In this document: piece by piece, positions 1 to 64,000 of the stretch
Position numbering within the stretch: position 1 is the first letter of the stretch
How the letters are laid out: each line of letters begins with the position of its first letter
NCBI RefSeq assembly: GCF_013364155.1
Contig: NZ_CP054916.1
Span: forward strand, 3,654,501 to 3,718,500
Source: Streptomyces sp. NA02950
GTDB taxonomy: Bacteria; Actinomycetota; Actinomycetes; Streptomycetales; Streptomycetaceae
Reading direction: 5' to 3'
Length of the DNA: 64,000 bases
The notes under the pieces: model-generated
Seen by the model: only the letters and a program-made list of their open reading frames with translations
What the model was told of the DNA's origin: nothing
Database searches by the model: none
Program-made: the position numbers and the translations under genes

Positions 1-1
1 C

Positions 2-1255
2 GGTTCTCTGGTCTCGCTCGCGCTGGATCACGGAGATCTCTCCCTCGCTCACGAACTGTCGCTGTGGTACTTCCGAACGATGCTGGCCCGGCCCACCCAG
101 GAACTGCGACAAGGACAGCGTGAGGTCACCGTCGAGGTGAATGGCCGCTCGCTCAGCCACGCCGAACTCTTGGCCGCCCGGAGGACTGCGCAGTCCACGG
201 CCGAGCACGATGCCCTCGGCCGGGCCGTGACCGAGGCGAGCAGCAAGCTCGATCAGTACCGCATGCGGTGGCTGGAGCAGCATGCTCAGGCCGTCCATCG
301 GCTCGGATTCGTATCCCACGCACATCTGGTACGCGCGTTGCACCCGGACGCCGACCGGTGGGTGACTGACGCTGAGAGTTGGCTGGAGCGCACCCGCGAA
401 GACTTCCTTACCCGGTGGCGCCGTTGGCAGGATCAGGACAGCCTGGCGGCGCCACGCCTCTTGGACACCAGAATCGTCGCCGAGGGCGCAGGTACAATCG
501 ATGACCCCCTCGGCGTCGTCACCGCCACCGTGAAGGCATGGGGCCTGTCTGCGGCCCTGGACCGCATCACCGTCGACAGCGAGGCACGAGCCGGGAAGCT
601 CAGCTTCTCCTTCTGCTCCCCGGTGAATCCGCCCCACGATGTACGGGTGTCGGTCACTCCTGGCCGTTCGCTGCGCGATCTGCCCCCACTGCTGCATGAG
701 TTCGGCCACGCCCTGCATTTCACTTCTGGCGTGGAGCACGCCTGGGAGCTTTGGCGGATCCCGACTGCACTGACCGAGGCGGTCGGCTTCGCAGTGGAGC
801 ATGTCGTGCATCAGCCCCAATGGCAGCAACAGCATCTGGGCGCTTCGCTGGCTCCCGAGGCCGCTGACCGGCTGCGGTTCGGGCGGGAGGCTGTACGCCG
901 TCTGATCGCCACCAGCCTGTGCTACGAGATGGCGGTACATGACGGGCACCCTGCGCCCAGAGACCTGTACGAGCAGATGTTCGGCCGCGAGTTCGGCATC
1001 AGCGTCAGCGGCGCTGATGCATTCAATCGGCTCCAGGCATACCTGGAGGGGCAGCCCTGCTATCCGCTCGTGTACTACGAGGCCTATCGCCTGCGTGACC
1101 CGCTGTGGCAGTACTTGGAACAACAGGGAGGGCCTCAATGGTGGGCTTCCCCCTCGGCACACACCACCCTGGTGGACCTGTTCGCTGCCATCGGGCGTAC
1201 TGCACCGGCCGAATGGTCTTCTTCGGCCCTCGCACCCGCGATGTCAGATATGTGA
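2..1255 (+). CDS. M3-family zinc metallopeptidase, 5' end outside window
   Basis: The reading frame is open from base 2, so the gene starts upstream of the window; the first ATG (80) is probably internal. HEFGHALH, at about residues 206-213 counted from that ATG, is the HExxH zinc site, and a downstream EAVGF supplies a candidate third ligand. The layout (helical N-terminal half, late HExxH, helical C-terminus with a YYEAYRLRDPLW stretch) fits oligoendopeptidase/M3 peptidases, which cut short peptides in the cytoplasm; I see no signal peptide, but the true N-terminus is missing. The gene converges on the M1 aminopeptidase and the two overlap by 12 bases at their stops. The pairing of two zinc peptidases suggests peptide turnover, which is inference. 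Confidence 0.8.
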   Translation, partial: GSLVSLALDHGDLSLAHELSLWYFRTMLARPTQELRQGQREVTVEVNGRSLSHAELLAARRTAQSTAEHDALGRAVTEASSKLDQYRMRWLEQHAQAVHRLGFVSHAHLVRALHPDADRWVTDAESWLERTREDFLTRWRRWQDQDSLAAPRLLDTRIVAEGAGTIDDPLGVVTATVKAWGLSAALDRITVDSEARAGKLSFSFCSPVNPPHDVRVSVTPGRSLRDLPPLLHEFGHALHFTSGVEHAWELWRIPTALTEAVGFAVEHVVHQPQWQQQHLGASLAPEAADRLRFGREAVRRLIATSLCYEMAVHDGHPAPRDLYEQMFGREFGISVSGADAFNRLQAYLEGQPCYPLVYYEAYRLRDPLWQYLEQQGGPQWWASPSAHTTLVDLFAAIGRTAPAEWSSSALAPAMSDM

Positions 1256-3823
1256 ATCGGCCTGCTCGCGGTCCCGGCGCCGCAACGCGGCCGCTCTGCG
1301 GAATTCAGCATGGGCCTCGGTGACGATTCGATGCAGCGCGGGGGGAAGATCCGCCGCCAGCAGATGTTCCGCCCCTGACAGCACTGCCTCTTCCTCGCCC
1401 CACCAAGGGAAGAGCTGGCGGGAAAGCTGGCCCGCCAGTTCTGCAGGCCGCCGCTGCCACAGGGCCGGCATGTCGTCGAAATACCGGTGTGCAAACGGCC
1501 GCAACACCTCGTTCTGTCCCGGCGGAGCGAACCCTGTGGCGGCCGCGCGGGCGAGCGTCGCCGGCACGTCTTCGGCGAGCACGGCCAGCTCCCAGGCCGC
1601 CGCCTTGGCGCCTACTGCCGGGAACGAGGCGTATGCGCGCACCCGCCTCGCCTTCTCCGCGAGCGGCTCCCCTTCGTGTGCATCGGAGTCGATCTGTTCC
1701 AAGGTGGTGTTGCCGTGTGCGGCGAGCCCGGCAAGCAGCCGCCAGCGCAGATCCTCGTCCAGAGTGAGCCCGTTGGGTAGCGGTGTGCCCGCGCACCAAT
1801 CCCGCACGGTCGCCCGCAGATTGGGGTCGAGCCGGGCCTCCGCAAGCGACCGGCAGCAGATCAGCCGCTGATCGGGGGTGGAGCGTGCTCCTCGTACACC
1901 ATCCATCAGTGCTGCGGTGAACCGCGGCCATCCCTGTTCCTCGGCCCACTCCTGGCTGACGTAGGTGGTTAGCACAGTGCGAGCCTGACGCAGCACTCGC
2001 TGAAGGACTCCGGACTGCGACTCGCTGAGCATCCCGTTGACCACCATCTGCAGGAAGTCCCGGGCAGACAAGGAGGCGTCTTGCACCATGCTCCACACGC
2101 TCGCCCAGCACAGGGAACGCGCCAGAGGATCCCGCAGTTCAGACATGTGTGCGAGTAGCCCGTTCAGTGACCGAGAGTCCAGGTGCACCCGGCAGTAACC
2201 CAAGTCACCTTCGTTGGGCAGCACGATCATCCCGCATCGCTTGCCGACCAGTTCGGGCACCTCGGCGGCGTGGCCTGACAAATCCACTTCGGCGTAAGCC
2301 GTGCGGATCAGGGCACCACCTTCCCCGGTCCCGCCGTAGATTCCCACCGCGACCCGCTGCGGTCGGTGTGTGGGCGCCGGACCGGCTTGGAGCAGCCGAA
2401 AACGACTGAAGTGTCCCTCATTGTCGACCGCGAAGTCGGCACGTAGCAGGCCGGGTCCAGTCGTATGCAGCCAGCGGTCCACCCACTCGAGCACGTCGCG
2501 GTCGCAGGTCTCGGCCAGGCACACAAACAGGTCGGCTGAGGTTGCCGTGGCATAGCTGTGCCGGTGGAAGTAGCTCTTGAGTCCGGTGAGGAATGCCTCG
2601 ATGCCCGTGTACTCGACCAGTTGCCGGATCAGGGCGGCACCCTTGGCGTAGGTGATGTGGTCGAAGTTCGCCTGCACCTCCTCGATGTCCTCGACAGCGA
2701 AGATCACCGGGTGCGTCGATGGGAGTCCATCCTGTGCGTAAGCCCACGCCTTCTTCGTCGAGGCGAACAACGCCCAGGTGTCGGAGAACTGCCCCAGCTC
2801 GTTCTGAGCCCACAAGGCCGCCCAGGTGGCGAATGCCTCGTTGAGCCACAGATCGTCCCACCAGCGAAGCGTGACCAGGTTGCCGAACCACATGTGCGCG
2901 CTCTCGTGCAGCAACATCGCATTGCGACGCTGCACGGCGTTGCGTGTCGCCTGGGCGCCATGGAGGAAGTCATCGACGGCGGTGATGCAGCCGGCGTTCT
3001 CCATCGCCCCGGCCCCGAACTCCGGGACGAAACAAACGTCCAACTTGGAGAAAGGATAGGGCTGACCGAAGTTGGTCTCGAAGAAGCGGAGACCGTCCTT
3101 GATCTGGGCAAAGAGTCCCTTGGAGTCCAAACGCGGTGCCAGAGAACGCCGGCAGTACAGGCCCAGGGGCACGGCGCCGGAGCTGCTGGAGAAGGTTGCG
3201 TGCGCCTCCACGAACGGCCCTGCGAGCAGGGCGATGTGATAGGTGCTCAGTGGAACGGTGGGTTCGAAGACATACCGGACCGCTCCGGAAGGAAGTGTGG
3301 TCCGGGAGATTACGGGAGAGTTCGACAGCGCCTTCCAACCGCGCGGCACCGTCACCGACAGGTGGAAGGAGGCCTTGAGACCGGGCTGGTCGAAGCAGGC
3401 GAACGCCCGGCGCGCATGAGTCGTTTGGAAGTGGCTGTACACATAGCACTCGCCGTCGGCCGGGTCGGTGAAGCGGTGCAACCCCTGGCTTCGTCCCGCA
3501 TACGGGTAGACGGCCTCGACGGTGAGATCGTTTGTCTCGGCGAGTGGACCCAGACGAATCCCCTCGGCGAATCGATCAGCATCGGTCAGACGGCGCCCGT
3601 TGAGAACCGCCCCCATGACGTCCTGTGCAAGGCAGTCAATCCACGAGTGAGCTCCTGGCCTCCGGCAGGTAAACCTGATCGTGGAGCGGGTATGGAACAC
3701 CGGCGCCGATGTTGCTGTGTCTTGCAGATCCACTTCGATGTGGTAGGAGCTCACGCGAAGCAGTTCACTCCGCGACTCGACGTCCGTACGGATCAGCGGA
3801 GAACTGCTCAGACCATCCCCCAA
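1244..3823 (-). CDS. M1-family aminopeptidase N-like zinc peptidase
   Basis: The protein has the two M1 hallmarks: GAMENAG (exopeptidase motif) and HESAHMWFG followed 18 residues later by NEAF, the gluzincin HExxH-x18-E site. A long helical C-terminal domain follows, as in ERAP1/PepN-like enzymes of about 850 residues. It removes N-terminal residues from peptides, presumably in the cytoplasm. The start is uncertain. The frame runs up to an ATG at 3985, but that would overlap the divergent arsR gene; family alignment (VESRSELLRVSSYHIEVDL being the usual N-terminus) favours a start near TTG 3823 or CTG 3796. An AT-rich motif containing AAAATGAT lies between this gene and arsR. Confidence 0.85.
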   Translation of the reverse strand: MGDGLSSSPLIRTDVESRSELLRVSSYHIEVDLQDTATSAPVFHTRSTIRFTCRRPGAHSWIDCLAQDVMGAVLNGRRLTDADRFAEGIRLGPLAETNDLTVEAVYPYAGRSQGLHRFTDPADGECYVYSHFQTTHARRAFACFDQPGLKASFHLSVTVPRGWKALSNSPVISRTTLPSGAVRYVFEPTVPLSTYHIALLAGPFVEAHATFSSSSGAVPLGLYCRRSLAPRLDSKGLFAQIKDGLRFFETNFGQPYPFSKLDVCFVPEFGAGAMENAGCITAVDDFLHGAQATRNAVQRRNAMLLHESAHMWFGNLVTLRWWDDLWLNEAFATWAALWAQNELGQFSDTWALFASTKKAWAYAQDGLPSTHPVIFAVEDIEEVQANFDHITYAKGAALIRQLVEYTGIEAFLTGLKSYFHRHSYATATSADLFVCLAETCDRDVLEWVDRWLHTTGPGLLRADFAVDNEGHFSRFRLLQAGPAPTHRPQRVAVGIYGGTGEGGALIRTAYAEVDLSGHAAEVPELVGKRCGMIVLPNEGDLGYCRVHLDSRSLNGLLAHMSELRDPLARSLCWASVWSMVQDASLSARDFLQMVVNGMLSESQSGVLQRVLRQARTVLTTYVSQEWAEEQGWPRFTAALMDGVRGARSTPDQRLICCRSLAEARLDPNLRATVRDWCAGTPLPNGLTLDEDLRWRLLAGLAAHGNTTLEQIDSDAHEGEPLAEKARRVRAYASFPAVGAKAAAWELAVLAEDVPATLARAAATGFAPPGQNEVLRPFAHRYFDDMPALWQRRPAELAGQLSRQLFPWWGEEEAVLSGAEHLLAADLPPALHRIVTEAHAEFRRAAALRRRDREQADSHI

Positions 3824-3863
3824 AGCATTGCGGACCGCTGCTGCGCAATCAAGGTAAAGATGT

Positions 3864-3886
3864 TCTAAAATGATCTCTGACGAAAC
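3864..3886. promoter_or_regulatory. candidate metal-regulator site between pepN-like gene and arsR
   Basis: The AT-rich patch TAAAATGATCTCTGA lies between the divergent M1 peptidase and ArsR genes. It shares the AAAATGAT core of actinobacterial Zur boxes, but its right half-site is poor. It could equally be an ArsR operator or a plain promoter element. The neighbourhood (two zinc peptidases and a CobW-type metallochaperone) is why I mention it. Confidence 0.25.
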
Positions 3887-3927
3887 GCAGAAGTACTCTT
3901 GCTGGAACCTAGGGGCAGGGAGTGGCG

Positions 3928-4302
3928 ATGGACAAGAGCCAGATTTCGGCCATTGTGGCGGACGGGCACCGCGAGCCGTTGACACAGCTGCCGCTTTCCC
4001 TGGAGCGGGCGACCGAACTGGCGCAGTGCTACAAAGCCCTTGGTGACCCCGTCCGGCTGCGGCTGCTGTCCCTGATCGCCTCGCACCTCGACGGCGAGAT
4101 CTGTGTCTGCGACTTGGTGGGCGCCTTCGACCTGGCCCAGTCCACCATTAGCCACCACTTGAAGATCCTTCGCGATGCCGGATTGGTCGAATCGCAGCGC
4201 CGCGGCACCTGGGTCTACTACTGGATCAGCCCCACGGCGCGCGAGACCCTCGGACCGGTCCTGGGGCTGCCCCCGTATGAGGCTGGATCGGCGTCCCACT
4301 AG
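3928..4302 (+). CDS. arsR: ArsR/SmtB-family metalloregulator
   Basis: A 124-residue winged-helix repressor. ALGDPVRLRLLSLIASH is the usual N-terminal helix, ICVCDLVGAFD is the arsenic-type Cys-Val-Cys metal site on helix 3, and STISHHLKILRDAGLVESQRRGTWVYYW is the recognition helix and wing. ATG 3928 is preferred over GTG 3922 because GGGAG (3918-3922) is well spaced for it. It faces the M1 peptidase divergently and is followed by the CobW-like gene after a 417-base gap, so it may control either. The metal sensed cannot be read from sequence; the CVC motif fits As(III)/Sb(III), while the neighbours suggest zinc. Confidence 0.85.
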   Translation: MDKSQISAIVADGHREPLTQLPLSLERATELAQCYKALGDPVRLRLLSLIASHLDGEICVCDLVGAFDLAQSTISHHLKILRDAGLVESQRRGTWVYYWISPTARETLGPVLGLPPYEAGSASH

Positions 4303-4719
4303 GCGGCCGCCGTCGCTGAGCGTCACCGCAGGGACGAATTCGAGGTTTCCCTGAAGTTTCGAGCCGCCACTTCCCCTGCTTCGCGATCACGAGAAACACA
4401 GGGCCCTCTTGTTCAAGAAGATCACATACGCGACACCAGGGCGGACGCATTAATGTCCAACCGTAGATCGCTTCAAACCTCAGCGCCCAAACTTACTCAG
4501 AGGCACGTTTCCCTCGAAGTGCCTTCCTTGCCTTTTGCGACCAATTTCCGATATACGCCCGGGCTAATCACAGATTGTGATTGGCGAGTATTGGCCGGTT
4601 GACCCAACTTTTCAGATGGCATTACCGTCGGGGCGCTTCGCTATGACAACGGAGGCTGTGTGACGGGCTTCTCAGCCCCGCAACGTCGTTCTGACTGGTG
4701 CGCAACGGGAGGGCATGCA
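4303..4719. promoter_or_regulatory. 417-base intergenic region with dyad and promoter-like box
   Basis: No gene is visible. The stretch is AT-rich for this genome. It contains a perfect 7-3-7 inverted repeat (AATCACA gat TGTGATT, 4566-4582) followed by TTGACC at 4599-4604, a plausible -35 box without a convincing -10. A short hairpin AGGCAC/GTGCCT lies at 4501-4524. The dyad just upstream of the -35 box could be an operator for the CobW-like gene. Confidence 0.4.
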
Positions 4720-5811
4720 GTGATACGTTTCATCGCGCTGAGCGGATTCCTTGGTGCCGGCAAGACCACCACACTCATGGCGGCCGCACGCACCCTTGAG
4801 GAACAGGGTCGTCGTGTCGCCGTCATCACCAATGATCAAGGTGCCGACCTGGTCGACACCCAGCTCGCCCAGTCGCACGTGGACAGAGTTGGCGAGGTCA
4901 CCGGCGGCTGTTTCTGTTGTCGCTTTGAAGACCTTGTGAGCGTCGCGCGGACGCTGGTCGACGACGGAAACGTCGACACCCTCCTCGCCGAGTCGGTCGG
5001 CAGCTGCACGGATCTGCAAGCCACAGTCGTGAACCCCATGAAGCGGTACTACGGGGACGAGTTCACCGTGGCCCCGCTGACCACCGTCGTCGAACCGGAC
5101 CGGCACCGGGCACTCGCCACCGCTCTACGGCTCGAGGACACTGAATCGGACCTCTCCTATCTCTTCGGCAAGCAGCTGGAAGAGGCTGACGTCATCGCCT
5201 TGAACAAGATAGACACCCTGGTGCAAGCGGAGCGCCGAGAAATCACTGGCCGACTCGCCCAGCGTTATCCCCAGGCGAAAATAGTTGCGTACTCTGCGGC
5301 CACTGCCGAAGGGATTACGGACTTGGTGGACGCGTGGGGGAACGACACCGGGTCGGGCGCCGTGCTGGAGATCGACTACGATCGCTACGCCAACGCAGAG
5401 GCCCAACTCGCTTGGCTCAACCAGAGGTTCAGCAGCTCCAGCCCACAGGGATTCGTTCCCCAGACCTGGGCCACCGCCGCCCTGATGCACTTGTCGGCGC
5501 GAGCTGCTACCAAGGGCTGGACGATTGGACACGCCAAGGTGAGCGTGCGTTCTGGCACGGCGTTGACTAAGCTGAGCCTGATTTCCGCAGGGGCCGATCC
5601 GGTCGCCAACACCGCCCAGACGGAGCCCGTTCACAGCGCGGACATCCAGTTCAACGCCCGCGTGGTGTGCGACCCCACCGATCTGGACGCGGCCGTTCAG
5701 GATGCGGTTCGCGCGGCCGACGATGCCGCAGCCTGCATCAGTGTTCCGCTGGCAGCACCCACCGCCTTCCGCCCGGGGTACCCAGTACCCGTCCACCGTA
5801 TCCAGGCGTAG
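4720..5811 (+). CDS. CobW/COG0523-family GTPase, putative metallochaperone
   Basis: A G3E-family GTPase of 363 residues. It starts with SGFLGAGKTT (Walker A, residues 8-17), carries GGCFCC (Cys64, Cys66, Cys67), the CxCC metal-binding motif of COG0523 proteins, has NKID for guanine recognition, and ends with a CobW C-terminal domain. GTG 4720 is chosen over GTG 4660 because GGGAGGG lies 6 bases upstream and homologues begin at this point, although GTG 4660 also has a GGAGG. These proteins deliver Zn, Co or Fe to client enzymes. The nearby zinc peptidases could be clients; that is inference from position only. Confidence 0.85.
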   Translation: MIRFIALSGFLGAGKTTTLMAAARTLEEQGRRVAVITNDQGADLVDTQLAQSHVDRVGEVTGGCFCCRFEDLVSVARTLVDDGNVDTLLAESVGSCTDLQATVVNPMKRYYGDEFTVAPLTTVVEPDRHRALATALRLEDTESDLSYLFGKQLEEADVIALNKIDTLVQAERREITGRLAQRYPQAKIVAYSAATAEGITDLVDAWGNDTGSGAVLEIDYDRYANAEAQLAWLNQRFSSSSPQGFVPQTWATAALMHLSARAATKGWTIGHAKVSVRSGTALTKLSLISAGADPVANTAQTEPVHSADIQFNARVVCDPTDLDAAVQDAVRAADDAAACISVPLAAPTAFRPGYPVPVHRIQA

Positions 5812-5864
5812 TCCCGACGGCGCAGACCCCTCACACCGAGCCCGGCAGACCGGACACGGCACAC

Positions 5865-5933
5865 ACTGAGTGCCTTGGCATCGGGGCACTCGTCACAGCA
5901 GTGATCGGCTCTGCAATCGCAGCCGCACGACCT
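5865..5933 (+). pseudogene. remnant of an MIP channel N-terminus
   Basis: The peptide ECLGIGALVTAVIGSAIAA encoded here has the spacing of the first transmembrane helix of MIP channels (compare AELVGTAALVAVVVGSGIQA in the intact gene downstream). It lacks a start, and the frame beyond it is not MIP-like. It looks like decayed debris of a second channel gene or of an upstream duplication. The rest of 5812-6129 holds nothing else recognisable except the ribosome site for the next gene. Confidence 0.35.
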
Positions 5934-6129
5934 AGTGAACGGACACGGACCGCACCTGCCGGAGAACCCCGGCAGGCTACCGCCGGACTTGCAGCCCAGA
6001 TTGCTCGCTCCGGAGCCCGTGTCCGGAGGCGTTTCAGCCGGTGGTTAGCCCGGTCCAGGCGTAAGCAACGTCAAGCGGTCCTGTCCCTGACCCGACGCCG
6101 TCGCCATCCGCACGCACCGAGGAGTTCTG

Positions 6130-6918
6130 TTGACCGCCACCGAGCACGACAGAGCCGAGCAGTCCGCCATAGCCGCCGACGCGCCCGGCACCCAGCCGCA
6201 GTTCGTCCCGGGCGGCACTCCGCCGCAGACTCCTCCGTTGATAGCCAAGGCCGCAGCCGAACTGGTCGGCACGGCGGCGCTGGTGGCGGTGGTGGTCGGA
6301 TCCGGCATCCAGGCCACCGACCTGACCGAGGACGTAGGCCTGCAACTGCTGGCCAACTCCACGGCCACCGTCTTCGGCCTCGGCGTCCTGATCACCCTGT
6401 TCGGCCCGGTCTCCGGCGCACACTTCAATCCGGCTGTCACCCTGGCCGAATGGTGGACCGCACGCCGTGGCGGCCCCGGTGTCACTCTGCGCGAGGCAGC
6501 CATCTACGTCCCCGTCCAGATCGTCGGCGCGATCGCGGGCGCGATCCTGGCGGACGCGATGTTCGGCGAGCCCCTGGTCAAGTGGTCCACCCACGACCGC
6601 TCGGCGGGTCACCTCCTACTCGGCGAAGTCGTTGCCACCGCAGGTCTGATCCTGCTGATCTTCGGCCTGGCCCGTACCGGCCGGCTCCGCGTCGCCCCCG
6701 TCGCGGTCGCCTCTTACATCGGCGCGGCGTACTGGTTCACCTCGTCCACGTCCTTCGCCAACCCGGCGGTGACCATCGGCCGCGCCTTCACCGACACCTT
6801 CGCGGGCATCGCCCCCGGGCCGGTCCCGGCCTTCATCGCCATGCAACTCCTCGGCGCCCTGGCCGGGATGGCACTCGTGACCCTGATCTTCATGCCCGGC
6901 CGGAAAACCGCCGAGTGA
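6130..6918 (+). CDS. MIP/aquaglyceroporin-family channel
   Basis: A 262-residue inner-membrane channel with the two pore-lining NPA motifs: HFNPAVTL (NPA at 100-102) and FANPAVTIGRAF near 217, six predicted helices, and an unusually long polar N-terminus of about 38 residues. The start is TTG 6130, supported by GAGGAG at 6119-6124. MIP channels in actinomycete ars islands conduct As(III) or methylarsenite; an arsenite role here is inferred from its convergent position beside the trxB-arsC block. Plain glycerol or water transport is the alternative. Confidence 0.85.
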   Translation: MTATEHDRAEQSAIAADAPGTQPQFVPGGTPPQTPPLIAKAAAELVGTAALVAVVVGSGIQATDLTEDVGLQLLANSTATVFGLGVLITLFGPVSGAHFNPAVTLAEWWTARRGGPGVTLREAAIYVPVQIVGAIAGAILADAMFGEPLVKWSTHDRSAGHLLLGEVVATAGLILLIFGLARTGRLRVAPVAVASYIGAAYWFTSSTSFANPAVTIGRAFTDTFAGIAPGPVPAFIAMQLLGALAGMALVTLIFMPGRKTAE

Positions 6919-6970
6919 CCGCGTCACACGTGACCGCACCCCCGGAGTCCCGTTTCACTCACTTGGCCGT

Positions 6971-7918
<948 letters not shown>

Positions 7919-7923
7919 GGACG

Positions 7924-8343
7924 TCACGCTTCCTGCTTGGCGTCGATCTCGGCGATGAGGGCCTGGATGCGGGTGTTGATCTCGTCGCGGATGGGGCGGA
8001 CGGCCTCGACGCCCTTGCCCGCGGGGTCTTCCAGGGCCCAGTCGAGGTACTTCTTGCCGGGGAAGATCGGGCAGGCGTCGCCGCAGCCCATGGTGATGAC
8101 GTAGTCGGACGCCTGTAGGGCCTCGGTGGTAAGGATCTTGGGCTTGTGGTCGGCGATGTCGATGCCGACCTCGGCCATGGCCTCCACGGCGGCGGGGTTG
8201 ACCTGGTCGGCTGGGATGGATCCGGCGGAGCGGACCTCGATCCGGTCGCCCGCGAGGGCGGTGAGGAATCCGGCGGCCATCTGCGAGCGGCCCGCGTTGT
8301 GGACGCAGACGAACAGCACGGAGGCGAGCGGAGCGGCAGGCAT
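7924..8343 (-). CDS. arsC: arsenate reductase, LMW-phosphatase type
   Basis: A 139-residue protein whose [18 protein letters not shown] is the CX5R phosphatase-like loop; [18 protein letters not shown] carries the second Cys used in the disulfide relay. It reduces As(V) to As(III) for export, with electrons from thioredoxin or mycothiol. ATG 8343 is chosen because AAGGAAGA precedes it; an upstream GTG at 8376 would add 11 residues without a good site. The stop lies 5 bases from the trxB start, so the two were co-transcribed. Confidence 0.9.
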
Positions 8344-8391
8344 GGGGTCTTCCTTCATCAAGCGGATCAACTGCACGGGGGCGTCGGTGGT

Positions 8392-9024
8392 TCAGGCGGG
8401 CAGGGAGGTCAGCAGGTCGGTGATGTGGGCGTCGATGTCGTCGCGGATCTGCCTCACGACGGCGATCGGGGCGCCGTCGGGGTCGGCGACGGGCCAGTCC
8501 AGGTAGCGGCGGCCCGGCACGACGGGGCAGGCGTCGCCGCAGCCCATGGTGATGACGATGTCGGCGGCCTGGACGACCTCGTCGGTCAGCGGCTTGGGGA
8601 ACGCGTCGGCCACATCCGCACCCCGCTCGGTGAGGACCTGCGCGATGTGCGGCTCCACCTCGGCGGCCGGATGCGTGCCCGCGGAGGAGACGGTCACCCG
8701 CCCGGCGGCCCGCTGCTGAAGGAGGGTGGCCGCGAGCTGGGAGCGGCCGGCGTTGTGGCTGCACACGAACAGCACCCGCACCAGCCCGGAGTCCGGCGCG
8801 CTGTGGACGTGCGCGAGGGCGTCGAGGCGTTCGGCGGCGAGGCGCTCGGCCAGGACGACCAAGTGCGTGGTGACCCGCGCGGTCTCGGCCAGGCGCCGGT
8901 AGGAGTCGGCGAGCAGGCCCTGCACGGTCTCGGCCGAGAAGTGGCCTGCGTGCCGGGTGGTGAGCCGGGCCGCGCTGGTGGCCAGACGGGGGTCGGGCAG
9001 AAGGGGCGGTGAGGAGGTGGACAT
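8392..9024 (-). CDS. arsenate reductase with N-terminal helical domain
   Basis: Residues 1-80 form a helical bundle ([32 protein letters not shown]) of the kind fused to actinobacterial ArsC proteins. Residues 84-210 repeat the LMW-phosphatase fold: [19 protein letters not shown] (CX5R) and [23 protein letters not shown]. Such three-helix-bundle fusions occur in Corynebacterium ArsC1-prime-type enzymes that may use mycothiol. It is the first gene of the minus-strand operon and shares a promoter region with the divergent arsR-acr3 pair. Two reductases in one operon may use different thiol partners; that is inference. Confidence 0.85.
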
Positions 9025-9065
9025 GGCGAGACCCTTCCGTCGGACCTATGGGTCAGCCCGGACTG

Positions 9066-9120
9066 GTATCAGTGTCGAGTGATGTGAGAGTATCAGCCCA
9101 TGCTGACGTCAGTCGACACT
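9066..9120. promoter_or_regulatory. divergent ars promoter/operator region
   Basis: The 75 bases between arsC-like and arsR contain a direct repeat GTATCAG (9066-9072 and 9090-9096, 24 bases apart) and half of a perfect inverted repeat, AGTGTCGA (9071-9078) with TCGACACT (9113-9120), the latter inside the arsR coding start. Either could be the ArsR operator controlling both directions. Confidence 0.45.
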
Positions 9121-9414
9121 GACCTGATCCGGGTGCTGGCCGACCCGCTCAGGCTCCAGATCGTGAACCTGCTGGCCCGCGAGACGCTGTGCACCACACA
9201 CCTGGTGGAGGAGACCGGCGCCCGCCAGACGAACCTGTCCAACCACCTGAAGGTGCTGCGGGATGCCGGGGTGGTGGAGACCGAGCCGTGTGGCCGGTAC
9301 GTCTACTACCGGCTCAGGCCCGACATCATCGAGTCCCTGGCAGACCAGTTCACCAAGCTCGCCGCGACCGCCCGCGCCACCGCCGCCGCCGAGACCAAGA
9401 GGGCCTGCCCGTGA
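9100..9414 (+). CDS. arsR: ArsR-family arsenical repressor
   Basis: A 104-residue ArsR protein: DLIRVLADPLRLQIVNLLARETLCTTHLVEETGARQTNLSNHLKVLRDAGVVETEPCGRYVYYRL. The helix 3 motif is TLCTTHL rather than CVC, so the As(III) site must be built from other cysteines (one in TLCT, one in EPCGR, one near the C-terminus), as in several actinobacterial ArsR subclasses. It overlaps acr3 as GTGA and should repress arsR-acr3 and probably the divergent arsC operon. Confidence 0.9.
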   Translation: MLTSVDTDLIRVLADPLRLQIVNLLARETLCTTHLVEETGARQTNLSNHLKVLRDAGVVETEPCGRYVYYRLRPDIIESLADQFTKLAATARATAAAETKRACP

Positions 9415-10505
9415 CCCGCACCGACACCCCCGCGACCGCGACGGCCGAGGAGTCCTCAGTCGTCGCCAAGCTCTCCACCCTCGACCGCTACCTCGCCGTA
9501 TGGATCCTGGCCGCGATGGCCCTCGGCCTGGGGCTCGGCCGGCTGGTCCCCGGCTTGAACGACGCCCTGGCGAAGGTGGAGATCGGTGGGATCTCCCTGC
9601 CGATCGCGCTCGGCCTGCTGATCATGATGTATCCGGTCCTGGCCAAGGTCCGCTACGACAAGCTCGACGCCGTCACCGGCGACAAGCCGCTCATGATCTC
9701 CTCACTGGTCATCAACTGGATCCTCGGTCCGGCAGTGATGTTCGCGCTCGCGTGGATCTTCCTGTCCGACCTGCCCGAGTACCGCACCGGCCTGATCATC
9801 GTCGGCTTGGCCCGCTGCATTGCCATGGTCATCATCTGGAACGACCTGGCCTGCGGCGACCGGGAAGCCGCCGCGGTCCTGGTCGCTTTGAACTCGGTCT
9901 TTCAGGTCCTCGCGTTCGGCGTGCTCGGCTGGTTCTACCTCGGCCTGCTGCCCGGCTGGCTCGGCCTGGGTGACGGCCAGCACCTGGACATCTCGATGTG
10001 GAAGATCGCCCTGAACGTGGTCATCTTCCTCGGAATCCCGCTGCTCGCCGGGTTTTTGACCCGCCGCATCGGCGAGAGCAAGCTCGGGCGTGAGCGGTAC
10101 GAGAACGGCTTCCTGCCGAAGATCGGCCCGTTCGCCCTCTACGGCCTGCTGTTCACGATCGTCATCCTCTTCGCCCTGCAGGGAAAGACGATCACCTCAC
10201 AGCCGCTGGACGTCGCACGGATCGCAGTGCCGCTGCTGGTGTACTTCGCGCTGATCTGGTTCGGCACCTTCGTCCTCGGCAAGGCGATCGGCCTGGCCTA
10301 CGACCGCACCGCCACCCTGGCCTTCACCGCAGCCGGGAACAACTTCGAGCTGGCCATCGCGGTCGCCATAACTACCTTCGGCGTCACCTCCGGCCAGGCC
10401 CTGTCCGGTGTCGTCGGCCCGCTGATCGAGGTCCCGGTGCTGGTGGCGCTGGTGTACGTCTCGCTGGCCTGGCGACGGAAGTTTAGGGCGCCTGTCGCGC
10501 CCTGA
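9411..10505 (+). CDS. acr3: Acr3 arsenite efflux permease
   Basis: A 364-residue integral membrane protein of the BART/Acr3 family with ten hydrophobic segments. The Acr3 signatures LGLLIMMYPVLAKVRYD, GLARCIAMVIIWNDLACGD (with the conserved Cys of the arsenite path) and TLAFTAAGNNFELAIAVAI are all present. The GTG start overlaps the arsR stop by four bases, a sign of translational coupling. It exports arsenite using the proton gradient. Confidence 0.95.
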   Translation: MTRTDTPATATAEESSVVAKLSTLDRYLAVWILAAMALGLGLGRLVPGLNDALAKVEIGGISLPIALGLLIMMYPVLAKVRYDKLDAVTGDKPLMISSLVINWILGPAVMFALAWIFLSDLPEYRTGLIIVGLARCIAMVIIWNDLACGDREAAAVLVALNSVFQVLAFGVLGWFYLGLLPGWLGLGDGQHLDISMWKIALNVVIFLGIPLLAGFLTRRIGESKLGRERYENGFLPKIGPFALYGLLFTIVILFALQGKTITSQPLDVARIAVPLLVYFALIWFGTFVLGKAIGLAYDRTATLAFTAAGNNFELAIAVAITTFGVTSGQALSGVVGPLIEVPVLVALVYVSLAWRRKFRAPVAP

Positions 10506-10826
10506 TCGGTGCCGCATCAAGGCTGGAGATCGGTTGTCCCTTGGGTACCAACGGGCCTTCAGCGTCCTCGTGTCACTGCGCTCTTCCACGCCGCCAGTCG
10601 GGGGCAGCGCCAGGTTACGGACCTGCTGCTGGCCAGCCGACTCCCCATGATCTGCTCAGCGACGCCGGGATGAAGGCGCTCGCCTCGCAGCTCTGGGGCA
10701 CCATCCAGGGTGCCGTCCAGACGCGCGACGGCGCCTTCGAGACCGCGCGGCTGTGTGTCGCCTGTCATCGAAGATCGCCGCGTGGGTGGCCCCGGAGCCG
10801 AAGGGCGGGCGCGCATCTCTCCCCCC

Positions 10827-11040
10827 ACGGGGATCGCCTCCACTCGCGGGAACGACCATCCGGTGGAGGTCACAGGCCCGCGTGGTTGCCGCGAACGCCT
10901 CCGCATCCTCCGGCTCACTCCTGTCGTCGGAACAGACCTCCACGACCAAGCCGCAGCCGTCATCGAGCCAGGCGGGGAAGTCCGCGGTGTGCCGCGACGG
11001 CCGCGGGGACCGGGCCAGAAATGCCAGAATGGCCGCCCGA
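10827..11040 (-). pseudogene. TnsA-like transposase endonuclease fragment
   Basis: The minus-strand frame reads RAAILAFLARSPRPSRH, then TADFPAWLDDGCGLVVEVCS, then DDRSEPEDAEAFAATTRAC. This is the pattern of actinobacterial TnsA-like endonuclease subunits (P/ADF...DG..LVVDV..DDR..P.DAEAFEATARAC). The usual start, the N-terminal domain and a proper C-terminus are missing, and the frame decays into arginine-rich nonsense after about 10827. I see no other gene in 10506-11111. It marks an old heteromeric-transposon insertion next to the ars genes. Confidence 0.45.
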
Positions 11041-11111
11041 GAGAAAGGATCACGTGAAGGAGCCTTCGAACCTTAAGGACCAGGTACGGCCGCAGCCTTG
11101 TCTGGTGAGTC

Positions 11112-12356
11112 TCAGTCGAAGGCGTGGACGATCCTCTCGACAATGGCGTGCACGCCGCTCCAGTCAGCGAAGTCGCTCCGCTGCCCCCGTTGGGCAGCCC
11201 TGACCTTCTTCTGGAAGGCCTTCTGCACCAGCCTCTTGTGCTGCTTCGAGAGGGCACCGTGGGGGCGTTGCACCGTGGGCCCGTAGTTCTGCAGGTGGAC
11301 TGGTGCCAACGAGCCGCCGAAAGTCAGGACGTCCTCGCCGAGATACATCTCCAGGGAACCGGCCACGCCGTTCAGATTGGTCAGTGACACCACTGAGGAC
11401 GACGGACCGATGGTGGGGTAGCTGGCCAACATGGGCAGATCCGGATAGTGCAGAACCTGGCACCCTTCTGGCAGCTTTCGGCTCTTGAGCTTGGCAAGGG
11501 CTATGTGTGCAGCAGTGTCATTGTCGGCGATAGCCACGAAGCGGTTGGCGACGCCGGCCGCAATGAACGCAGACACCATCACCACAAGCGCGCCGGCGCT
11601 GCCCTGCGCGTCCGTTCCGGAGTAGTCGATGAAGCGTACGAACCCCACGAGGTGCGGATGGGTGGTCTGCATGGCCTGAGTGAGCAATCTGGAATCGGTG
11701 CTTCCCTCAGTCAGCACAATCAGCGGAGCATCAGCCGGCAGGGATGCGAGTTGCCGCATGCGCGTCGGTCCCGCAACGGGCTGGACTGGGTCCATATGGA
11801 CGCAGCATCCGGTCAACTCGCTGAGATCCAGCCCAACTCGTGTCTCGTCGGGGGCCTGGTCCAGAAGCAGTCGTATCAGGCTGCGAACCTCAACAATGCC
11901 GCGGAGCTCGTCGACGTCTTGAACGGTCTCCACGAACTGATTTTCGTACTGGAGGTACTCCCCGATCGTTTCGAAAGACTTCCTGTGTGGTCTGACCGCT
12001 CTCCCGATGCCCGCCAGCAGATCAGCGGACTCACGTGGTTCCCGGGTTCGAGGCTCCCTCACCCACTCGTCCTTCGCCGCTTCCTCCCGTTCGTCTTCGT
12101 AGCTCTTGCGCCACTGCAAGAGACCCTCCGCCAGGTCGGCCTGCGCCCGCCGCGAGGTGAAGCCTTGCACGTCCAGACGCTGCCGCAGCGCGTGGGCGGT
12201 GGTGAAGTACCCGAACTTTCCCTCGCCCGTCGCTTCATTCGGAGCGACACACTCTCGTTCAGCCTCGTCGAATAGTGCCGCCAGCTGCTCGTCGTAGTGG
12301 TTGCGGAAGTAGAAGAACTGACAGTCCCCGACTACGAGATATGAGTAATGCCCCAT
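11112..12356 (-). CDS. HEPN/Toprim-associated domain protein
   Basis: A 414-residue protein beginning MGHYSYLVVGDCQFFYF, typical of the HEPN/Toprim N-terminal domain family. IVLTEGSTDSRLL (about 210-225) is the Toprim Glu motif, and AIADNDTAAH (about 275-285) is the Toprim DxD-like motif with N in the middle. Toprim folds bind metal and nick or cleave nucleic acid; HEPN-linked versions are predicted RNA- or DNA-targeting defence proteins. The next gene upstream on the same strand is a TIGR02391/Ymh HEPN-type protein, with 178 bases between them. A defence role is inferred from family context. Confidence 0.7.
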   Translation of the reverse strand: MGHYSYLVVGDCQFFYFRNHYDEQLAALFDEAERECVAPNEATGEGKFGYFTTAHALRQRLDVQGFTSRRAQADLAEGLLQWRKSYEDEREEAAKDEWVREPRTREPRESADLLAGIGRAVRPHRKSFETIGEYLQYENQFVETVQDVDELRGIVEVRSLIRLLLDQAPDETRVGLDLSELTGCCVHMDPVQPVAGPTRMRQLASLPADAPLIVLTEGSTDSRLLTQAMQTTHPHLVGFVRFIDYSGTDAQGSAGALVVMVSAFIAAGVANRFVAIADNDTAAHIALAKLKSRKLPEGCQVLHYPDLPMLASYPTIGPSSSVVSLTNLNGVAGSLEMYLGEDVLTFGGSLAPVHLQNYGPTVQRPHGALSKQHKRLVQKAFQKKVRAAQRGQRSDFADWSGVHAIVERIVHAFD

Positions 12357-12534
12357 CCAGCAAGGCTCCCATCCTCGCCACTTCGTCGTGGCTCAAATTC
12401 CATGGGCTGTGGGCGGGGAACATCGTCGTCAGCAGGATGCCTGGGCTCCGGAGAAGAGCGAAGACCAACGGCAACACCACCCGAGACGTAAGGACTTCTG
12501 GATCTACGCTGCACAGAACACCCTGCCGCCTGGC

Positions 12535-13275
12535 TCACAGCTCCACCGTGGCGGAATCCACCCAGCGGGCCAGGACACTGAAGGCCGCCAGCTGCTCCAG
12601 CGCCTGGTGTTCCGGCAGCTCGGGCAAGCCGTCCTCGTGGCTGTTGGGATTGCGGATCCCCGCGTAACACCCATCGGCGAAGGACATGGCGCCGCGGTGA
12701 AGGCTGCGGAAGGTGTCGCTGCCGTCATCGGCCGTGATCCGCAGCCGGGGCTGGCCGGGCTTGGGCGGGTCCTGGGAGAAGACGCTCTTGAAGAGGTTGG
12801 TCTCGCTCACGTCGCGGCGTACGACCTTGTTCTGCGTCTCGGCGTTGACTTTCCTGGCGGCCGCGGTGACCGCTTCGCGGAAGTGGCCGCTCTGCCACAA
12901 CGACCGCGCCCCATCCCACACCCACGGATGCATCATGGCGGCACTGATCTGGGGCGCGTCATCACCGAGGCGTTCCCTGATCTCCGTGTCACGCACAAGG
13001 ACGACATCAGCCCGCTGGACCGCCTCGCGGTGCTGGCACCAACGATTGACCCGCTTGTTGCGCTCGCTGGGGACTTCCGTCCGCCACCGTGGCAGCACAC
13101 GGTCCAGGATCCGCTCCACCACCTGTGCGCTGGCGACGATCTCGTCCTGCGTGCCACGGTTCGCCCGACTACTGCTCAAGTTGGTGGTCCCGGGAGGGTC
13201 GGGCGGCCGGTACAGCTCCGTCAGTTCCAGGAAACCCGTGAGCTGTTCGCGGGCCCAGTCAATGTCGATGCCCAT
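12535..13275 (-). CDS. TIGR02391 (Ymh-type, HEPN-like) protein
   Basis: The C-terminal half HPWVWDGARSLWQSGHFREAV, then KVNAETQ, ITADDGSDTF, SLHRGAMSFADGCY and GIRNPNSHED matches the conserved core of TIGR02391/Hypoth_Ymh proteins. IRNPNSH gives the Rx4H motif of HEPN ribonucleases. ATG 13275 (MGIDIDWAREQL) is the likely start, since sequence before it is arginine-rich filler. The N-terminal 90 residues are probably a partner-binding domain. It sits upstream of the HEPN/Toprim gene on the same strand. These proteins occur in defence islands; the actual target is unknown. Confidence 0.7.
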   Translation of the reverse strand: MGIDIDWAREQLTGFLELTELYRPPDPPGTTNLSSSRANRGTQDEIVASAQVVERILDRVLPRWRTEVPSERNKRVNRWCQHREAVQRADVVLVRDTEIRERLGDDAPQISAAMMHPWVWDGARSLWQSGHFREAVTAAARKVNAETQNKVVRRDVSETNLFKSVFSQDPPKPGQPRLRITADDGSDTFRSLHRGAMSFADGCYAGIRNPNSHEDGLPELPEHQALEQLAAFSVLARWVDSATVEL

Positions 13276-13358
13276 CAGAGCATCATCCCCGTCAGCACCG
13301 ACATCACACTGCTCCTTTCCCGCGCCCCCTGGCGGATCACGGATACGGCGGGTGGACG

Positions 13359-13868
13359 TCAGACGATAGCCGGGCTGCGCCGTTCGATGAGCAGCACGTC
13401 GCGCCATGTGCCGTGGTGGCGGCCGATGCGTTCGCGGGTGCCGATAATCCGGAACCCGGCACGCTGGCGCACGGCGAGGCTGGTGGTGTTCTCGGGGAAG
13501 GTGCCGGACTGGATGGTCCAGATCCCTGCCGCCTCGGTGGAGTCGATGAGTGCCTTGAGCAGCGCGGAGGCGATGCCACGTCCACGGGCGCCGGGGTCGA
13601 CGTACACCGCGTGCTCGCTCACGCCGGCATCGGCGCAGCGGCTGGAGGCCTTGGTGGCCGCGATCCAGCCGAGGACCGCTCCGCTCGCGTCGAGCGCGGC
13701 GAAGCGGTGGCCGGGGAGTTTGGCCGCGTCGAAGGTGTCCCAGGCGGGGGCGGTGGTCTCGAAGGCTGCGTTGCCTTCGTCGATGCCCGGCTGGTAGGTC
13801 GCCAGCACCTGCTCGGCGTGCTGTGCCGTCAGCGGCACGATCAGCGGACCCACAGCCCCGTTGCTCAT
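13359..13868 (-). CDS. GNAT acetyltransferase, ArsN1/PPT acetyltransferase-like
   Basis: A 169-residue GNAT enzyme. VLGWIAATKASSRCADAGVSEHAVYVDPGARGRGIASALL holds the acetyl-CoA loop (ARGRGIA), followed by IIGTRERIGRHHGTWRDVLLIERR, the C-terminal signature of phosphinothricin acetyltransferases. ArsN1, which acetylates the arsenic antibiotic arsinothricin, belongs to the same family and is commonly coded beside arsR. Its place directly after an arsR and opposite a flavin monooxygenase makes ArsN1 the favoured reading. Phosphinothricin or methionine-sulfoximine acetylation is the alternative, and sequence alone cannot separate them. Confidence 0.75.
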   Translation of the reverse strand: MSNGAVGPLIVPLTAQHAEQVLATYQPGIDEGNAAFETTAPAWDTFDAAKLPGHRFAALDASGAVLGWIAATKASSRCADAGVSEHAVYVDPGARGRGIASALLKALIDSTEAAGIWTIQSGTFPENTTSLAVRQRAGFRIIGTRERIGRHHGTWRDVLLIERRSPAIV

Positions 13869-13893
13869 CGCTCCCCCGTTGATTCCGCTTCCG

Positions 13894-14268
13894 TCAGGCA
13901 GTAGCCGGCGATGCGATCAGCTGGCCCATGGCCGCAAGCACGGAGGGCTCGACCCGGTAGTACACCCAGGTTCCGCGCCGCTGGGAGGTCAGCAGCCCGG
14001 TCTCCTTGAGCTTCTTCAGGTGATGGGAGACGGTCGGCTGGGAAACGCCGACGTCGGAGATGTCGCACACGCATGCCTCGCCGCCCTCGTGCGAGGCGAT
14101 GGCGGAGAACAGCCGCAGCCGGACGGGGTCGCCGAGCGCCTTGAACATCGGCGCGGCTGTCTCGGCCTCCTCGGCGGTGAAGGGGCGCTCGGCCAGCGGC
14201 GGGCAGCATGGCGCTACCACCGGGCCGGTTTCCGTATCGAGCTGCGGCATCGCTTGCGCGTTCGACAT
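13894..14268 (-). CDS. arsR: ArsR-family repressor, CVC type
   Basis: A 124-residue ArsR with ALGDPVRLRLFSAIASHEGGEACVCDISDVGVSQPTVSHHLKKLKETGLLTSQRRGTWVYYRV. CVCD is the arsenic site, and an extra APCC pair near the N-terminus adds thiols. ATG 14268 (MSNAQAMPQ) is chosen because an operator copy abuts it on the upstream side. It lies 25 bases ahead of the acetyltransferase gene on the same strand and is divergent from the flavin monooxygenase. It probably represses both directions through the twin dyads described separately. Confidence 0.9.
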   Translation of the reverse strand: MSNAQAMPQLDTETGPVVAPCCPPLAERPFTAEEAETAAPMFKALGDPVRLRLFSAIASHEGGEACVCDISDVGVSQPTVSHHLKKLKETGLLTSQRRGTWVYYRVEPSVLAAMGQLIASPATA

Positions 14269-14297
14269 GCGTCTATGTTGACACACATCGAATCAGG
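14269..14297. promoter_or_regulatory. ArsR operator copy 1 (upstream of arsR)
   Basis: CGTCTATGTTGACA followed by TCGAATCA repeats the centre and right arm of the perfect dyad at 14462-14499, with four differing bases between the two blocks. It begins one base from the arsR start codon, as expected for autoregulation. Confidence 0.6.
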
Positions 14298-14461
14298 CAG
14301 GCAGGGGCCGATGACCTCGGGCTGCAGCCGGGGCCCGGCCATCTGGCCGGAGGTTCTCCACCTCCACCGGCCCCAGAGCTGCCTCCGCAGGGCGCGCGCG
14401 GCGGCCAGTCCGCACTGGCTGCCGCCGACTCGCCGCGACGGCGACGCACTACTCCACCCAT

Positions 14462-14499
14462 TGATTCGACAAACGTCTATGTTGACGTTTGTCGAATCA
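14462..14499. promoter_or_regulatory. ArsR operator copy 2, perfect 16-bp inverted repeat
   Basis: TGATTCGACAAACGTC (14462-14477), spacer TATGTT, then GACGTTTGTCGAATCA (14484-14499): both arms match exactly. It lies 57 bases upstream of the flavin monooxygenase start and shares its core with copy 1 beside arsR. This is the strongest operator-like dyad in the left half of the window. The 164 bases between the two copies hold no gene. Confidence 0.7.
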
Positions 14500-14556
14500 G
14501 TGCGCATGCTGGTGGCGGAAGCCATCGACGGATGTCGAAATACGCGAGGAGTCGCC

Positions 14557-15966
14557 GTGACCGTGCCCGCCGCTGCGAAGCTGCCCGTTGTCGTGATCGG
14601 AGCCGGGCCGATCGGCTTGGCCGCCGCCGCCCACCTGATCGACCAGGACATCGAGCCCCTGGTTTTGGAGGCCGGACCGGCCGCCGGAGCCGCGGTGCGC
14701 GAGTGGTCGCACGTGCGGCTGTTCTCCCCCTGGGGCGAGGTCACCGACCCGGCTGCCGAGAAGCTGCTGGCCCCGACCGGCTGGGTGCGGCCGGAGGCCG
14801 CCGCCTATCCGTCCGGTGGTGACTGGGCCGAGCAGTACCTCAAGCCCCTGGCCGATGTCCTCGGCGACAGGGTGCGGTACGGCGCCGCCGTGACAGGCGT
14901 CTCCCGGGCCGGCCGGGACCGGATCGTGGACGCAGACCGCCAGATGCAGCCCTTCGTGGTCCACATCAGCCTTGCCGACGGCGGCGAGGAGCGGGTTTTC
15001 GCCCGCGCCGTGATCGACGCCTCCGGCACCTGGGCCCTTCCCGGCCCCGCCGGTGGCAGCGGCCTTGCGGCACTTGGCGAGAAGGCCGCCGTGGACCGGA
15101 TCACCTACCGGGTTCCCGACCTCAAGGACCCCGCCGTCCGTGCCCGCTACGCGGGCAAGCGCACGGCGGTGATCGGCTCGGGCGCCTCCGCTTTCACCGC
15201 CCTGGCATACCTCGCAGACCTCGCCAAGAGCGGCGACGGCAACGGCGCCAAGGCTGTGTGGATCCTGCGCCGGGGCATCTCCGGGTCCACTTTCGGGGGC
15301 GGCGCCGCCGATCAGTTGCCCGCCCGCGGCGCTCTGGGCCTGGCGGCGAAGGCCGCCGTCGACGAGGGGCACGCCGATGCGGTCACCGGGTTCCGCACCG
15401 AAGCGATCGAGCGCGGCAGCGACGGCCGCCTGACGCTGGTGGCTGAGGACGGGCGCCGTCTGGATCCGGTGGACGAGGTGATCGTGCTGACCGGCTTCCG
15501 CCCGGACCTCACCTTCCTGTCCGAGATCCGCCTCGGCCTGGACGAGCGCCTCCAGGTGCCCGTCGCGCTCGCCCCGCTCATCGACCCCAACCAGCACTCC
15601 TGCGGCACCGTCTACCCCCACGGCCACCGCGAACTCTCCCACCCCGAGCACGGCATCTACCTGGTCGGCATGAAGTCCTACGGCCGCGCTCCGACCTTCC
15701 TGGCCATGACCGGCTACGAACAGGTCCGCTCCGTCGCCGCCGCCATCGCGGGCGACACCGAAGCCGCCGACCGCGTCGAACTCACTCTTCCCGAGACCGG
15801 GGTGTGCGGGGGCGCCGGACTGTTCGACACCCCCGACGGCCAGCAGACCGACGGCGGCGGCTGCTGCGCGGCACCGGAGCCGCAGCTCATCCAGTTCGCT
15901 GCCCCGGCCACGACGCAGGGCCCGGCCCAAGAGGGTCCGGCCGGCGGTGGCTGCTGCGGCTCGTGA
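14557..15966 (+). CDS. ArsO-like flavin-dependent monooxygenase with Cys-rich tail
   Basis: A 469-residue FAD/NAD(P)-binding oxidoreductase. VVVIGAGPIGLAAAAHL is the FAD Rossmann loop, FSPWGEVTDP and IDASGTW follow, and TAVIGSGASAFTALAYL is the NADP Rossmann loop. The C-terminal 60 residues are unusual: CGGAG, GGGCCAAPEP and a terminal GGGCCGS give five cysteines in two vicinal pairs, probably soft-metal ligands. GTG 14557 has GAGGAG six bases upstream. Related enzymes are called ArsO and are thought to oxidise organoarsenicals. Its operator and the adjacent ArsN1-like gene support an organoarsenic-antibiotic resistance unit; the substrate is inferred. Confidence 0.8.
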   Translation: MTVPAAAKLPVVVIGAGPIGLAAAAHLIDQDIEPLVLEAGPAAGAAVREWSHVRLFSPWGEVTDPAAEKLLAPTGWVRPEAAAYPSGGDWAEQYLKPLADVLGDRVRYGAAVTGVSRAGRDRIVDADRQMQPFVVHISLADGGEERVFARAVIDASGTWALPGPAGGSGLAALGEKAAVDRITYRVPDLKDPAVRARYAGKRTAVIGSGASAFTALAYLADLAKSGDGNGAKAVWILRRGISGSTFGGGAADQLPARGALGLAAKAAVDEGHADAVTGFRTEAIERGSDGRLTLVAEDGRRLDPVDEVIVLTGFRPDLTFLSEIRLGLDERLQVPVALAPLIDPNQHSCGTVYPHGHRELSHPEHGIYLVGMKSYGRAPTFLAMTGYEQVRSVAAAIAGDTEAADRVELTLPETGVCGGAGLFDTPDGQQTDGGGCCAAPEPQLIQFAAPATTQGPAQEGPAGGGCCGS

Positions 15967-15993
15967 CCGGCCTGAAGACCATGCCGACGGACC

Positions 15994-16536
15994 TCAGACC
16001 TCCTGGCCGACGTGCCACTCCAGAGTGATCCAGCCGTCCGGGATCCAGCCGCCCACGTACCCCTTGAGGAACAGGTCCAGATCCGCGGCCCCTACGCCCC
16101 CGACCCGCTCGGCAACGCGGGCGTACGGAAGCCATACAAGGGCCACCGCGGTGTCGTGCACAGCGCCTCGTGCGGTGAGATGTGCGGTGAAGATGCGGCG
16201 CTCACCCTGCCGCCGCCGTGGCCAGGTGCCGGGGGCGGTGGGCCGGATGCGGCCGGTGACCGCCCCCAGGCGGATGCCCCCCGGCGGGGCCATCGCGCAC
16301 GCAAGACGCTGCGCGGCCCGCCGGTAGGGCTCAGCCGGCCTGCGCTGCACGGCGGGCAGGGCCCAGGATCGGCCGGTTTCCGAGGGCCCGGGAGGGAACA
16401 GGGCAACCTGGTGGCGCCGGTCGAAGCAGACCAGGAGGACATCACCCCAGGGCGGTGCATACATGCACATGCCCGTGAGCGTAGGGGCGAATGCGATGCC
16501 GCGCGCGCCCGGACGGGCAGGCGGGCGATCCGGCAC
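15994..16536 (-). CDS. hypothetical protein, possibly degenerate NUDIX fold
   Basis: The central part (DVLLVCFDRRHQVALFPPG, then RRIFTAHL and ALVWLPYARVAE) resembles the strand layout of Streptomyces NUDIX proteins, but the catalytic Nudix box (GX5EX7REUXEE) is absent, so no hydrolase activity can be claimed. MCMYAPPWGDVLL at 16470 is a more natural start than the first codon of the frame. It runs in the same direction as the XRE gene at 16577-16930 and may share its transcript. Confidence 0.4.
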   Translation of the reverse strand: MPDRPPARPGARGIAFAPTLTGMCMYAPPWGDVLLVCFDRRHQVALFPPGPSETGRSWALPAVQRRPAEPYRRAAQRLACAMAPPGGIRLGAVTGRIRPTAPGTWPRRRQGERRIFTAHLTARGAVHDTAVALVWLPYARVAERVGGVGAADLDLFLKGYVGGWIPDGWITLEWHVGQEV

Positions 16537-16576
16537 CCCGCCCTGCGCCCAACCACAGAGGAAGAGACCCGCACCC

Positions 16577-16930
16577 TCAACCGGAGGATGACGAGGGCGC
16601 CGGCAATGCCCCTGGGCCGGGCCAGACCTGGAAGCCGAAGGCGGCCTCCAGCCGGGCCAGGGTGCCCAGGTCCGGCATCACTTTGCCGTTGATGACACGG
16701 CTGATGGTGGAGTGGTTGACCCCCGTCACCTCAGCGAGTGTCCGCAGGCTGTATCCGCTGACGGTGAGGGCGTTTCCCAAGTTGCGGGCGAGTGCCTGGC
16801 CGTAGTGGGCACTGACGGGGGCGTCGGGCGCGAGAGCGGCATGCGGCCAGGCGTCGTCGACGACATAGTCGCGCGGCACCTTGTCGTTACTGCTCCGGGG
16901 CATGCCCGGATCATCCCACGCACCCGTCAT
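16577..16930 (-). CDS. XRE-family DNA-binding protein
   Basis: A 117-residue protein with a single Cro/C1 helix-turn-helix: SLRTLAEVTGVNHSTISRVINGKVMPDLGTLARLEAAFG. ATG 16930 (MTGAWDDPG) follows GAAGGAGGG at a good distance; the frame continues upstream but without support. No effector domain is seen. It probably controls itself and the small gene downstream (15994-16536). Confidence 0.75.
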   Translation of the reverse strand: MTGAWDDPGMPRSSNDKVPRDYVVDDAWPHAALAPDAPVSAHYGQALARNLGNALTVSGYSLRTLAEVTGVNHSTISRVINGKVMPDLGTLARLEAAFGFQVWPGPGALPAPSSSSG

Positions 16931-17427
16931 CCGCCGACCCTCCTTCTCGTTTCCCGGCAGCCATCCACCAGAGACCCTGGTGCATACATACACCATTTCG
17001 GGAGCTTGTATCGACACCCTTCAATGCATCGGCGCAATGTGGTCCACGCCCCGGCGTCCCGCGCCGCCCTCTTTCCCCTCCTGCCGCACGGGCTCGCGGG
17101 GCTTTGTGCATGTGCAGGATTCCGCCCGGGATTGCCCGCCTTTACGCGAGCGCCGTTTCACTCCCGTGCGCCCCCTGCGTTTCCGGCTCGCGTCACACTG
17201 ACGGTGAGTAACTGAGGTCACCGGAAGAAAAGGCAGGTGAGAGGCGGAATGCTGTTCCGCCGTGCGGCACTGCCTGTTCTTTTTCGGATTGCGTTCGATG
17301 CGGTTTCACCTGGCCGACTGTGACACTGAGGGGGCATTTCCGGGAGAAGATCTACTGGACTGAGAAGTCACTGGATACGCTCATCAGTGATTCGCCGGAG
17401 CCGGGATATCCGGGGGGAGGTTCTTCC
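16931..17427. other. 497-base region without a supportable gene
   Basis: This separates the divergent XRE gene and the coiled-coil protein. Several frames are open only because of GC bias, and none has a ribosome site with a recognisable product. GGGAGG at 17415-17420 serves the next gene. I see no tRNA, clear terminator or strong dyad. Confidence 0.4.
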
Positions 17428-17907
17428 ATGAAGTCGCATCGGGCACTGGCTGTCCTCGCCGAACTGAGGTCTTTGGCCGCACACGATGCGAGGCAGCTGT
17501 CCGCGGCGAAGGACCGCCTCGCCCGGGCGGAGGCGGAACTGGCCGCCGCCCGCTCCGGGTTCGACTCTGCGAGCGCACGGGCTGGGGTCTCCCAGCGCGT
17601 CGTGCACGGCGCAGAGGAACTGCTGCACACCGCCGCACACGACCGGGGCGAGGAACCGCGCGGGGCCCGCACCGTGGCCGACCCGGCGGGGCGGACGCCG
17701 ACGATCGCCCAGGAGGTGCTGGCCTTCCTCCGCCCGCGCCGGCGCGCTGCCCGCGCAGAGATCGTCCGGCACATGAAGTCCGCACGCCCGGACATCAAAC
17801 CCGCCAGTCTGCGGCGGGAGTTGAACCGTATGGTCACCAAGAGGACGCTGGTCCTGGTCGAAGGCTCCCTCTACGTGCCGGTGCCCGCAGCGGGCGGTGA
17901 TCAGTAG
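17428..17907 (+). CDS. hypothetical coiled-coil/winged-helix-like protein
   Basis: A 159-residue protein. Residues 1-65 are an alanine/arginine-rich coiled coil (AAKDRLARAEAELAAARS). Residues 90-150 (TIAQEVLAFLRPRRRAARAEIVRHMKSARPDIKPASLRRELNRMVTKRTLVLVEGSLYVPV) look like a winged helix of the kind that senses or binds DNA. ATG 17428 has GGGAGG at 17415-17420. The family is not one I can name; it is a small nucleoid- or regulator-type protein at best. Confidence 0.55.
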   Translation: MKSHRALAVLAELRSLAAHDARQLSAAKDRLARAEAELAAARSGFDSASARAGVSQRVVHGAEELLHTAAHDRGEEPRGARTVADPAGRTPTIAQEVLAFLRPRRRAARAEIVRHMKSARPDIKPASLRRELNRMVTKRTLVLVEGSLYVPVPAAGGDQ

Positions 17908-18146
17908 AGGAGGCCGCCGCGCCAGAAATGGCCCGCACAACGCGAACGTGCCGCCGAGGAAGAGTCGGCGGCACGAGGACACGCGGTTATCTGGGCTCAC
18001 GCATCACGATGATTCTATGCGCCTTTCGGCGCGAATGCGAGAGCCCGCAGGAATTCGGCCCCAAGGGGCCGGGAATTGGGCTCAACATGTCTTTTTCTTC
18101 CTCTCGCCGGACAGATTCCGGCACCGGCCGTAACGCGGACCCTTTC

Positions 18147-18944
18147 ATGACCGCAAAACGCCGCCGAAGGAGCCAGCGGAGCACTGCTTCCTCATCTTCA
18201 GCTCCGCGCCGGACGCTGCCCAGCTACCGGGCGAACCCCTGCCAGCAGATCAACATCCTCATCGGGCTCGCCGACCTCGATACCGGCGCCGCCCCGGTGC
18301 AGCGGGCGGCACTGGCGGAGTATCTCGGCCTCGGCGCGGCCACGGTCGGGGACTGCATGACGTTCCTTGCGGACGTGGGGCTGGCCGAGGCCGGACGGGG
18401 TCAGTACGCGATCACCGGGCGCGGGCGGGCGTTCGCCCAGGCGTGGCGGCGTGACCGGGCGCAGGCGCGGCTGGTGCTGCGTCCGCTTCTCGGGGCGCAC
18501 TGGTCGGCGGCGGCAGCGGCCGCCCATCTGGCCGGCGGCCCTCTGCCGCAGGAAGAGCTGGCCCGCCTGCTGCGTGACGGCCTGCCCGGGGTGGCGATGC
18601 GCGGTCAGTACATGGTCGAGTGGCTGGACATCGCGTTGATCGTGGAGCGTGACCCGCAGCGGCTCGAGGCCCGTCTGCGCGCCCCGGATGCCCCCGCACC
18701 CCCGCAGGACCCGGGCCCGGACCCGGAGAGCGAGACGCCGGACCCGAAGAGGCAGCAGGACAGGGCGCAGGGCCAGGACCGCGCCGCTGACGGCGAGGAC
18801 ACCGGTCCCCGCAATGTCGCCGACTCCGTTGTGCTGCTGGGGATGTCCCGTCGGGAGATCCAGGACCTGCCCGACACCCGCTACACGGCCTTCCTCGAAG
18901 GCATCCTGCAGACCCTGCGCGGCGCCCTGGCGCCGACCGCCTGA
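18147..18944 (+). CDS. hypothetical winged-helix protein
   Basis: A 265-residue protein with a basic N-terminus (TAKRRRRSQRS) and a helix-turn-helix-like segment (QRAALAEYLGLGAATVGDCMTFLADVGLAEAGRGQYAITGRGRAFAQAWRRD) that reads like a two-module MarR/TrmB winged helix. An acidic, proline-rich linker leads to a C-terminal helical region (NVADSVVLLGMSRREIQDLPDTRYTAFLEGILQTLRGAL). ATG 18147 has a weak ribosome site; upstream in-frame starts exist. Function is unknown. Confidence 0.5.
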   Translation: MTAKRRRRSQRSTASSSSAPRRTLPSYRANPCQQINILIGLADLDTGAAPVQRAALAEYLGLGAATVGDCMTFLADVGLAEAGRGQYAITGRGRAFAQAWRRDRAQARLVLRPLLGAHWSAAAAAAHLAGGPLPQEELARLLRDGLPGVAMRGQYMVEWLDIALIVERDPQRLEARLRAPDAPAPPQDPGPDPESETPDPKRQQDRAQGQDRAADGEDTGPRNVADSVVLLGMSRREIQDLPDTRYTAFLEGILQTLRGALAPTA

Positions 18945-19008
18945 CCCGTACAGGCAGAGCGCCGACCCATGGCGGACCGGCGCCCTGCCAGGGTGGCGGC
19001 TGGTGCTC

Positions 19009-19061
19009 GCGGCCGGCTCTGGACCCCGCCTGCGGAGGGTTCGATCCCCTCGCCATCCACC
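19009..19061 (+). other. tRNA-like remnant, possible old attachment site
   Basis: GAGGGTTCGATCCCCTC forms a perfect T-arm. It is followed by GCCATCC, which can pair with GGGTGGC about 40 bases upstream as a 7-bp acceptor stem (one G-U). A CTGG/CCGG D-stem is possible, but only 18 bases separate it from the T-arm, too few for a normal anticodon arm plus variable loop. It is therefore a degenerate tRNA or a tRNA 3'-end att fragment, lying just before the recombinase-like gene. Confidence 0.35.
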
Positions 19062-19199
19062 CCCTGACGAACAGCATGTCAGCCCACCATCGAAGGGAGC
19101 CAGCGCCCATGCGCACCCGCCCAGTTTGACCTGGTTCATAGCGGCACATCAGCTCGTAGCCCGAACGGGTGCCCCCGTCACCGGTGTGGCCCGCTGCGG

Positions 19200-20283
19200 T
19201 TGCCGGATTCCCGCACCCTCCCCACCGTGGTGCATGTTTGCACCAATTGTGTGGAGGTTGCCGCATGCCCGTCCCACGTCCCCTGCCCTCATCATCCCGG
19301 CCACGCCGCTGGATGGCCGTCTTGGCGGCGTCGTATGGCCGCTGAGGTCCCGCTCGCCGTCGCCGTCGTGGCCGTCTTGACCGCCTGGCAGGACCTGGTC
19401 AGGCGTGGCGAGATGTCCGAGCAGACGTTGAGCCGGTTCGGCCAGCTGCTGCGCCGCTTCGAAGCGTTCGCCGCGGCCCGCGGCGCGGTGCTACTCGCCG
19501 AGGCCGATGCCGCCCTGGCCGCGCAGTTCATCGACGCGCACGGCCGTACCCGTCACCGGCACATCGCCCCCGCGTCGCTGTCCACCCGGCATCTGCGCCG
19601 CAGCGTGCTGCGGATGTGCTTCACCACCGCCCGCCGACTGGCCCTGACCGACTCCGATCCGACCCGCGACATCGACCTGCCCCCGCGCCTGTGCGGGGCC
19701 ACCCGCCCGCTGGACGAGGCCGAGGCGGTCGAGCTGCGCCGCGCAGCCCAGTTCACCGGCCACCCCACCCGTCACGCCGCTGCGGTAGCCCTGGCCCTGG
19801 CCGGCGGTTTCAGCGGCGAGATCGGCCACATCGGCCCCCACCACCTGGATCTGGTCTGCGCGCGGGTGTGGATGCACGGCTCGGCCAAGACCCGGCCGCG
19901 CTGGTGTCTGCTGGACGCCTGGGGTGCTCAGGTGGTGGCAGCCCGCGCCCACCACATCCGCACCACGGCCCCGCCCGACACGGCCCGGCACCGGCTGCGG
20001 CTGGCCGTCTCCCCACGCAACGGCACCGACGAACAGGTCCAGGCCCGGGTCTGCGTCGCCCTGCGCGATGTCCTCAAACGCATCGGCCTCGGCGCCGACA
20101 CGGCTATCCGCCCCGCCTCGATCACCGCGTACGCGGGCTGGGAGACCTTCACCGCCACCGGCCGGATCGAGGTCGCAGCCCGACGCCTGGGCATGGCCTC
20201 CCTCGACAGCACCGCCGCCCTCATCGGCCACCAGTGGCAGGCCCCCACCACCTACCACACGACACCGAACGGGGGCCACAGCA

Positions 20284-20294
<11 letters not shown>
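19200..20294 (+). CDS. catalytically dead tyrosine-recombinase-like protein
   Basis: This has the layout of a tyrosine recombinase: an N-terminal helical SAM-like domain (TLSRFGQLLRRFEAFAAARG, then LSTRHLRRSVLRMCFTTARRLALTDSDPTRDIDLP) and a C-terminal domain ending in AARRLGMASLDSTAALIGHQW. The first catalytic Arg (usually TGARxxE) is replaced in GGFSGEIGHI, the HxxR box is lost, and no clear Tyr follows GHQW, so strand cleavage is unlikely. The start is uncertain (TTG 19200; ATG 19335 begins the domain). Its last 11 bases overlap the next gene, implying joint function, perhaps DNA binding for the partner. Confidence 0.6.
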
Positions 20295-21867
<1,573 letters not shown>

Positions 21868-21916
21868 ACTGATCCGGGGCACCAACCACACCCTGACCTC
21901 ATCCGCTACTCTGTCT

Positions 21917-21940
21917 GGGACCGCCGCTAGCGGCGGTCCC
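21917..21940 (+). terminator. 24-bp perfect palindrome, likely terminator
   Basis: GGGACCGCCGC TA GCGGCGGTCCC followed by TCTT. It lies 50 bases after the DDE-like gene and 61 bases before the tRNA, and probably ends upstream transcription. Confidence 0.6.
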
Positions 21941-22001
21941 TCTTGCTGAGACGGGACGAATAATCACTCAGAGTATTCATCCACGTTTCACGCAAGGCCC
22001 G

Positions 22002-22074
22002 GCCTCCGTAGCTCAGGGGATAGAGCACCGCTCTCCTAAAGCGGGTGTCGCAGGTTCGAATCCTGCCGGGGGCA
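22002..22074 (+). tRNA. tRNA-Arg(CCT)
   Basis: The cloverleaf is complete. The acceptor GCCTCCG pairs with CGGGGGC, the D-stem is GCTC/GAGC, the anticodon stem CCGCT/AGCGG encloses CTCCTAA giving anticodon CCT (AGG codon), and the T-arm is GCAGG TTCGAAT CCTGC. The discriminator is A and CCA is not encoded. Its 3' half from the anticodon loop onward is the attachment core of both integrative elements. Confidence 0.95.
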
Positions 22075-22076
22075 CA
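22033..22076 (+). repeat. att core copy 1 (attL, in tRNA-Arg)
   Basis: A 44-base sequence from the anticodon loop (CTCCTAAAGC) through the T-arm to CACA. It is identical at 33921-33964 and 61372-61415. This copy carries the intact tRNA 5' half. Confidence 0.95.
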
Positions 22077-22081
22077 CGACT

Positions 22082-22122
22082 AAGGGCCAGTTCAGAGGCT
22101 TGATCCTCTCGAACTGGCCCTT
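22082..22122. terminator. hairpin between tRNA and int
   Basis: AAGGGCCAGTTC (22082-22093) pairs perfectly with GAACTGGCCCTT (22111-22122), with a small inner stem GAGG/CCTC. It is placed to end both tRNA (plus) and int (minus) transcripts. Confidence 0.75.
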
Positions 22123-22164
22123 TCGTATGATCACGGCCGTGCCACGCACGTGCCACAAAGTCCA

Positions 22165-23289
22165 CTAAGAGTCCACATCACCCCGCGTCTCGCGGATCAT
22201 CGAACCGAGCCGATCGGCGATCTCACGATCACGGCCATTGACCATGTGCTGATAGATCAGCGCCGCCCGAGGCGTGCTGTGGCCCATCCTGGTCATCAGC
22301 TCACGCAGGCTCGCGCCAGACGCGGCGAGGGTATTCCCGGTGTGCCGAAGATCGTGGAAGTGCACGCCTCCCGTGACGCCCGCCTTGGTCCGCGCATTGA
22401 TCCAGTCGTCCCGGAAGTTGCTCCGCCGCAGCCGACCGCCCTGGGGACCCTGGAAGACGTGACCATCACGGCCAAGTCCGGCGTACCCGTCGAGGTGGCG
22501 CTTCACGTCCGGCAGGAGTTCGGTCGGGAAGGCCACCGGCCGAACCCCGGCATCGGACTTGGGCGCCTTGTCGAAGAGAGCTCCCGTCTGCATCTCGGCT
22601 TGTGAGCGCCGGACCATCAGCGCGGCATTCTCGGTGTCGACGTCCCGTCGGCGAAGTGAAGCCAGCTCCCCGAAGCGCAGCCCGGTGAAGGCAGCCAGGA
22701 GGACGAGCAGCCGGTAGCGCGACGGGATCGCGTCAGCCACGGCGAACACCTCGGCCACGGTGAGAACCGGCCGCTCTGGCACGTCATAGCGATCGGCACC
22801 CTTGATCCGGCACGGGTTGCGACGGATCAGCTCATCATCAACAGCCGTGTTCAGGATCGCCCGAAGGATCTGGTACGCCTTGACCACAGTCGGCTCACCG
22901 GTCCGCGTGAGGCACGCCGTACGCCAGGCCCGAACCTGAGCCGTCGTGATCGAGGACAGCGACCGATCACCGAAGGTCGGCAGCAGATGCAGCCGGATCA
23001 CCGACTCATGACGTTCTCGCGAACGGGCAGCGAGCTTGCGGTCCTTGAGCCACGCAGTGGCGTACTCGCCGAAGTGGACCTTGCCCGCCTCGGGGTCAGC
23101 CCACTGGCCACGAGTGATGTCCGCCTCGATGTGGGTCAGGGCCACTTCGGCATCCGTCTTGGTGGCGTACATGTCCTCGGCACTGCGGAGCTGCCCAGTG
23201 GCCGGATCACGGTACCGAGCCTGCCAGCGACCGGACTTGAGTTGCCGAACCGAGCCGAACCGGCGACGCCTGCCCTGATTGTTCGCCAT
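22165..23289 (-). CDS. int: tyrosine integrase of element 1
   Basis: A 374-residue phage-type integrase with an arm-binding N-terminus (RYRDPATGQLRSAEDMYATKTDAEVAL), a SAM-like core-binding domain and a full catalytic set: Arg205 (TGLRFGEL), His312 and Arg315 (HDLRHTG), His337 (GHST) and Tyr346 (IYQHM). Its 3' end points at the tRNA att core 90 bases away, as in pSAM2. The ATG overlaps the xis stop by one base, so integration and excision functions share a transcript. Confidence 0.95.
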   Translation of the reverse strand: MANNQGRRRRFGSVRQLKSGRWQARYRDPATGQLRSAEDMYATKTDAEVALTHIEADITRGQWADPEAGKVHFGEYATAWLKDRKLAARSRERHESVIRLHLLPTFGDRSLSSITTAQVRAWRTACLTRTGEPTVVKAYQILRAILNTAVDDELIRRNPCRIKGADRYDVPERPVLTVAEVFAVADAIPSRYRLLVLLAAFTGLRFGELASLRRRDVDTENAALMVRRSQAEMQTGALFDKAPKSDAGVRPVAFPTELLPDVKRHLDGYAGLGRDGHVFQGPQGGRLRRSNFRDDWINARTKAGVTGGVHFHDLRHTGNTLAASGASLRELMTRMGHSTPRAALIYQHMVNGRDREIADRLGSMIRETRGDVDS

Positions 23290-23501
23290 CAGGCAACCCT
23301 CCTGAGCACGCCAGGACGAACAGTCACCGGATGCACGGTGTGCTCGGCGATGTACTCGGCGACCACACTTTCCCGGATGCGCACGTGGCGACCAACCTTG
23401 ACGTACTCAATCCGGCGTTCCTCGACCAGTCGCCGGGGGAAGCGCACAGTCGTACCGAGTCGTTCGGCAACCTCCTTCACGTCGAGCAAAGGATCCGCCA
23501 T
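23289..23501 (-). CDS. xis: excisionase, MerR-like helix-turn-helix
   Basis: A 70-residue protein: LLDVKEVAERLGTTVRFPRRLVEERRIEYVKVGRHVRIRESVVAEYIAEHTV is the HTH_17/excisionase fold. ATG 23501 (MADPLLDV) is preferred over the in-frame GTG 23510, whose extra residues overlap the repSA stop. It should direct Int towards excision. It lies directly between repSA and int, the conserved AICE order. Confidence 0.9.
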   Translation of the reverse strand: MADPLLDVKEVAERLGTTVRFPRRLVEERRIEYVKVGRHVRIRESVVAEYIAEHTVHPVTVRPGVLRRVA

Positions 23502-23503
23502 GG

Positions 23504-24877
23504 TCACCACTCCCCCTCATCAGGCAAGTTGGCGAGTGCTTCGCGGGCGGTTTCGCGGTTGAGCCGGAGGTCCCGGGCGATGGTGGCGGCGAGAGCGGAT
23601 TCGCCGGGGGTGTGACCATGTCCGGCGTACTGCCAGTCGGCGAGAACGAGCACGGTGTCCGGCTCGGTGGCTTCGAGGCCGAGGGCGTCGCGTTCCTGGG
23701 CGGCGCGGTAGTCGGCGCGGGCCTGGCGGAGGGTGCCGAGGGTGGTGGAGTAGCGGCGGGACTTGGTGGAGAAGTGGCCGCGGAAGCCGAGCATGTGAGC
23801 CCAGGCCCACAGCCGCCGATCCGGGTAGAGCGGATCGAGCAACTTGCACGCCTCGATGAGTCGGCGAGCGTGGTCGGGGACCTGGTGGTGGTCGAGCTCG
23901 GCCAGCTCGCCAATGCGGCGGTCCAGGGCGCCGGTGTTCTCGGCGGCCTTCGTGGCGTATTTGGCGACGTATGAGGCGACGGCTTGCTCTGTGATGTCCG
24001 AGCCGTCCCCGAACGCCTTCACGGGGCGCACGTCGAGCTGAGTGCCCCAGCGGAAGGTACGGGCGGGGTGGTCAGCGGCGGCCGGGAGGCTCACGCTCGT
24101 GTACGAGTGGTGGGCAGCCGCGCGGATCGACTCGGTCAGCAGGCCGACGGTGGCCCAGGACGGCGGCGGGGTCTCGGGCCCATCCGGACCATCGAGGCGG
24201 ACCACAGCATGGAAGTGGACGGCGCCGCGCTTCTGGAACTCGGCGACCTTGCCATAGGAGATGCGGGCTTCCTCCTTCAGCTGGCGTTGGGTGATTCCGG
24301 CGCGGGCGGCTATCTCGCGGCGGAGACGGTTGGTGAAGCGCTGCCACAGCTGCCCGGCGTGGTTGTTGAACAGCACTGCCCCGGCGTAGTCGTACGTCTC
24401 GGGATCGAGGGGGGTACCGAGGGCCGGATCATCGGCGGTGTGCTGGGCACCGCAGCGGCAGTGGCCGGTGTCGGGCCGGTTGTGGACGGGGCCGAAGGAG
24501 GGAGCGGTGAGGGTGGCGAAGATGCGGGGATGGTCGCGGACGGTGGCGGGGATGTCGCGGCGGTCGTCACCGGCCAGCCCCGCGCGGATGAGGTGGTAGG
24601 TGTCCCCGGCGTAGGTCCAGGCGCAGGCCGGGCAGCGTGAGGCGCGGCGATTTCCGCAGGCGATGCGGAGTCGTCCGCCTGGCTCGTTCTCGGTCGAGTA
24701 GTGATGCAGGGTCTGCCCGGTCACCGTGTCTTTGGTGAGGGTCCAGCCGCGTAGGTGGACCGGGTCGGCGCAGCCGCCCGTGCGGTGGATCTGGTCTTGC
24801 CAGCGGTGGAAGTCGGGGGCCGAAGCCACCCTCAGCAGATCGCCGAGGGTGGTCGGGTCGAGCAGCGTGTCAGGCAC
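23504..24877 (-). CDS. repSA: RepSA-type replication initiator
   Basis: A 457-residue initiator of the pSAM2 RepSA family. CGNRRASRCPACAWTYAGDTYHL is the zinc-binding N-terminal module, FATLTAPSFGPVH is rolling-circle motif I, KRGAVHFHAVVRLDG is the metal-binding HUH-like motif, and YVAKYATKAAEN contains the catalytic tyrosine region. GTG 24877 with GGGAGGG 8-14 bases upstream is the start; the frame runs further but without support. It drives rolling-circle replication of the excised element. Confidence 0.9.
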   Translation of the reverse strand: MPDTLLDPTTLGDLLRVASAPDFHRWQDQIHRTGGCADPVHLRGWTLTKDTVTGQTLHHYSTENEPGGRLRIACGNRRASRCPACAWTYAGDTYHLIRAGLAGDDRRDIPATVRDHPRIFATLTAPSFGPVHNRPDTGHCRCGAQHTADDPALGTPLDPETYDYAGAVLFNNHAGQLWQRFTNRLRREIAARAGITQRQLKEEARISYGKVAEFQKRGAVHFHAVVRLDGPDGPETPPPSWATVGLLTESIRAAAHHSYTSVSLPAAADHPARTFRWGTQLDVRPVKAFGDGSDITEQAVASYVAKYATKAAENTGALDRRIGELAELDHHQVPDHARRLIEACKLLDPLYPDRRLWAWAHMLGFRGHFSTKSRRYSTTLGTLRQARADYRAAQERDALGLEATEPDTVLVLADWQYAGHGHTPGESALAATIARDLRLNRETAREALANLPDEGEW

Positions 24878-25055
24878 GGGCGCCCTCCCGGGTGCGGGCG
24901 GGGCGAAGAGTGCCGGTTCCGTGGCAGGTCGGGCAGTGGACGGTGATGGTGCGCAGATTGCCGCGGGCGTCTCGCCCGCCGAGGGAGATGGCGGCGGAGG
25001 CGAAGCCGTCGCAGGCCGGGCAGATGCGAGGCTCGGGGTGCGGGGGATGGGCCAT
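24870..25055 (-). CDS. small zinc-ribbon protein upstream of repSA
   Basis: 61 residues: RICPACDGFASAAISLGGRDARGNLRTITVHCPTCHGTGTLRPART contains two CxxC knuckles (CPAC, CPTC) as in DnaJ-type or transcription zinc ribbons. Its last codons overlap the repSA start by 8 bases, so it is coupled to replication-gene translation. Such small Cys4 proteins occur at this spot in many AICEs; their role is not known to me. Confidence 0.75.
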   Translation of the reverse strand: MAHPPHPEPRICPACDGFASAAISLGGRDARGNLRTITVHCPTCHGTGTLRPARTREGARA

Positions 25056-25179
25056 GATGGTGGTTCCCTAAGAATGTTGGCGGTCCGGGAGGACCGGGTG
25101 TGGCTGATGGTGGGTTGCCGTTCGTGGCTCGAAAGGAATGGCCGCCCGGTCCTCCGGGACGCTCCGACCACTGATTGAG

Positions 25180-26482
25180 AACTGCGGTCATCGCTGGTTA
25201 GGGACCTGTTGGCGGAGTGTTCCTCGGACCACGAAAGGTGCTGGTCACGGTGGAACGGAGCAACGAGTTTGAGCACGTCTCACACGCGGATATGGGTCGG
25301 CATCGACGCCGGCAAGGGGCATCACTGGGCGGTGGCGGTCGACGCCGACGGCGAGACACTTTTCTCGACGAAGGTGATCAACGACGAGTCGCAGATTCTC
25401 GCCCTCATCGACACCGCCCGTGAGCGGGCCGATGAAGTGCGGTGGGCGGTGGATATCTCCGGCAGGGCCTCCACCCTGCTGCTGGCCCTGCTGATTGCCC
25501 ACGGCCAGCAGGTGGTCTACGTGCCCGGCCGGACGGTCAACCGTATGTCCGGCGCCTACCGTGGGGAGGGCAAGACCGACGCCAAGGACGCCCGTGTCAT
25601 CGCCGACCAGGCCCGCATGCGCCCGAAGGACTTCGCCCCGCTGAACACACCCCCGGAGCTGGTCACCACCCTCCAGGTGCTCACCAACTACCGGGCCGAC
25701 CTGATCGCCGACCGGGTGAGACTGATCAACCGGCTCCGCGACCTGCTGGTCGGGATCTGTCCCGCGCTGGAACGGGCCTTCGACTACTCCGCGGCCAAGG
25801 GGCCCATCGTCATGCTGACCGAGTACCAGACCCCGGCAGCCCTCCGCCGGATCGGCGTCAAGCGGCTGACGACCTGGCTGGAACGCCGCAAGGTCCGAAG
25901 CGCCGACACCGTGGCCACCAAGGCGGTGGAGGCCGCCCAGTCCCAGATGACCGTGCTGCCCGGCGAGAAACGGGCTGCCAAGCTGGTCTGCGACCTCGCC
26001 CACCAGCTGCTGACGCTGGACGAGCGGATCAAGGACAACGACCGGGAGATCCGCGAAACCTTCCGCGACGACGACCGCGCCGAGGTCATCGAGTCCATGC
26101 CCGGCATGGGGCCCATCCTCGGCGCCGAGTTCGTCGCCATCGTCGGGGACCTGTCGGGCTACCGCGATGCCGGCCGACTTGCCTCCCACGCCGGCCTGGC
26201 CCCGGTCGCGCGGGACTCCGGCCGCCGCAGCGGCAACTATCACCGGCCCAAGCGCTACAACCGGCGCCTGCGACACATCTTCTACCTGGCCGCGCAGACC
26301 GCGATGATGCGGCCCGGTCCGTCCAGGGACTACTACCTCAAGAAACGATCCGAGGGCCTGCTGCATACCCAGGCCCTGCTCGCACTCGCCCGCCGCCGGG
26401 TCGACGTGCTGTGGGCGATGCTGCGTGACAAAAGGCCGTTCACCCCCGCCCCACCGGTCACGCAGGCGGCTTGACACGATCA
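25180..26482 (+). mobile_element. IS110-family insertion (approximate ends)
   Basis: IS110 elements lack terminal inverted repeats, so the ends cannot be fixed by eye. ATTGAGA occurs at 25174-25180 and again at 26482-26488 and may be the duplicated target core or part of the ends. The element separates the replication genes from the spd/tra genes. An imperfect dyad GGAGGACCGGG/CCCGGTCCTCC upstream (25088-25155) may belong to the host region. Confidence 0.4.
25269..26474 (+). CDS. IS110-family transposase
   Basis: A 401-residue DEDD transposase. WVGIDAGKGHHWAVAVD carries the first acidic residue, TDAKDARVIADQARM the next conserved block, and ESMPGMGPILGAEFVAIVGDLSGYRDAGRLASHAGLAPVARDSG is the Transposase_20 domain with its conserved Ser region. 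TTG 25269 follows GGAACGGAG. IS110 enzymes work with a bridge RNA encoded in the non-coding end of the element; the bases before 25269 or after 26474 are where to look. The gene opposes all surrounding AICE genes, marking it as an insertion. Confidence 0.9.
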   Translation: MSTSHTRIWVGIDAGKGHHWAVAVDADGETLFSTKVINDESQILALIDTARERADEVRWAVDISGRASTLLLALLIAHGQQVVYVPGRTVNRMSGAYRGEGKTDAKDARVIADQARMRPKDFAPLNTPPELVTTLQVLTNYRADLIADRVRLINRLRDLLVGICPALERAFDYSAAKGPIVMLTEYQTPAALRRIGVKRLTTWLERRKVRSADTVATKAVEAAQSQMTVLPGEKRAAKLVCDLAHQLLTLDERIKDNDREIRETFRDDDRAEVIESMPGMGPILGAEFVAIVGDLSGYRDAGRLASHAGLAPVARDSGRRSGNYHRPKRYNRRLRHIFYLAAQTAMMRPGPSRDYYLKKRSEGLLHTQALLALARRRVDVLWAMLRDKRPFTPAPPVTQAA

Positions 26483-26564
26483 TTGAGATTCCTTTCGACT
26501 GCGGTTGGAAGGGACGCCCCGGGTGGCGGCGTGCTTGGCGGCTTGTGCGCCACCCGGTGGCCGT

Positions 26565-26870
26565 TCAGCGGCGTTTCTGCGAGGTGAGGACCGAGCGGAC
26601 GACCAGGGCGCAGACGGCGACCGACGCGGCGGTGATAGCGACCGCGAGGAGCATGGAGACCAGGACGGCGCCGACTACCAGGACGACGGCGGTGCCGCCG
26701 ATCACCGCGCTCGGGGTGAGCTGGACGGTGGGCCGGGACGACACGGGAGCGGCCGGGACAGCCGCGGGCGCCGGGGCCGGGGGGCGCTGTGCGATGGCGG
26801 TCGGCTCGATGGGGATCGGGATGGTGACGCCGGTCGGGGTGGGGTTGGTGGGGATCTTCGGGCGGAGCAT
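26565..26870 (-). CDS. spdD: SpdD-like plasmid-spread protein
   Basis: 101 residues: a proline-rich cytoplasmic N-terminus (PTNPTPTGVTIPIPIEPTA, then PAPAPAAVPAAPVSSRPTV) followed by a long hydrophobic segment (VIGGTAVVLVVGAVLVSMLLAVAITAASVAVCALVV) that can form one or two membrane helices. This is the SpdD pattern of Streptomyces conjugative elements, which aid intramycelial spread. ATG 26870 lies 11 bases after the next gene's stop. Confidence 0.8.
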   Translation of the reverse strand: MLRPKIPTNPTPTGVTIPIPIEPTAIAQRPPAPAPAAVPAAPVSSRPTVQLTPSAVIGGTAVVLVVGAVLVSMLLAVAITAASVAVCALVVRSVLTSQKRR

Positions 26871-26881
26871 GGTGCGTCTCC

Positions 26882-27037
26882 CTACTTGATGGTGGTGTCG
26901 ATGACCGGGGCGAGGGTGGTGTCCGCGATGAGGTAGCCGCCGAGGAGCAGCACCAGGACGAGCCAGAGCGGGGGACGAATGAGCTTGCAGCCGAGGTAGC
27001 CGACGACGGCGAGGGCGAACCAGAGCGGGACGTTCAC
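26882..27037 (-). CDS. 51-residue membrane protein in spd operon
   Basis: The GTG 27037 reading VNVPLWFALAVVGYLGCKLI then RPPLWLVLVLLLGGYLIADT is two hydrophobic helices with a short polar end. TAGGAG lies upstream at a good distance. Small two-helix proteins of this kind sit between spdD and the transfer protein in AICEs; it probably joins the Spd membrane complex. Confidence 0.7.
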   Translation of the reverse strand: MNVPLWFALAVVGYLGCKLIRPPLWLVLVLLLGGYLIADTTLAPVIDTTIK

Positions 27038-27049
27038 GGCGATTGGCTC

Positions 27050-27241
27050 CTATCGGGCGGTGCAGCGGTGAGTGCGGGCAGCGAGCTGGGCGGCGGAGGG
27101 GCTGGAGTAGTCGGCGGACCAGCCGCAGCGGTCGGCGGTACACACGGCGGCGTGCTTGGTGCGGGCGCGGCGGTCGCGGTAGGTGCCGATCTGCACGGGG
27201 CCGATCCGCATCACCGAGTGGAAGTGGTCACGGGCGGGCAT
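27050..27241 (-). CDS. mobile element transfer protein (small Spd-type)
   Basis: 63 residues, MPARDHFHSVMRIGPVQIGT then YRDRRARTKHAAVCTADRCG then WSADYSSPSAAQLAARTHRC. This is the conserved small mobile-element transfer protein of Streptomyces AICEs, with two paired cysteines likely to bind zinc. It is in line with the spd genes. Molecular role is unknown. Confidence 0.8.
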   Translation of the reverse strand: MPARDHFHSVMRIGPVQIGTYRDRRARTKHAAVCTADRCGWSADYSSPSAAQLAARTHRCTAR

Positions 27242-27246
27242 CTTGG

Positions 27247-27435
27247 TCAGTCCTTTCGCTGGGTGGACGGGTCAGGATGGCGGTCGAGGATGGCGGTGGC
27301 GTTGTCGGTGTCCTGCCGGGCGGCAGCTTCGGCCAGCAGACGGGCGAGGGTCGGTCGGCCGGTGTCGGCCATGTCGCGGGCGGCGTCAAGGTGTTCGGCC
27401 GCTGTCAGCTCACGGTCGCCTCGGAAGGGGCGCAT
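27247..27435 (-). CDS. hypothetical AICE protein
   Basis: 62 residues, helical, charged (LTAAEHLDAARDMADTGRPTLARLLAEAAARQDTDNATAIL). It resembles small conserved AICE proteins found between the DUF2637 gene and the transfer protein. Tight spacing (5 bases to the next gene, 13 from the previous) supports expression. Confidence 0.6.
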   Translation of the reverse strand: MRPFRGDRELTAAEHLDAARDMADTGRPTLARLLAEAAARQDTDNATAILDRHPDPSTQRKD

Positions 27436-27448
27436 GGTGGGAGTCCCC

Positions 27449-28129
27449 TCAGGTGAGTTGGGCGGCGATGGCGTCGGCGAGCTGGGGCGGGACGCCGAGG
27501 CGGGCGCGAAGGGTGTCGGTGTCGATGCGGTGGCCGGTGCGGGCGTGGTGGTCGTCGGCGACCTTGCGGGCGTGGTCGACCAGTGCGGCCGGGACCGGTG
27601 GTTCAGGAGCAGGAGCCGGTTTGGCTGGCGCCGGAGCCGGATCGGGATCCGCGGTGGCCAGGGCCGGAGCTTCGGTGGCAGCGGCGACCGGCTCCGGCTC
27701 CGGTTTCGGGGCGGTTCGGGGTTCGGGTGCTGCGGGTGCCGGCGGACCCGGCTCCCGGTCCGTGGCGGAGTGGGCGAGGAGCGTTCCGCCGAGGAAGGCC
27801 AGGGCAGGCCATCCGGCGATGCCGAACCGCAGCCAGGCCGGGGGGTGGGCCAGGTCGAGGAAGCCCGCGGTGGCGACGTTGGCGCCGAGGGAGGCGAACA
27901 AGGCGATCAGGAACCAGCACCAGGCCAGCCGGGATGGGCCGGAGTTGCGCAGCCGACGCCAGGCCGCCACAAGCAGCAGGTCCACGCTGACCGGGTAGGC
28001 CCATGCCTTCCACCCGTCCTGCCCAGCAGCCGCGGCCAGGTCGTGCAGGTGGGCGAAGGACAGGGCACCGGCGATGACGGCCTGAACCAGCACGGCATCG
28101 ATGCGCAGACGAGACGGCATGGCGGTCAC
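27449..28129 (-). CDS. spdB: DUF2637 membrane protein (SpdB-like)
   Basis: A 226-residue protein with four hydrophobic segments in residues 10-125 (AVLVQAVIAGALSFAHLHDL, WAYPVSVDLLLVAAW, AWCWFLIALFASLGANVATAG, GWPALAFLGGTLLAH), a proline/alanine-rich linker and a C-terminal helical domain (RIDTDTLRARLGVPPQLADAI) that resembles a small DNA-binding wHTH. This is the DUF2637/SpdB2 architecture that partners TraB during spread. It overlaps the upstream gene by four bases (28126-28129). Confidence 0.85.
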   Translation of the reverse strand: MTAMPSRLRIDAVLVQAVIAGALSFAHLHDLAAAAGQDGWKAWAYPVSVDLLLVAAWRRLRNSGPSRLAWCWFLIALFASLGANVATAGFLDLAHPPAWLRFGIAGWPALAFLGGTLLAHSATDREPGPPAPAAPEPRTAPKPEPEPVAAATEAPALATADPDPAPAPAKPAPAPEPPVPAALVDHARKVADDHHARTGHRIDTDTLRARLGVPPQLADAIAAQLT

Positions 28130-28608
28130 CGGGCCAGGGGGCGGCCGTTGGCCTGGGCGATGGCGGTCAGGACCAGGTCGAGGTTGGTCGCGTCCAGGCT
28201 GCTGACGGCGTCGCCGAGCGGGATGCGGGCGGCGGTGTCGGCCAGGGATGCGGCAATGGCGAGGATGCGCAGTTCCCCGCTGGACGCGGCCAACTCTTTC
28301 GCGGCCAAGGCCTCAACGACCTTGAGCCAGTCGATGCCATACGCCTCCGGGGAAGGGCCGGAGTAGTCGATCAGGAGCAGGCCGGGCCGTTCGGCAAGAC
28401 GCTTGATCCACAGGCCGTGGCCGATGAGGAGCCCGATCGCGGCACTGTGGGCCGGGGAGCCGTCCGCAGCGGCCTGGAGCGTGTCGGCCAGCTCGGCAGC
28501 GTCGACCGGTACGGGGTCGCCGTCGGTGTCCAGCCAGGGGCAGTCACGTTCGTCGTGGTCGATGCCGGTCTCGTCGCCGTCGATATCGCCGCAGTGCTCG
28601 CAGAACAT
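28126..28608 (-). CDS. conserved hypothetical AICE protein
   Basis: 160 residues. The N-terminus FCEHCGDIDGDETGIDHDERDCPWLDTDGDPV has Cys and acidic residues that could bind metal; the rest is helical (LLIGHGLWIKRLAERPGLLLIDYSGPSPEAYGIDWLKVVEALAAKEL). It overlaps the DUF2637 gene by four bases and is translated with it. I cannot name a function. Confidence 0.65.
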   Translation of the reverse strand: MFCEHCGDIDGDETGIDHDERDCPWLDTDGDPVPVDAAELADTLQAAADGSPAHSAAIGLLIGHGLWIKRLAERPGLLLIDYSGPSPEAYGIDWLKVVEALAAKELAASSGELRILAIAASLADTAARIPLGDAVSSLDATNLDLVLTAIAQANGRPLAR

Positions 28609-28689
28609 CGCGGTCTCCTCTCGTTTCAGGCATGGCGGGGGTAGGGACGTGGCGCGATGCGGTCGCGCCGACCGAGGTACGGGAAGAGG

Positions 28690-30045
28690 TCAGGTCGTCG
28701 CCGGGGCGGCCTTGGACAGCGGCACGGGGGGCGGGGTGGCGCCCGCGGTTGCGGGACGGAAGGGGGCGAGTTCGGGCAGGTCAGGGGTGCGGTCGGCATG
28801 CTGGTTGCAGGTATTCACCGCCTGCCGGAGCGTGGTGTGCGGGGCGCGGATGCGAGACCAGCCGCCGGTCGAATCACCGGCGATCGCGACACCACGGGCC
28901 TCGGCGGGGATCTGGATCGCGGCGAGGACGGCGTCCGGGGCGATGTCGCCGAAGGCCATGTTCGCCGAGGTCTCGTCGTTGACACGGTGGGCAGTGCGGC
29001 CGGTGAGCTGGGCGCGGAGCATGGTGATGCCCTTGCCGAGTTCGGAGCCGAAGCGCTGCCCGCAGATCTCTAGATAGACCCCCGCCGCGCGGCCGAGCTG
29101 GGCCAGGCGGACCAGGGCGGTGATGATCCGGTCCCGCCGCTTCTCCTCCTCCTTGCTGGCGAAGAGGGCGAGTTCGGCCACCTCGTCGACCAAGACCACG
29201 ATGGGCACCGGGCGGACGTCGTCCGGCAGATCCCAGATGTCGGCCGCGATCTCCGCATCCGGCACGGCGACACTGATGCGCTGATCGGCGCGTATGAGCT
29301 GGTAGACGGCCTCCATGTGGGTCACCAGGGCGCCGAGGAGTTCGGCGGCAGTGTCGGGGTTGTCGGCCAGCGCCGAGAACCGGCGTCCCAGCGGGAACAG
29401 CTCAACCCCCTGCTTGCAGTCGATCCCGACCAGAGCCACATCCAACGGGGCCAGCCCTGCTACCAGGTTGCGCTGATAGACGGACTTCCCTGATTCGGTG
29501 GCGCCGAGCGTGAGGGCGTGCGGGACGGCGCGGTAGTCGCGGTAGTGCACGCTGCCGTCCTCGCGCAGGGCGACCGGGACCCGCATCGGGGAGCGGTCGA
29601 CCTTGGCGGGCATCTGCACCCGCTTGAGCACGTCGTAACCGGTCATTCGCACCTCGACCTCACCCGAGCGCAATTCGCGAGAGGTGACCCCGTACATCCC
29701 GAACGAGTGCCGCAGCCGATCCGACGCCGCAGCCACGTCGAAGGCATCCTGACCGGGCCGGAGCTTGAGCCGCAGCACCAGACCGGTCCGGGTGGGCTTG
29801 ACGCGCAGGATGCGCGGGGCCTGGTACTCGGGTACCGGCCGGTGGCTCATACGGGCGAGCGCCAGCCGCCACCGCGAGGGCGGGACCGTCAGCCCGCAGG
29901 CGTCCATGACCGAGGTGTAGCGGATCAGGACCCGCAGGGCGGCGAAGGTGACACCGAAGGTCAACCAGTACCAGGCGGGTCGTCGCCACCGCAGAACACC
30001 CGCAGTGGCGACGACCAGCACCAGAGCGACCGTGAACGAGGTCAT
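28690..30045 (-). CDS. traB: TraB-type FtsK/SpoIIIE DNA translocase
   Basis: 451 residues. The N-terminus has two membrane helices (VALVLVVATAGVLRW, WYWLTFGVTFAALRVLI). GATESGKS is Walker A and IVVLVDEVAEL Walker B; ICGQRFGSELGKGITMLRAQLTGRTAHRVNDETSANMAFG is the conserved FtsK downstream block. Such proteins pump double-stranded DNA between hyphae without a relaxase. ATG 30045 lies 2 bases after the stop of the preceding gene. It is the only conjugation motor in the window and may also serve element 2. Confidence 0.92.
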   Translation of the reverse strand: MTSFTVALVLVVATAGVLRWRRPAWYWLTFGVTFAALRVLIRYTSVMDACGLTVPPSRWRLALARMSHRPVPEYQAPRILRVKPTRTGLVLRLKLRPGQDAFDVAAASDRLRHSFGMYGVTSRELRSGEVEVRMTGYDVLKRVQMPAKVDRSPMRVPVALREDGSVHYRDYRAVPHALTLGATESGKSVYQRNLVAGLAPLDVALVGIDCKQGVELFPLGRRFSALADNPDTAAELLGALVTHMEAVYQLIRADQRISVAVPDAEIAADIWDLPDDVRPVPIVVLVDEVAELALFASKEEEKRRDRIITALVRLAQLGRAAGVYLEICGQRFGSELGKGITMLRAQLTGRTAHRVNDETSANMAFGDIAPDAVLAAIQIPAEARGVAIAGDSTGGWSRIRAPHTTLRQAVNTCNQHADRTPDLPELAPFRPATAGATPPPVPLSKAAPATT

Positions 30046-30047
30046 GG

Positions 30048-30404
30048 TCAGGCTGCCTCGGACTGCGCACCACCGGCGGCGAGTGAGGTGACGGCGACCG
30101 CGCGGAAGGCGATCCCGTGCCGCTTCTGCCCGTTGAACTCGTTCTCCCACGGCCGGGCGATCAGCCCGGTGAGCGCCACCGGCGTACCCATCGCCAGCTC
30201 ACCGGAGATGCCGGTCTCCGGGACGGTCAGGCTCAGGATCTCGGCATTGCCGTCGAGGACGAACATCACGTCCACAGTCATCAGCGCGGCACCGGTCTCG
30301 GCATCCATCGCACGCTCGCCAGTGCGGCGGTCCTTGACCTTGGGCTGCGGGGGTTGGGCCACCATCACGGAGGCGGCGGAAGTGTCGACGGGAATCTGAC
30401 GCAT
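30048..30404 (-). CDS. SCO3933-family regulatory protein
   Basis: 118 residues: MRQIPVDTSAASVMVAQPPQ, VMFVLDGNAEILSLTVPETG, then PVALTGLIARPWENEFNGQK and RHGIAFRAVAVTSLAAGG. This matches the SCO3933 family always found just upstream of traB in AICEs. GAAAGGGAG precedes ATG 30404. It is the first gene of the transfer operon and lies just downstream of the twin palindromes at 30515-30555. Confidence 0.8.
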   Translation of the reverse strand: MRQIPVDTSAASVMVAQPPQPKVKDRRTGERAMDAETGAALMTVDVMFVLDGNAEILSLTVPETGISGELAMGTPVALTGLIARPWENEFNGQKRHGIAFRAVAVTSLAAGGAQSEAA

Positions 30405-30481
30405 GATGGAACTCCCTTTCAGAGGGGCGGGAGCGGCGTACTTGCTTGGCGGTGGGTCGCCGCTCCTGTGCATTGACTTGG

Positions 30482-30555
30482 CCCGTAGCTGACCTACGGG
30501 CGCCTGCGTTCCCAACTGGTGCGCACCAGTAGGTTGCATCTGGTGCGCACCAGAT
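30482..30555. promoter_or_regulatory. three dyads upstream of the transfer operon
   Basis: ACTGGTGCGCACCAGT (30515-30530) and ATCTGGTGCGCACCAGAT (30538-30555) are perfect palindromes sharing CTGGTGCGCACCAG, with centres 24 bases apart, so a dimeric repressor could bind both on nearby helix faces. CCCGTAG/CTACGGG (30482-30500) is a third dyad, perhaps a terminator or second operator. The GntR-NUDIX or XRE protein nearby is the likely ligand. The rest of 30405-30732 shows no gene. Confidence 0.65.
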
Positions 30556-30732
30556 GTCAAGCGGTGTTGAGGGTCGGATCAATCAACTCGTCTTCCTGCA
30601 ACACTTCTAGAGAACCGCTTTGCCCAACTGGCCGGTAGCCAACAGGGGTTAACAGAGATTGGGTTAACCCCTGACGACCTGCACCGATGTGCGGGATGCT
30701 GCTGTTACGGCTCCCGACTCACAGGTAGGGCG

Positions 30733-31875
30733 GTGCATGTGGCGAACGGACTCCGGGCAGCGAGGAACGCGCGCGAGTGGTCGCAAGAGCGGTTGGTCCG
30801 CGAGATAGAGCGTTATGCGCGACAGCACATGCTCACGGTGGCAGCTACGGCCAGCCTGCACGTCTACGTCTCGGAGTGGGAGAACGGCAAGCGCACCATC
30901 TCGGAGCGGTACGCCAAGATCCTGCGTCCCCTTCTCGGCATCACCGATGACGAGTTGTACGGCGCCGCGCCCGGCGCACCAGGGGCACCGGTCGAAGTGG
31001 GCGGATACGACGAGCTGGTGAGCCGGATCGATGCGGCTCGAAACGTCAGCCTTACCATGGTGAAGACGTTCATGGATCAGACCGAATTGCTGCGGACCAT
31101 GGATCGGCAGATGGGCGCGGCAAGTCTCGTCGACCAGATGACCGGTCATCTGGGGACGCTTGAAGACGCCCTCACCTTCGCTGTGTTGCCCGAGACTCGG
31201 CGACCAGTGGCCCGCGCTCTCGCCGGTGCAGCGACGCTTGCAGCCTGGCAGGCTCTCGATGTTGGAGCCGTTGAACGAGCGTGGCGTCACTACGAGTTGG
31301 GCAAGCACGCGGCCAAGGAGGCCGACGAGCCGATGTATCTCGCCCACGCGACGGCAGAGCAGGCTTATGTACTCTGCGACGCAGGGCGCCCCGCAATCGC
31401 CGTCGAATTGATCCGCGATGCTCAGCGCCTCGGCGGCGGGATGATGTCACCGCGTCTTACAGCGTGGCTGTACGCGGCCGAGGCCGAGATCTGCGCCAGA
31501 GCCGGAATGCCCGACGACTGCCGCAGGGCGCTGGACAGCGCAGTTCGTTGCCTCCCACCCGGCGATGAGGCCCGCGACCCGGACATGTTGAGCATCTTCC
31601 TGAATCACGGGCACCTCAGCCGATGGCGCGGGAATGCTCTCGCAATGATCGGCGACGATGACGCGGTGAGCAGCCTCTACGGTGCACTGGACGCGGTCGA
31701 CCCGACGTTCATCCGAGCCTCAGCAGGACTTCGCTGTGATCTCGCGCAAGCCCACTTGGCCCGCGGCGAGTACGACCAAGCCCACGATCATCTTCGACAG
31801 GCACGCCTGTTGGCGAACCGCACTGGATCAGTGCGTCACCGTCGGCGGATTGAGCAGCTCACGCAGCGGTTGTAG
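30733..31875 (+). CDS. XRE-type regulator with TPR-like C-terminus
   Basis: 380 residues: an N-terminal helix-turn-helix (NGLRAARNAREWSQERLVREI, SLHVYVSEWENGKRTISERYAKILRPLLGITDDEL) and a large helical-repeat domain (AWRHYELGKHAAKEADEPMYLAHATAEQAYVLCDAGRPAIAVELI and following). This is the Streptomyces XRE-TPR type that often senses a peptide or small ligand. GTG 30733 or 30739 are possible starts. It is divergent from the transfer operon across the twin palindromes and overlaps the next gene's 3' end convergently by 17 bases. It may be the Pra-like activator of element 1; that is inference. Confidence 0.75.
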   Translation: MHVANGLRAARNAREWSQERLVREIERYARQHMLTVAATASLHVYVSEWENGKRTISERYAKILRPLLGITDDELYGAAPGAPGAPVEVGGYDELVSRIDAARNVSLTMVKTFMDQTELLRTMDRQMGAASLVDQMTGHLGTLEDALTFAVLPETRRPVARALAGAATLAAWQALDVGAVERAWRHYELGKHAAKEADEPMYLAHATAEQAYVLCDAGRPAIAVELIRDAQRLGGGMMSPRLTAWLYAAEAEICARAGMPDDCRRALDSAVRCLPPGDEARDPDMLSIFLNHGHLSRWRGNALAMIGDDDAVSSLYGALDAVDPTFIRASAGLRCDLAQAHLARGEYDQAHDHLRQARLLANRTGSVRHRRRIEQLTQRL

Positions 31876-32653
31876 ACGACTTCCCCGCAGCCCGCGAAGC
31901 AAGGACTTGGAGCAGCGCGACGAGCGTTCCCGACCCCATCAGCTTCCCCTGTGCCATGAGCCCAGGGATGTCCGCGAGCGGTACCCAGGCGACGTGCCCG
32001 GCCTCTTCGAGGTCGGTCGGCTCCCCGACGTGCTTCGCCCCGCGGCCTACGTAGATCTCGTGCGGCGAGTCGACCATGCCGACCATAGGTTGGTACGTGA
32101 TCACGTGCTCCAGCGCGTCCGGCCGCCAACCGGTCTCTTCCTCCACCTCCCGGAGCGCGGTTGCGGCGGGATCTTCGCCCGCGTCCACGATGCCGCCGGG
32201 CAGCTCCCAGCCGAAGGACTGCGGAACGAACCGGTATCGCCAGAGCATGAGGACCCGGTCTCGGTCGTCGAGTACGGCGGCAATGGCCACGTGGTGGAGC
32301 CGCACCACGTGATGTTCGAACCGCTCAACGCCGGGCGGCTCGACATCGACGAGTTCGAGCTTCACCCAACGGTTGTCATAGATCGTGCGCTCACCGTGAA
32401 TCTGCCACGGTTCCAAGTCGGCCGGTGCCTGGACGGTCACAGCGCGGTCCGGCACACGGTAGGAGCTACGGCCATGCACCTCGATGGCACCCTCAGCGAT
32501 GAGCTTCGCCAGGACTTGACGGAGCTGCGTGCGACCGATGTCGAGATCTTCAGACAGCGTGCGCTCAGAAGGGATCTTGACGCCCGGCGGGTACTTGCCC
32601 GTCGAGATCCACTCACGAATCGTGCGGTACACCCGCTCCGACTTCGGTCCCAT
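31859..32653 (-). CDS. GntR regulator fused to NUDIX hydrolase (KorSA-Pif-like)
   Basis: 264 residues. Residues 1-70 (VYRTIREWISTGKYPPGVKIPSERTLSEDLDIGRTQLRQVLAKLIAEGAIEVHGRSSYRV) are a GntR winged helix. Residues 110-250 are a complete NUDIX domain with GGIVDAGEDPAATALREVEEETGW, matching GX5EX7REUXEEXGU in full. In pSAM2 the GntR repressor KorSA and the NUDIX immunity factor Pif are separate neighbouring genes; here they are one polypeptide. It probably represses transfer and blocks redundant conjugation between carriers. The ligand is unknown. Confidence 0.85.
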   Translation of the reverse strand: MGPKSERVYRTIREWISTGKYPPGVKIPSERTLSEDLDIGRTQLRQVLAKLIAEGAIEVHGRSSYRVPDRAVTVQAPADLEPWQIHGERTIYDNRWVKLELVDVEPPGVERFEHHVVRLHHVAIAAVLDDRDRVLMLWRYRFVPQSFGWELPGGIVDAGEDPAATALREVEEETGWRPDALEHVITYQPMVGMVDSPHEIYVGRGAKHVGEPTDLEEAGHVAWVPLADIPGLMAQGKLMGSGTLVALLQVLASRAAGKSSTTAA

Positions 32654-33020
32654 CCTGCGAGCACACTCCTTGGTGTCATCGACTGGCCCGCACCAGCGTA
32701 GCCGCGGAGTGCGACCACCGACAGAGACGACCGGCGACCCAAGCCACGGCGCGGTAGGAGTTTCTCTACATCATCAAGTGCCCGCGCACGGCGCGGGCGC
32801 GCGCCGCCTCGGCGGCGCGGCCTGCCTCCTGTCTTCGCCCCGGCTGGCCGCGCCAGGCGGCGCGCCGCGTGTAGCGGGGTGAGCGAGAAAACCCTCTGTG
32901 GCTGGGGAGGTCGTGAGTGCCCGCACCTGGGGGTGGAAGCGAGTGCGCTGCTGGGTGTGGTGTGCAGGTGATCGTGCAGCGACCAGCCGTGGGCGGGTTG
33001 TCGTGGGCGGGCGTCCGTGA

Positions 33021-33159
33021 GTCGGTGCCGCCGTCCTGATGCCCGAGGGCAGCACGAACCTGGGAGGGGCCACAAGGTCGTTCAGACAGTGGTGTGCTCC
33101 ACCTTGTGGCCCCTCCCAGAACCGTGCAGGGCGTAGCCCATCAGGACGACGGCACCGAC
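33021..33159. ncRNA. 139-base nested hairpin, structured RNA or DNA site
   Basis: The outer arms GTCGGTGCCGCCGTCCTGAT (33021-33040) and 33140-33159 pair 19 of 20. The inner arms, 33060-33078 and 33101-33119 (CTGGGAGGGGCCACAAGGT and its exact complement), pair 19 of 19 around a 22-base loop. Small hairpins GCCC/GGGC flank the inner stem on both sides. It ends 16 bases before the 39-codon gene with AAGGAG. Options are a regulatory RNA or attenuator, a single-strand replication origin, or a clt-like transfer locus. CGTGGGCGGG occurs twice just upstream (32988, 33002). No protein gene is visible in 32654-33175. Confidence 0.5.
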
Positions 33160-33175
33160 CCGCTAAGGAGCGACC

Positions 33176-33295
33176 ATGACGACCGACACCACCCCCCAGG
33201 ACACCGAGCAGGCTGAGGACGAGATCACCGCCGCCGAGCAGTGGCACCTGGACCTGTACGCCGACTACGTCGTCGAGGCGTACGGGGAGAGCTGA
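33176..33295 (+). CDS. 39-residue acidic peptide
   Basis: ATG 33176 after CTAAGGAG encodes MTTDTTPQDTEQAEDEITAA then EQWHLDLYADYVVEAYGES. It is strongly acidic and ends in an amphipathic, aromatic-rich helix. The ribosome site is among the best in the element, and the stop is followed by a GC-rich stretch. Possible roles are a small antagonist, a signalling or leader-like peptide, or an anti-repressor for element 1. I know no named family. Confidence 0.55.
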   Translation: MTTDTTPQDTEQAEDEITAAEQWHLDLYADYVVEAYGES

Positions 33296-33920
33296 CCGCC
33301 CCACGGGCCCCGGCTTAGGCTGGGGCCCGACCCCTTCACCGACCGCGTGGGCAGGCACAAGGCCCCATCGGCTGGGCGGCCTGCAAGCCGCCAGATGGGG
33401 GATCGGCGACGACAGATGACGACCACTAACGACAGGTGTCCCGATCGGCGGGCAAGCAGTTGAAACCGCACCTGCGAGGGGGTAGCACAGCGGCATCGCT
33501 GAGCGGCTTACATGGCACGAGCGTGGCCGTCTGCGGCCATAGCCGTTGTGCTGTCGAGACAGGCTGGCGGCGGAAGGGGCGGTATCCGGGCCAGGCGACG
33601 CCGCCAGGCAGAAAGGCCGGCTGGGGCCGAGCGCCGTACCGCCGCCGTCACGGATACCGGAGCGTGAGCGGACCGCCGCCGAGGGGATGGGCTGATGGGG
33701 AGCAGCTGCTACCGCGAGGTGGCTCAGCCCGTCGTGGGCGCTCCGCTAGGTGCACCCCCGTTGGACCACAGCGTTCGGCTTTCCGACCGCGTGGGCCGTG
33801 CCACTCTCGTGCCAGAACGGTCGGGGACTCACGGGGAACCGTGGCGCGAAGCGGTGCACACGACGAGGCTCCGCTAAAGATAGGGAAACCGCAGGTAAGA
33901 CCCATGATCGCCCAACCTCG
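33296..33920. other. 625-base non-coding segment before att copy 2
   Basis: Open frames here have no ribosome sites or recognisable products. CGGTATCCG (33580-33588) and CGGATACCG (33651-33659) form a 9-bp inverted repeat that could be an integrase arm site or RNA stem. The segment abuts the right att core of element 1, where arm-type sites are expected. Confidence 0.4.
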
Positions 33921-33964
33921 CTCCTAAAGCGGGTGTCGCAGGTTCGAATCCTGCCGGGGGCACA
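33921..33964 (+). repeat. att core copy 2 (junction of elements 1 and 2)
   Basis: It is identical over 44 bases to the tRNA-Arg 3' half at 22033-22076. It lacks the tRNA 5' half, so it is not a gene. It serves as right end of element 1 and left end of element 2. Confidence 0.95.
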
Positions 33965-33980
33965 GCAAAACACCAGGTCA

Positions 33981-34014
33981 GAGGCCCTTCCGTCCATCGG
34001 ACGGGAGGGCCTTC
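33981..34014. terminator. hairpin after att copy 2
   Basis: GAGGCCCTTCCGTCC pairs with GGACGGGAGGGCCTTC across a 3-base loop, followed by TTCG. Its placement copies that of the 22082-22122 hairpin relative to att copy 1. Confidence 0.6.
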
Positions 34015-34076
34015 GTACTCGTAGCACACATATGGCACACATGGGTGCTGCGGGCAGAGGTGGGGAGCTGTGCGAT

Positions 34077-34424
34077 ATGCCCGCGAAGGACGAGCTGGCC
34101 CGCCGCCGGCACGAGAGGCTGATCGACCGACTTGAGTCGATGATGCTGGCCGCGCTGAGGCCGGAGTACGAGGGGTACTACGGGCAGCTGATCCTCGGCT
34201 CTGACGATCTTGCGGAGATGGGCGAGCTCAAGGACGTCCGGCGTGCCGCCAGGGAGGCGGGACGGCGTCTCGGCTGGAAGACGACCACCCGCCTTGTCGG
34301 CGGGAGGCTCTTCGTCCTCGACGAGCGGGAGGTGCCCGAGAGGATCGAGCGGTTGGCTGGGGATGCGGCCGCTGCTGCGATGGACCGGTTCTGGGAGGAA
34401 AGCCGTCGGCCGCGACTGACCTGA
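34077..34424 (+). CDS. hypothetical basic/acidic protein at element-2 left end
   Basis: 115 residues: PAKDELARRRHERLIDRLES then MMLAALRPEYEGYYGQLILG, followed by DVRRAAREAGRRLGWKTTTRLVGGRLFVLDEREVPERIERLAGDAAAAAMDRFWEE. The middle (REAGRRLGWKTTTRLVGGRLFVLDER) looks like a small alpha/beta DNA-binding fold. ATG 34077 follows GGGGAG. It stands alone between att and the integrase remnant and ends at a strong terminator. Function is unknown. Confidence 0.65.
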   Translation: MPAKDELARRRHERLIDRLESMMLAALRPEYEGYYGQLILGSDDLAEMGELKDVRRAAREAGRRLGWKTTTRLVGGRLFVLDEREVPERIERLAGDAAAAAMDRFWEESRRPRLT

Positions 34425-34436
34425 TCCGAGGAAGAC

Positions 34437-34480
34437 GAAGGGGGCACCCCACCGCATCAGCGCGGTGGGGTGCCCCCTTC
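34437..34480. terminator. 19-bp perfect-stem bidirectional terminator
   Basis: GAAGGGGGCACCCCACCGC (34437-34455), loop ATCAGC, then its exact complement (34462-34480). It separates the plus-strand hypothetical gene from the minus-strand integrase 3' end. Confidence 0.85.
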
Positions 34481-34513
34481 GGTTACGGCGCCCCGGCACG
34501 GGTTAGACACACA

Positions 34514-34669
34514 TCACGCGGCGTCTTCCTCCAGGGCGGCCACTGTCTCGGCGGCCTCACGGGCCTTCCGCTCCGCCTTCTCCAGCTTGGCCTTCGCCTT
34601 GGCCAATTGCTTGGAGCGGCGCTTGTGCATCTTCTTCGAGACCTCGTCCAGGCGGTCGGGAAAGAGGTG
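34514..34669 (-). pseudogene. severed C-terminus of the element-2 integrase
   Basis: The frame reads HLFPDRLDEVSKKMHKRRSK then QLAKAKAKLEKAERKAREAAETVAALEEDAA and stop. DTYGHLFPDRLDEV is the standard tail of actinobacterial tyrosine integrases, and the integrase at 39138-40319 stops matching exactly at its DTYG. Joining 39237 to 34669 restores the frame with no missing base. The 4567 bases between them are therefore an insertion. The fragment has no promoter or start of its own. Confidence 0.85.
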
Positions 34670-34736
34670 TAATGGTGACGTCGGGTATTGGAAGTGTCCG
34701 AATGCCCCTTGAGCCGGCCGTTCGCTGCCGGGGACA

Positions 34737-35198
34737 TCACGATTGGCAGGCTCGGATCAGCGACGCGAGGACAGTGCCCGGGTCGTGCAGGGGACGGGCG
34801 CCGTCGGTGACGACTTGGCGTGTGCCAGCATCCACCGGGTCCGTCTGTGCCCAGTCGGGAGACCCGATGTTGATCTCGACCTCCAGCCCTGACGCTGTAG
34901 CAAAGCGTCGTTCGCTGATCGGTCCCCACGACTGGGTTCTGACCAGTTTGCCGAGGGCGAGCTCGTCGGCCCATGCATTGTCGGAGTACTGGGACTCGTC
35001 TGTCGTGAGAAGGACGAGGTCGATGTCGGAGTCAGGCCGTGCGGCATTGCGAGCGCACGATCCAACAAGTAGGAGACCGACGACGTCGTGGCGGCCTGCG
35101 GCCCACCGCGTGACGCGGTCGATGATCTCTTTCGTTTCGGCAGCCCGTTCCGGTGAGATCGCAGGTCGCTGACTCGCTGGCTGGTTGTCACGGTGCAT
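34737..35198 (-). CDS. nucleotidyltransferase (MNT-like) carried by the nested element
   Basis: 153 residues. VVGLLLVGSCARNAARPDSDIDLVLLTTD is the pol-beta-type nucleotidyltransferase signature GSxAR...DSDIDL, and LEVEINIGSPDW supplies the third acidic residue. That is the full catalytic set of minimal nucleotidyltransferases, which can AMPylate a toxin, tRNA or a partner protein. Its start overlaps the zinc-ribbon gene's stop by 11 bases, so it is translated as the last gene of the recombinase operon. No HEPN partner is next to it, unlike MntA-HepT pairs. It may act as addiction, defence or regulator cargo. Confidence 0.75.
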   Translation of the reverse strand: MHRDNQPASQRPAISPERAAETKEIIDRVTRWAAGRHDVVGLLLVGSCARNAARPDSDIDLVLLTTDESQYSDNAWADELALGKLVRTQSWGPISERRFATASGLEVEINIGSPDWAQTDPVDAGTRQVVTDGARPLHDPGTVLASLIRACQS

Positions 35199-37614
35199 CG
35201 TGCTGCCTCCCGGGTGAGTAGCGGTGGCTGACTTCCGCGGCGTAGTTGGCCCAGTCGCCCGCGGAGAGACGTTGCCAGGTGACGGCGACGTCGGTGTGGA
35301 TGCCCAGGGTGCGGGCGAGGATCGCGGCGGGGATCTCGGTGGCGAGCTGGAAGAGCGCGGTGCTGCGGGCCTGGTTGGGGCGGATGTCGAGGTTGTTCAG
35401 CCGCTGGGTCAGCTGTCTGGTGCTGATCGGGCGTCCGGGCTGGCCGCCGGGGAAGAGCCAGGGGGATGGGGCCAGGGCACCGATGGTCGCGTGGCCCTTG
35501 CGGTTCGCGGCGACGGTGCGAGCCAGTTCGGCGACGGGCTCGGGCAGATGGACGGGTGCATTGCCGAGGTGGAGGCGTACTTCCTGGGCGCTGATCTCGA
35601 CATCCTCGGTGGTCAACCGGTGGATGGCCGACGGCCCTTGGGCGTAAAGGAGGAGAAGCAGCCCGGCGAGGCGGTCTTCGGGCTTGAGGGTGCGGTCGTG
35701 CAGGAGCCGGCGTGCGACATTCCAGCGGTGTTCGTCGTCGAGTGGCTGGGTGGGGCCGTTCCAGCGGACGGCGGGGATGTGGGCGGTGGTGAGCTTGTTG
35801 GTGCGGGCCCAGCGGATGAAGTGCCCGGCCACGTGACGGTAGGTGGCGGAGTCGTCGGTGAGCCACCGGTCGAGGTCGGCCTGTCGGCAGATTTCCAGGG
35901 TGAGGTCGTGGGCTGTGAGCCAGTTCAGGAAGGCGACGGCCGCGTGGGTGCGTTGACGTGCGGAGTTGAACTGCTGCGGGGTGAGGGGGCGGCCGTTGTT
36001 GCGTCGACGGAGTCGCCGGACCAGGTGCCAGATCGCGTACCGATGCAGGATTTTGCGGTGCTCGGGGTTCGGCTGGGACGCGAGGAGGCCAGTGAGGAAG
36101 CGTTCAAGACGGACCATGTACTCGTCGCGCTCGGGCAGGGCGCCGACACCAACGAGGACTTGGCGGAGGTGGGCGAGGGGCGGGCTGTCAGGCAGCTCAT
36201 CGAGTGCCTCGTGCGTCAGGGCTCGCCGGCCGGCCGCGAGGTCGGACAGGACCGGGGAGACGGACGGCTTGTTCAGCCAGCGTCTGGCGGTGATGGGGTG
36301 CTCGGCGGTGGCGATGTTGTGCCGGAGGGCTTCGAGGGCGGGGTGGAGGGCATCGGACGGAGGGCCCAGCAGCTCGTTGAGGCGCCGGTTGATGAGGCAG
36401 CGGGCGCACTGGCCGGGGTGCGGGTAATGGGGGTCGGTGCAGGTGGGGCAGGTGTGCCAGACCTCAGGGGCAGTGCAGTCCGCGCAAAGGGGCTGGTCGA
36501 GGGTGCCGGAGGCGACCGCCGCGACGTTCCCGCAGGCCGAGCACGGTGCTGAGCGGTGCTGGCAGGCTGGGCACCACGGTCGGCCCGTGGTGCGGGAGGT
36601 GCCGCAGGGCTTGTCCTCGCAGCAGATGCTGCAGGTCATGACTGGTAAGGAAGGACAGCTCTGACAGAGCGGGCCGTCCGGCGTGCGGGTGTTCACGACC
36701 TTGCGTCGGCCGCAGTTGATGCAGGTCTCCAGGTTCGCCGGGGCGTTGACGAGGCAGTTCGGACACAGTGGTCGACCGTGGTCGTCGCGGGTGGCCGGCT
36801 CCCGGCGGGCTCCGCAACCTGAGCACTCCTCGATGCGGGAGTGGGCGATGCAGGTGCGGCAGACCCGCTGCCCGCCGAGGGGCTTGTCGATGCGTACGAC
36901 TCTGTGACAGCCGGGGCAGGACGGCCGGACGATCCCGGCGACGCCGGCCGCGTGCAGCAGGTCGATCAGCCGGAGGATCGCGCGGTGGGGTGCGAGGTGG
37001 CCGTCCCCGGTCAGCAGGGCGGGGTTGGCTTCCAGGGCCCAGGCGAGTTTCTGGTGGTAGGAGGGGCGGGGTGCCGACCGGAGGACCGCGTCGGCGATTA
37101 TTTCCCGCCCTGCCCGCGGGTCCAGTTCGGCGATCAGGGCGCCGATCACCCCGAGGGGATCGCGTCCGTCGGAGTCCGGGCACTTTGCGCATCGCGGTCG
37201 CCCGGCCCGGTCCCGCGTAGCGACCCGGCGGGTGATTCCGCAGGCAGCACAGGACTCGGGTTGCGGTCCGCAGTTCCCGCAGTACCAGTCCTGACCGCGG
37301 CGCTGGAGGGTTCGCATCTGTCTGCCGCACTCGGCGCAACACGGCGGCGAGACGGCCTGGGCTCCGGCCTCACGCAGGGCGATGAGCAGGTCGCCTGCCG
37401 CCCTGGGTGCCGGAGAGCGTCCGTCGCTCAGCACGCTGGGATGCTCGGCCAGATGCGCCGCGAGGCGGCGTGACTTCGCGCGGCCGCCCGCGACGCCAGT
37501 GACCACGGCGCGGATCCGGTCGGGCTTCAGTCGGTGTTCGACGGCCGCGACCAGGTCCACGATCATCCCGATCGGATCGGAGACGGCCCGCTCGGGGTGC
37601 CCGGGTGCGGTCAC
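35188..37614 (-). CDS. zinc-ribbon-rich protein with degenerate recombinase domain
   Basis: 808 residues. Residues about 90-410 hold at least seven CxxC-type knuckles (CCAECG, CGNCG, CAACG, CPGCH, CSGCG, CPNC, CINCG, CSICC, CSACG, CPTC). Residues about 480-800 have a tyrosine-recombinase-like plan (GVGALPERDEYMVRLERFLTGLL, then LNWLTAHDLTLEICRQADLDRWL, then LLLLLYAQGPSAIHRL, then ATEIPAAILARTLGIHTDVA) but lack the catalytic Arg, the HxxR and the Tyr. It likely binds DNA ends for the active recombinase. GTG 37614 overlaps the HTH gene by four bases. Confidence 0.75.
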   Translation of the reverse strand: MTAPGHPERAVSDPIGMIVDLVAAVEHRLKPDRIRAVVTGVAGGRAKSRRLAAHLAEHPSVLSDGRSPAPRAAGDLLIALREAGAQAVSPPCCAECGRQMRTLQRRGQDWYCGNCGPQPESCAACGITRRVATRDRAGRPRCAKCPDSDGRDPLGVIGALIAELDPRAGREIIADAVLRSAPRPSYHQKLAWALEANPALLTGDGHLAPHRAILRLIDLLHAAGVAGIVRPSCPGCHRVVRIDKPLGGQRVCRTCIAHSRIEECSGCGARREPATRDDHGRPLCPNCLVNAPANLETCINCGRRKVVNTRTPDGPLCQSCPSLPVMTCSICCEDKPCGTSRTTGRPWCPACQHRSAPCSACGNVAAVASGTLDQPLCADCTAPEVWHTCPTCTDPHYPHPGQCARCLINRRLNELLGPPSDALHPALEALRHNIATAEHPITARRWLNKPSVSPVLSDLAAGRRALTHEALDELPDSPPLAHLRQVLVGVGALPERDEYMVRLERFLTGLLASQPNPEHRKILHRYAIWHLVRRLRRRNNGRPLTPQQFNSARQRTHAAVAFLNWLTAHDLTLEICRQADLDRWLTDDSATYRHVAGHFIRWARTNKLTTAHIPAVRWNGPTQPLDDEHRWNVARRLLHDRTLKPEDRLAGLLLLLYAQGPSAIHRLTTEDVEISAQEVRLHLGNAPVHLPEPVAELARTVAANRKGHATIGALAPSPWLFPGGQPGRPISTRQLTQRLNNLDIRPNQARSTALFQLATEIPAAILARTLGIHTDVAVTWQRLSAGDWANYAAEVSHRYSPGRQHDAP

Positions 37615-37952
37615 GGCCGCTCGACACCGCGGATGCGGGCCCGCTTGGGCCGCAGGTCACCGACACCGGTCTCGGCGCCAACGGCCTTCTTGGTCCGGGT
37701 GGTTGATCCGGCACCGGCTGTGGCCACGGGCTCGATGAGGTCGTCCATGGTGCAGTCGAGGATGTCGAGCAGGGCCATGAGGATCTTCAGGCTGAGCCGT
37801 TCGGGGCGCTCGACGACGAGCCGGTAGACCTGGCTGGACGACAGGGTGATGTCGCGTTCGTCCAGCAGTGGGATGAGGTCGGTGGTGGAGAAGAGCCCGC
37901 GGTCGGCCATGACCTTGCGCAGGTGCCATTGGTAATCGAGCTTGGCGGCCAT
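37611..37952 (-). CDS. small helix-turn-helix protein of the nested element
   Basis: 113 residues. KVMADRGLFSTTDLIPLLDERDITLSSSQVYRLVVERPERLSLKILMALLDILDCTMDDLIEP is a Cro/C1-like helix-turn-helix of the YozG type; the C-terminal 40 residues are basic. The ATG overlaps the recombinase stop by one base. As the second gene of the four-gene operon it may regulate the operon or help assemble the recombination complex. Confidence 0.8.
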   Translation of the reverse strand: MAAKLDYQWHLRKVMADRGLFSTTDLIPLLDERDITLSSSQVYRLVVERPERLSLKILMALLDILDCTMDDLIEPVATAGAGSTTRTKKAVGAETGVGDLRPKRARIRGVERP

Positions 37953-39073
37953 CAGCGGTCCTTGTCTGCGGAGGTCGGGGCGAGCACGGGAGCAAGTGCC
38001 TTGTGGAGCATGGTGTTCATGAAATCGTCGCTGACGTGCGTGTAGATGGCGGTGGAGCTGTCATTCTCGTGACCGACTTGCTGCTGCAGAAACCGCCGGT
38101 CAACCCCGTCCTCCGTGAGGTGGGTGACGTAGGCGTGGCGAGCGGAGTGGACGGTCAGCTCCTTCGGGAGCTTCAGGGCGTCGCGGTAGGCGACGAACCG
38201 GGCGTTGATCTCCGCCGGCTTGACCCGGCCGCCCCGCTCGGTCACCCACAACGCGGGGTGGTCCTCGCAACCGAACCGCGGCCGTACGTTCTCCACATAG
38301 TCGGCGACCGCCTCCACCGCCCAGTCCATCACCGACAGCACGTTCCGGCGCCGCGGCGGCTGCCCCTTCTTCGCCTTGCCGTAGCGGACGTTGAGCGTGC
38401 CGTACCGGCCGAACTGCGGAGCCTTCGGGTTCCGCCCGAAGTCGACCACATCCAGCTTCGACGTTTCGGTCCGGCGCAGTCCCCACCCGTAGATGACCTT
38501 GAAGAGAGTGGCGTCGCGGTAGGCGGCGAGGGCGCCCTTGCGCTTGGCCCGAATCGCCCGTTCGACCTGGTCGTCGGCGTAGTCGAGGAACCGCTGGATC
38601 TCCTCGCGGGTGAACGGCCTCGCCTCGGGGCGGCCCTCGTAGTCGTTCAGGTGGGCGATGGTGTTCCACTCATGGCATATGGCCACCGGGTGGGTGCCGA
38701 AGGCGTCCTCGCAGGCCACCGCCCAGCCGTAACGGCCGTCGATCAGGAACTCGCTGAACAGGCGCAGGCCGCCCTGATAACTGCGGATCGTGGACGGCGC
38801 GAGGTGCTTCTCGCTGGTCAGCCACAGTGACCACTCGTCCACGTGACCGGGCGTCCAGACCCACGGGTATTCGTTGGTGTACTCCAGAAACCGGCGTATG
38901 AGCCGTTCCCGGGCGGTGACCGTGTCCTCGCGCAGCCCGCGGGCGGCCTGCTGGGCCCGCCAGCCCCGCAGCATCGCCTCGACCATCGCGTCCTGCGGAC
39001 GCAACTGGACGACGCCGGAGACCAGCTCCAGATGAGCCGCCCCAGCCAGGTCGGCACGTCGCTGAAGACCCAC
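37952..39073 (-). CDS. active-type tyrosine recombinase of the nested element
   Basis: 373 residues with all catalytic residues: Arg200 (GWGLRRTE), His309 and Arg312 (HSARHAYVTHL), His335 (GHENDSS) and Tyr344 (IYTHV). The N-terminus DAMVEAMLRGWRAQQAARGLREDTVTARERLIRRFLEYTNEYPWVWTPGHVDEW is a long SAM-like core-binding domain, unlike phage integrases with an arm-binding domain. GTG 39073 follows GGAAGGGAGGG. It is first in the operon and 163 bases from the element's right end, and is the presumed transposition enzyme. Confidence 0.85.
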   Translation of the reverse strand: MGLQRRADLAGAAHLELVSGVVQLRPQDAMVEAMLRGWRAQQAARGLREDTVTARERLIRRFLEYTNEYPWVWTPGHVDEWSLWLTSEKHLAPSTIRSYQGGLRLFSEFLIDGRYGWAVACEDAFGTHPVAICHEWNTIAHLNDYEGRPEARPFTREEIQRFLDYADDQVERAIRAKRKGALAAYRDATLFKVIYGWGLRRTETSKLDVVDFGRNPKAPQFGRYGTLNVRYGKAKKGQPPRRRNVLSVMDWAVEAVADYVENVRPRFGCEDHPALWVTERGGRVKPAEINARFVAYRDALKLPKELTVHSARHAYVTHLTEDGVDRRFLQQQVGHENDSSTAIYTHVSDDFMNTMLHKALAPVLAPTSADKDR

Positions 39074-39137
39074 TTCCGCCCTCCCTTCCGGAGGGCAAAT
39101 CCTGCATCAGATGGGATCTGATCGCCAAACCCCCAGC

Positions 39138-40319
39138 TCAGACCGCCAAGCTGTAGGAGGATGAAGCCCTCACCGGACGCCGTCCTGACCTCGCGACCTG
39201 CGGTTTCTCGCCCGTCTGATGCAATTCCCGAGGGTTCCCGTAGGTGTCCAGGGTCAGCGTCGCGGACTTGTGGCCCAGCATCGTCTGTACGACGTTGACG
39301 TCCGCGCCGCTGGCGATGGCGAGCGAGGCCGCCGTGTGGCGCAGCTTGTGCGGGGTGACCTTGAGATGCCCCAGCCCGGCCTTTACGACCGCCGGCGCAA
39401 AGAACCGCTGACGGAAGTTCCGGGCCCGGAGCGGCCCGCCCTGCGGGGCGGTGAAGAGCAAGTCGTCATCTCCTCTCCCCGTGACGTGGGGCTTCAGCTC
39501 GTCGGCCAGGAACCGCGAGATTGGTACGGACCGGCGCTCGTGGTTCTTGGGGGTGTCGAGGTAGAGCTTGCCGTTGTCCTCGGCGTACGCCTCCACGATG
39601 TGGGCCCGACAGGCGTCCAGGTCGACGCGGCCCACCTTGAGCGCGGATGCCTCGCCCCAGCGCAGTCCGGTGTAGGCCAGCAGCAGGATGAACACCCGGT
39701 AGGCGCCTGACGCGTTAGCAAGCGCGTCGACCTGCATGTCGTCGAGGTACACGTGATCAGCGGGCATCGCCTTCGGCAGAGGCACGCCGACAGCCGGGTT
39801 GGCCGCCAGACGACGGGCCTTGACCGCGTAGCCGAGAACGCGGCTGAGGACGACGTACGCCTTGCGGGCCGACCGGGGGCTGAGCTTCCTGCCGCCGGTC
39901 GCCTCGCCGGACAGCAGATCCGCGAGCCACTCGGCGATGTCCTCGAAGTGGATGCGGTCCAGCGGGGTGGTGCCCCACTTGGGGATCACGTGGACGTCGA
40001 GAACACCGCGGTAGCGAGCCCGGGTTGAGCGCTTGAGGTGGAGCTGCGCCGCCAGCCAGGACTCCGCCACCTCTGCGAACTTCACCCGCGCGGATGCGGG
40101 ATCGCGATAGGAGCCGTCGTTGAGACGCGACTCCATCCTTGTCCGCTCCGCCTCGGCGTCGACCTTGCGGGCGAAGGTCTTCATCTTCGGCTTGCCGTCG
40201 GGGTCGTACCAGCGCACGCGGTAGCGCCCCGGTGGCGTACGCCCCGCCCGCTTGGCGTCCGCCACGGCCCGTGCATACGCCGCGTGCCCTATGCGGTCCT
40301 CAATCCAGACCCGCGCCAA
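39138..40319 (-). pseudogene. int: element-2 tyrosine integrase, C-terminus replaced by insertion
   Basis: Residues 1-361 are a normal integrase: arm-binding N-terminus (RYRVRWYDPDGKPKMKTFARKVDAEAE), Arg220 (TGLRWGEA), His324 and Arg327 (HKLRHTA), His350 (GHKS), Tyr360 (LDTYG). Residues 362-393 are read from the nested element and do not belong. The lost tail survives at 34514-34669. All catalytic residues remain, so partial activity is possible, but the C-terminal tail that packs in trans is gone. TTG 40319 follows the XRE stop directly. Confidence 0.85.
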
Positions 40320-40601
40320 CTAGCACCCCCTCCGGTCATCACCGGACAGCGACGGGAGCGGCAGGAGCAGGGCCGTGGGAGAAACGCCGAGCGCGGTGGC
40401 GAGGGCGACGAGGTCGTCTACGTCGCATCGGCGGCGGGCGCGTTCGGTGCGGCTGAGAGCGGTGTTGGCCATCGGACGGCCCAGCGCGGTGCAGCGGGCG
40501 GCGAGCTGGTGTTGGGTCAGGCCGCGCACGAGACGTAGGTACTCGATGGCGCGGGCGGTGTGGAGGCCGGCGGGGCCTATTTCAACAGGTCGGTTGGGCA
40601 T
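40320..40601 (-). CDS. XRE-family protein next to element-2 integrase
   Basis: 93 residues: AIEYLRLVRGLTQHQLAARC, TALGRPMANTALSRTERARR, RCDVDDLVALATALGVSPTA. A classic Cro/C1 domain with little else. ATG 40601 has no clear ribosome site and may be leaderless. Its stop touches the integrase start, so the two are co-translated, and it probably controls integrase expression. Confidence 0.8.
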   Translation of the reverse strand: MPNRPVEIGPAGLHTARAIEYLRLVRGLTQHQLAARCTALGRPMANTALSRTERARRRCDVDDLVALATALGVSPTALLLPLPSLSGDDRRGC

Positions 40602-41065
40602 GACAGATAGCTGTAACTTGCATCCGGGCACCATGGCAAGAGTTAGCTCTAAAACTCTCCAAAAGTCGTTCGGAGGCGAAGTGGCGTTCGTCTCGTCGAA
40701 TTCCGGCACATCACGAGCCGTTTCAGCGGGGAGGTTGTGCTACCTTCCCTCCGCGTCAATGAGGCGGGCGATTTGAGCACCTATCGGATGCAGTGTCCGG
40801 CGGGCTGGCCGCGTCACTTCTGACTGCTGCACGCCGCCTCTGAGCTGCTGGGGTACCGGATTCCGGCACCTCGGCCGGTTGCTTCGCCGCAGAAAATTTC
40901 GGCTTCCGCGGGAGCGATTTCGGCAACCGGGGATCCGCCCTTACTGTTTTGGTCTTCCCCGGCGACGCCGAGGGAAGTAACCGGGGGTTTCAGAATTCAC
41001 TCTGGACGCTTCCCAGGTGGTGTGGCTGCGTTGCCCACGCCTGCCATCCAAACCCTGATTCCTAT
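40602..41065. other. 464-base intergenic region between int operon and rep-like genes
   Basis: No gene is supportable. ATTCCGGCAC occurs twice (40700-40709 and 40860-40869) as a direct repeat. AT content rises around 40890-40960 (AAAATTTCGGC, TTACTGTTTTGG), fitting divergent promoters for the XRE-int operon and the Xis-like/DUF3631 genes. Confidence 0.4.
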
Positions 41066-41299
41066 ATGGAGACCTCATTGCCGAACAACTCCCCGCGCCT
41101 TGCCGGCGCCGAGCGTGACCAGCTCGCCACTCCCGCCGACGTGGCCGCGTACCTCGGGGTACCGGTGAAGACCCTCTACCAGTGGAAGTACCGGGGCATC
41201 GGCCCCAGCGTCCACAAGGTCGGCCGTCACCTGCGCTACCGCTGGCGGGAGGTGGACGCGTGGCTGGATGCCCAGACGTCGTACGACCTCACGGCCTGA
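41066..41299 (+). CDS. MerR-like helix-turn-helix protein, putative excisionase
   Basis: 77 residues: LATPADVAAYLGVPVKTLYQ then WKYRGIGPSVHKVGRHLRYR then WREVDAWLDAQTS. This is the HTH_17 fold shared by excisionases and plasmid replication accessory proteins. The ATG at 41066 has no ribosome site; TTG 41078 follows GGAGA and is a real alternative. It precedes the DUF3631 gene, so it could be a Xis or a Rep partner. Confidence 0.7.
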   Translation: METSLPNNSPRLAGAERDQLATPADVAAYLGVPVKTLYQWKYRGIGPSVHKVGRHLRYRWREVDAWLDAQTSYDLTA

Positions 41300-41447
41300 C
41301 CCCGCGTCTGACGCGGACAACGAAGCGGCCCCCGGCGCGCCAACGCCGAAGGCCGAAAACTTCCCAACTGATCGCCCATCCCTGAACGAACGAGCTGGTG
41401 AGGGGCGGGACCTTGCCCGTCCCGCCTCTCACCGGAGAGGAACGCCT

Positions 41448-43169
41448 ATGGAGGACCCCACGTCCCCCAGCACCACCAATACCTCCCCCACCGGCTGGCC
41501 CACTCCCGCCGTCCCCGGCGAAGGCATCCCCTGGCGCCGCCAGGATCAGGAGGACACACGGTCCCCCACGTCGGGGACCGTCGAACACCCGGCGGAGGCG
41601 GAAGCGCACGGGGACCGTCCCCGGCCGTCTGTCGATGCGGTTGTTGGGGACCGTCCCCGCGAGGTGCTTGGGGACCGTCCCCGCGACGTGCCCGCTGCTC
41701 GGTCCCCGCACGTCCCGGTCCCCGTATCGGCATCCAGTGCAAACTCGCAGGTCAGCGGCGGGAAATCGGGGACCGGTCCCCAAGGGGCTGCAGTTGCACC
41801 AGGGGACCGCAATGGGGACCGTGATCACGGTCTTCGCCAGTCGCCAGGGTCTGACAACCCCGTGGCGGGAACCGCCCAGCAGGAGGGGACCGGTCCCGTC
41901 GACGCACGGGGACCGGATCACGGGACCGGCTCCCGGCCTCCTCGGGGACCAGCAGCCCCTGGGGAACGGGGTTCCGGTGAGGGTGCGGAACTGCTGGATG
42001 AGTTGCGGGCGGCGATCGGCAAGTACGTCGTGCTGCCCAGTGACGAGGCGCTGACAGCGGTCACCCTGTGGGTGGCGGCCACGCACATCCAGACCGCTTT
42101 GCAGCACGCGCCGCGCCTGGCGGTCGTCGGCCCGACGAAGGGCTGCGGCAAGTCCCGGGTGCTGGACGTGCTCCACGAGACCGTCCGCCAGCCGATCATG
42201 ACGGTGAACATGTCCACGGCGGTGCTGTTCCGCGTCATCGGCAAGAACCCGCGCACGATCCTGGTGGACGAGGCCGACACCATCTTCAGCAAGGCCGGCG
42301 ACAACGAGGAACTGCGCGGCCTGCTGAACGCCGGACACCAGCGCAACCGGCCCGCCTGGCGCATCTCCGGTCCGGAGCACAAGCCGACCCCGTATCCGAC
42401 CTTCGCCATGGCAGCACTGGCCTCGATCGGCGACCTGCCCGACACGATCACAGATCGGGCGGTCGTGCTCCGCATGCAAAAGCGCAAGCCGGGCGAGAAG
42501 GTGACCCCGTTCCGCTCGCGCTACGCCGTACCGGAACTGAACGCTGTGCGGGACAAGCTGGCCGCCTGGCTGGGCCCGCTGCGCGGCACGGCCGGCCGCA
42601 TGGCGCCGACCATGCCGGTGGAGGACCGGGCGGCGGACACCTGGGAACCGCTGGTCATCATCGCCGACCTGGCCGGCGGCCACTGGCCCGCCAGTGCGCG
42701 TGCGGCCTGTGTGGCAATGACCCGGTTCGAGGCCGTCCAGGACGAGCAGACCAACCTGAAGACGCGGTTGCTGCGCGACATTCACCGCGTCTTCGAGACA
42801 CACGGCAACCCTGAAGCCCTGTCCTCCCTGGATCTGGTCACCGCCCTGCTCCAGGACCCCGACGCCCCCTGGGCAGAGCACGGCACCAACGGGCTCAACG
42901 CCTACCACCTGGGCAGAATGCTGCGGGACTTCGACATCCGCCCGGCCAACTACCGGTTCGACAAGGGCAGGCAGGCCAAGGGGTACGCCCGTAACCGGTT
43001 TCTGGACAGCTGGGCCCGGCACTGCCCCGACCTCACCGAGACGGCGCCCACCCCCGCGCATGACGCCACGCCCGCACGCCAGGCGCAGGGCAAGCCGCCC
43101 GCCGCCCCGTCGGGTCAGCTGCCCATCGGCCCGCCCGGCGGCCCCGCCGGCCCCAACCGCGCCCGCTGA
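41448..43169 (+). CDS. DUF3631 P-loop protein, putative replication ATPase
   Basis: 573 residues. Residues 1-180 are low-complexity and rich in GDRPR repeats. Residues 185-520 hold the DUF3631 ATPase: VVGPTKGCGKSRVLDVL (Walker A), ILVDEADTIF (Walker B), RISGPEHKPTPYPTFAMAAL and the sensor SIGDLPDTITDRAVVLRM. ATG 41448 follows GGAGAGGA. DUF3631 proteins occur with primases and Rep genes on actinobacterial plasmids and act as helicase-like ATPases. The gene's own N-terminal coding DNA contains a dense GGGGACCG array. Confidence 0.8.
   Translation: MEDPTSPSTTNTSPTGWPTPAVPGEGIPWRRQDQEDTRSPTSGTVEHPAEAEAHGDRPRPSVDAVVGDRPREVLGDRPRDVPAARSPHVPVPVSASSANSQVSGGKSGTGPQGAAVAPGDRNGDRDHGLRQSPGSDNPVAGTAQQEGTGPVDARGPDHGTGSRPPRGPAAPGERGSGEGAELLDELRAAIGKYVVLPSDEALTAVTLWVAATHIQTALQHAPRLAVVGPTKGCGKSRVLDVLHETVRQPIMTVNMSTAVLFRVIGKNPRTILVDEADTIFSKAGDNEELRGLLNAGHQRNRPAWRISGPEHKPTPYPTFAMAALASIGDLPDTITDRAVVLRMQKRKPGEKVTPFRSRYAVPELNAVRDKLAAWLGPLRGTAGRMAPTMPVEDRAADTWEPLVIIADLAGGHWPASARAACVAMTRFEAVQDEQTNLKTRLLRDIHRVFETHGNPEALSSLDLVTALLQDPDAPWAEHGTNGLNAYHLGRMLRDFDIRPANYRFDKGRQAKGYARNRFLDSWARHCPDLTETAPTPAHDATPARQAQGKPPAAPSGQLPIGPPGGPAGPNRAR
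41559..41950. repeat. iteron-like GGGGACCG array inside the DUF3631 gene
   Basis: The octamer GGGGACCG or its complement recurs about a dozen times in 390 bases. Three are perfect GGGGACCGTCCCC palindromes (41610, 41646, 41670), one is GGGGACCGGTCCCC (41768) and one GGGGACCGGTCCC (41885). Single copies lie at 41559 (inverted), 41573, 41700 and 41716 (inverted), 41802, 41814 and 41908. Copies fall in all three codon phases and both orientations, so protein repeats alone do not explain them. It is a likely replication origin or initiator-binding array. Confidence 0.6.
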
Positions 43170-43195
43170 CCCGCCTTCCCCTGGGTCCGTATCAC

Positions 43196-43317
43196 TGCGT
43201 CGCATCCGTCCCCACGCAGGTCAGCGCGGGGACGGATGTCCTCACCGGGACGGACATCTCCGTACCTGCCCACGCGTCCGTACCTGTCCTGACCAGGCAT
43301 GGGACGCATGCGACGCA
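43196..43317. promoter_or_regulatory. candidate oriT upstream of mobC and relaxase
   Basis: Nested repeats lie just before mobC. TGCGTCGCAT (43196-43205) is inverted exactly at 43308-43317; ATCCGTCCCC (43204-43213) is inverted exactly at 43228-43237; GATGTCC (43235-43241) is inverted at 43252-43258. CCGTACCTG repeats directly at 43260 and 43278. The position and repeat style fit an origin of transfer; the nick site cannot be told by eye. Confidence 0.55.
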
Positions 43318-43357
43318 CGTGACACATCTCCCACCCCCTCACCCCCGGAGCACCACC

Positions 43358-43966
43358 GTGCACGAACATCACCACGAACTCCCCACAGCTCAGCAGCAGA
43401 TGCACACCACATCAGTCCCATACAGCGCAGCAAGTTGTCGGATAAGGAGTCCTTACCCGGCCCCCGCCCCAGGGGAGGCGGAGGCATCCGGCGCCGAGGC
43501 GGCACCGGAGTCGGCTGGCCCGGGGGAGCCGACCGGGGGAGAGGCCGTCGAGCCGTCGTCGAACGCGCCCCAGACTTCCGCGCCGCGTCGTCGTCTGCGT
43601 GACAAGCAACTGCGTGAGCGCCGCGTTCATCCCCGCTACAACGACGACGAGTTCGAGCTCGTCCAGAAGGCTGCTGCCCTGAGCCGCATGAAGCCCGGCG
43701 GCTACGTCGCCGAGTGCGCGCTCGCCGCCGCCCGCGCCGACGACCCCACCGCAGCCGTCGCCGACTACCGCACGATGGTGAAGACCCTGATGGCCGCCAA
43801 CCGGCAGCTCGGCGGCATAGGCAACAACCTCAACCAGCTCACCTGGCACCTCAACAAGGAGGGCTCCTGGCCCCACCCCGACACCGTCCAACGGCTCCTG
43901 GACCGCGTCGAGACGTCCATCGCCGCGGTGGACACCGCCGTCGCCCAGATCACAGAGGCGCGGTGA
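43358..43966 (+). CDS. mobC: MobC-family relaxosome protein
   Basis: The C-terminal half (RDKQLRERRVHPRYNDDEFELVQKAAALSRMKPGGYVAECAL) is a ribbon-helix-helix-like MobC fold. It is followed by YRTMVKTLMAANRQLGGIGNNLNQLTWHLNKEG, the MobC signature (GxNLNQxxxxLN). The N-terminal 90 residues are disordered. GTG 43358 is the first plausible start; ATG 43400 is possible. It ends 4 bases before the relaxase, the usual mobC-mobA order, and would help the relaxase melt oriT. Confidence 0.85.
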   Translation: MHEHHHELPTAQQQMHTTSVPYSAASCRIRSPYPAPAPGEAEASGAEAAPESAGPGEPTGGEAVEPSSNAPQTSAPRRRLRDKQLRERRVHPRYNDDEFELVQKAAALSRMKPGGYVAECALAAARADDPTAAVADYRTMVKTLMAANRQLGGIGNNLNQLTWHLNKEGSWPHPDTVQRLLDRVETSIAAVDTAVAQITEAR

Positions 43967-43970
43967 ACCA

Positions 43971-45647
43971 TTGATCCCGAAGATCATCCTCGGCAAGGGG
44001 CCCCACGCCACCCGCCGCACGATCGGCTACCTCTTCGGCAAGGGCCGGGCCAACGAGCACGTCGACCCGCACCTGGTGGCCTCCTGGAACGACTTCGCCC
44101 CCGACCCCGGCCGCAGCCCCCACCGCGACCCGAAAGTGGTGCAGGCCCAGCTCGCCGCTCAGCTCGACCAGCCCGTGACGATGCTGGGCGACAAGGCCCC
44201 CAAGTACACCGTGTGGCACTGCCCCGTCCGCGCCGCACCCGAAGACCCGATCCTCACCGACGCCCAGTGGGCCGACATCGCCCGCCGGATCGTGGCCGCC
44301 GCCGGCATCGCCCCCGAAGGCGACGCCGAAGCGTGTCGCTGGGTGGCCGTCCGCCACGCCGACGACCACATCCACATCGCCGCCACCCTCGTCCGCCAGG
44401 ACGGCCGGCGCCCCCAGCGCGACTACGACCAGCGTGCCGTTCAGCGCGAAGCCCGCCAGATCGAAGTCGACTACCGGCTGAGGCGGTTGAAGCCGGGCGA
44501 CGGCACCGCCGCCAAGCGCCCCACCAGCAAGGAGCACTTCAAGGCCAAGCGCCTGGGTCAGGAAGCGGCAACCCGCGATGTACTGCGCCTGCGGGTCCGC
44601 CGTGCCGTCGCCGCAGCAACGGACGAGGCCGAGTTCTTCGCCCTGCTGGAGGCCACTGGCGTGACCGTGCGCCTCAAGCGCGGCCCCTCCGGCGACGCGC
44701 TCGGCTGCAACTTCGCCCTGCCCGGTGACATCAACGACAAGGGCGAGCCCGTGTTCTACGCCGGTTCCACCCTCGCCGGCGACCTCTCCCTGCCCAAGAT
44801 CCGCCAACGCCTCACCACCACGACCCCCGAACCGAAGGCCGTCCGGCCGGGCAACCCCTGGCACCAGGCCACCGCCGCCACCGAACGCATCCCCCACCAC
44901 CTCACCCACGGCGACGACCCGACGTCTCAGGGCCAGCTGGCCGCGCTCGGCGCAGCATTCGATCTGCTCCCGCTCACCGCCCCCGCCACGGTGCGGGCCG
45001 AACTCGAACGCGCCGCCGTCGCCTTCGAGCGCGCCACCCGCTCCCGCATCGCTGCCGACGACGCCAGTGCCTGCGCCCTGCGCCGCAGTGTCCAGGCGAT
45101 CTGGAAGGACCCCGCGCGACATGGAGACGGCGCTGGCCTGGCGATGCTGCTGGACGTCGCGCTCACCGCGGTCGCCTACGCGATGCACTGGCACCGCACC
45201 CGTCGACACACCCAACAGCAGGCGGCCGCCGAGCAGACCCTCATCCACCTGCAGGCCGCGTACGTGCAGATCGCCGGACCGGTACTGGCTGGCCTCGCCA
45301 GCCGGGCACCCAGCCCGCAGACCAAACGCCGCTACGCCCAGCACGTGCAGCAGGCGGTCCCCGAGCACGCCGAAGGCATCCTGACCGACCCCGCCTGGGA
45401 CGCCCTTGCCACCGTGCTCGCCGAGGCGGAAGCAGCCGGGCACAACGCGGCCATGGTCCTCGACCGCGCGGTCAGCCAGCGCACCCTGGACGATGCCCAC
45501 AGACCCGCCCGCGCCCTTACTTGGCGCGTCCGCCGCCTCGGCGAACGCCACGCGCCGGGACCGAGAGCGCAGGCAGCAAATACCCGCCATGTGCCAGAGC
45601 ACCCAGCCGTACCGCCTGCGCAGGAGCATCAAACTCGGCGGCGTTGA
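43971..45647 (+). CDS. relaxase/mobilization nuclease
   Basis: 558 residues. RWVAVRHADDHIHIAATLVRQDG is the HxDxHxH histidine cluster that binds metal in MOB relaxases; the N-terminal LGKGPHATRRTIGYLFGKGRANEHVDPHLVASW contains candidate catalytic tyrosines (Tyr20 region). The C-terminal half is helical. TTG 43971 is 4 bases after the mobC stop. It should nick oriT and pilot single-stranded DNA to a coupling protein, which this element lacks. Its stop abuts the convergent methyltransferase stop with no spacer. Confidence 0.88.
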   Translation: MIPKIILGKGPHATRRTIGYLFGKGRANEHVDPHLVASWNDFAPDPGRSPHRDPKVVQAQLAAQLDQPVTMLGDKAPKYTVWHCPVRAAPEDPILTDAQWADIARRIVAAAGIAPEGDAEACRWVAVRHADDHIHIAATLVRQDGRRPQRDYDQRAVQREARQIEVDYRLRRLKPGDGTAAKRPTSKEHFKAKRLGQEAATRDVLRLRVRRAVAAATDEAEFFALLEATGVTVRLKRGPSGDALGCNFALPGDINDKGEPVFYAGSTLAGDLSLPKIRQRLTTTTPEPKAVRPGNPWHQATAATERIPHHLTHGDDPTSQGQLAALGAAFDLLPLTAPATVRAELERAAVAFERATRSRIAADDASACALRRSVQAIWKDPARHGDGAGLAMLLDVALTAVAYAMHWHRTRRHTQQQAAAEQTLIHLQAAYVQIAGPVLAGLASRAPSPQTKRRYAQHVQQAVPEHAEGILTDPAWDALATVLAEAEAAGHNAAMVLDRAVSQRTLDDAHRPARALTWRVRRLGERHAPGPRAQAANTRHVPEHPAVPPAQEHQTRRR

Positions 45648-46838
45648 TCACGAGGGGGGAAGCAGCCATTGAGGGCCGTTCGGGTTCCCGAGCCATACCA
45701 CCTGCGCATCGCGGGATGCCGTCACCCCGAACGCGGCAGTGCTCGGTGAGCCGTACTCCTCCCAGGTGGCCACCGCCGACTCGACCGCGTCCCAGAGGCG
45801 GCGCGGACCGCCCTGGCGGACCTCCCAGCCGTTGTCCGTGGGAGTGAGGACGGCGAACGATTCAGTGCCGCTGTCCAGCACGAACGTGCTCACCGGCCCG
45901 GCGTCGACCGACATGGAGAAGAAGCGGGCATCTGGCGCCGCGAGCTGTGCCATGAAGCCGGGCCCCGAACTGGTGAGGACTTCCGGCCCGTACGTGACCT
46001 TCCGCTTCGTGCCATCGTCGGGCCCCGGCACCATGCCGAGGCTCACCGGCGCATCCTGCTGGCGGGCGATCATGAAGCTCGGGTCGCCCTCGCTGAACCA
46101 GCCGCTCGCGCTGTCGCCGGTGACGATGAGCTTGACCAGGCCGAGGGAGCGCATCCAGCCGCGCAGAGTGGTGAGGATGACGCCGCCGGGCGGCACTTGC
46201 TCCAGCCAGGCAGGGGGGATGTTGCGGAAACCGCACGTGGCAATCAACCGGTCGTAGGGGGCTCCGTCGAGGTGGCCGACGCGGCCGTCGCCCACCACCA
46301 GGTCAGGGGTATAGCCGGACCTCGCGAGAGCCTCGCGGGCTCGCCGAGCCACACCTTCGTCCGTCTCGATCGAGGTCACGGCCTCACTGCCAAGCCGGTG
46401 GCACATCAGTCCAGTCGAGTAGCCGGTGCCTGTCCCGATTTCCAGTACGTTCATGCCGTCCTGCACATCCAGGTCTTCGAGCATCCGGACCACGAGGCTC
46501 GGCAACGTCGACGACGAGGTCGGGACCGCGTTGCTGATCGGCTTCGGATCGGCCCAGTCGATGTCCCGGCCGTCGAACTGGGTCATCCAGGTCTCGTCGG
46601 AGTAGACGAGTCGGAGCCACTCTTCCTGGCCGGCGTTCGTCTCGGTGACCGGCTCCCAGGTGGTGACACCAAGGCCGTCGCTCTCCCGGTAGAAGCGCGG
46701 AATGAACACGTGGCGGGGCACTGCCTCAACGGCAGCCCGCCACTGAGGTGACCGCAGCCAGCCGTCCTTCTCCAGTCCGGCGGCCAGCTGCCGTCGGAGG
46801 TCGGCTGCCGTTGTCTCGGCATCAGGCTCACCGGCCAC
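45648..46838 (-). CDS. graspetide-associated PIMT-like methyltransferase
   Basis: 396 residues. LEIGTGTGYSTGLMCHRLG is the SAM-binding motif of the protein-L-isoaspartate O-methyltransferase family, with the typical N-terminal helix (AAVEAVPRHVFIPRFYR). The C-terminal 180 residues are the extension found in ATP-grasp peptide maturase-system methyltransferases. Such enzymes methylate an Asp in the ring of a graspetide, which then closes to aspartimide, as in fuscimiditide. Its ATG overlaps the ATP-grasp gene stop by 11 bases. The substrate here is inferred to be the product of the precursor gene at 47796-48098. Confidence 0.85.
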   Translation of the reverse strand: MAGEPDAETTAADLRRQLAAGLEKDGWLRSPQWRAAVEAVPRHVFIPRFYRESDGLGVTTWEPVTETNAGQEEWLRLVYSDETWMTQFDGRDIDWADPKPISNAVPTSSSTLPSLVVRMLEDLDVQDGMNVLEIGTGTGYSTGLMCHRLGSEAVTSIETDEGVARRAREALARSGYTPDLVVGDGRVGHLDGAPYDRLIATCGFRNIPPAWLEQVPPGGVILTTLRGWMRSLGLVKLIVTGDSASGWFSEGDPSFMIARQQDAPVSLGMVPGPDDGTKRKVTYGPEVLTSSGPGFMAQLAAPDARFFSMSVDAGPVSTFVLDSGTESFAVLTPTDNGWEVRQGGPRRLWDAVESAVATWEEYGSPSTAAFGVTASRDAQVVWLGNPNGPQWLLPPS

Positions 46839-47790
46839 GGAGTCCTCCTTCCAGAAGATCGGCGAGTGCCGCGGTCATGGGCAGCCCGGTCGGCGGCTCC
46901 ATCCATGCCCACTGCCCCGAAGGATTGCACTCGATGAAGACCCACTCGCCGGAGTCGGTCAAGGCGAAGTCGAATGCCCCGAAGACAAGCCCGAAGTGCT
47001 TCAGGTAGGCACGCATGGCATGTTCCACCTCAGACGGCGCGGTGACGGGCGTGTAAGTGTGGGTGCCGTAGTCGGTGCGCCAGTCGAGGAGGCCGGAGTC
47101 GATTCGCACCGCGAAGATCTGCTCGCCGATGACCGTCACCCGGACGTCCGCGACCTTGTCCACACGCTTCTGGAACAGGTGCATGGTGCCGGCCACCGCG
47201 TCGTCGATCTCGTCGGTGGTCACTTCGGTTACGGGCACAGTCTGGGCCTTGCCGTCGACCAGGTAGAGCGGAACCGAGATGGGTTTGAAGATGGCCGGGC
47301 CGTGATCCTCGATGAACGCCCGCGCGTCGTCAGGCACATTGGTGATCAGCGTGGGCGGCAGGGTGAAGCCGGTCGCCGCCGCGGTCGCGAGCCCGGCCGG
47401 TTTGTACTCGGCGTCACCGATGCGGTTGGGGTGATTTACGTACAGGCAGCCAGGCAGGGAAGTGAGGATGCCACCCAGCCCGTAGCGGGCGTGCGCGATG
47501 GCGAACCGCTCTTCCTGCCTGTCGAGGTGGGGGAAGGCGAACCCAGAGGGGCGCCGGTAGTACATGGACCTCACGGCGCCCAGGTCGGCTCGCCGGCTCG
47601 GGGTCTGCACGCTTCCTCGCCACCTGTCGGTGTCGCCGATGGAGGCGGAACACGACAGGGTGGCTGGGAAGTCACCGGAGTCGAACCGCACGACCGGGAC
47701 ACCCCGGTCGTGCAGCTCGGTGATCACGATGTCCGCGGTCGGGTCGTCGAGGTTCGTGACGACCAGGACTGGACGATCGTCGTTCGTCAC
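46828..47790 (-). CDS. tgmB: ATP-grasp ribosomal peptide maturase (graspetide synthetase)
   Basis: 320 residues. PVLVVTNLDDPTADIVITELHDRGVPVVRFDSGDFP is the preATP-grasp domain, MYYRRPSGF the substrate-strand motif, PAIFKPISVPLYLVDG the ATP-lysine loop, and GEWVFIECNPSGQWAWME the metal-binding ExNPSGQW end. It forms ester or amide cross-links between Asp/Glu and Thr/Ser/Lys side chains of the precursor. GTG 47790 is favoured; GTG 47799 would overlap the precursor stop as GTGA. It is the second gene of the cluster. Confidence 0.9.
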   Translation of the reverse strand: MTNDDRPVLVVTNLDDPTADIVITELHDRGVPVVRFDSGDFPATLSCSASIGDTDRWRGSVQTPSRRADLGAVRSMYYRRPSGFAFPHLDRQEERFAIAHARYGLGGILTSLPGCLYVNHPNRIGDAEYKPAGLATAAATGFTLPPTLITNVPDDARAFIEDHGPAIFKPISVPLYLVDGKAQTVPVTEVTTDEIDDAVAGTMHLFQKRVDKVADVRVTVIGEQIFAVRIDSGLLDWRTDYGTHTYTPVTAPSEVEHAMRAYLKHFGLVFGAFDFALTDSGEWVFIECNPSGQWAWMEPPTGLPMTAALADLLEGGLRGR

Positions 47791-47795
47791 TGGAG

Positions 47796-48098
47796 TCACT
47801 GGTCGGTGTCGTTCCCCGTGTCGCTGTCCGGGGAGTCGCTGTTGCGGTCGCCCTGGCCCGTGGTGCCGGTGGACGGATTGGTACCGGACGATGTGCCGTG
47901 CCCCGGAGACATGGTGGGCGCTCCGGACACGTCCAGGTACCGGGCGGTCTGCGTCGCCGGGTCCAGTTCCACCGTCACGTAGTCCGGCGCCGCTACGAGC
48001 GGGTATGGGGCGATGCGGCGCAGGCCCCAAGGAGCGGCGGTCAGGTGTCCCTGTGGCAGCGGGCTGCCGGTGGGGAATCGGTCCATGTAGTTGAACAC
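47796..48098 (-). CDS. tgmA: ATP-grasp-modified RiPP precursor (TgmA type)
   Basis: 100 residues. The leader contains the conserved APWGLRRIAPYPLV (about 22-35) and VTVELDPATQTARYLDVSGAP, the recognition block of TIGR04186-type precursors. The C-terminal core, SSGTNPSTGTTGQGD then RNSDSPDSDTGNDTDQ, alternates Thr/Ser donors with Asp acceptors for ester links. GTG 48098 is preceded by AAAGGAAG. It is the first gene of the cluster, so stoichiometric precursor can be made ahead of the enzymes. Confidence 0.9.
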   Translation of the reverse strand: MFNYMDRFPTGSPLPQGHLTAAPWGLRRIAPYPLVAAPDYVTVELDPATQTARYLDVSGAPTMSPGHGTSSGTNPSTGTTGQGDRNSDSPDSDTGNDTDQ

Positions 48099-48116
48099 GG
48101 TCTTCCTTTCTCCGGG

Positions 48117-48131
48117 AAAGTTCTGAACTTT
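48117..48131. promoter_or_regulatory. 7-1-7 perfect palindrome upstream of tgmA
   Basis: AAAGTTC T GAACTTT lies 19 bases upstream of the tgmA start and is AT-rich in a GC-rich setting. It is a candidate operator for the graspetide operon, perhaps for the XRE-TPR protein encoded at 49244. Confidence 0.5.
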
Positions 48132-48217
48132 GGCCTGCCTTGTTCGTCCGCCCAGCGCCTCGGACATCGAGTCGCCAAGCGGAAGTCGTGGAGCGCCGGT
48201 CGCCCCTTGGAACCGGG

Positions 48218-48583
48218 TCAGCCCGGCGCGAGAGCTTCCCGGCGCAGTGCCTCAAGCACGCGCGCAAGGAGCACTACCTCCGGTTCCATGGACTCGACCG
48301 CGACTCGGCCGTCCTCATGCCACCGGTGGAGACGCCGCTTGTACTCGATCTCCGCCCCCGTGGCTTCGGCTCGGATTTCCCCAAGTGCATGGGCCGACTC
48401 CATGTGCAGCCTGAAGAGATCCACTGGGGTGATGCGCAAGGGCTCGGCGAATATCGCGGTGCCGGGGTCACTTGTCGAGCGGAGTGGGCCGAGGATGATG
48501 AGCTCCACGCACGCTTCCGCGCTGGGATCGTCCACCAGCTCGTCAGCAGGCATCAGCCGTAACAGCACGCGAGGTCTCAGCAC
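48218..48583 (-). CDS. hypothetical protein coupled to ATPase gene
   Basis: 121 residues from GTG 48583, which overlaps the stop of the upstream gene by 7 bases (GTGCTGA). DPSAEACVELIILGPLRSTS then DPGTAIFAEPLRITPVDLFR then LHMESAHALGEIRAEATGAE is a mixed fold with a helical C-terminus; I do not recognise a named domain. It ends 119 bases before tgmA and often accompanies regulators of this kind in Streptomyces. Confidence 0.6.
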   Translation of the reverse strand: MLRPRVLLRLMPADELVDDPSAEACVELIILGPLRSTSDPGTAIFAEPLRITPVDLFRLHMESAHALGEIRAEATGAEIEYKRRLHRWHEDGRVAVESMEPEVVLLARVLEALRREALAPG

Positions 48584-48993
48584 TTGGCCGGCACTTCCAG
48601 CTCGGCCCACACGACCTTGCCCCAGCGCTTCCGGTCGTATCCCCATCTCCAGCTAAGGGCCTCGACCAGGAGCAGGCCACGCCCCTCCTCGGCATCGTCG
48701 TCGGGGCTGCCCAGCTCGGGGCCTTCCCTGCAGGTGTCGGCGACGCCGATACGCACCACGCCCTGGCTGGGACGCGTGACCAGGACACGAACGTTCCGGC
48801 ACCGGGTGTGGTCGATTGCGTTGTTGACCAGCTCAGCCACGATCTGCACCCCGGCCTCAGCCAACTCGCCTATGCCCCAGGTGCTCAGTGCGGCGGAGAC
48901 GAGCATGCGGGCCCGGCGAGCGGATTCCGGCTCGCACGGCATCGTCTCGGTGTAACCGGGGGTGCCGGTCGCAGTAGGTCGGGCTGCGGTCAT
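48577..48993 (-). CDS. HATPase_c anti-sigma-factor-like ATP-binding protein
   Basis: 138 residues. ARRARMLVSAALSTWGIGELAEAGVQIVAELVNNAIDHTRCRNVRVLVTR is the N box (ELVNNAIDH) of serine-kinase-type anti-sigma factors; GVADTCREGPELG and EEGRGLLLVEALSWRWGYDRKRWGKVVWAEL are the G1 and G2 boxes. Streptomyces carries many such RsbW/SpoIIAB-like proteins. ATG 48993 is the probable start. It is divergent from the XRE-TPR gene and may regulate the graspetide cluster; that is inference. Confidence 0.85.
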   Translation of the reverse strand: MTAARPTATGTPGYTETMPCEPESARRARMLVSAALSTWGIGELAEAGVQIVAELVNNAIDHTRCRNVRVLVTRPSQGVVRIGVADTCREGPELGSPDDDAEEGRGLLLVEALSWRWGYDRKRWGKVVWAELEVPAKC

Positions 48994-49243
48994 GGTCACA
49001 GGAACATCCCTCCGGGGGTGGACGCCCGCCCCCGCGACGGGGTGGCGCAGGGGCGGGCTCTCCTCCATGCCGTCGAGGAAAGGGGAATCAGGACCTCGAC
49101 GGGCTGCTACCGAGTCAACGGCCTGTGGCCCGTGAGGAACAGGAAAAGTCGTGCCCGCGCTGGCCGCCCCGACCCGGAAGACTTTGCGTTCCCGTGACCT
49201 GGGGTCTGGATCAGTCGGTGACCGCCGGTCTACGGTCAGTGGC

Positions 49244-50497
49244 ATGGGAGCGAACGCCATCCTCAAGAGCCGGATGGATGAACTCGAACTCACCCAGGAC
49301 GAATTGGCTGGTCGGATGAACACTGCGCTGGCAGAGATCACCGGCAGACCCGGCGACGTCTCCGCTCGCACCGTCCGCAACCTGCTCAACGGAACGTCCC
49401 GCCGCCCCATCGGCCGTACATGCGCGGCGCTGGAGCGGGTGTTCGGCTGCCCCGTCGAGGACTTAGGGTTCAGCGCACCACGCACCATGCACCACCCGCA
49501 GGAGGACCCTGTGCGGCGTCGCACCTTCATCGCCTCGGCCACCGGGACCGCAGCCGCCGCGGCTCCCCTGATCGCCCAGCGCCGCACGGTCGGCATGTCA
49601 GATGTGGCTCGGGCCGCCGCCGGGATGAACGCGCTCGTAGAAGCCGACGACCGCCAGGGTGGACACGTGGAGTTGGAGAAGGCGGCGAGGAAGGGCCGTG
49701 ACGGCGTACTGGAGTTGCAGCAGCGCAACGCCGGTGAACGCGTCCGCCGAGCCCTGTATGCGCTGGCCGCCGAGTACTCCACCATCGCGGCCTGGTCCTG
49801 CATCGACGCCCGCAACCTCGATCAGGCGCAACGGCACCTGAACGAATCCGCGACGTACGCCGGCCTCTCCCAGGACGGCCCCACCGAAATGCGAGTGTGG
49901 GTCAACCTCTCCATGCTCGCCTACCAGCGCCAGAACTGGCCGGAAGCGCTCGCGGCAGCGCAGGCCGCACAAGCCTCTCCGGCCGCACGACGTGACCCGT
50001 TCTTCGACTCCCTGGGTCGCGTCCGCGCCGCACTCGCCTACGCGGCCCTCGGCGATGGCCGCATCGCTGGGCGATCCCTCGGATCGGCCCAGGACGCCTT
50101 CACCAAGACTCCGGAACGCGAGCGCCCACGCTGGACAGCCTTCTACGGCCAGGCCGAACTCGATCATCTCGCCGCCATCGTCCACTACAACAGCGGACAC
50201 CACACCCACGCCGAAGCAATGGCACACCGGGCCCTGGCCAAGATCCCGGAGCCCTTCCGGCGCAACAGGGCGCTCGCAACGGCCCAGCTCGCCCTCGCGC
50301 AACTGCACCAGGGCGACGCCGAACAAGCCACAGTGACAGCCGCCGATGTCTTCACGATCATGGACGGCGATCCCATGCCCGGCCGTATGCGCACGCTCAT
50401 CGGCGACTTCCACCGGGGCCTGTTCGCCCTGTCCCCCTCAGCCTCCTACGCACGAGACTGGGCAGACCGCATGCGCACCGAATGGAGTCGAGCGTGA
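49244..50497 (+). CDS. XRE-TPR transcriptional regulator
   Basis: 417 residues. AILKSRMDELELTQDELAGRMNTALAEITGRPGDVSARTVRNLLNGTSRRPIGRTCAALERVFGCPVEDLGF is a helix-turn-helix. A twin-arginine-like stretch (RRRTFIASATGTAAAAAPLI) sits at the domain border, a common feature of this regulator type, and tetratricopeptide-like repeats fill the C-terminus. TACGGT at 49231-49236 is 7 bases before ATG 49244, fitting leaderless translation. It overlaps the GNAT gene by GTGA. Confidence 0.85.
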   Translation: MGANAILKSRMDELELTQDELAGRMNTALAEITGRPGDVSARTVRNLLNGTSRRPIGRTCAALERVFGCPVEDLGFSAPRTMHHPQEDPVRRRTFIASATGTAAAAAPLIAQRRTVGMSDVARAAAGMNALVEADDRQGGHVELEKAARKGRDGVLELQQRNAGERVRRALYALAAEYSTIAAWSCIDARNLDQAQRHLNESATYAGLSQDGPTEMRVWVNLSMLAYQRQNWPEALAAAQAAQASPAARRDPFFDSLGRVRAALAYAALGDGRIAGRSLGSAQDAFTKTPERERPRWTAFYGQAELDHLAAIVHYNSGHHTHAEAMAHRALAKIPEPFRRNRALATAQLALAQLHQGDAEQATVTAADVFTIMDGDPMPGRMRTLIGDFHRGLFALSPSASYARDWADRMRTEWSRA

Positions 50498-51012
50498 CCG
50501 ACCTACGTCACTTCCAGCACGGGAACCTCCCCGAGGGCTTCCGGCAGATGCTCATCGACGTACACGCCGACGCCTACGCCGACCAGATGGACGACCCCTT
50601 CCACCAGCGCTTCGCCTGGTTCGTCGACCACTGGACCAGCATGGAGGGCTTCTCCTGCGTCCTGGCTTACGACGGAGAGGAGCCCGCCGGCTTCGCCTAC
50701 GGCGCCCCGCTCACCCCCGGCCGGGAGTGGTGGCGCTCCACGGGCTACGAGCCGAACAACGGCTACACCTCCACCTATGCCGTGTCCGAGGTTATGGTGC
50801 GCCCTGGCTGGCGCAAGCAGGGCATCTCCGAGCGATTGCACGAGGCGCTCCTCAAGGAACGTACGGAAGACCTCGCCGTGCTCCTGGTCGACGTCACCCA
50901 CCCCAAGGTGCAGGAGCTCTATGAGTCGTGGGGGTACGCCAAAGTCGGCGAGCAGCAACCGTTCGCCGACTCACCGGTGTACGCAGTGATGGTCCAAGAC
51001 CTTCGAGACTGA
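50494..51012 (+). CDS. GNAT N-acetyltransferase
   Basis: 172 residues from GTG 50494. VSEVMVRPGWRKQGISERLHEALLKER holds the acetyl-CoA loop (RKQGIS), and VLLVDVTHPKVQELYESWGYAKVGEQQPFADSPVYAVMVQDL is the C-terminal strand pair. GTG 50494 overlaps the regulator's stop and has GGAG (50484-50487) at a good distance, so it is preferred to ATG 50482. The substrate is unknown. It could modify the graspetide or a small metabolite; coupling to the regulator suggests joint expression. Confidence 0.8.
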   Translation: MTDLRHFQHGNLPEGFRQMLIDVHADAYADQMDDPFHQRFAWFVDHWTSMEGFSCVLAYDGEEPAGFAYGAPLTPGREWWRSTGYEPNNGYTSTYAVSEVMVRPGWRKQGISERLHEALLKERTEDLAVLLVDVTHPKVQELYESWGYAKVGEQQPFADSPVYAVMVQDLRD

Positions 51013-51344
51013 ACCGCCATCAGAGAGCGGCGAGTCGGCCCACTCAAGGCACTCCAGGCCCAGCGTCACGCGACGTGCGGCTGCGTGATCACGGATACGC
51101 GTCTACCAAGCGGCTGCCTGCAGCAATCCACGGCGTGTCCTGAACCGACCATCCGTCTGTGGGAATGCGCACGGTGCCGACAGGAGCCCGCTCATCCAGT
51201 TCGCGTGCCTCTCGTACCGAGCGAGCATGTGACCACCGTGCTGCGCTACTGCAAGCGGATGGCGGTAAGAGGGGTAACCCGTCTACGCTACTTGTCCCCC
51301 CACCTGTCACGGTCCGTCCTACATACCCGACTGCGGTAGATGAG
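51013..51344. other. 332-base region without a supportable gene
   Basis: This separates the GNAT gene from the SLATT gene. A weak ribosome-like AGATGAGG and AT-rich CTACATACC (about 51319-51327) suggest a promoter for the downstream pair. No recognisable peptide or RNA is seen. Confidence 0.4.
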
Positions 51345-51872
51345 GTGCGCTTGTCTCTGATCCCTGACGGTCTCCCTGAGGCGCATCGATCCATCGCCCA
51401 AGAAGCCGACCGCATCCATGAGAGCGCCCTCTGGAGCGCACAAGGCCAATTCGAGCAAGCCAAGTTGTGGCGCCTCATCAACTTGATGCTCGGCGTTCCA
51501 GCTGCCGCCTTGGCTGCTGTGTCCGGCGGCACTGCGCTCGCTGGTGACGTTGGTATCTGGCCAGGTGTCCTGGCGCTTGCGGCGGCGGCCTTCAGTGCGA
51601 CCCTCACGACCGTCAACGCCTCACGGAGGATGACCCAGGCCCAGGCGTCGGCAAACGCCTACCTAGAACTGCAAACGGCAGCCCGCCAGTTCCTCACGAT
51701 TGACCTGGCCGACCTGACCCGCGAGGAATCGCGGGATGCCCTGCGCGGTCTGACCAACACGCGGGACGAGCTGAACAAGACCTCCGATCCGCCAGGACGC
51801 CTGGCCTTCAAGTTGGCCACTCGCAATATCGAGAGAGGCAGACAGACCTACGAAACCGATCAGGTGGTGTGA
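51345..51872 (+). CDS. SLATT-type two-helix membrane effector
   Basis: 175 residues from GTG 51345 (TTG 51351 is possible). The layout is an N-terminal amphipathic helix (HRSIAQEADRIHESALWSAQGQFEQAKLWR), two membrane helices (LINLMLGVPAAALAAVSGGTALAG and WPGVLALAAAAFSATLTTV) and a long C-terminal helix (AYLELQTAARQFLTIDLADLTREESRDALRGLTNTRDELNKTS). This is the SLATT (2TM) effector pattern of CBASS systems, proposed to permeabilise the membrane on second-messenger binding. It overlaps the CD-NTase gene by GTGA. Confidence 0.75.
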   Translation: MRLSLIPDGLPEAHRSIAQEADRIHESALWSAQGQFEQAKLWRLINLMLGVPAAALAAVSGGTALAGDVGIWPGVLALAAAAFSATLTTVNASRRMTQAQASANAYLELQTAARQFLTIDLADLTREESRDALRGLTNTRDELNKTSDPPGRLAFKLATRNIERGRQTYETDQVV

Positions 51873-52756
51873 GTATGGCGCTCACAGTGGCATCTGCCTT
51901 CAATCAGTTCGATGACGACATCAAGCCTCGTCAAGCAACCTGGGACAAGGTCTACGAACGGCGCGACGCCGTCGTGAAGGCCCTGCAGAGCGCCTTCCCC
52001 GCCACCAGCACCATTACGTACAAGTCAACAAAGATCATCGGCTCCTTGGGGCGCCGTACCGCGAGTCGTCCTGTCAGTGACATCGATTTGCTGACGCACC
52101 TGTATGTGGACCCTGACCTATGGAGTCGAAGTTACCGGGATAACTCAACCGACTTCCTCTATCGCGTGCGGCGCAGCCTGAATAACGCTTCCACGGTAAG
52201 GAAGATCGGCGCACGGGGTCAGGCAGTGCGACTCTTCTACACCGATGGCCTAGAGGTGGACGTGGCCGCTGTCGTGAAGTATGACAGCGGCGGATACGGC
52301 ATCCCAGATGGGTCAGGCAGGTGGCTCACCACCGATCCAGTGAAGCACGAGGACCACCTGAATGAAATCAACAACCGAGTAGATGGAGATATCAAGAAGA
52401 TCATCCGGTTCGCGAAACAGTGGAACAAGGCACACAGTAACTACTTCGGCTCCTTCCACCTCGAAGCCTTGGTCGCTCGCACCTTTGAATGGTCGCTCGG
52501 TACCGACTCACGCGACGCCTTGGAAGACTTCTTCCGATACAACAAGGGGAACTTGTCGGTACAAGATCCTGCCGGTTACAGCGGGGATCTATCGGACGGA
52601 ATGTCGTGGACAACTCGGTTTGCTGCCCAAACAGCGATGGAGCGCGCGTGGGAACGCGCTGTAGCAGCGAATCGAGCCGAGATAAATGGGGACCATAAGG
52701 AGGCGATGCGCCTGTGGCGCATCATCCTTGGCGACAAGTTCCCGACCTACGGGTGA
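51869..52756 (+). CDS. CD-NTase/SMODS-type nucleotidyltransferase
   Basis: 295 residues. KIIGSLGRRTASRPVSDIDLLTHL carries the GS...DID active-site motif, and GLEVDVAAVVKYDSGGYGIPDG the third Asp, giving the pol-beta/OAS catalytic triad. KHEDHLNEINNRVDGDIKKIIRFAKQWNKAH, then FHLEALVARTFEW, is the helical OAS1-like C-lobe. Such enzymes make cyclic oligonucleotides during phage infection. GTG 51869 or ATG 51875 can start it. With the upstream SLATT gene it forms a minimal type I CBASS-like operon. Confidence 0.8.
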   Translation: MSMALTVASAFNQFDDDIKPRQATWDKVYERRDAVVKALQSAFPATSTITYKSTKIIGSLGRRTASRPVSDIDLLTHLYVDPDLWSRSYRDNSTDFLYRVRRSLNNASTVRKIGARGQAVRLFYTDGLEVDVAAVVKYDSGGYGIPDGSGRWLTTDPVKHEDHLNEINNRVDGDIKKIIRFAKQWNKAHSNYFGSFHLEALVARTFEWSLGTDSRDALEDFFRYNKGNLSVQDPAGYSGDLSDGMSWTTRFAAQTAMERAWERAVAANRAEINGDHKEAMRLWRIILGDKFPTYG

Positions 52757-52934
52757 CCGTTGCATTAGTGGATCGAGCGGTCAACAGCGCCCGAACACCC
52801 GGCGAGTAATCCCACTTCAATGACGTCGCCACTACTCCAGTGGTAAACGGTGCGACTGGGGACTAACGAGCGGTGCTCTCGCCGGTTGACAGTAAAGGGC
52901 GTCAGCCCTGGGCGGCAACTGCAGCCTGGCTACC

Positions 52935-54468
52935 GGTAGTTCGTTAAATCCGGCGGTAGAGGTCAATGCCGTGTCCGGTGGTGACCGCGTCGATCAGGGC
53001 CTGGAGCTCTGAGGGTGGGTCTGTGTCCGTCCAGGCTCGCCACCACCGGGTGAGGGTGATGGCGGGGGTGAGCCAGGACCGGATGGCCCGTAAGGCCCTG
53101 GGCCAGCAGGGCTGTTGGGGCTGGTGGGGTTCGGTTGATCCCCCTCTCTGGCCCGTCGTCGGGGCATGGGTCCGGCGCGGTGGCATCCAGGGGTCCCGGT
53201 GGGGCGAACCACTGGTCCCAGCAGAAGGAGAAGGCGCAGTTGACCAGGGTCTGGTGGCGGCGGATGGCGCGGTCGGAGCGGACTTGGAAGTCGGCCCAGC
53301 CGAGTTCGTCCTTGATCTGTTTGTAGCTCTGCTCGATCCAGGGCCGCAGTCCGTAGAGGTGGACGATCTCGGCGAGGCCCGCCGGCGGGTGCGGGCCGGT
53401 GGCAGCGTGGGGTGTGTCGGGGTGGGGCAGGCTGGTGGCCAGGTACCAGGTGGCCTTCTCCGGCAGGCTGCCCGGATCGGTGGTGGCCACGACCAGCCGG
53501 CAGGGAGAGTCGGGGCCGTAGCCGCCCAGGCGGGCATCAGCCGCCCACCAGGTCTCGGTGTGCCCGTCACGGAAGTGACGTTCCACGGGCATCCAGTCGC
53601 CTGGATGCCTGGCATCGCGCCAGGCCAGTGAGTGTGCGGCTTCGATGGGGGTGTGCGGCTGGTCGGCCGGAGCCCAGGTGCCGCGGTGCGGCTTGAGCGC
53701 GACCACGTAGGCCAGGCCGGCCTCGCGCAGTGCGAGGTACCAGTCGTCGCTGACCGAGTAGGCGCAGTCGGCGACCACCGCCCGGCAGCCGAAGCCGGCC
53801 TCCTTCCCTCGGGCCGCGAGGGCAGCGGCCAGCTGTGGTTTCGTGCGGAAGTCCGGGTCGGAGCGGCTGCGGGTGAAGTGGTGGGCGGGGGTGTAGGGAG
53901 CCGCGTGCAGCGGGTAGTACACACGGCCGTCGGTCCACACCGTGGTCACCGTGACGATGCCGTTGTCCGTCTTGCCGTACCGGCCCAGCCACTGTCGGCC
54001 CACGTGCGCGGTGGCCGTGCCGTCCTTACGGTCCCCGGAATCGTCGATCACGATGACCCCGCCGTCGTGCGGAGCCGTCGCCGACTGCTCACGCAGCAGC
54101 TCAAGCCGCCGGTCGTTGACCTGCTCGGCCTCCCAAGGGGACTCGGACAGGAAGAACTGCAGCCGCTGCACCCCCGCCGTCCCCGCACCCGCCACCGGCT
54201 CCGCCCCTGCCAGGCATGTGATCGTCTTGTTCCGCTCCCGTGGTGCCAGCAGTCCCGTCAGGTACTCGCGAAACCCCCGCCGCTGAGCCAGACTGAAGAA
54301 GAGGTCGTCGAACCGCGCCGCATAGTCCTCCAACGGCCCCGGCGCAGGCGGACACGGACGGCGAGCGGTCATCTTCAGCCCCCAGCCAGGTAGTTGACTC
54401 CTACCACCGGCCTACGACCAACCCGGCCTGCCGTCAACCCGCACCACCGCCGGATTTAACGAACTACC
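52935..54468 (-). mobile_element. IS701-family element, copy A
   Basis: A 1534-bp element with perfect 23-bp terminal inverted repeats beginning GGTAGTTCGTTAAATCCGGC. It is identical in inverted orientation to copy B (55640-57173). No clear target duplication is seen. The two copies are only 6 bases apart if the IS630 and its TA duplication are removed. Confidence 0.9.
52963..54372 (-). CDS. IS701-family transposase, copy A
   Basis: 469 residues. FFSLAQRRGFREYLTGLLAPRERNKTITCLAG is the IS701 N-terminal signature. VIVIDDSGDRKDG, VVADCAYSVSDDWY and GLRPWIEQSYKQIKDELGWADF hold the DDE triad, the last with the conserved IE...KxxLGWxDFQVR block. It is identical at residue level to copy B. The last 60 residues are proline/histidine-rich. 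Confidence 0.9.
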   Translation of the reverse strand: MTARRPCPPAPGPLEDYAARFDDLFFSLAQRRGFREYLTGLLAPRERNKTITCLAGAEPVAGAGTAGVQRLQFFLSESPWEAEQVNDRRLELLREQSATAPHDGGVIVIDDSGDRKDGTATAHVGRQWLGRYGKTDNGIVTVTTVWTDGRVYYPLHAAPYTPAHHFTRSRSDPDFRTKPQLAAALAARGKEAGFGCRAVVADCAYSVSDDWYLALREAGLAYVVALKPHRGTWAPADQPHTPIEAAHSLAWRDARHPGDWMPVERHFRDGHTETWWAADARLGGYGPDSPCRLVVATTDPGSLPEKATWYLATSLPHPDTPHAATGPHPPAGLAEIVHLYGLRPWIEQSYKQIKDELGWADFQVRSDRAIRRHQTLVNCAFSFCWDQWFAPPGPLDATAPDPCPDDGPERGINRTPPAPTALLAQGLTGHPVLAHPRHHPHPVVASLDGHRPTLRAPGPDRRGHHRTRH

Positions 54469-54518
54469 GTTACTGAGGTTGAACTCGTGGTGTCGTAGGG
54501 GCTGACGGCTCGTCGTCT

Positions 54519-55031
54519 GTGCGGTATCACCAGGACATGCGGTATCCACAAGGGGGCGGGCTGACCGCCGAACGGCAGCAGTTCCGCGAGGAGTTACGGC
54601 TGAAGGCGGCTGAGAGGTTCGCCCAGGGTGAGGCGAGCTCGGTGATCGCCAAGGACTTGCGCGTCAGCGTCCGCTCGGTACAGCGGTGGCGGCAGGTGTG
54701 GGACGAGGGCGGTCCGCGGGCTCTGCGGTCGCAGGGGCCGGCGTCGCTGCCGCGACTGAGCGATAAGCAGTTCGCCCAGTTGGAGGCAGAGCTGGCCAAA
54801 GGGGCGGCCGCTCACGGCTGGGAAGACCAGCGGTGGACCCTGAGCCGCGTGAAGACGGTGATCGGCCGCCGCTTCCACCTGACCTACACGGTCCAGGGCG
54901 TGCGCAAGCTGCTGGTCCGTAACGGATGGTCCTGCCAGGTCCCGGCCCGACGGGCGATGGAGCGGGACGACGATGCGGTGGCCGGGTGGGTCAAGGAGGT
55001 GTGGCCCTGCGCGGAAGGCTCGCGGCGGTGA
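54519..55031 (+). CDS. IS630 transposase orfA (DNA-binding part)
   Basis: 170 residues: QFREELRLKAAERFAQGEASSVIAKDLRVSVRSVQRWRQVWDEGGPRALRSQG is the helix-turn-helix, followed by a second winged helix (WTLSRVKTVIGRRFHLTYTVQGVRKLLVRNGWSCQVPARRAMERDDDAVAGW). It stops at 55031 and overlaps orfB, whose GTG lies at 55028 as GTGA. IS630 family members commonly make a fused product by -1 frameshift or express orfB by reinitiation. Confidence 0.85.
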   Translation: MRYHQDMRYPQGGGLTAERQQFREELRLKAAERFAQGEASSVIAKDLRVSVRSVQRWRQVWDEGGPRALRSQGPASLPRLSDKQFAQLEAELAKGAAAHGWEDQRWTLSRVKTVIGRRFHLTYTVQGVRKLLVRNGWSCQVPARRAMERDDDAVAGWVKEVWPCAEGSRR

Positions 55032-55603
55032 GTGGAGCCTGGCTGGTCTTTGAGGACGAAGCCGGATTCTCCATGACGCCGCCGCAGGCGAAAACCTGGT
55101 CCCAGCGCGGCCGGACCCCGGTGGTGCGGGTCCGCGGCCGTTCGCGCAGACGGATATCGATCGCTGCGCTGACCTGCTACAAACCCGGCCACCGGTCCCG
55201 GCTGATCTACCGGCCGCGCCGGGACGACGGCCCGCGCGACGGACGCAAAAGCTTCTCCTGGCGCGAGTACCGGGACCTGCTGATCGCCGCCCACCAGCAG
55301 CTCGGCGGCCCGATCGTTCTCGTCTGGGACAACCTGAACGTCCACAAAGCCGCCGACCTGCGGGAATGGGCGGCAGTCCGGGACTGGCTGACCATTTACT
55401 ACCTGCCGCCCTACGCACCCGACCTCAACCCCGTCGAAGGGATCTGGTCACTGCTGCGGCGCGGTTGGCTTTCCAACGTCGCCTTCAGCACTCCCGAACA
55501 CCTCGTCCACCGCATCCGACGCGGCTTACGGCACATCCAGTACCGCAGCGACCTCATAGACGGCTGCCTCGCCGAGACCGGCCTGACCATCCGACCCGCC
55601 TGA
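55028..55603 (+). CDS. IS630 transposase orfB (DDE catalytic part)
   Basis: 191 residues: WLVFEDEAGFSM (first D), PIVLVWDNLNVHKA (second D) and YYLPPYAPDLNPVEGIWSLLRRG (E) form the DDE_3 triad. It is in the -1 frame relative to orfA. The frame extends upstream past 55028, so ribosomal frameshifting within about 54990-55028 is equally possible. Confidence 0.85.
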   Translation: MSGAWLVFEDEAGFSMTPPQAKTWSQRGRTPVVRVRGRSRRRISIAALTCYKPGHRSRLIYRPRRDDGPRDGRKSFSWREYRDLLIAAHQQLGGPIVLVWDNLNVHKAADLREWAAVRDWLTIYYLPPYAPDLNPVEGIWSLLRRGWLSNVAFSTPEHLVHRIRRGLRHIQYRSDLIDGCLAETGLTIRPA

Positions 55604-55639
55604 GCACCCCAGCGACATCACGAGTTCAACCTCAGTAGC

Positions 55640-57173
55640 GGTAGTTCGTTAAATCCGGCGGTGGTGCGGGTTGACGGCAGGCCGGGTTGGTCGTAGGCCG
55701 GTGGTAGGAGTCAACTACCTGGCTGGGGGCTGAAGATGACCGCTCGCCGTCCGTGTCCGCCTGCGCCGGGGCCGTTGGAGGACTATGCGGCGCGGTTCGA
55801 CGACCTCTTCTTCAGTCTGGCTCAGCGGCGGGGGTTTCGCGAGTACCTGACGGGACTGCTGGCACCACGGGAGCGGAACAAGACGATCACATGCCTGGCA
55901 GGGGCGGAGCCGGTGGCGGGTGCGGGGACGGCGGGGGTGCAGCGGCTGCAGTTCTTCCTGTCCGAGTCCCCTTGGGAGGCCGAGCAGGTCAACGACCGGC
56001 GGCTTGAGCTGCTGCGTGAGCAGTCGGCGACGGCTCCGCACGACGGCGGGGTCATCGTGATCGACGATTCCGGGGACCGTAAGGACGGCACGGCCACCGC
56101 GCACGTGGGCCGACAGTGGCTGGGCCGGTACGGCAAGACGGACAACGGCATCGTCACGGTGACCACGGTGTGGACCGACGGCCGTGTGTACTACCCGCTG
56201 CACGCGGCTCCCTACACCCCCGCCCACCACTTCACCCGCAGCCGCTCCGACCCGGACTTCCGCACGAAACCACAGCTGGCCGCTGCCCTCGCGGCCCGAG
56301 GGAAGGAGGCCGGCTTCGGCTGCCGGGCGGTGGTCGCCGACTGCGCCTACTCGGTCAGCGACGACTGGTACCTCGCACTGCGCGAGGCCGGCCTGGCCTA
56401 CGTGGTCGCGCTCAAGCCGCACCGCGGCACCTGGGCTCCGGCCGACCAGCCGCACACCCCCATCGAAGCCGCACACTCACTGGCCTGGCGCGATGCCAGG
56501 CATCCAGGCGACTGGATGCCCGTGGAACGTCACTTCCGTGACGGGCACACCGAGACCTGGTGGGCGGCTGATGCCCGCCTGGGCGGCTACGGCCCCGACT
56601 CTCCCTGCCGGCTGGTCGTGGCCACCACCGATCCGGGCAGCCTGCCGGAGAAGGCCACCTGGTACCTGGCCACCAGCCTGCCCCACCCCGACACACCCCA
56701 CGCTGCCACCGGCCCGCACCCGCCGGCGGGCCTCGCCGAGATCGTCCACCTCTACGGACTGCGGCCCTGGATCGAGCAGAGCTACAAACAGATCAAGGAC
56801 GAACTCGGCTGGGCCGACTTCCAAGTCCGCTCCGACCGCGCCATCCGCCGCCACCAGACCCTGGTCAACTGCGCCTTCTCCTTCTGCTGGGACCAGTGGT
56901 TCGCCCCACCGGGACCCCTGGATGCCACCGCGCCGGACCCATGCCCCGACGACGGGCCAGAGAGGGGGATCAACCGAACCCCACCAGCCCCAACAGCCCT
57001 GCTGGCCCAGGGCCTTACGGGCCATCCGGTCCTGGCTCACCCCCGCCATCACCCTCACCCGGTGGTGGCGAGCCTGGACGGACACAGACCCACCCTCAGA
57101 GCTCCAGGCCCTGATCGACGCGGTCACCACCGGACACGGCATTGACCTCTACCGCCGGATTTAACGAACTACC
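55640..57173 (+). mobile_element. IS701-family element, copy B
   Basis: 1534 bp, the mirror image of copy A including the 23-bp ends. Its right end cuts the last codons of the DnaA-like gene: minus-strand sequence reads ELTQSIT then enters the IS repeat. Confidence 0.9.
55736..57145 (+). CDS. IS701-family transposase, copy B
   Basis: 469 residues, identical to copy A. Same DDE boxes (VIDDSGD, VADCAYS, WIEQSYKQIKDELGW). Identity of protein and flanking bases implies very recent duplication or ongoing gene conversion between the inverted copies. Confidence 0.9.
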   Translation: MTARRPCPPAPGPLEDYAARFDDLFFSLAQRRGFREYLTGLLAPRERNKTITCLAGAEPVAGAGTAGVQRLQFFLSESPWEAEQVNDRRLELLREQSATAPHDGGVIVIDDSGDRKDGTATAHVGRQWLGRYGKTDNGIVTVTTVWTDGRVYYPLHAAPYTPAHHFTRSRSDPDFRTKPQLAAALAARGKEAGFGCRAVVADCAYSVSDDWYLALREAGLAYVVALKPHRGTWAPADQPHTPIEAAHSLAWRDARHPGDWMPVERHFRDGHTETWWAADARLGGYGPDSPCRLVVATTDPGSLPEKATWYLATSLPHPDTPHAATGPHPPAGLAEIVHLYGLRPWIEQSYKQIKDELGWADFQVRSDRAIRRHQTLVNCAFSFCWDQWFAPPGPLDATAPDPCPDDGPERGINRTPPAPTALLAQGLTGHPVLAHPRHHPHPVVASLDGHRPTLRAPGPDRRGHHRTRH

Positions 57174-59006
57174 GGTAATGCTCTGTGTCAGCTCGGTGAC
57201 CTGCTCGTAGACGGTGCCCTGCTGTTTCATGAGCTCGCGGATCCTCCGCTGAGCTCGGTCCACTGCTGTCCGTTCTCGGCCGTCGAACAGGGAGCCGATC
57301 TCGGTAGCGGAATGCGACGTCAGCTCGCGGCATAGATACATTGCCATCTGCCGCGCGACCGTGGCCACTCGTCCGCCATCGCGCCCACGTAGAAGCTCAT
57401 CCGCGACTCCGAAATAGTCACCTGTAAGCTCGATAACAAGGTCACCCGTGACAGCACCCTGCGGATCTGATACAGCAACCCCCGAAAACATGTCACTGAG
57501 AACTGAATTCGTTAGCTCGATATCCACCTCCCGCCGATTAAGAGCAGCGAACGCGGCCACCCTAAGCACAGCACCCTCCAGTTCGCGGATGCTTCGCCGA
57601 ATTCGAGCAGCGATGAATTCCAAGACCTCGACTGGCGCATTCAGCTGCTCCCGCATCGCCTTCTTGCGCAGGATCGCGATCCGCGTCTCCAGCTCCGGCG
57701 GCTTAATGTCGGTGACCAGACCCCACTCGAAACGTTTTCTCAACCGCTCATCCACCGTCAGCAACTGCTTGGGCGGCCGATCACTGGACAGGACAATCTG
57801 CTTGTTCGCATTGTGTAGCGTGTTGAACGTGTGGAAAAACTCCTCCTGCGTCACCTCCTTGTCCGACAGGAACTGAACGTCGTCCACGAGTAGGATATCG
57901 ACGTCGCGATACCGATTACGGAAGGCGTCAGTCTTGCCATCACGAATTGAGTTGATGAACTCATTAGTGAACTCCTCCGAGCTCACACATTGAACTTTCA
58001 CCCCTGGGTACAGGCTGCGAGCATAGTTCCCGATTCCGTGAAGCAAATGTGTCTTACCGATACCCGACTCGCCATAAATAAACAGGGGGTTATACGCCTT
58101 CGCCGGCGCTTCGGCGGCAGCAACGGCGGCCGCATGCGCAAAGTGATTTGAGGCGCCGACGACGAACGTCTCAAATAGATACTTCGAGTTCAGTCGCGGG
58201 TTTGAGACTGGGGCGTGCCTCGACGTAGACACACGGTTTTCAAAGTACTCTCCGCCTACCTTCTGTAGCAGGGTTTCTTCAGCGGACACTGCCTCATCCT
58301 CTACTTGGCCCTGTCGCGCCTCGCCACGTTCAGGCGTGTCTGTCCGCTCCGTCAGATTGTCGATTGCGTCCAGCTGCCGTTCCAGCACCTCGCATCTCGC
58401 CTCGGCACGGAGTCGCAGAGTGTGTGCCTCCCTCAGCTCTTCTTCGAGGATCTCTACCTGCGCTAGAAGCTCAGCCCGTTCGTCCCGCAGATCACCGAGT
58501 TGGTCTTCGTGTAGCTGCAGAGCGCTCCGCGTCTCGGAACGATCCCGGTCGTGATCGGCATGAAGTTGTCCGATCTGCACCTCAAGATCAGCAGCACGGT
58601 GTTGCGCGTCGAGCAACGCATCGGTGAGCGCACGCTCGCGGACGGCCGAACGCCTGACCTCTCTGTCAGCGTCAGCAAGCTGATCTTCCAGTAACTGCAG
58701 CTTCTGCGCTGTGGATCCGCTCACAGCCAGCGCCTTGCGATGCAGTTGACGCAACAGTTCCATCGCCTCAGGCGTCGGGGCAGCTCCCTGTTCCTCCGCG
58801 ACATCGTGCATCAAGTCGCTGACGAACTCCCAAGGTGGTATCCGCGTCCGGTTGAGGTATCGGGAGACAGACCCTGCGTCTCTGTGCCGACGCGCCGCAT
58901 AGCGACGAACGCTAACCCTCAGACCATCGAACATGCTTCTCAAGGCTTTGGCGAGCGCACGCGAATCATCCGGCAGTTGCCTTACCAGCGGCTCAAGACT
59001 CGTCAC
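57174..59006 (-). CDS. chimeric DnaA-like initiator with HTH and coiled-coil N-terminus
   Basis: Residues 1-75 (LVRQLPDDSRALAKALRSMFDGLRVSVRRYAARRHRDAGSVSRYLNRTRIPPWEFVSDLMHDV) are an HTH-like domain seen in Streptomyces regulators. Residues 90-235 are a long coiled coil. Residues 270-500 are a DnaA AAA+ domain (FIYGESGIGKTHLLHGIGNY, DILLVDDVQFL, FEWGLVTDIKPPELETRIAIL), followed by a DnaA domain IV (AMYLCRELTSHSATEIGSLFDGRERTAVDRAQRRI). The box-recognition motif is DGRERTAV rather than GGRDHTTV, so DNA specificity should differ. GTG 59006 follows GGGAGGG. The 3' end is cut by IS701 copy B; the original stop is probably TGA at 52904-52902. Confidence 0.8.
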
Positions 59007-59297
59007 AAGCTGCCCTCCCGTCGGTGTTGCAGCAAGTGGCAACTGTGCCTGCTACCGCAACACTTCCTACACGCCGCAGCCTTGATCGTGTCCCACGAAA
59101 AACCAATCAGGGAGGCTCGGCATGCGAAACCCTAACCTCGATCGTTCATGAGGGGTCGTCAGTTTGCTGGCGGACTCTTTGTGGTGGGGGTTTCGGCGTC
59201 TGGGCAGGCTGACGGCCCGGTTGTCGCGTCGGGTGGGCGCCGGGTTCCACGGCTCCGGTCGGGGGTGGTGCTGCTCGCAGGGACGGGAACGTGCCGG

Positions 59298-60725
59298 TCA
59301 GCCGGGGTTCGGGAGGACGCGGAGCCGGTCCAGGGCATCGCTGATCACGTCGGCCCAGGGCCAGTGCCTGGCCAGGCGGAGGTAGCGGCGGCGGCCGGTG
59401 GTGATGAGCTGCGCGGCGGCGGAGAACAGCCGAAGCCGAAGGCGGCGGGGCTCCCACAGGCGGGCCTTGCCGGTGAGAGCGAGCAGGGGCATCCAGGCCA
59501 GCAGGTCCAGGGCGATCTGGACGATCTCCAGCCAGATCTGGTTCTGTGCGGCGCCATGGTGGGGAAGGTTGCGCAGGCCGGTGGCGCGGGCGGCGCGGAT
59601 GCGGTCCTCAGCACGGGCACGCTGGCGGTGGCGCAGTTCAAGGGCGGCGATCGCCTCGCCCGCTGTGTTGGTGGCAAAGCAGGTCAACCGCATGCCGTCG
59701 GCGTCGGTGAAGCGCAACTGGGCACCGGGGTGCGGCCGTTCCTTCCGCACGATCAGCCGCAGCCCGTTGGGCCAGCCGGTCAGGCAGTCGCCGCCGAGTT
59801 CGGCAACCCAGGCGCCGTCGCGGATGTCGCCGTCGGGTTCGACGGCCGGTGTCCAGGCCGAGGCCGGGACCTTCAGGACGGCCTGGTGGATGGCGTCGGT
59901 GATGGTCATGCCGACCGAGTACGACAGCCACCTTCCGCGCCGGGCGAGCCAGGCGACGAACTCGTGGGTGCCTCCGCCGGAGTCGGTACGGATCAGCGTC
60001 TGCCGGCCGCGCCGGAGCCGTTTCGGCAACTGGGCCAGGGCCAGTCTGGTGGCCTCGATGTGGTCGGCGGCGGTGTTGGAGCCCGCGTTGCCGGGCCGCA
60101 GCAGGCCCACGACCGGCTCGCCGGACCCGCTGCGGCCGTGGTCGACGAATCCCATCAGCGGGTGGTGGCCGAACGTCTTCTTCCAGGTCGCGGCTGCGTC
60201 CTGCTTCTCGGAGTGGGCCAGGACGAGGACGCCGTCGATGTCCACGATCACCTGCCCGCCCGTGTCCGGCGCTGCTTCACCGGCCAACCGCCATACGCGT
60301 TCGCGTACTTCAGCACGGGCGGTGCGCAGTGCTGCCAGGACCCGCTGTCCGCCCGACGCCAGCGTGTTGATCAGCCGGGAGACCGTGGGGTCGGAGGCTA
60401 CCGGCCCGAACACGGCCGGCTCAGCCCGCAGCAAGCCCACGTCGGCCAGGCAGTCCCCGCCGAGTGCCACCGCGAGCGCGACATCCAGCAGGATCTTGCC
60501 CGGATCGTGCACCGCCCGGGCCTTCCGCCACGGCTCAAGCGCCGCCGATATCGCCGTGTCGAGACCGGACTTGCGGATCGTCTCGACCAGCAGCACGGCC
60601 CCGGCCTGCGAGACGACCCCACGACCGCCGCCCTCGACGCGGACACGCGGGTAGGACCCGATACGCTTCTTCACCTGGAAAGTGCCTCCGGCGGTGGCGG
60701 GAACAAGGACCTCAGCAATCCTCAT
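59298..60725 (-). CDS. IS1380-family transposase
   Basis: 475 residues. Conserved IS1380 blocks are SQAGAVLLVETIRKSGLDTAISAAL, DPTVSRLINTLA, VIVDIDGVLVLAHSEKQDAAATWKKTFGHHPLMGFVDHG, TLIRTDSGGGTHEFVAWLARRGRWLSYSVG and RAEDRIRAARATGLRNLPHHGAAQNQIWLEIVQIALDLLAWMPLLALTG, covering the DDE triad. The element's ends could not be fixed; it spans at least from near 59145 to near 60760. Confidence 0.9.
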   Translation of the reverse strand: MRIAEVLVPATAGGTFQVKKRIGSYPRVRVEGGGRGVVSQAGAVLLVETIRKSGLDTAISAALEPWRKARAVHDPGKILLDVALAVALGGDCLADVGLLRAEPAVFGPVASDPTVSRLINTLASGGQRVLAALRTARAEVRERVWRLAGEAAPDTGGQVIVDIDGVLVLAHSEKQDAAATWKKTFGHHPLMGFVDHGRSGSGEPVVGLLRPGNAGSNTAADHIEATRLALAQLPKRLRRGRQTLIRTDSGGGTHEFVAWLARRGRWLSYSVGMTITDAIHQAVLKVPASAWTPAVEPDGDIRDGAWVAELGGDCLTGWPNGLRLIVRKERPHPGAQLRFTDADGMRLTCFATNTAGEAIAALELRHRQRARAEDRIRAARATGLRNLPHHGAAQNQIWLEIVQIALDLLAWMPLLALTGKARLWEPRRLRLRLFSAAAQLITTGRRRYLRLARHWPWADVISDALDRLRVLPNPG

Positions 60726-60786
60726 TCTCGCTGGTCAGAGGCACTTTCTGCTTTCTTGATCACCAGTCGGACAGCCCGCCTCGTGA

Positions 60787-61173
60787 AAGCGCGAGGCTAA
60801 TCCCCGCGTCGATCTCGTCGCCTTCGTATCGGTACTGCTGACGGGAGTGGTTCTGATCGCGTGCAAGGTTCGGCCTGAGGCGGTCTCAACTGTTGCCCTA
60901 GGACTCTCCACCCTGTACGCCGCCTGGCGACGACCCAGCACGGAGAACCACCGAACCGGGAGCACCGACCACAAGGCGAGCCAAGACACCAAGCATGGCG
61001 GAACCTTGGAGCCGGGGGTCACGATGCCGGCCGAGTCCCGCAAGCTGCTGACCGCGCCGTCCAAGGATGCAGGAACTCCACCGGCAGGCCCGCGGCTCCG
61101 TACGTCGAGGCATGAGGTACACGCCGAGGGAGACAGCGTCGGCGGCGTCTGCAACTGTTCAGTGCCGGAGTGA
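60787..61173 (+). pseudogene. 3' fragment of a membrane-protein gene
   Basis: The frame after a stop at 60784 reads REANPRVDLVAFVSVLLTGV then VLIACKVRPEAVSTVALGLS then TLYAAWRRP. These are one to two membrane helices with a polar tail rich in Ser/Thr. It has no credible ribosome site upstream (GTG 60847 lies inside a helix), and begins right after the IS1380 region, so the 5' part was probably lost. It ends 200 bases before the third att core. Confidence 0.4.
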
Positions 61174-61371
61174 TTGGAAAGTGGTGAGGCGTGTCGCGAA
61201 AATGGTTGACGGCACGCCTAACCATGAGGGTGAAACGCGTGAGCGATGCGTGAGCGCACTGCCGCGGACAGGCCATCCAGCACCGGACAGAGCGCCATGC
61301 CGTGTGACGCTGATCAGTAAGAACAGCACCACGCGGCACAGCCAGGCCCCCCGGGAAAGGATCCAATCCCA

Positions 61372-61415
61372 CTCCTAAAGCGGGTGTCGCAGGTTCGAAT
61401 CCTGCCGGGGGCACA
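61372..61415 (+). repeat. att core copy 3 (attR of element 2)
   Basis: A third exact 44-base copy of the tRNA-Arg 3' half. The sequence beyond it should be the original chromosomal flank of the tRNA gene. Confidence 0.95.
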
Positions 61416-61733
61416 GTGTCTGACCAGGCACGGAGCTTCAAACAGCCCCTCGGAGTGATCTCCGAGGGGGCTGCTTTCGTGTGTGCGGGGACGTAACGCT
61501 AGGCGACATCCTGGTTACGGGGTTTTCTACCGACCCCACGGGGGCGTCGGCGGCCTCCTGCTCGAACTGGGGCATCAGCGAGGTGTAGGTGTCCGTGTGG
61601 CTCGCGATCACCCCAACCGGAGAAGTGACCGCTCACCTCGCGGCGGGAAGTACCTCCAAGGTCACCTGGATCAGTCTGGATGGCGCCGCCTGCCGTCTGG
61701 ACGCACCCGACGAGGTTGACTGAGTCGAGCCCG
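61416..61733. terminator. tRNA-Arg native 3' flank with terminator; no gene
   Basis: CAGCCCCTCGGAG (61443-61455) pairs with CTCCGAGGGGGCTG (61460-61473) with one bulge, followed by CTTTCG. This is the terminator that would follow tRNA-Arg in an element-free chromosome. The remainder up to 61733 shows no supportable gene. Confidence 0.7.
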
Positions 61734-63332
61734 TCACCGCCCGGCAGCGGTCTGGCTGGCCCTCCATTCAGGAGCCTCGGGCGTGTCCTGGAACTCCAGG
61801 AGGTGCTGCCCGGCGAGCCGCTGCAGGGCGGCGCGTACGTCTGCCGGTGTGACGTAGAAGAACTCCCGGCGTAGGTTCACCCGGTTGACGCGGCGGGACT
61901 CGAACTCCTGGTGCAGGCGGCGTTCCAGGCCGACGGCGTCCTCACTGAAGATCAGGGCGTGTACGTCGAAGCGGAAGGGGACGGACGCGTCCCCGAGTTC
62001 GATGACGCGGTCCATGGGATCGAGGCGCCGGGTCATACCGATCTTGACCATGCGTTCGCCGAACGCTCCGACGTTGGAGATGACGTAGACGTATCCGGCC
62101 CGGATGTTGGCCTCGCGGGCCTCGACCGCCTCCAGTTCGGCGCCCAACTCGGCGAGTTTTCCTTCAAGTTCGGCGATGGCGGCCTCGTCGCCGGTGCCGG
62201 AGCGCAGGCGGCGCAGGGCGCCCTCGTAGTGGCTGCGTTCCTTCTCCAGCCGCTGCCGCTCGCGCTCGATCTCGCGCTGCAGGCGCTCCTCCTCGCGCTG
62301 CTGGGCTCGTAGCTCTCGCTGCTCCTCCCGCTCGGTCTCCTTCCTCACCAGGTAGTCCGCCGTCAGCTCCAACTCCTGGACCCGCAGCTGGTGGTAGTCA
62401 TCGCCGATGCGGATCTGCATGGTGGCGCCGAGCCGGGCGATCGACTCCCGCGTCTTGCCGAGCCGGTCGATCAGCGAGTCGAGCCGGTGCGGCTTCATGC
62501 CGCGCACTGCGTTGTCCGCCTCGGCGTTGTACGCGCGCAGCATCAGCTTGGAGAAGTCACGGACCATCTTGCGGCCCTTGGCAGCTGAGCCGTCCACCAT
62601 CCAGTACTGGTTCCCGAGCACTGCCCGATCGTCCCTCGCCAACTGCTTATAGCGGGCCTTGAGACTGTCGAGCCGGTCCTTGTAGGCGAGCGCGTCGGCG
62701 AGCGGATGGCGGTACTCGTAAATGCCGGCCTCTTGCAGCATCCGCGTCTCATCGGTGAGCACCAGATCCCGGCGCGCGGCCGTGAGGCGCTGTTCGGCCT
62801 CCGCCATCTGGCGAGCCATGTCGTCGGCTTGGCGGCGCACGTCAACCAGGGACTGCGCGGCGCTCTCGGCGGCGTGCTCTATCTTCTCGTCGAGCAGAGC
62901 GTCGATCCGTCCGATCTCTTGGAGCTTCTCCTCATGCGCGCGGCGCAGTCGCTGCTGCTCGGCGGCTATCTGAGCGCTGTCGGCTCCGATGAGACGACTC
63001 AATTGCTCCGTCAGGTGACGGTTGTCTTCCTGTAGTCCGCGTACCTGTGTCTCCATCAGCGCCAGCTCGCCCGCCAGACGCGCCGCCTCGGACTCCGCTT
63101 GCCTACGGCGCCGGCCGAACAGACCCCCACCTGTGGCCGGGACCGTGGCCTGGGGACCGTAGGGGGACTGCTGAGGAACGGGTGCGCTCGGCTGCGGCAC
63201 GGCCCCTTCCGGGATCCAGATCTGCCAGCCTGGGGGTGTGGGCCATGCGGGATCCGGTTCCCAGCCCGGTGGCGGGCTCCACCCCTCCGGCGGGGCGGGC
63301 CAGGTGGGCGGCGGGTTGAACCGGTAGGTCAT
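61734..63332 (-). CDS. DUF4041/T5orf172 coiled-coil protein
   Basis: 532 residues. The N-terminus is proline/tryptophan-rich (PPPTWPAPPEGWSPPPGWEP). Residues 90-190 and 310-400 are coiled coils around the DUF4041 domain (IYEYRHPLADALAYKDRLDSLKARYKQLARDDRAV). Residues 410-510 (AGYVYVISNVGAFGERMVKIGMTRRLDPMDRVIELGDASVPFRFDVHALIFSEDAVGLERRLHQEF) are a T5orf172/MUG113 GIY-YIG-like domain. ATG 63332 has AGGAG upstream. Related proteins are found in phages and Streptomyces chromosomes; a nuclease or DNA-binding role is likely but unproven. Confidence 0.85.
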   Translation of the reverse strand: MTYRFNPPPTWPAPPEGWSPPPGWEPDPAWPTPPGWQIWIPEGAVPQPSAPVPQQSPYGPQATVPATGGGLFGRRRRQAESEAARLAGELALMETQVRGLQEDNRHLTEQLSRLIGADSAQIAAEQQRLRRAHEEKLQEIGRIDALLDEKIEHAAESAAQSLVDVRRQADDMARQMAEAEQRLTAARRDLVLTDETRMLQEAGIYEYRHPLADALAYKDRLDSLKARYKQLARDDRAVLGNQYWMVDGSAAKGRKMVRDFSKLMLRAYNAEADNAVRGMKPHRLDSLIDRLGKTRESIARLGATMQIRIGDDYHQLRVQELELTADYLVRKETEREEQRELRAQQREEERLQREIERERQRLEKERSHYEGALRRLRSGTGDEAAIAELEGKLAELGAELEAVEAREANIRAGYVYVISNVGAFGERMVKIGMTRRLDPMDRVIELGDASVPFRFDVHALIFSEDAVGLERRLHQEFESRRVNRVNLRREFFYVTPADVRAALQRLAGQHLLEFQDTPEAPEWRASQTAAGR

Positions 63333-63634
63333 GGGGCAACGACTCCTGTCGCGAGGGCGAGAGACGGCCGGCGTAACCCCGATGCCGTCCGGCAGCCAGC
63401 GGGCCGAGTCGAACGTACTCGGCCTTGTAGACCTTCGTCTTGCCATCTCCTGTTTTTGGCCCTCCTGGCAGCAGATCCGACGAGGTGGGTGAGCCGCAGG
63501 GAGCCGTTAGACTCCGGCCGCTGTCAGGACGGCCCTCCGCCGGTAGCGAAGTGCCCTTCGTCCTCGAGGGACCGGTCCGGTGCCCCCGGGCACGGCCGAC
63601 CGCCCCTGACGCACCGGGTGAAGGTGAAGCGAAG

Positions 63635-63799
63635 GTGGCCACCCCTCTGTCCGCGGACAAGTTCCTGTCCGTTGTCAAGAACGCACGACTTGGCATTGTC
63701 GAACACGGATCCTGGCGCACCCACAACCGCGACCAGCACGGCAACTGGGGCCCCGTGAACGGGGTGATGATCCACCACACGGGCGCGTACTCCTCCGCG
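63635..63799 (+). pseudogene. N-acetylmuramoyl-L-alanine amidase fragment
   Basis: GTG 63635 begins VATPLSADKFLSVVKNARLG then IVEHGSWRTHNRDQHGNWGP then VNGVMIHHTGAYSS. This is the start of an Amidase_2/PGRP fold with the zinc-ligand VMIHHT. After about 63799 the expected sequence is lost. A different frame then reads VLRLPLATPRARDLWHEVAP then LQSARNGFSTHEAG to the window end, which looks like part of another gene. So the amidase is truncated or fused by rearrangement. The 302 bases before it hold nothing recognisable. Confidence 0.55.
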
Positions 63800-64000
63800 T
63801 CTTGCGCCTCCCCCTGGCCACGCCGCGCGCCCGCGACCTGTGGCACGAGGTCGCCCCCCTGCAGTCGGCCCGGAACGGATTCAGCACACATGAGGCCGGG
63901 AAACCCTGGGAACCTGCAAGAACCACCGAGACATGTTTCTCCAGGTCAAACGCGGTCATGGTGGAGTTTCCCCAGGTCACGACCTTGATCAGAGAAAACT

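Follow-up and report, generated by a model that had tools for sequence, protein, structure and literature searches.

A putative transposon of Streptomyces that appears to home to the active-site codons of other tyrosine recombinases

In the window, the whole 64,000-nucleotide stretch of Streptomyces sp. NA02950 DNA that was analysed, an integrase gene is split by a discrete 4,567-bp insertion with exact ends (34670-39236). The inserted DNA is very probably a transposon that uses tyrosine-recombinase chemistry and homes to the active-site coding sequence of other tyrosine-recombinase genes, and it belongs to an element family found in Streptomyces and related bacteria. If mobile elements do find their insertion sites by the catalytic-site codons of rival elements' recombinases, this would be a clear example from nature of mobile elements in conflict at the level of DNA. 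The parts of the insertion and of the interrupted gene are as follows:

34670..39236, minus strand: whole element, 4567 bp, left end at 39236 and right end at 34670, from breakpoints against related loci and from empty sites
39237..40319, minus strand: 5' part of the interrupted integrase, 361 codons, to DTYG (PF00589; joined to the tail in relatives)
34514..34669, minus strand: 3' part of the interrupted integrase, 51 codons plus stop (read from the sequence; joined to the 5' part in relatives)
39138..39236, minus strand: 32 codons plus stop given by the element to the interrupted integrase (open in 18 of 18 Streptomyces-type copies)
39213..39236, minus strand: left end, conserved AACYCTCRGGAATTGCATCWGAYG (pattern matches in genomes of the genus)
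34670..34706, minus strand: right end, about 37 bp conserved and finishing in CACCATTA (blastn match in 14 of 17 GTDB loci)

In blastn comparisons with 17 related loci, the matching window segments begin at base 39236 in three (L007, L008, L012) and end at 34670 in seven; in the remaining loci the segments overrun the element ends by a few bases, through similarity. The contigs of those three loci appear to be bounded at the element ends as collapsed repeats would be: L008 and L012 begin exactly at the left end and L007 one base earlier, and L007 and L008 finish exactly at the right end and L012 three bases later. Seven other genomes of the genus (L050-L056) carry the integrase with both flanks in one stretch. 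Matches to the left and right flanks abut base for base in L050, L051 and L052, and are one base apart in L053-L056 because the last base of the left flank differs. By comparison with these empty sites, insertion entailed no target duplication, no loss of bases and no extra bases, and two further host genes give the same result, making three host genes in all. The original prediction, which had the integrase running to DTYG at base 39237 and its HLFPDRLDEV tail resuming at 34669 across a discrete insertion with exact ends, is confirmed in the sequence and by the abutting flanks of L050-L056, uninterrupted integrases of the kind that it had proposed to look for in close relatives. Since the relatives' integrase has the same tail uninterrupted, the possibility that 34514-34669 belongs to another gene falls away.

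Among 199 genomes of the genus, the element's own included, 17 contain the left-end pattern, with 25 matches in all, and the reversed-pattern control has none; element genes are present at 22 of the 25 loci. Two matches (L079, L092) lie at contig ends and have their end and tail in common with L088, and at L081 no element gene was found; L081, as a chance match, and L088, at a contig end, were dropped from the counts. On the right, CCATTA forms the last six bases of 37 of 46 ends. The inverted TCGGGAATTG / TCGGGTATTG predicted for the two ends is present, with 10 of 15 matches around a 6-bp spacer; the best of any arrangement, 11 of 15, was reached by 27 of 1000 shuffles, and taken alone the repeat is modest evidence for the ends. 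Viral contigs gave no exact match to the left end and one relative found by protein (L036), and no relatives were found in the phage records searched.

Insertion parts the integrase from its own tail, which ends in the stop codon at 34514-34516, and supplies another. The frame of this 32-codon tail has no early stop in 18 of 18 copies, as against stops in 11 of 18 in frame 1 and 3 of 18 in frame 2; in the more distant copies L023, L036 and L042 the tail stops after 15 codons. Differences by codon position, over all pairs of the 18 copies, are an even 0.26/0.22/0.22 with no codon periodicity, and we rejected the tail as a selected protein part because it bears no sign of protein-level selection. 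Insertions of this kind explain one class of broken integrase genes on islands and plasmids of Streptomyces, and they are a warning for annotation that a missing integrase tail may lie several kb away.

The genes of the element overlap by 1, 4 and 11 bases, as originally described, and comprise:

37952..39073, minus strand: tyrosine recombinase, 373 aa (PF00589, E 1.1e-19)
37611..37952, minus strand: small HTH protein, 113 aa (PF13443 HTH_26, E 8.5e-15)
35188..37614, minus strand: 808-aa zinc protein with an inactive tyrosine-recombinase domain, the proposed target selector
36397..37338, minus strand: its Cys-rich region, residues about 93-406, presumably zinc-binding (invariant Cys columns C93...C406)
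35275..35277, minus strand: codon of W780, at the catalytic-Tyr position (located by eye with the LG...Y motif)
34737..35198, minus strand: nucleotidyltransferase-like protein, 153 aa, cargo (PF01909, E 1.6e-6)

The 373-aa recombinase is active-looking, with the motifs GLRRTE, HSARH and AIYTH recognized by eye. In an alignment of the 808-aa family, Trp stands at the catalytic-Tyr place in 79 of 80 relatives, with one gap, as expected of the dead recombinase domain that had been predicted; R750 is kept in all 80. Profiles of GATA and LIM zinc domains match the Cys-rich region weakly (best E 0.021). Of 36 elements whose two ends are known, 34 have the recombinase, the HTH protein and the zinc protein, each to at least 85%, the exceptions being L043, without recombinase and HTH protein, and L097, with a partial recombinase. 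Comparison of the copies thus shows a core of three genes, not four, plus a cargo slot. The idea that the genes might routinely occur apart fails for these three; the four-gene operon first proposed keeps them and loses its fourth member. The nucleotidyltransferase is present in one of the 17 related loci (L016; several of the 17 are truncated), and in other copies its position holds GNAT, SDR, HAD, nitrilase-like or MFS genes, or none, judged from record labels and translations. We therefore rejected a four-gene unit, and the nucleotidyltransferase is optional, swappable cargo. It matches candidate defence models of PADLOC (best E 1.3e-7), with MntA-like and ANT-like matches below cut-off, which would suit a defence or toxin-antitoxin island, with the nucleotidyltransferase as antitoxin, that landed in the integrase by chance. 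However, no partner toxin was found beside it and other copies carry unrelated cargo or none, making such an island improbable in the extreme.

The window's part of the family (the recombinase-hitting clades) has 38 distinct sites, with L069 (identical to L004), L076 (L013) and L077 (the window), as well as the short L070-L093 loci fetched again as L094-L110, counted once. Thirty-six are in tyrosine-recombinase genes, and 34 of these are cut 3 bp beyond a Tyr codon at the catalytic position, in line with the preference for DTYG codons that the original prediction had suggested testing; L013, L017, L028 and L030 have two adjoining Tyr codons, either of which may be the catalytic one. Two Rhodococcus copies (L025, L041) are cut 7 bp, not 3 bp, after the Tyr codon. 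The host of L023 is an IS3-type transposase gene, not a tyrosine recombinase, and that of L011, with His at -12, was left without a class. Host genes are otherwise very different from one another, and include integrases, recombinases of DUF6262 trios and cousins of the element itself. Among left-flank proteins scanned for 36 of the 38 sites (window and L011 left out; limit E 0.01 in some scans, 0.1 in others), 31 match PF00589, 27 of them above Pfam's cut-off, and 30 of the 31 alignments end at profile position 165-167 of 172 (L029 at 140). For L020, L038, L101 and L102, in which PF00589 found nothing, the recombinase call was made by eye on R and H...Y motifs; the N-domain of an integrase is matched in L020, and partial tblastn matches exist for L101 and L102, as they do for L075 and L078. 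One genome holds three copies identical over 4959 bp in three integrases, another three 99.9% copies, and identical copies within one genome are all inserted at the same Tyr codon. These comparisons show that the element has inserted precisely and repeatedly, in most cases 3 bp downstream of the Tyr codon at the catalytic position, and that copies have moved recently within single genomes.

Mobile elements can do harm to no essential function by losing their recombinase genes, so insertions in these genes are tolerated. Insertion could on this account be less specific than it seems, with copies surviving in dispensable mobile-element genes, but retention cannot fix one codon across unrelated genes, as the shared end point of the 30 alignments reflects, nor set identical copies in one genome all at that codon. 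Survival as the sole cause is already contradicted by the fixed position, and we consider this account very improbable.

The target itself, as read from position counts over 21 left flanks, is:

39237..39277, minus strand: target stretch upstream of the insertion point

Its constrained positions are T at -41, AC at -35/-34, AC at -18/-17 and TAC at -6..-4, and every base right of the cut (28 right flanks) is less constrained than the left-hand TA and AC, so the target information probably lies in the ~41 bp upstream of the cut. TAC or TAT occupies -6..-4 in 39 of 41 sites, versus 0.8% of window positions; it is absent from five sites of distant clades (L027, L033, L034, L079, L092), giving 39 of 46 over all sites read. 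The hosts of other clades include a 2H-phosphoesterase-like gene and a membrane-protein gene, and copies in other genes (L094, L103, L110) keep TAC followed by 3 bp. The 373-aa recombinase may fix this short core, of which TA is the most constrained feature, and could conceivably pick the target by it alone, with the zinc protein employed otherwise, for example in accessory or structural contacts with the element ends. We think this unlikely: TAY is far too common to place 36 of 38 sites in recombinase genes, the constraint extends back to -41, and copies whose recombinases are 75-83% alike, but whose zinc proteins are very different, insert in different target classes.

When each site in turn was held out of a single position model, most close copies still ranked first among the window positions; L024, L038 and L040, however, received negative scores, and for L030, L031 and L043 between 5 and 19 window positions scored higher. 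These failures ruled out one model for all targets and led us to split the sites by zinc-protein group. The target His codon is at -12 in 17 of 17 sites of group I and 0 of 9 of group II, and at -11 in 9 of 9 of group II and 4 of 4 of group III (group I vs II, Fisher 3.2e-7, a value that overstates independence, the groups being small and their members related). L074 (group II) and L101 (group III) were left out, their zinc-protein sequence being missing and their grouping having leaned on the target itself, and L017 is represented by 92 residues of zinc protein only (76%). Also excluded from the group test were L031 and L040, with a zinc protein at 51% and a target His at -11; the two Rhodococcus copies with the 7-bp offset, L025 and L041; L023, whose IS3-type host has no such His; L011; and all clades that hit other kinds of gene. 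Identity to the window's proteins is 75% for the recombinase and 39% for the zinc protein of L110, which sits in the 2H-phosphoesterase-like gene, as against 76% and 51% for those of L040, which sits in a recombinase gene. Target class thus seems to fit the zinc-protein tree better than the recombinase tree, the two trees being partly congruent, and it is from this correlation that the selector role of the 808-aa protein is proposed.

In the mechanism that we envisage, the zinc fingers and the dead recombinase domain of the 808-aa protein would together contact about 40 bp of target DNA, which is read for L-G-H ... T ... Y; the protein would bring in a circular form of the element with the active 373-aa recombinase bound to it, and this recombinase would exchange strands 3 bp past TAC. 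The HTH protein probably has an auxiliary or regulatory part. What is recognized is probably the DNA and not a protein, because an IS3-type transposase gene that fits the DNA pattern is also hit. The catalytic Tyr being indispensable, its coding DNA is a target that other mobile elements cannot easily lose by mutation. A bolder reading, and a doubtful one, is that the family preys on rival mobile elements by design, with a selector tuned to spacing and a rival integrase that keeps its Tyr, gains a tail and is possibly captured. The zinc-finger dead recombinase could then be tuned, sub-family by sub-family, to the spacing of active-site codons, and the tail-swapped integrase could stay active under the newcomer's influence, which would be capture, not simple destruction.

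Tn7 inserts outside glmS and spares the gene, whereas this element cuts its target gene. At glmS, Tn7 reads DNA coding for a conserved catalytic site (PMC10293859).

By its published description, the closest known system appears to be Tsy (ZooTsy; Faure et al. 2023, PMC10293859), and the family resembles Tsy with a dead selector and other targets. Tsy has YRec, HTH and TnsF, the last with N-terminal zinc fingers and a C-terminal tyrosine-recombinase fold, and inserts in comM at Walker B; zinc-finger TnsF binds the target, with an attachment site at most 40 bp upstream of the insertion. Both systems have the order recombinase, small HTH protein, zinc-finger/recombinase-fold protein and then accessory or cargo genes, both insert in a stretch coding for a conserved catalytic motif, and both have a target determinant within ~40 bp upstream of the cut, seen here as conservation of flanks only. 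The element had looked undescribed, but the architecture of recombinase, HTH protein and zinc-finger recombinase-like protein was published as Tsy in 2023. What differs are the targets (comM vs tyrosine recombinases, an IS3-type transposase and others) and the selector: TnsF catalytic activity is reported as essential and Trp replaces Tyr here, so the two must work by different chemistry. For Tsy the authors found neither inverted repeats nor canonical ends, in contrast to the short imperfect inverted ends here. The likeness of the 808-aa protein to TnsF is one of described architecture. A zinc-finger selector with an inactive recombinase domain is likewise described for TnsF of Tn6022-type relatives of Tn7 (PMC10293859), but those are Tn7-like transposons, and here the tyrosine recombinase is the sole candidate for strand exchange. 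The main text of the Tsy paper contains 'integrase' 0 times, 'actinobacteri' 0 times and 'streptomyces' once, and an element targeting integrase genes was not found in the literature searched, most subscription journals lying outside its reach. With its zinc-protein groups, whose targets differ in His-Tyr spacing, and its base-exact empty sites, the family offers a matched set for asking how a recombinase-derived selector reads DNA and why its catalysis is needed in Tsy and apparently lost here.

The original prediction had compared the element with Tn554 and RIT elements as users of several recombinases; Tsy is nearer in organisation. SEs, GInts and RITs are described as multi-gene recombinase operons of small islands, as here, with target specificity in SEs and GInts (PMC10214605, PMC5385486). 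SEs have two RHRY recombinases, a 6-bp footprint and the genes intA, tfp, intB and srap, and differ in that the second recombinase-like protein here lacks the Tyr; in GInts, three putative integrases are accompanied by a helix-loop-helix protein. A RIT consists of three adjacent recombinases that keep the catalytic Tyr, and we rejected membership because the element has one active-looking recombinase, one HTH protein and one inactive protein. Tn554 and its actinobacterial relatives, as described by Van Houdt et al. 2012 (PMC3414803), share with the element a short and a long recombinase-like protein, the absence of target duplication and, for the relatives, actinobacterial hosts. Membership was rejected here too, because the element's long protein is inactive, its small gene is HTH_26, not TnpC/DUF6262, and it carries no 6-bp footprint from the donor left flank to the new right flank. 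The last point follows from the three identical copies of G089, whose left flanks differ and whose right end is the same, from the recurrence of CCATTA and from empty sites without extra bases. In Arthrobacter FB24 plasmid 1 (NC_008537), one of six listed Famint36/41 records of Van Houdt, a search without positive control gave no match to the 808-aa protein and a recombinase match of 31% over 79 aa. Recombinase genes beside DUF6262 genes are found among the element's targets.

The element, a 4567-bp insertion in an integrase gene (34670-39236, minus strand), has a single copy in its own 9.77-Mb, two-contig genome, where the only other matches are at 36% over 250 residues and 37% over 91. The 3' end of tRNA-Arg(CCT) occurs in three direct copies in the window (89-100% over 54 nt), which probably delimit two tRNA-targeted islands in tandem, the first about 11.9 kb and the second about 27.5 kb long; the interrupted integrase gene belongs to the second.

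22002-22075: tRNA-Arg(CCT), with 3'-end copies at 33912-33965 and 61363-61416
40319-39237, minus strand: interrupted integrase, 5' part, 361 codons, cut after DTYG at 39237
34669-34517, minus strand: interrupted integrase, 3' part, last 51 codons

Elsewhere in the window, repeats at 52922-52957, 54446-54475, 55627-55662 and 57151-57180 form two pairs of complementary sequence (ACCGCCGGATTTAACGAACTACCG) with a 2705-bp spacing, and look like the inverted ends of two insertion sequences, each about 1.5 kb long.

The original prediction of a discrete insertion with exact ends held at both boundaries. Relatives of the zinc protein, the element's 808-residue Cys-rich protein with an inactive recombinase domain, are encoded at 17 loci of GTDB species, and wherever the ends are readable, alignments with the window stop at the element's two ends. 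The uninterrupted integrases expected in close relatives were also found: the 5' part of the gene matched 63 of 150 genomes of the genus (E<=0.001), and at seven of the eight loci examined (L050-L056, each from a different genome) the two flanks lie together in a single stretch. The flank matches abut in L050, L051 and L052 (left/right identities 99/97%, 98/98% and 91/89%) and are separated by one differing base in L053-L056; in the eighth, L057, the left flank matched and the right did not. Two plasmid copies, L028 from Streptomyces sp. NBC_01591 and L030 from S. coelicoflavus, interrupt other recombinase genes and likewise have base-exact empty sites in uninterrupted versions of their host genes (NZ_CP108532, NZ_CP109560 and NZ_CP108139).

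Left flanks were read at GTDB loci, plasmid loci, one IMG/VR locus and 25 places where the left end matched in a search of 199 genomes of the genus, in which a control pattern gave 0. With duplicates counted once, the recombinase-hitting clades, to which the window's element belongs, have 38 distinct sites, 36 of them in tyrosine-recombinase genes; the others are L023, which interrupts a transposase gene of IS3 type (PF13683/PF13333 matches in the right flank), and L011, to which no host class is given. Hosts include island-type integrases, recombinases adjoining DUF6262 genes and, at L095 and L109, recombinases of the element's own cousins, with a 49-50% identical recombinase upstream and HTH and zinc relatives downstream. 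A Pfam scan of left-flank proteins at 36 of the 38 sites (all except the window's and L011; E limit 0.01 or 0.1, depending on the scan) matched PF00589 in 31, 27 of them above cut-off. The suspected preference for DTYG codons is borne out by these alignments, which end at profile position 165-167 of 172 in 30 of 31 (L029 at 140). Of the five proteins lacking PF00589, one is that of the IS3-type site L023; L020 had an integrase N-domain match alone, and the scan gave no match for L038, L101 or L102.

Constraint lies on the left. In the 21 left flanks where the cut follows TAY by 3 bp, TA at -6/-5 is invariant (21), C occupies -4 in 19, A at -18 and C at -17 each occur in 20, C at -34 in 18 and T at -41 in 17; 28 right flanks showed no comparable constraint. 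Conservation of the recombinase family itself accounts for part of this pattern. The telling case is L023, which lies in a gene of another fold and scores 19.4 bits on a position model made without it (20 training sites, L011 included), a score reached by 2 of about 128,000 window positions, one of which should be the window's own target, a member of the training set; because this site fits, the target is probably recognised as DNA. In genes with two Tyr codons, the cut falls 3 bp after the second in L013, L017 and L028 and after the first in L030, and in two Rhodococcus copies it falls 7 bp after the Tyr codon. TAC or TAT occupies -6 to -4 in 39 of 41 sites of the recombinase- and phosphoesterase-hitting clades and is absent in all five sites read from more distant clades.

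Target class appears to fit the zinc protein. The LGH motif has its His codon at codon position -12 in 17/17 group I copies (zinc protein 69-100% identical to the window's) and at -11 in 9/9 of group II (59-62%) and 4/4 of group III (47-48%); Fisher's test for group I versus II gives 3.2e-7, inflated by kinship of copies. Collapsing similar 45-mers leaves 13, 8 and 4 targets, respectively, 50-54% alike on average. Copies with 38-41% zinc proteins (L094, L103, L110; recombinase 75-79%) have targets outside recombinase genes, L110 in a 2H-phosphoesterase-like gene (PF13563, above cut-off; L094 host match below it). The most distant copies (34-35%; recombinase 57-58%) hit a membrane-protein-like gene, with no Pfam match for the L027 and L079 host proteins. 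Midpoint-rooted trees of zinc protein and recombinase, compared by topology alone, are partly congruent. We infer that the zinc protein may act as target selector. The sister clade L094, L103 and L110 inserts 3 bp after TAC, with HxSLAY-like motifs at the L094 and L110 sites, and the most distant clade (L027, L033, L079, L092) cuts a small membrane-type protein gene at a DR(R/G)...(LLW) motif.

In genome G089 three integrases each carry a copy, all three identical over 4959 bp, and G157 has three copies 99.9% alike. The right end of repeated copies is constant although their left flanks differ, and the element therefore carries no travelling 6-bp footprint, unlike SE/Tn554, whose footprint moves along in the published scheme (PMC10214605). 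Gene organisation and a one-sided 40-bp target agree with those of Tsy transposons (PMC10293859), on which ground we call the element a Tsy-like variant, probably working as Tsy does and grouped by organisation and target layout rather than by descent. Of its "undescribed-looking" character, the organisation thus falls away, whereas target, dead selector and hosts do differ from those of Tsy; were Tsy defined by architecture alone, the element would be a Tsy with new addresses.

The element encodes, in order, a recombinase (373 aa), an HTH protein (113 aa), the zinc protein (808 aa) and a nucleotidyltransferase (153 aa), with the predicted overlaps of 1, 4 and 11 bases. The four-gene unit survives as a three-gene core: recombinase, HTH and zinc genes, each at least 85% covered, occur together in 34 of the 36 elements for which both ends are known (the exceptions are L043, without recombinase and HTH genes, and L097, with a partial recombinase gene), and the nucleotidyltransferase is not a fixed part. 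Its slot, from zinc-gene stop to right end, spans 11 to 2294 bp in elements of 4048 to 6326 bp, and carries HAD hydrolase, SDR, GNAT, nitrilase-like, IspF-like or MFS/MerR genes, or none, as identified from record labels or translations. The nucleotidyltransferase itself weakly resembles MntA and aminoglycoside nucleotidyltransferases, both below cut-offs. Cargo alike by eye sits on distant backbones, namely nitrilase-like in L005 and L038 (zinc proteins 88% and 47% identical to the window's), SDR in L104 and L096 (86% and 47%) and GNAT in L003 and L024 (88% and 60%); elements thus seem to exchange cargo among themselves. The IspF-like gene of L108 (2-C-methyl-erythritol cyclodiphosphate synthase, by eye) is a housekeeping-type gene carried as transposon cargo. 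Near the left end and upstream of the recombinase start, TTGCATCAGA (element nt 12-21) and TCTGATGCA (about 126-135) pair up by eye as inverted repeats separated by about 105 bp, possibly arm sites or operators. On a Pseudarthrobacter plasmid (L111, 3101-4943), a DUF6262 trio is followed directly downstream by an HTH gene and the gene for a zinc/recombinase-like protein of 505 aa, which is distantly related to the zinc protein and shorter than it.
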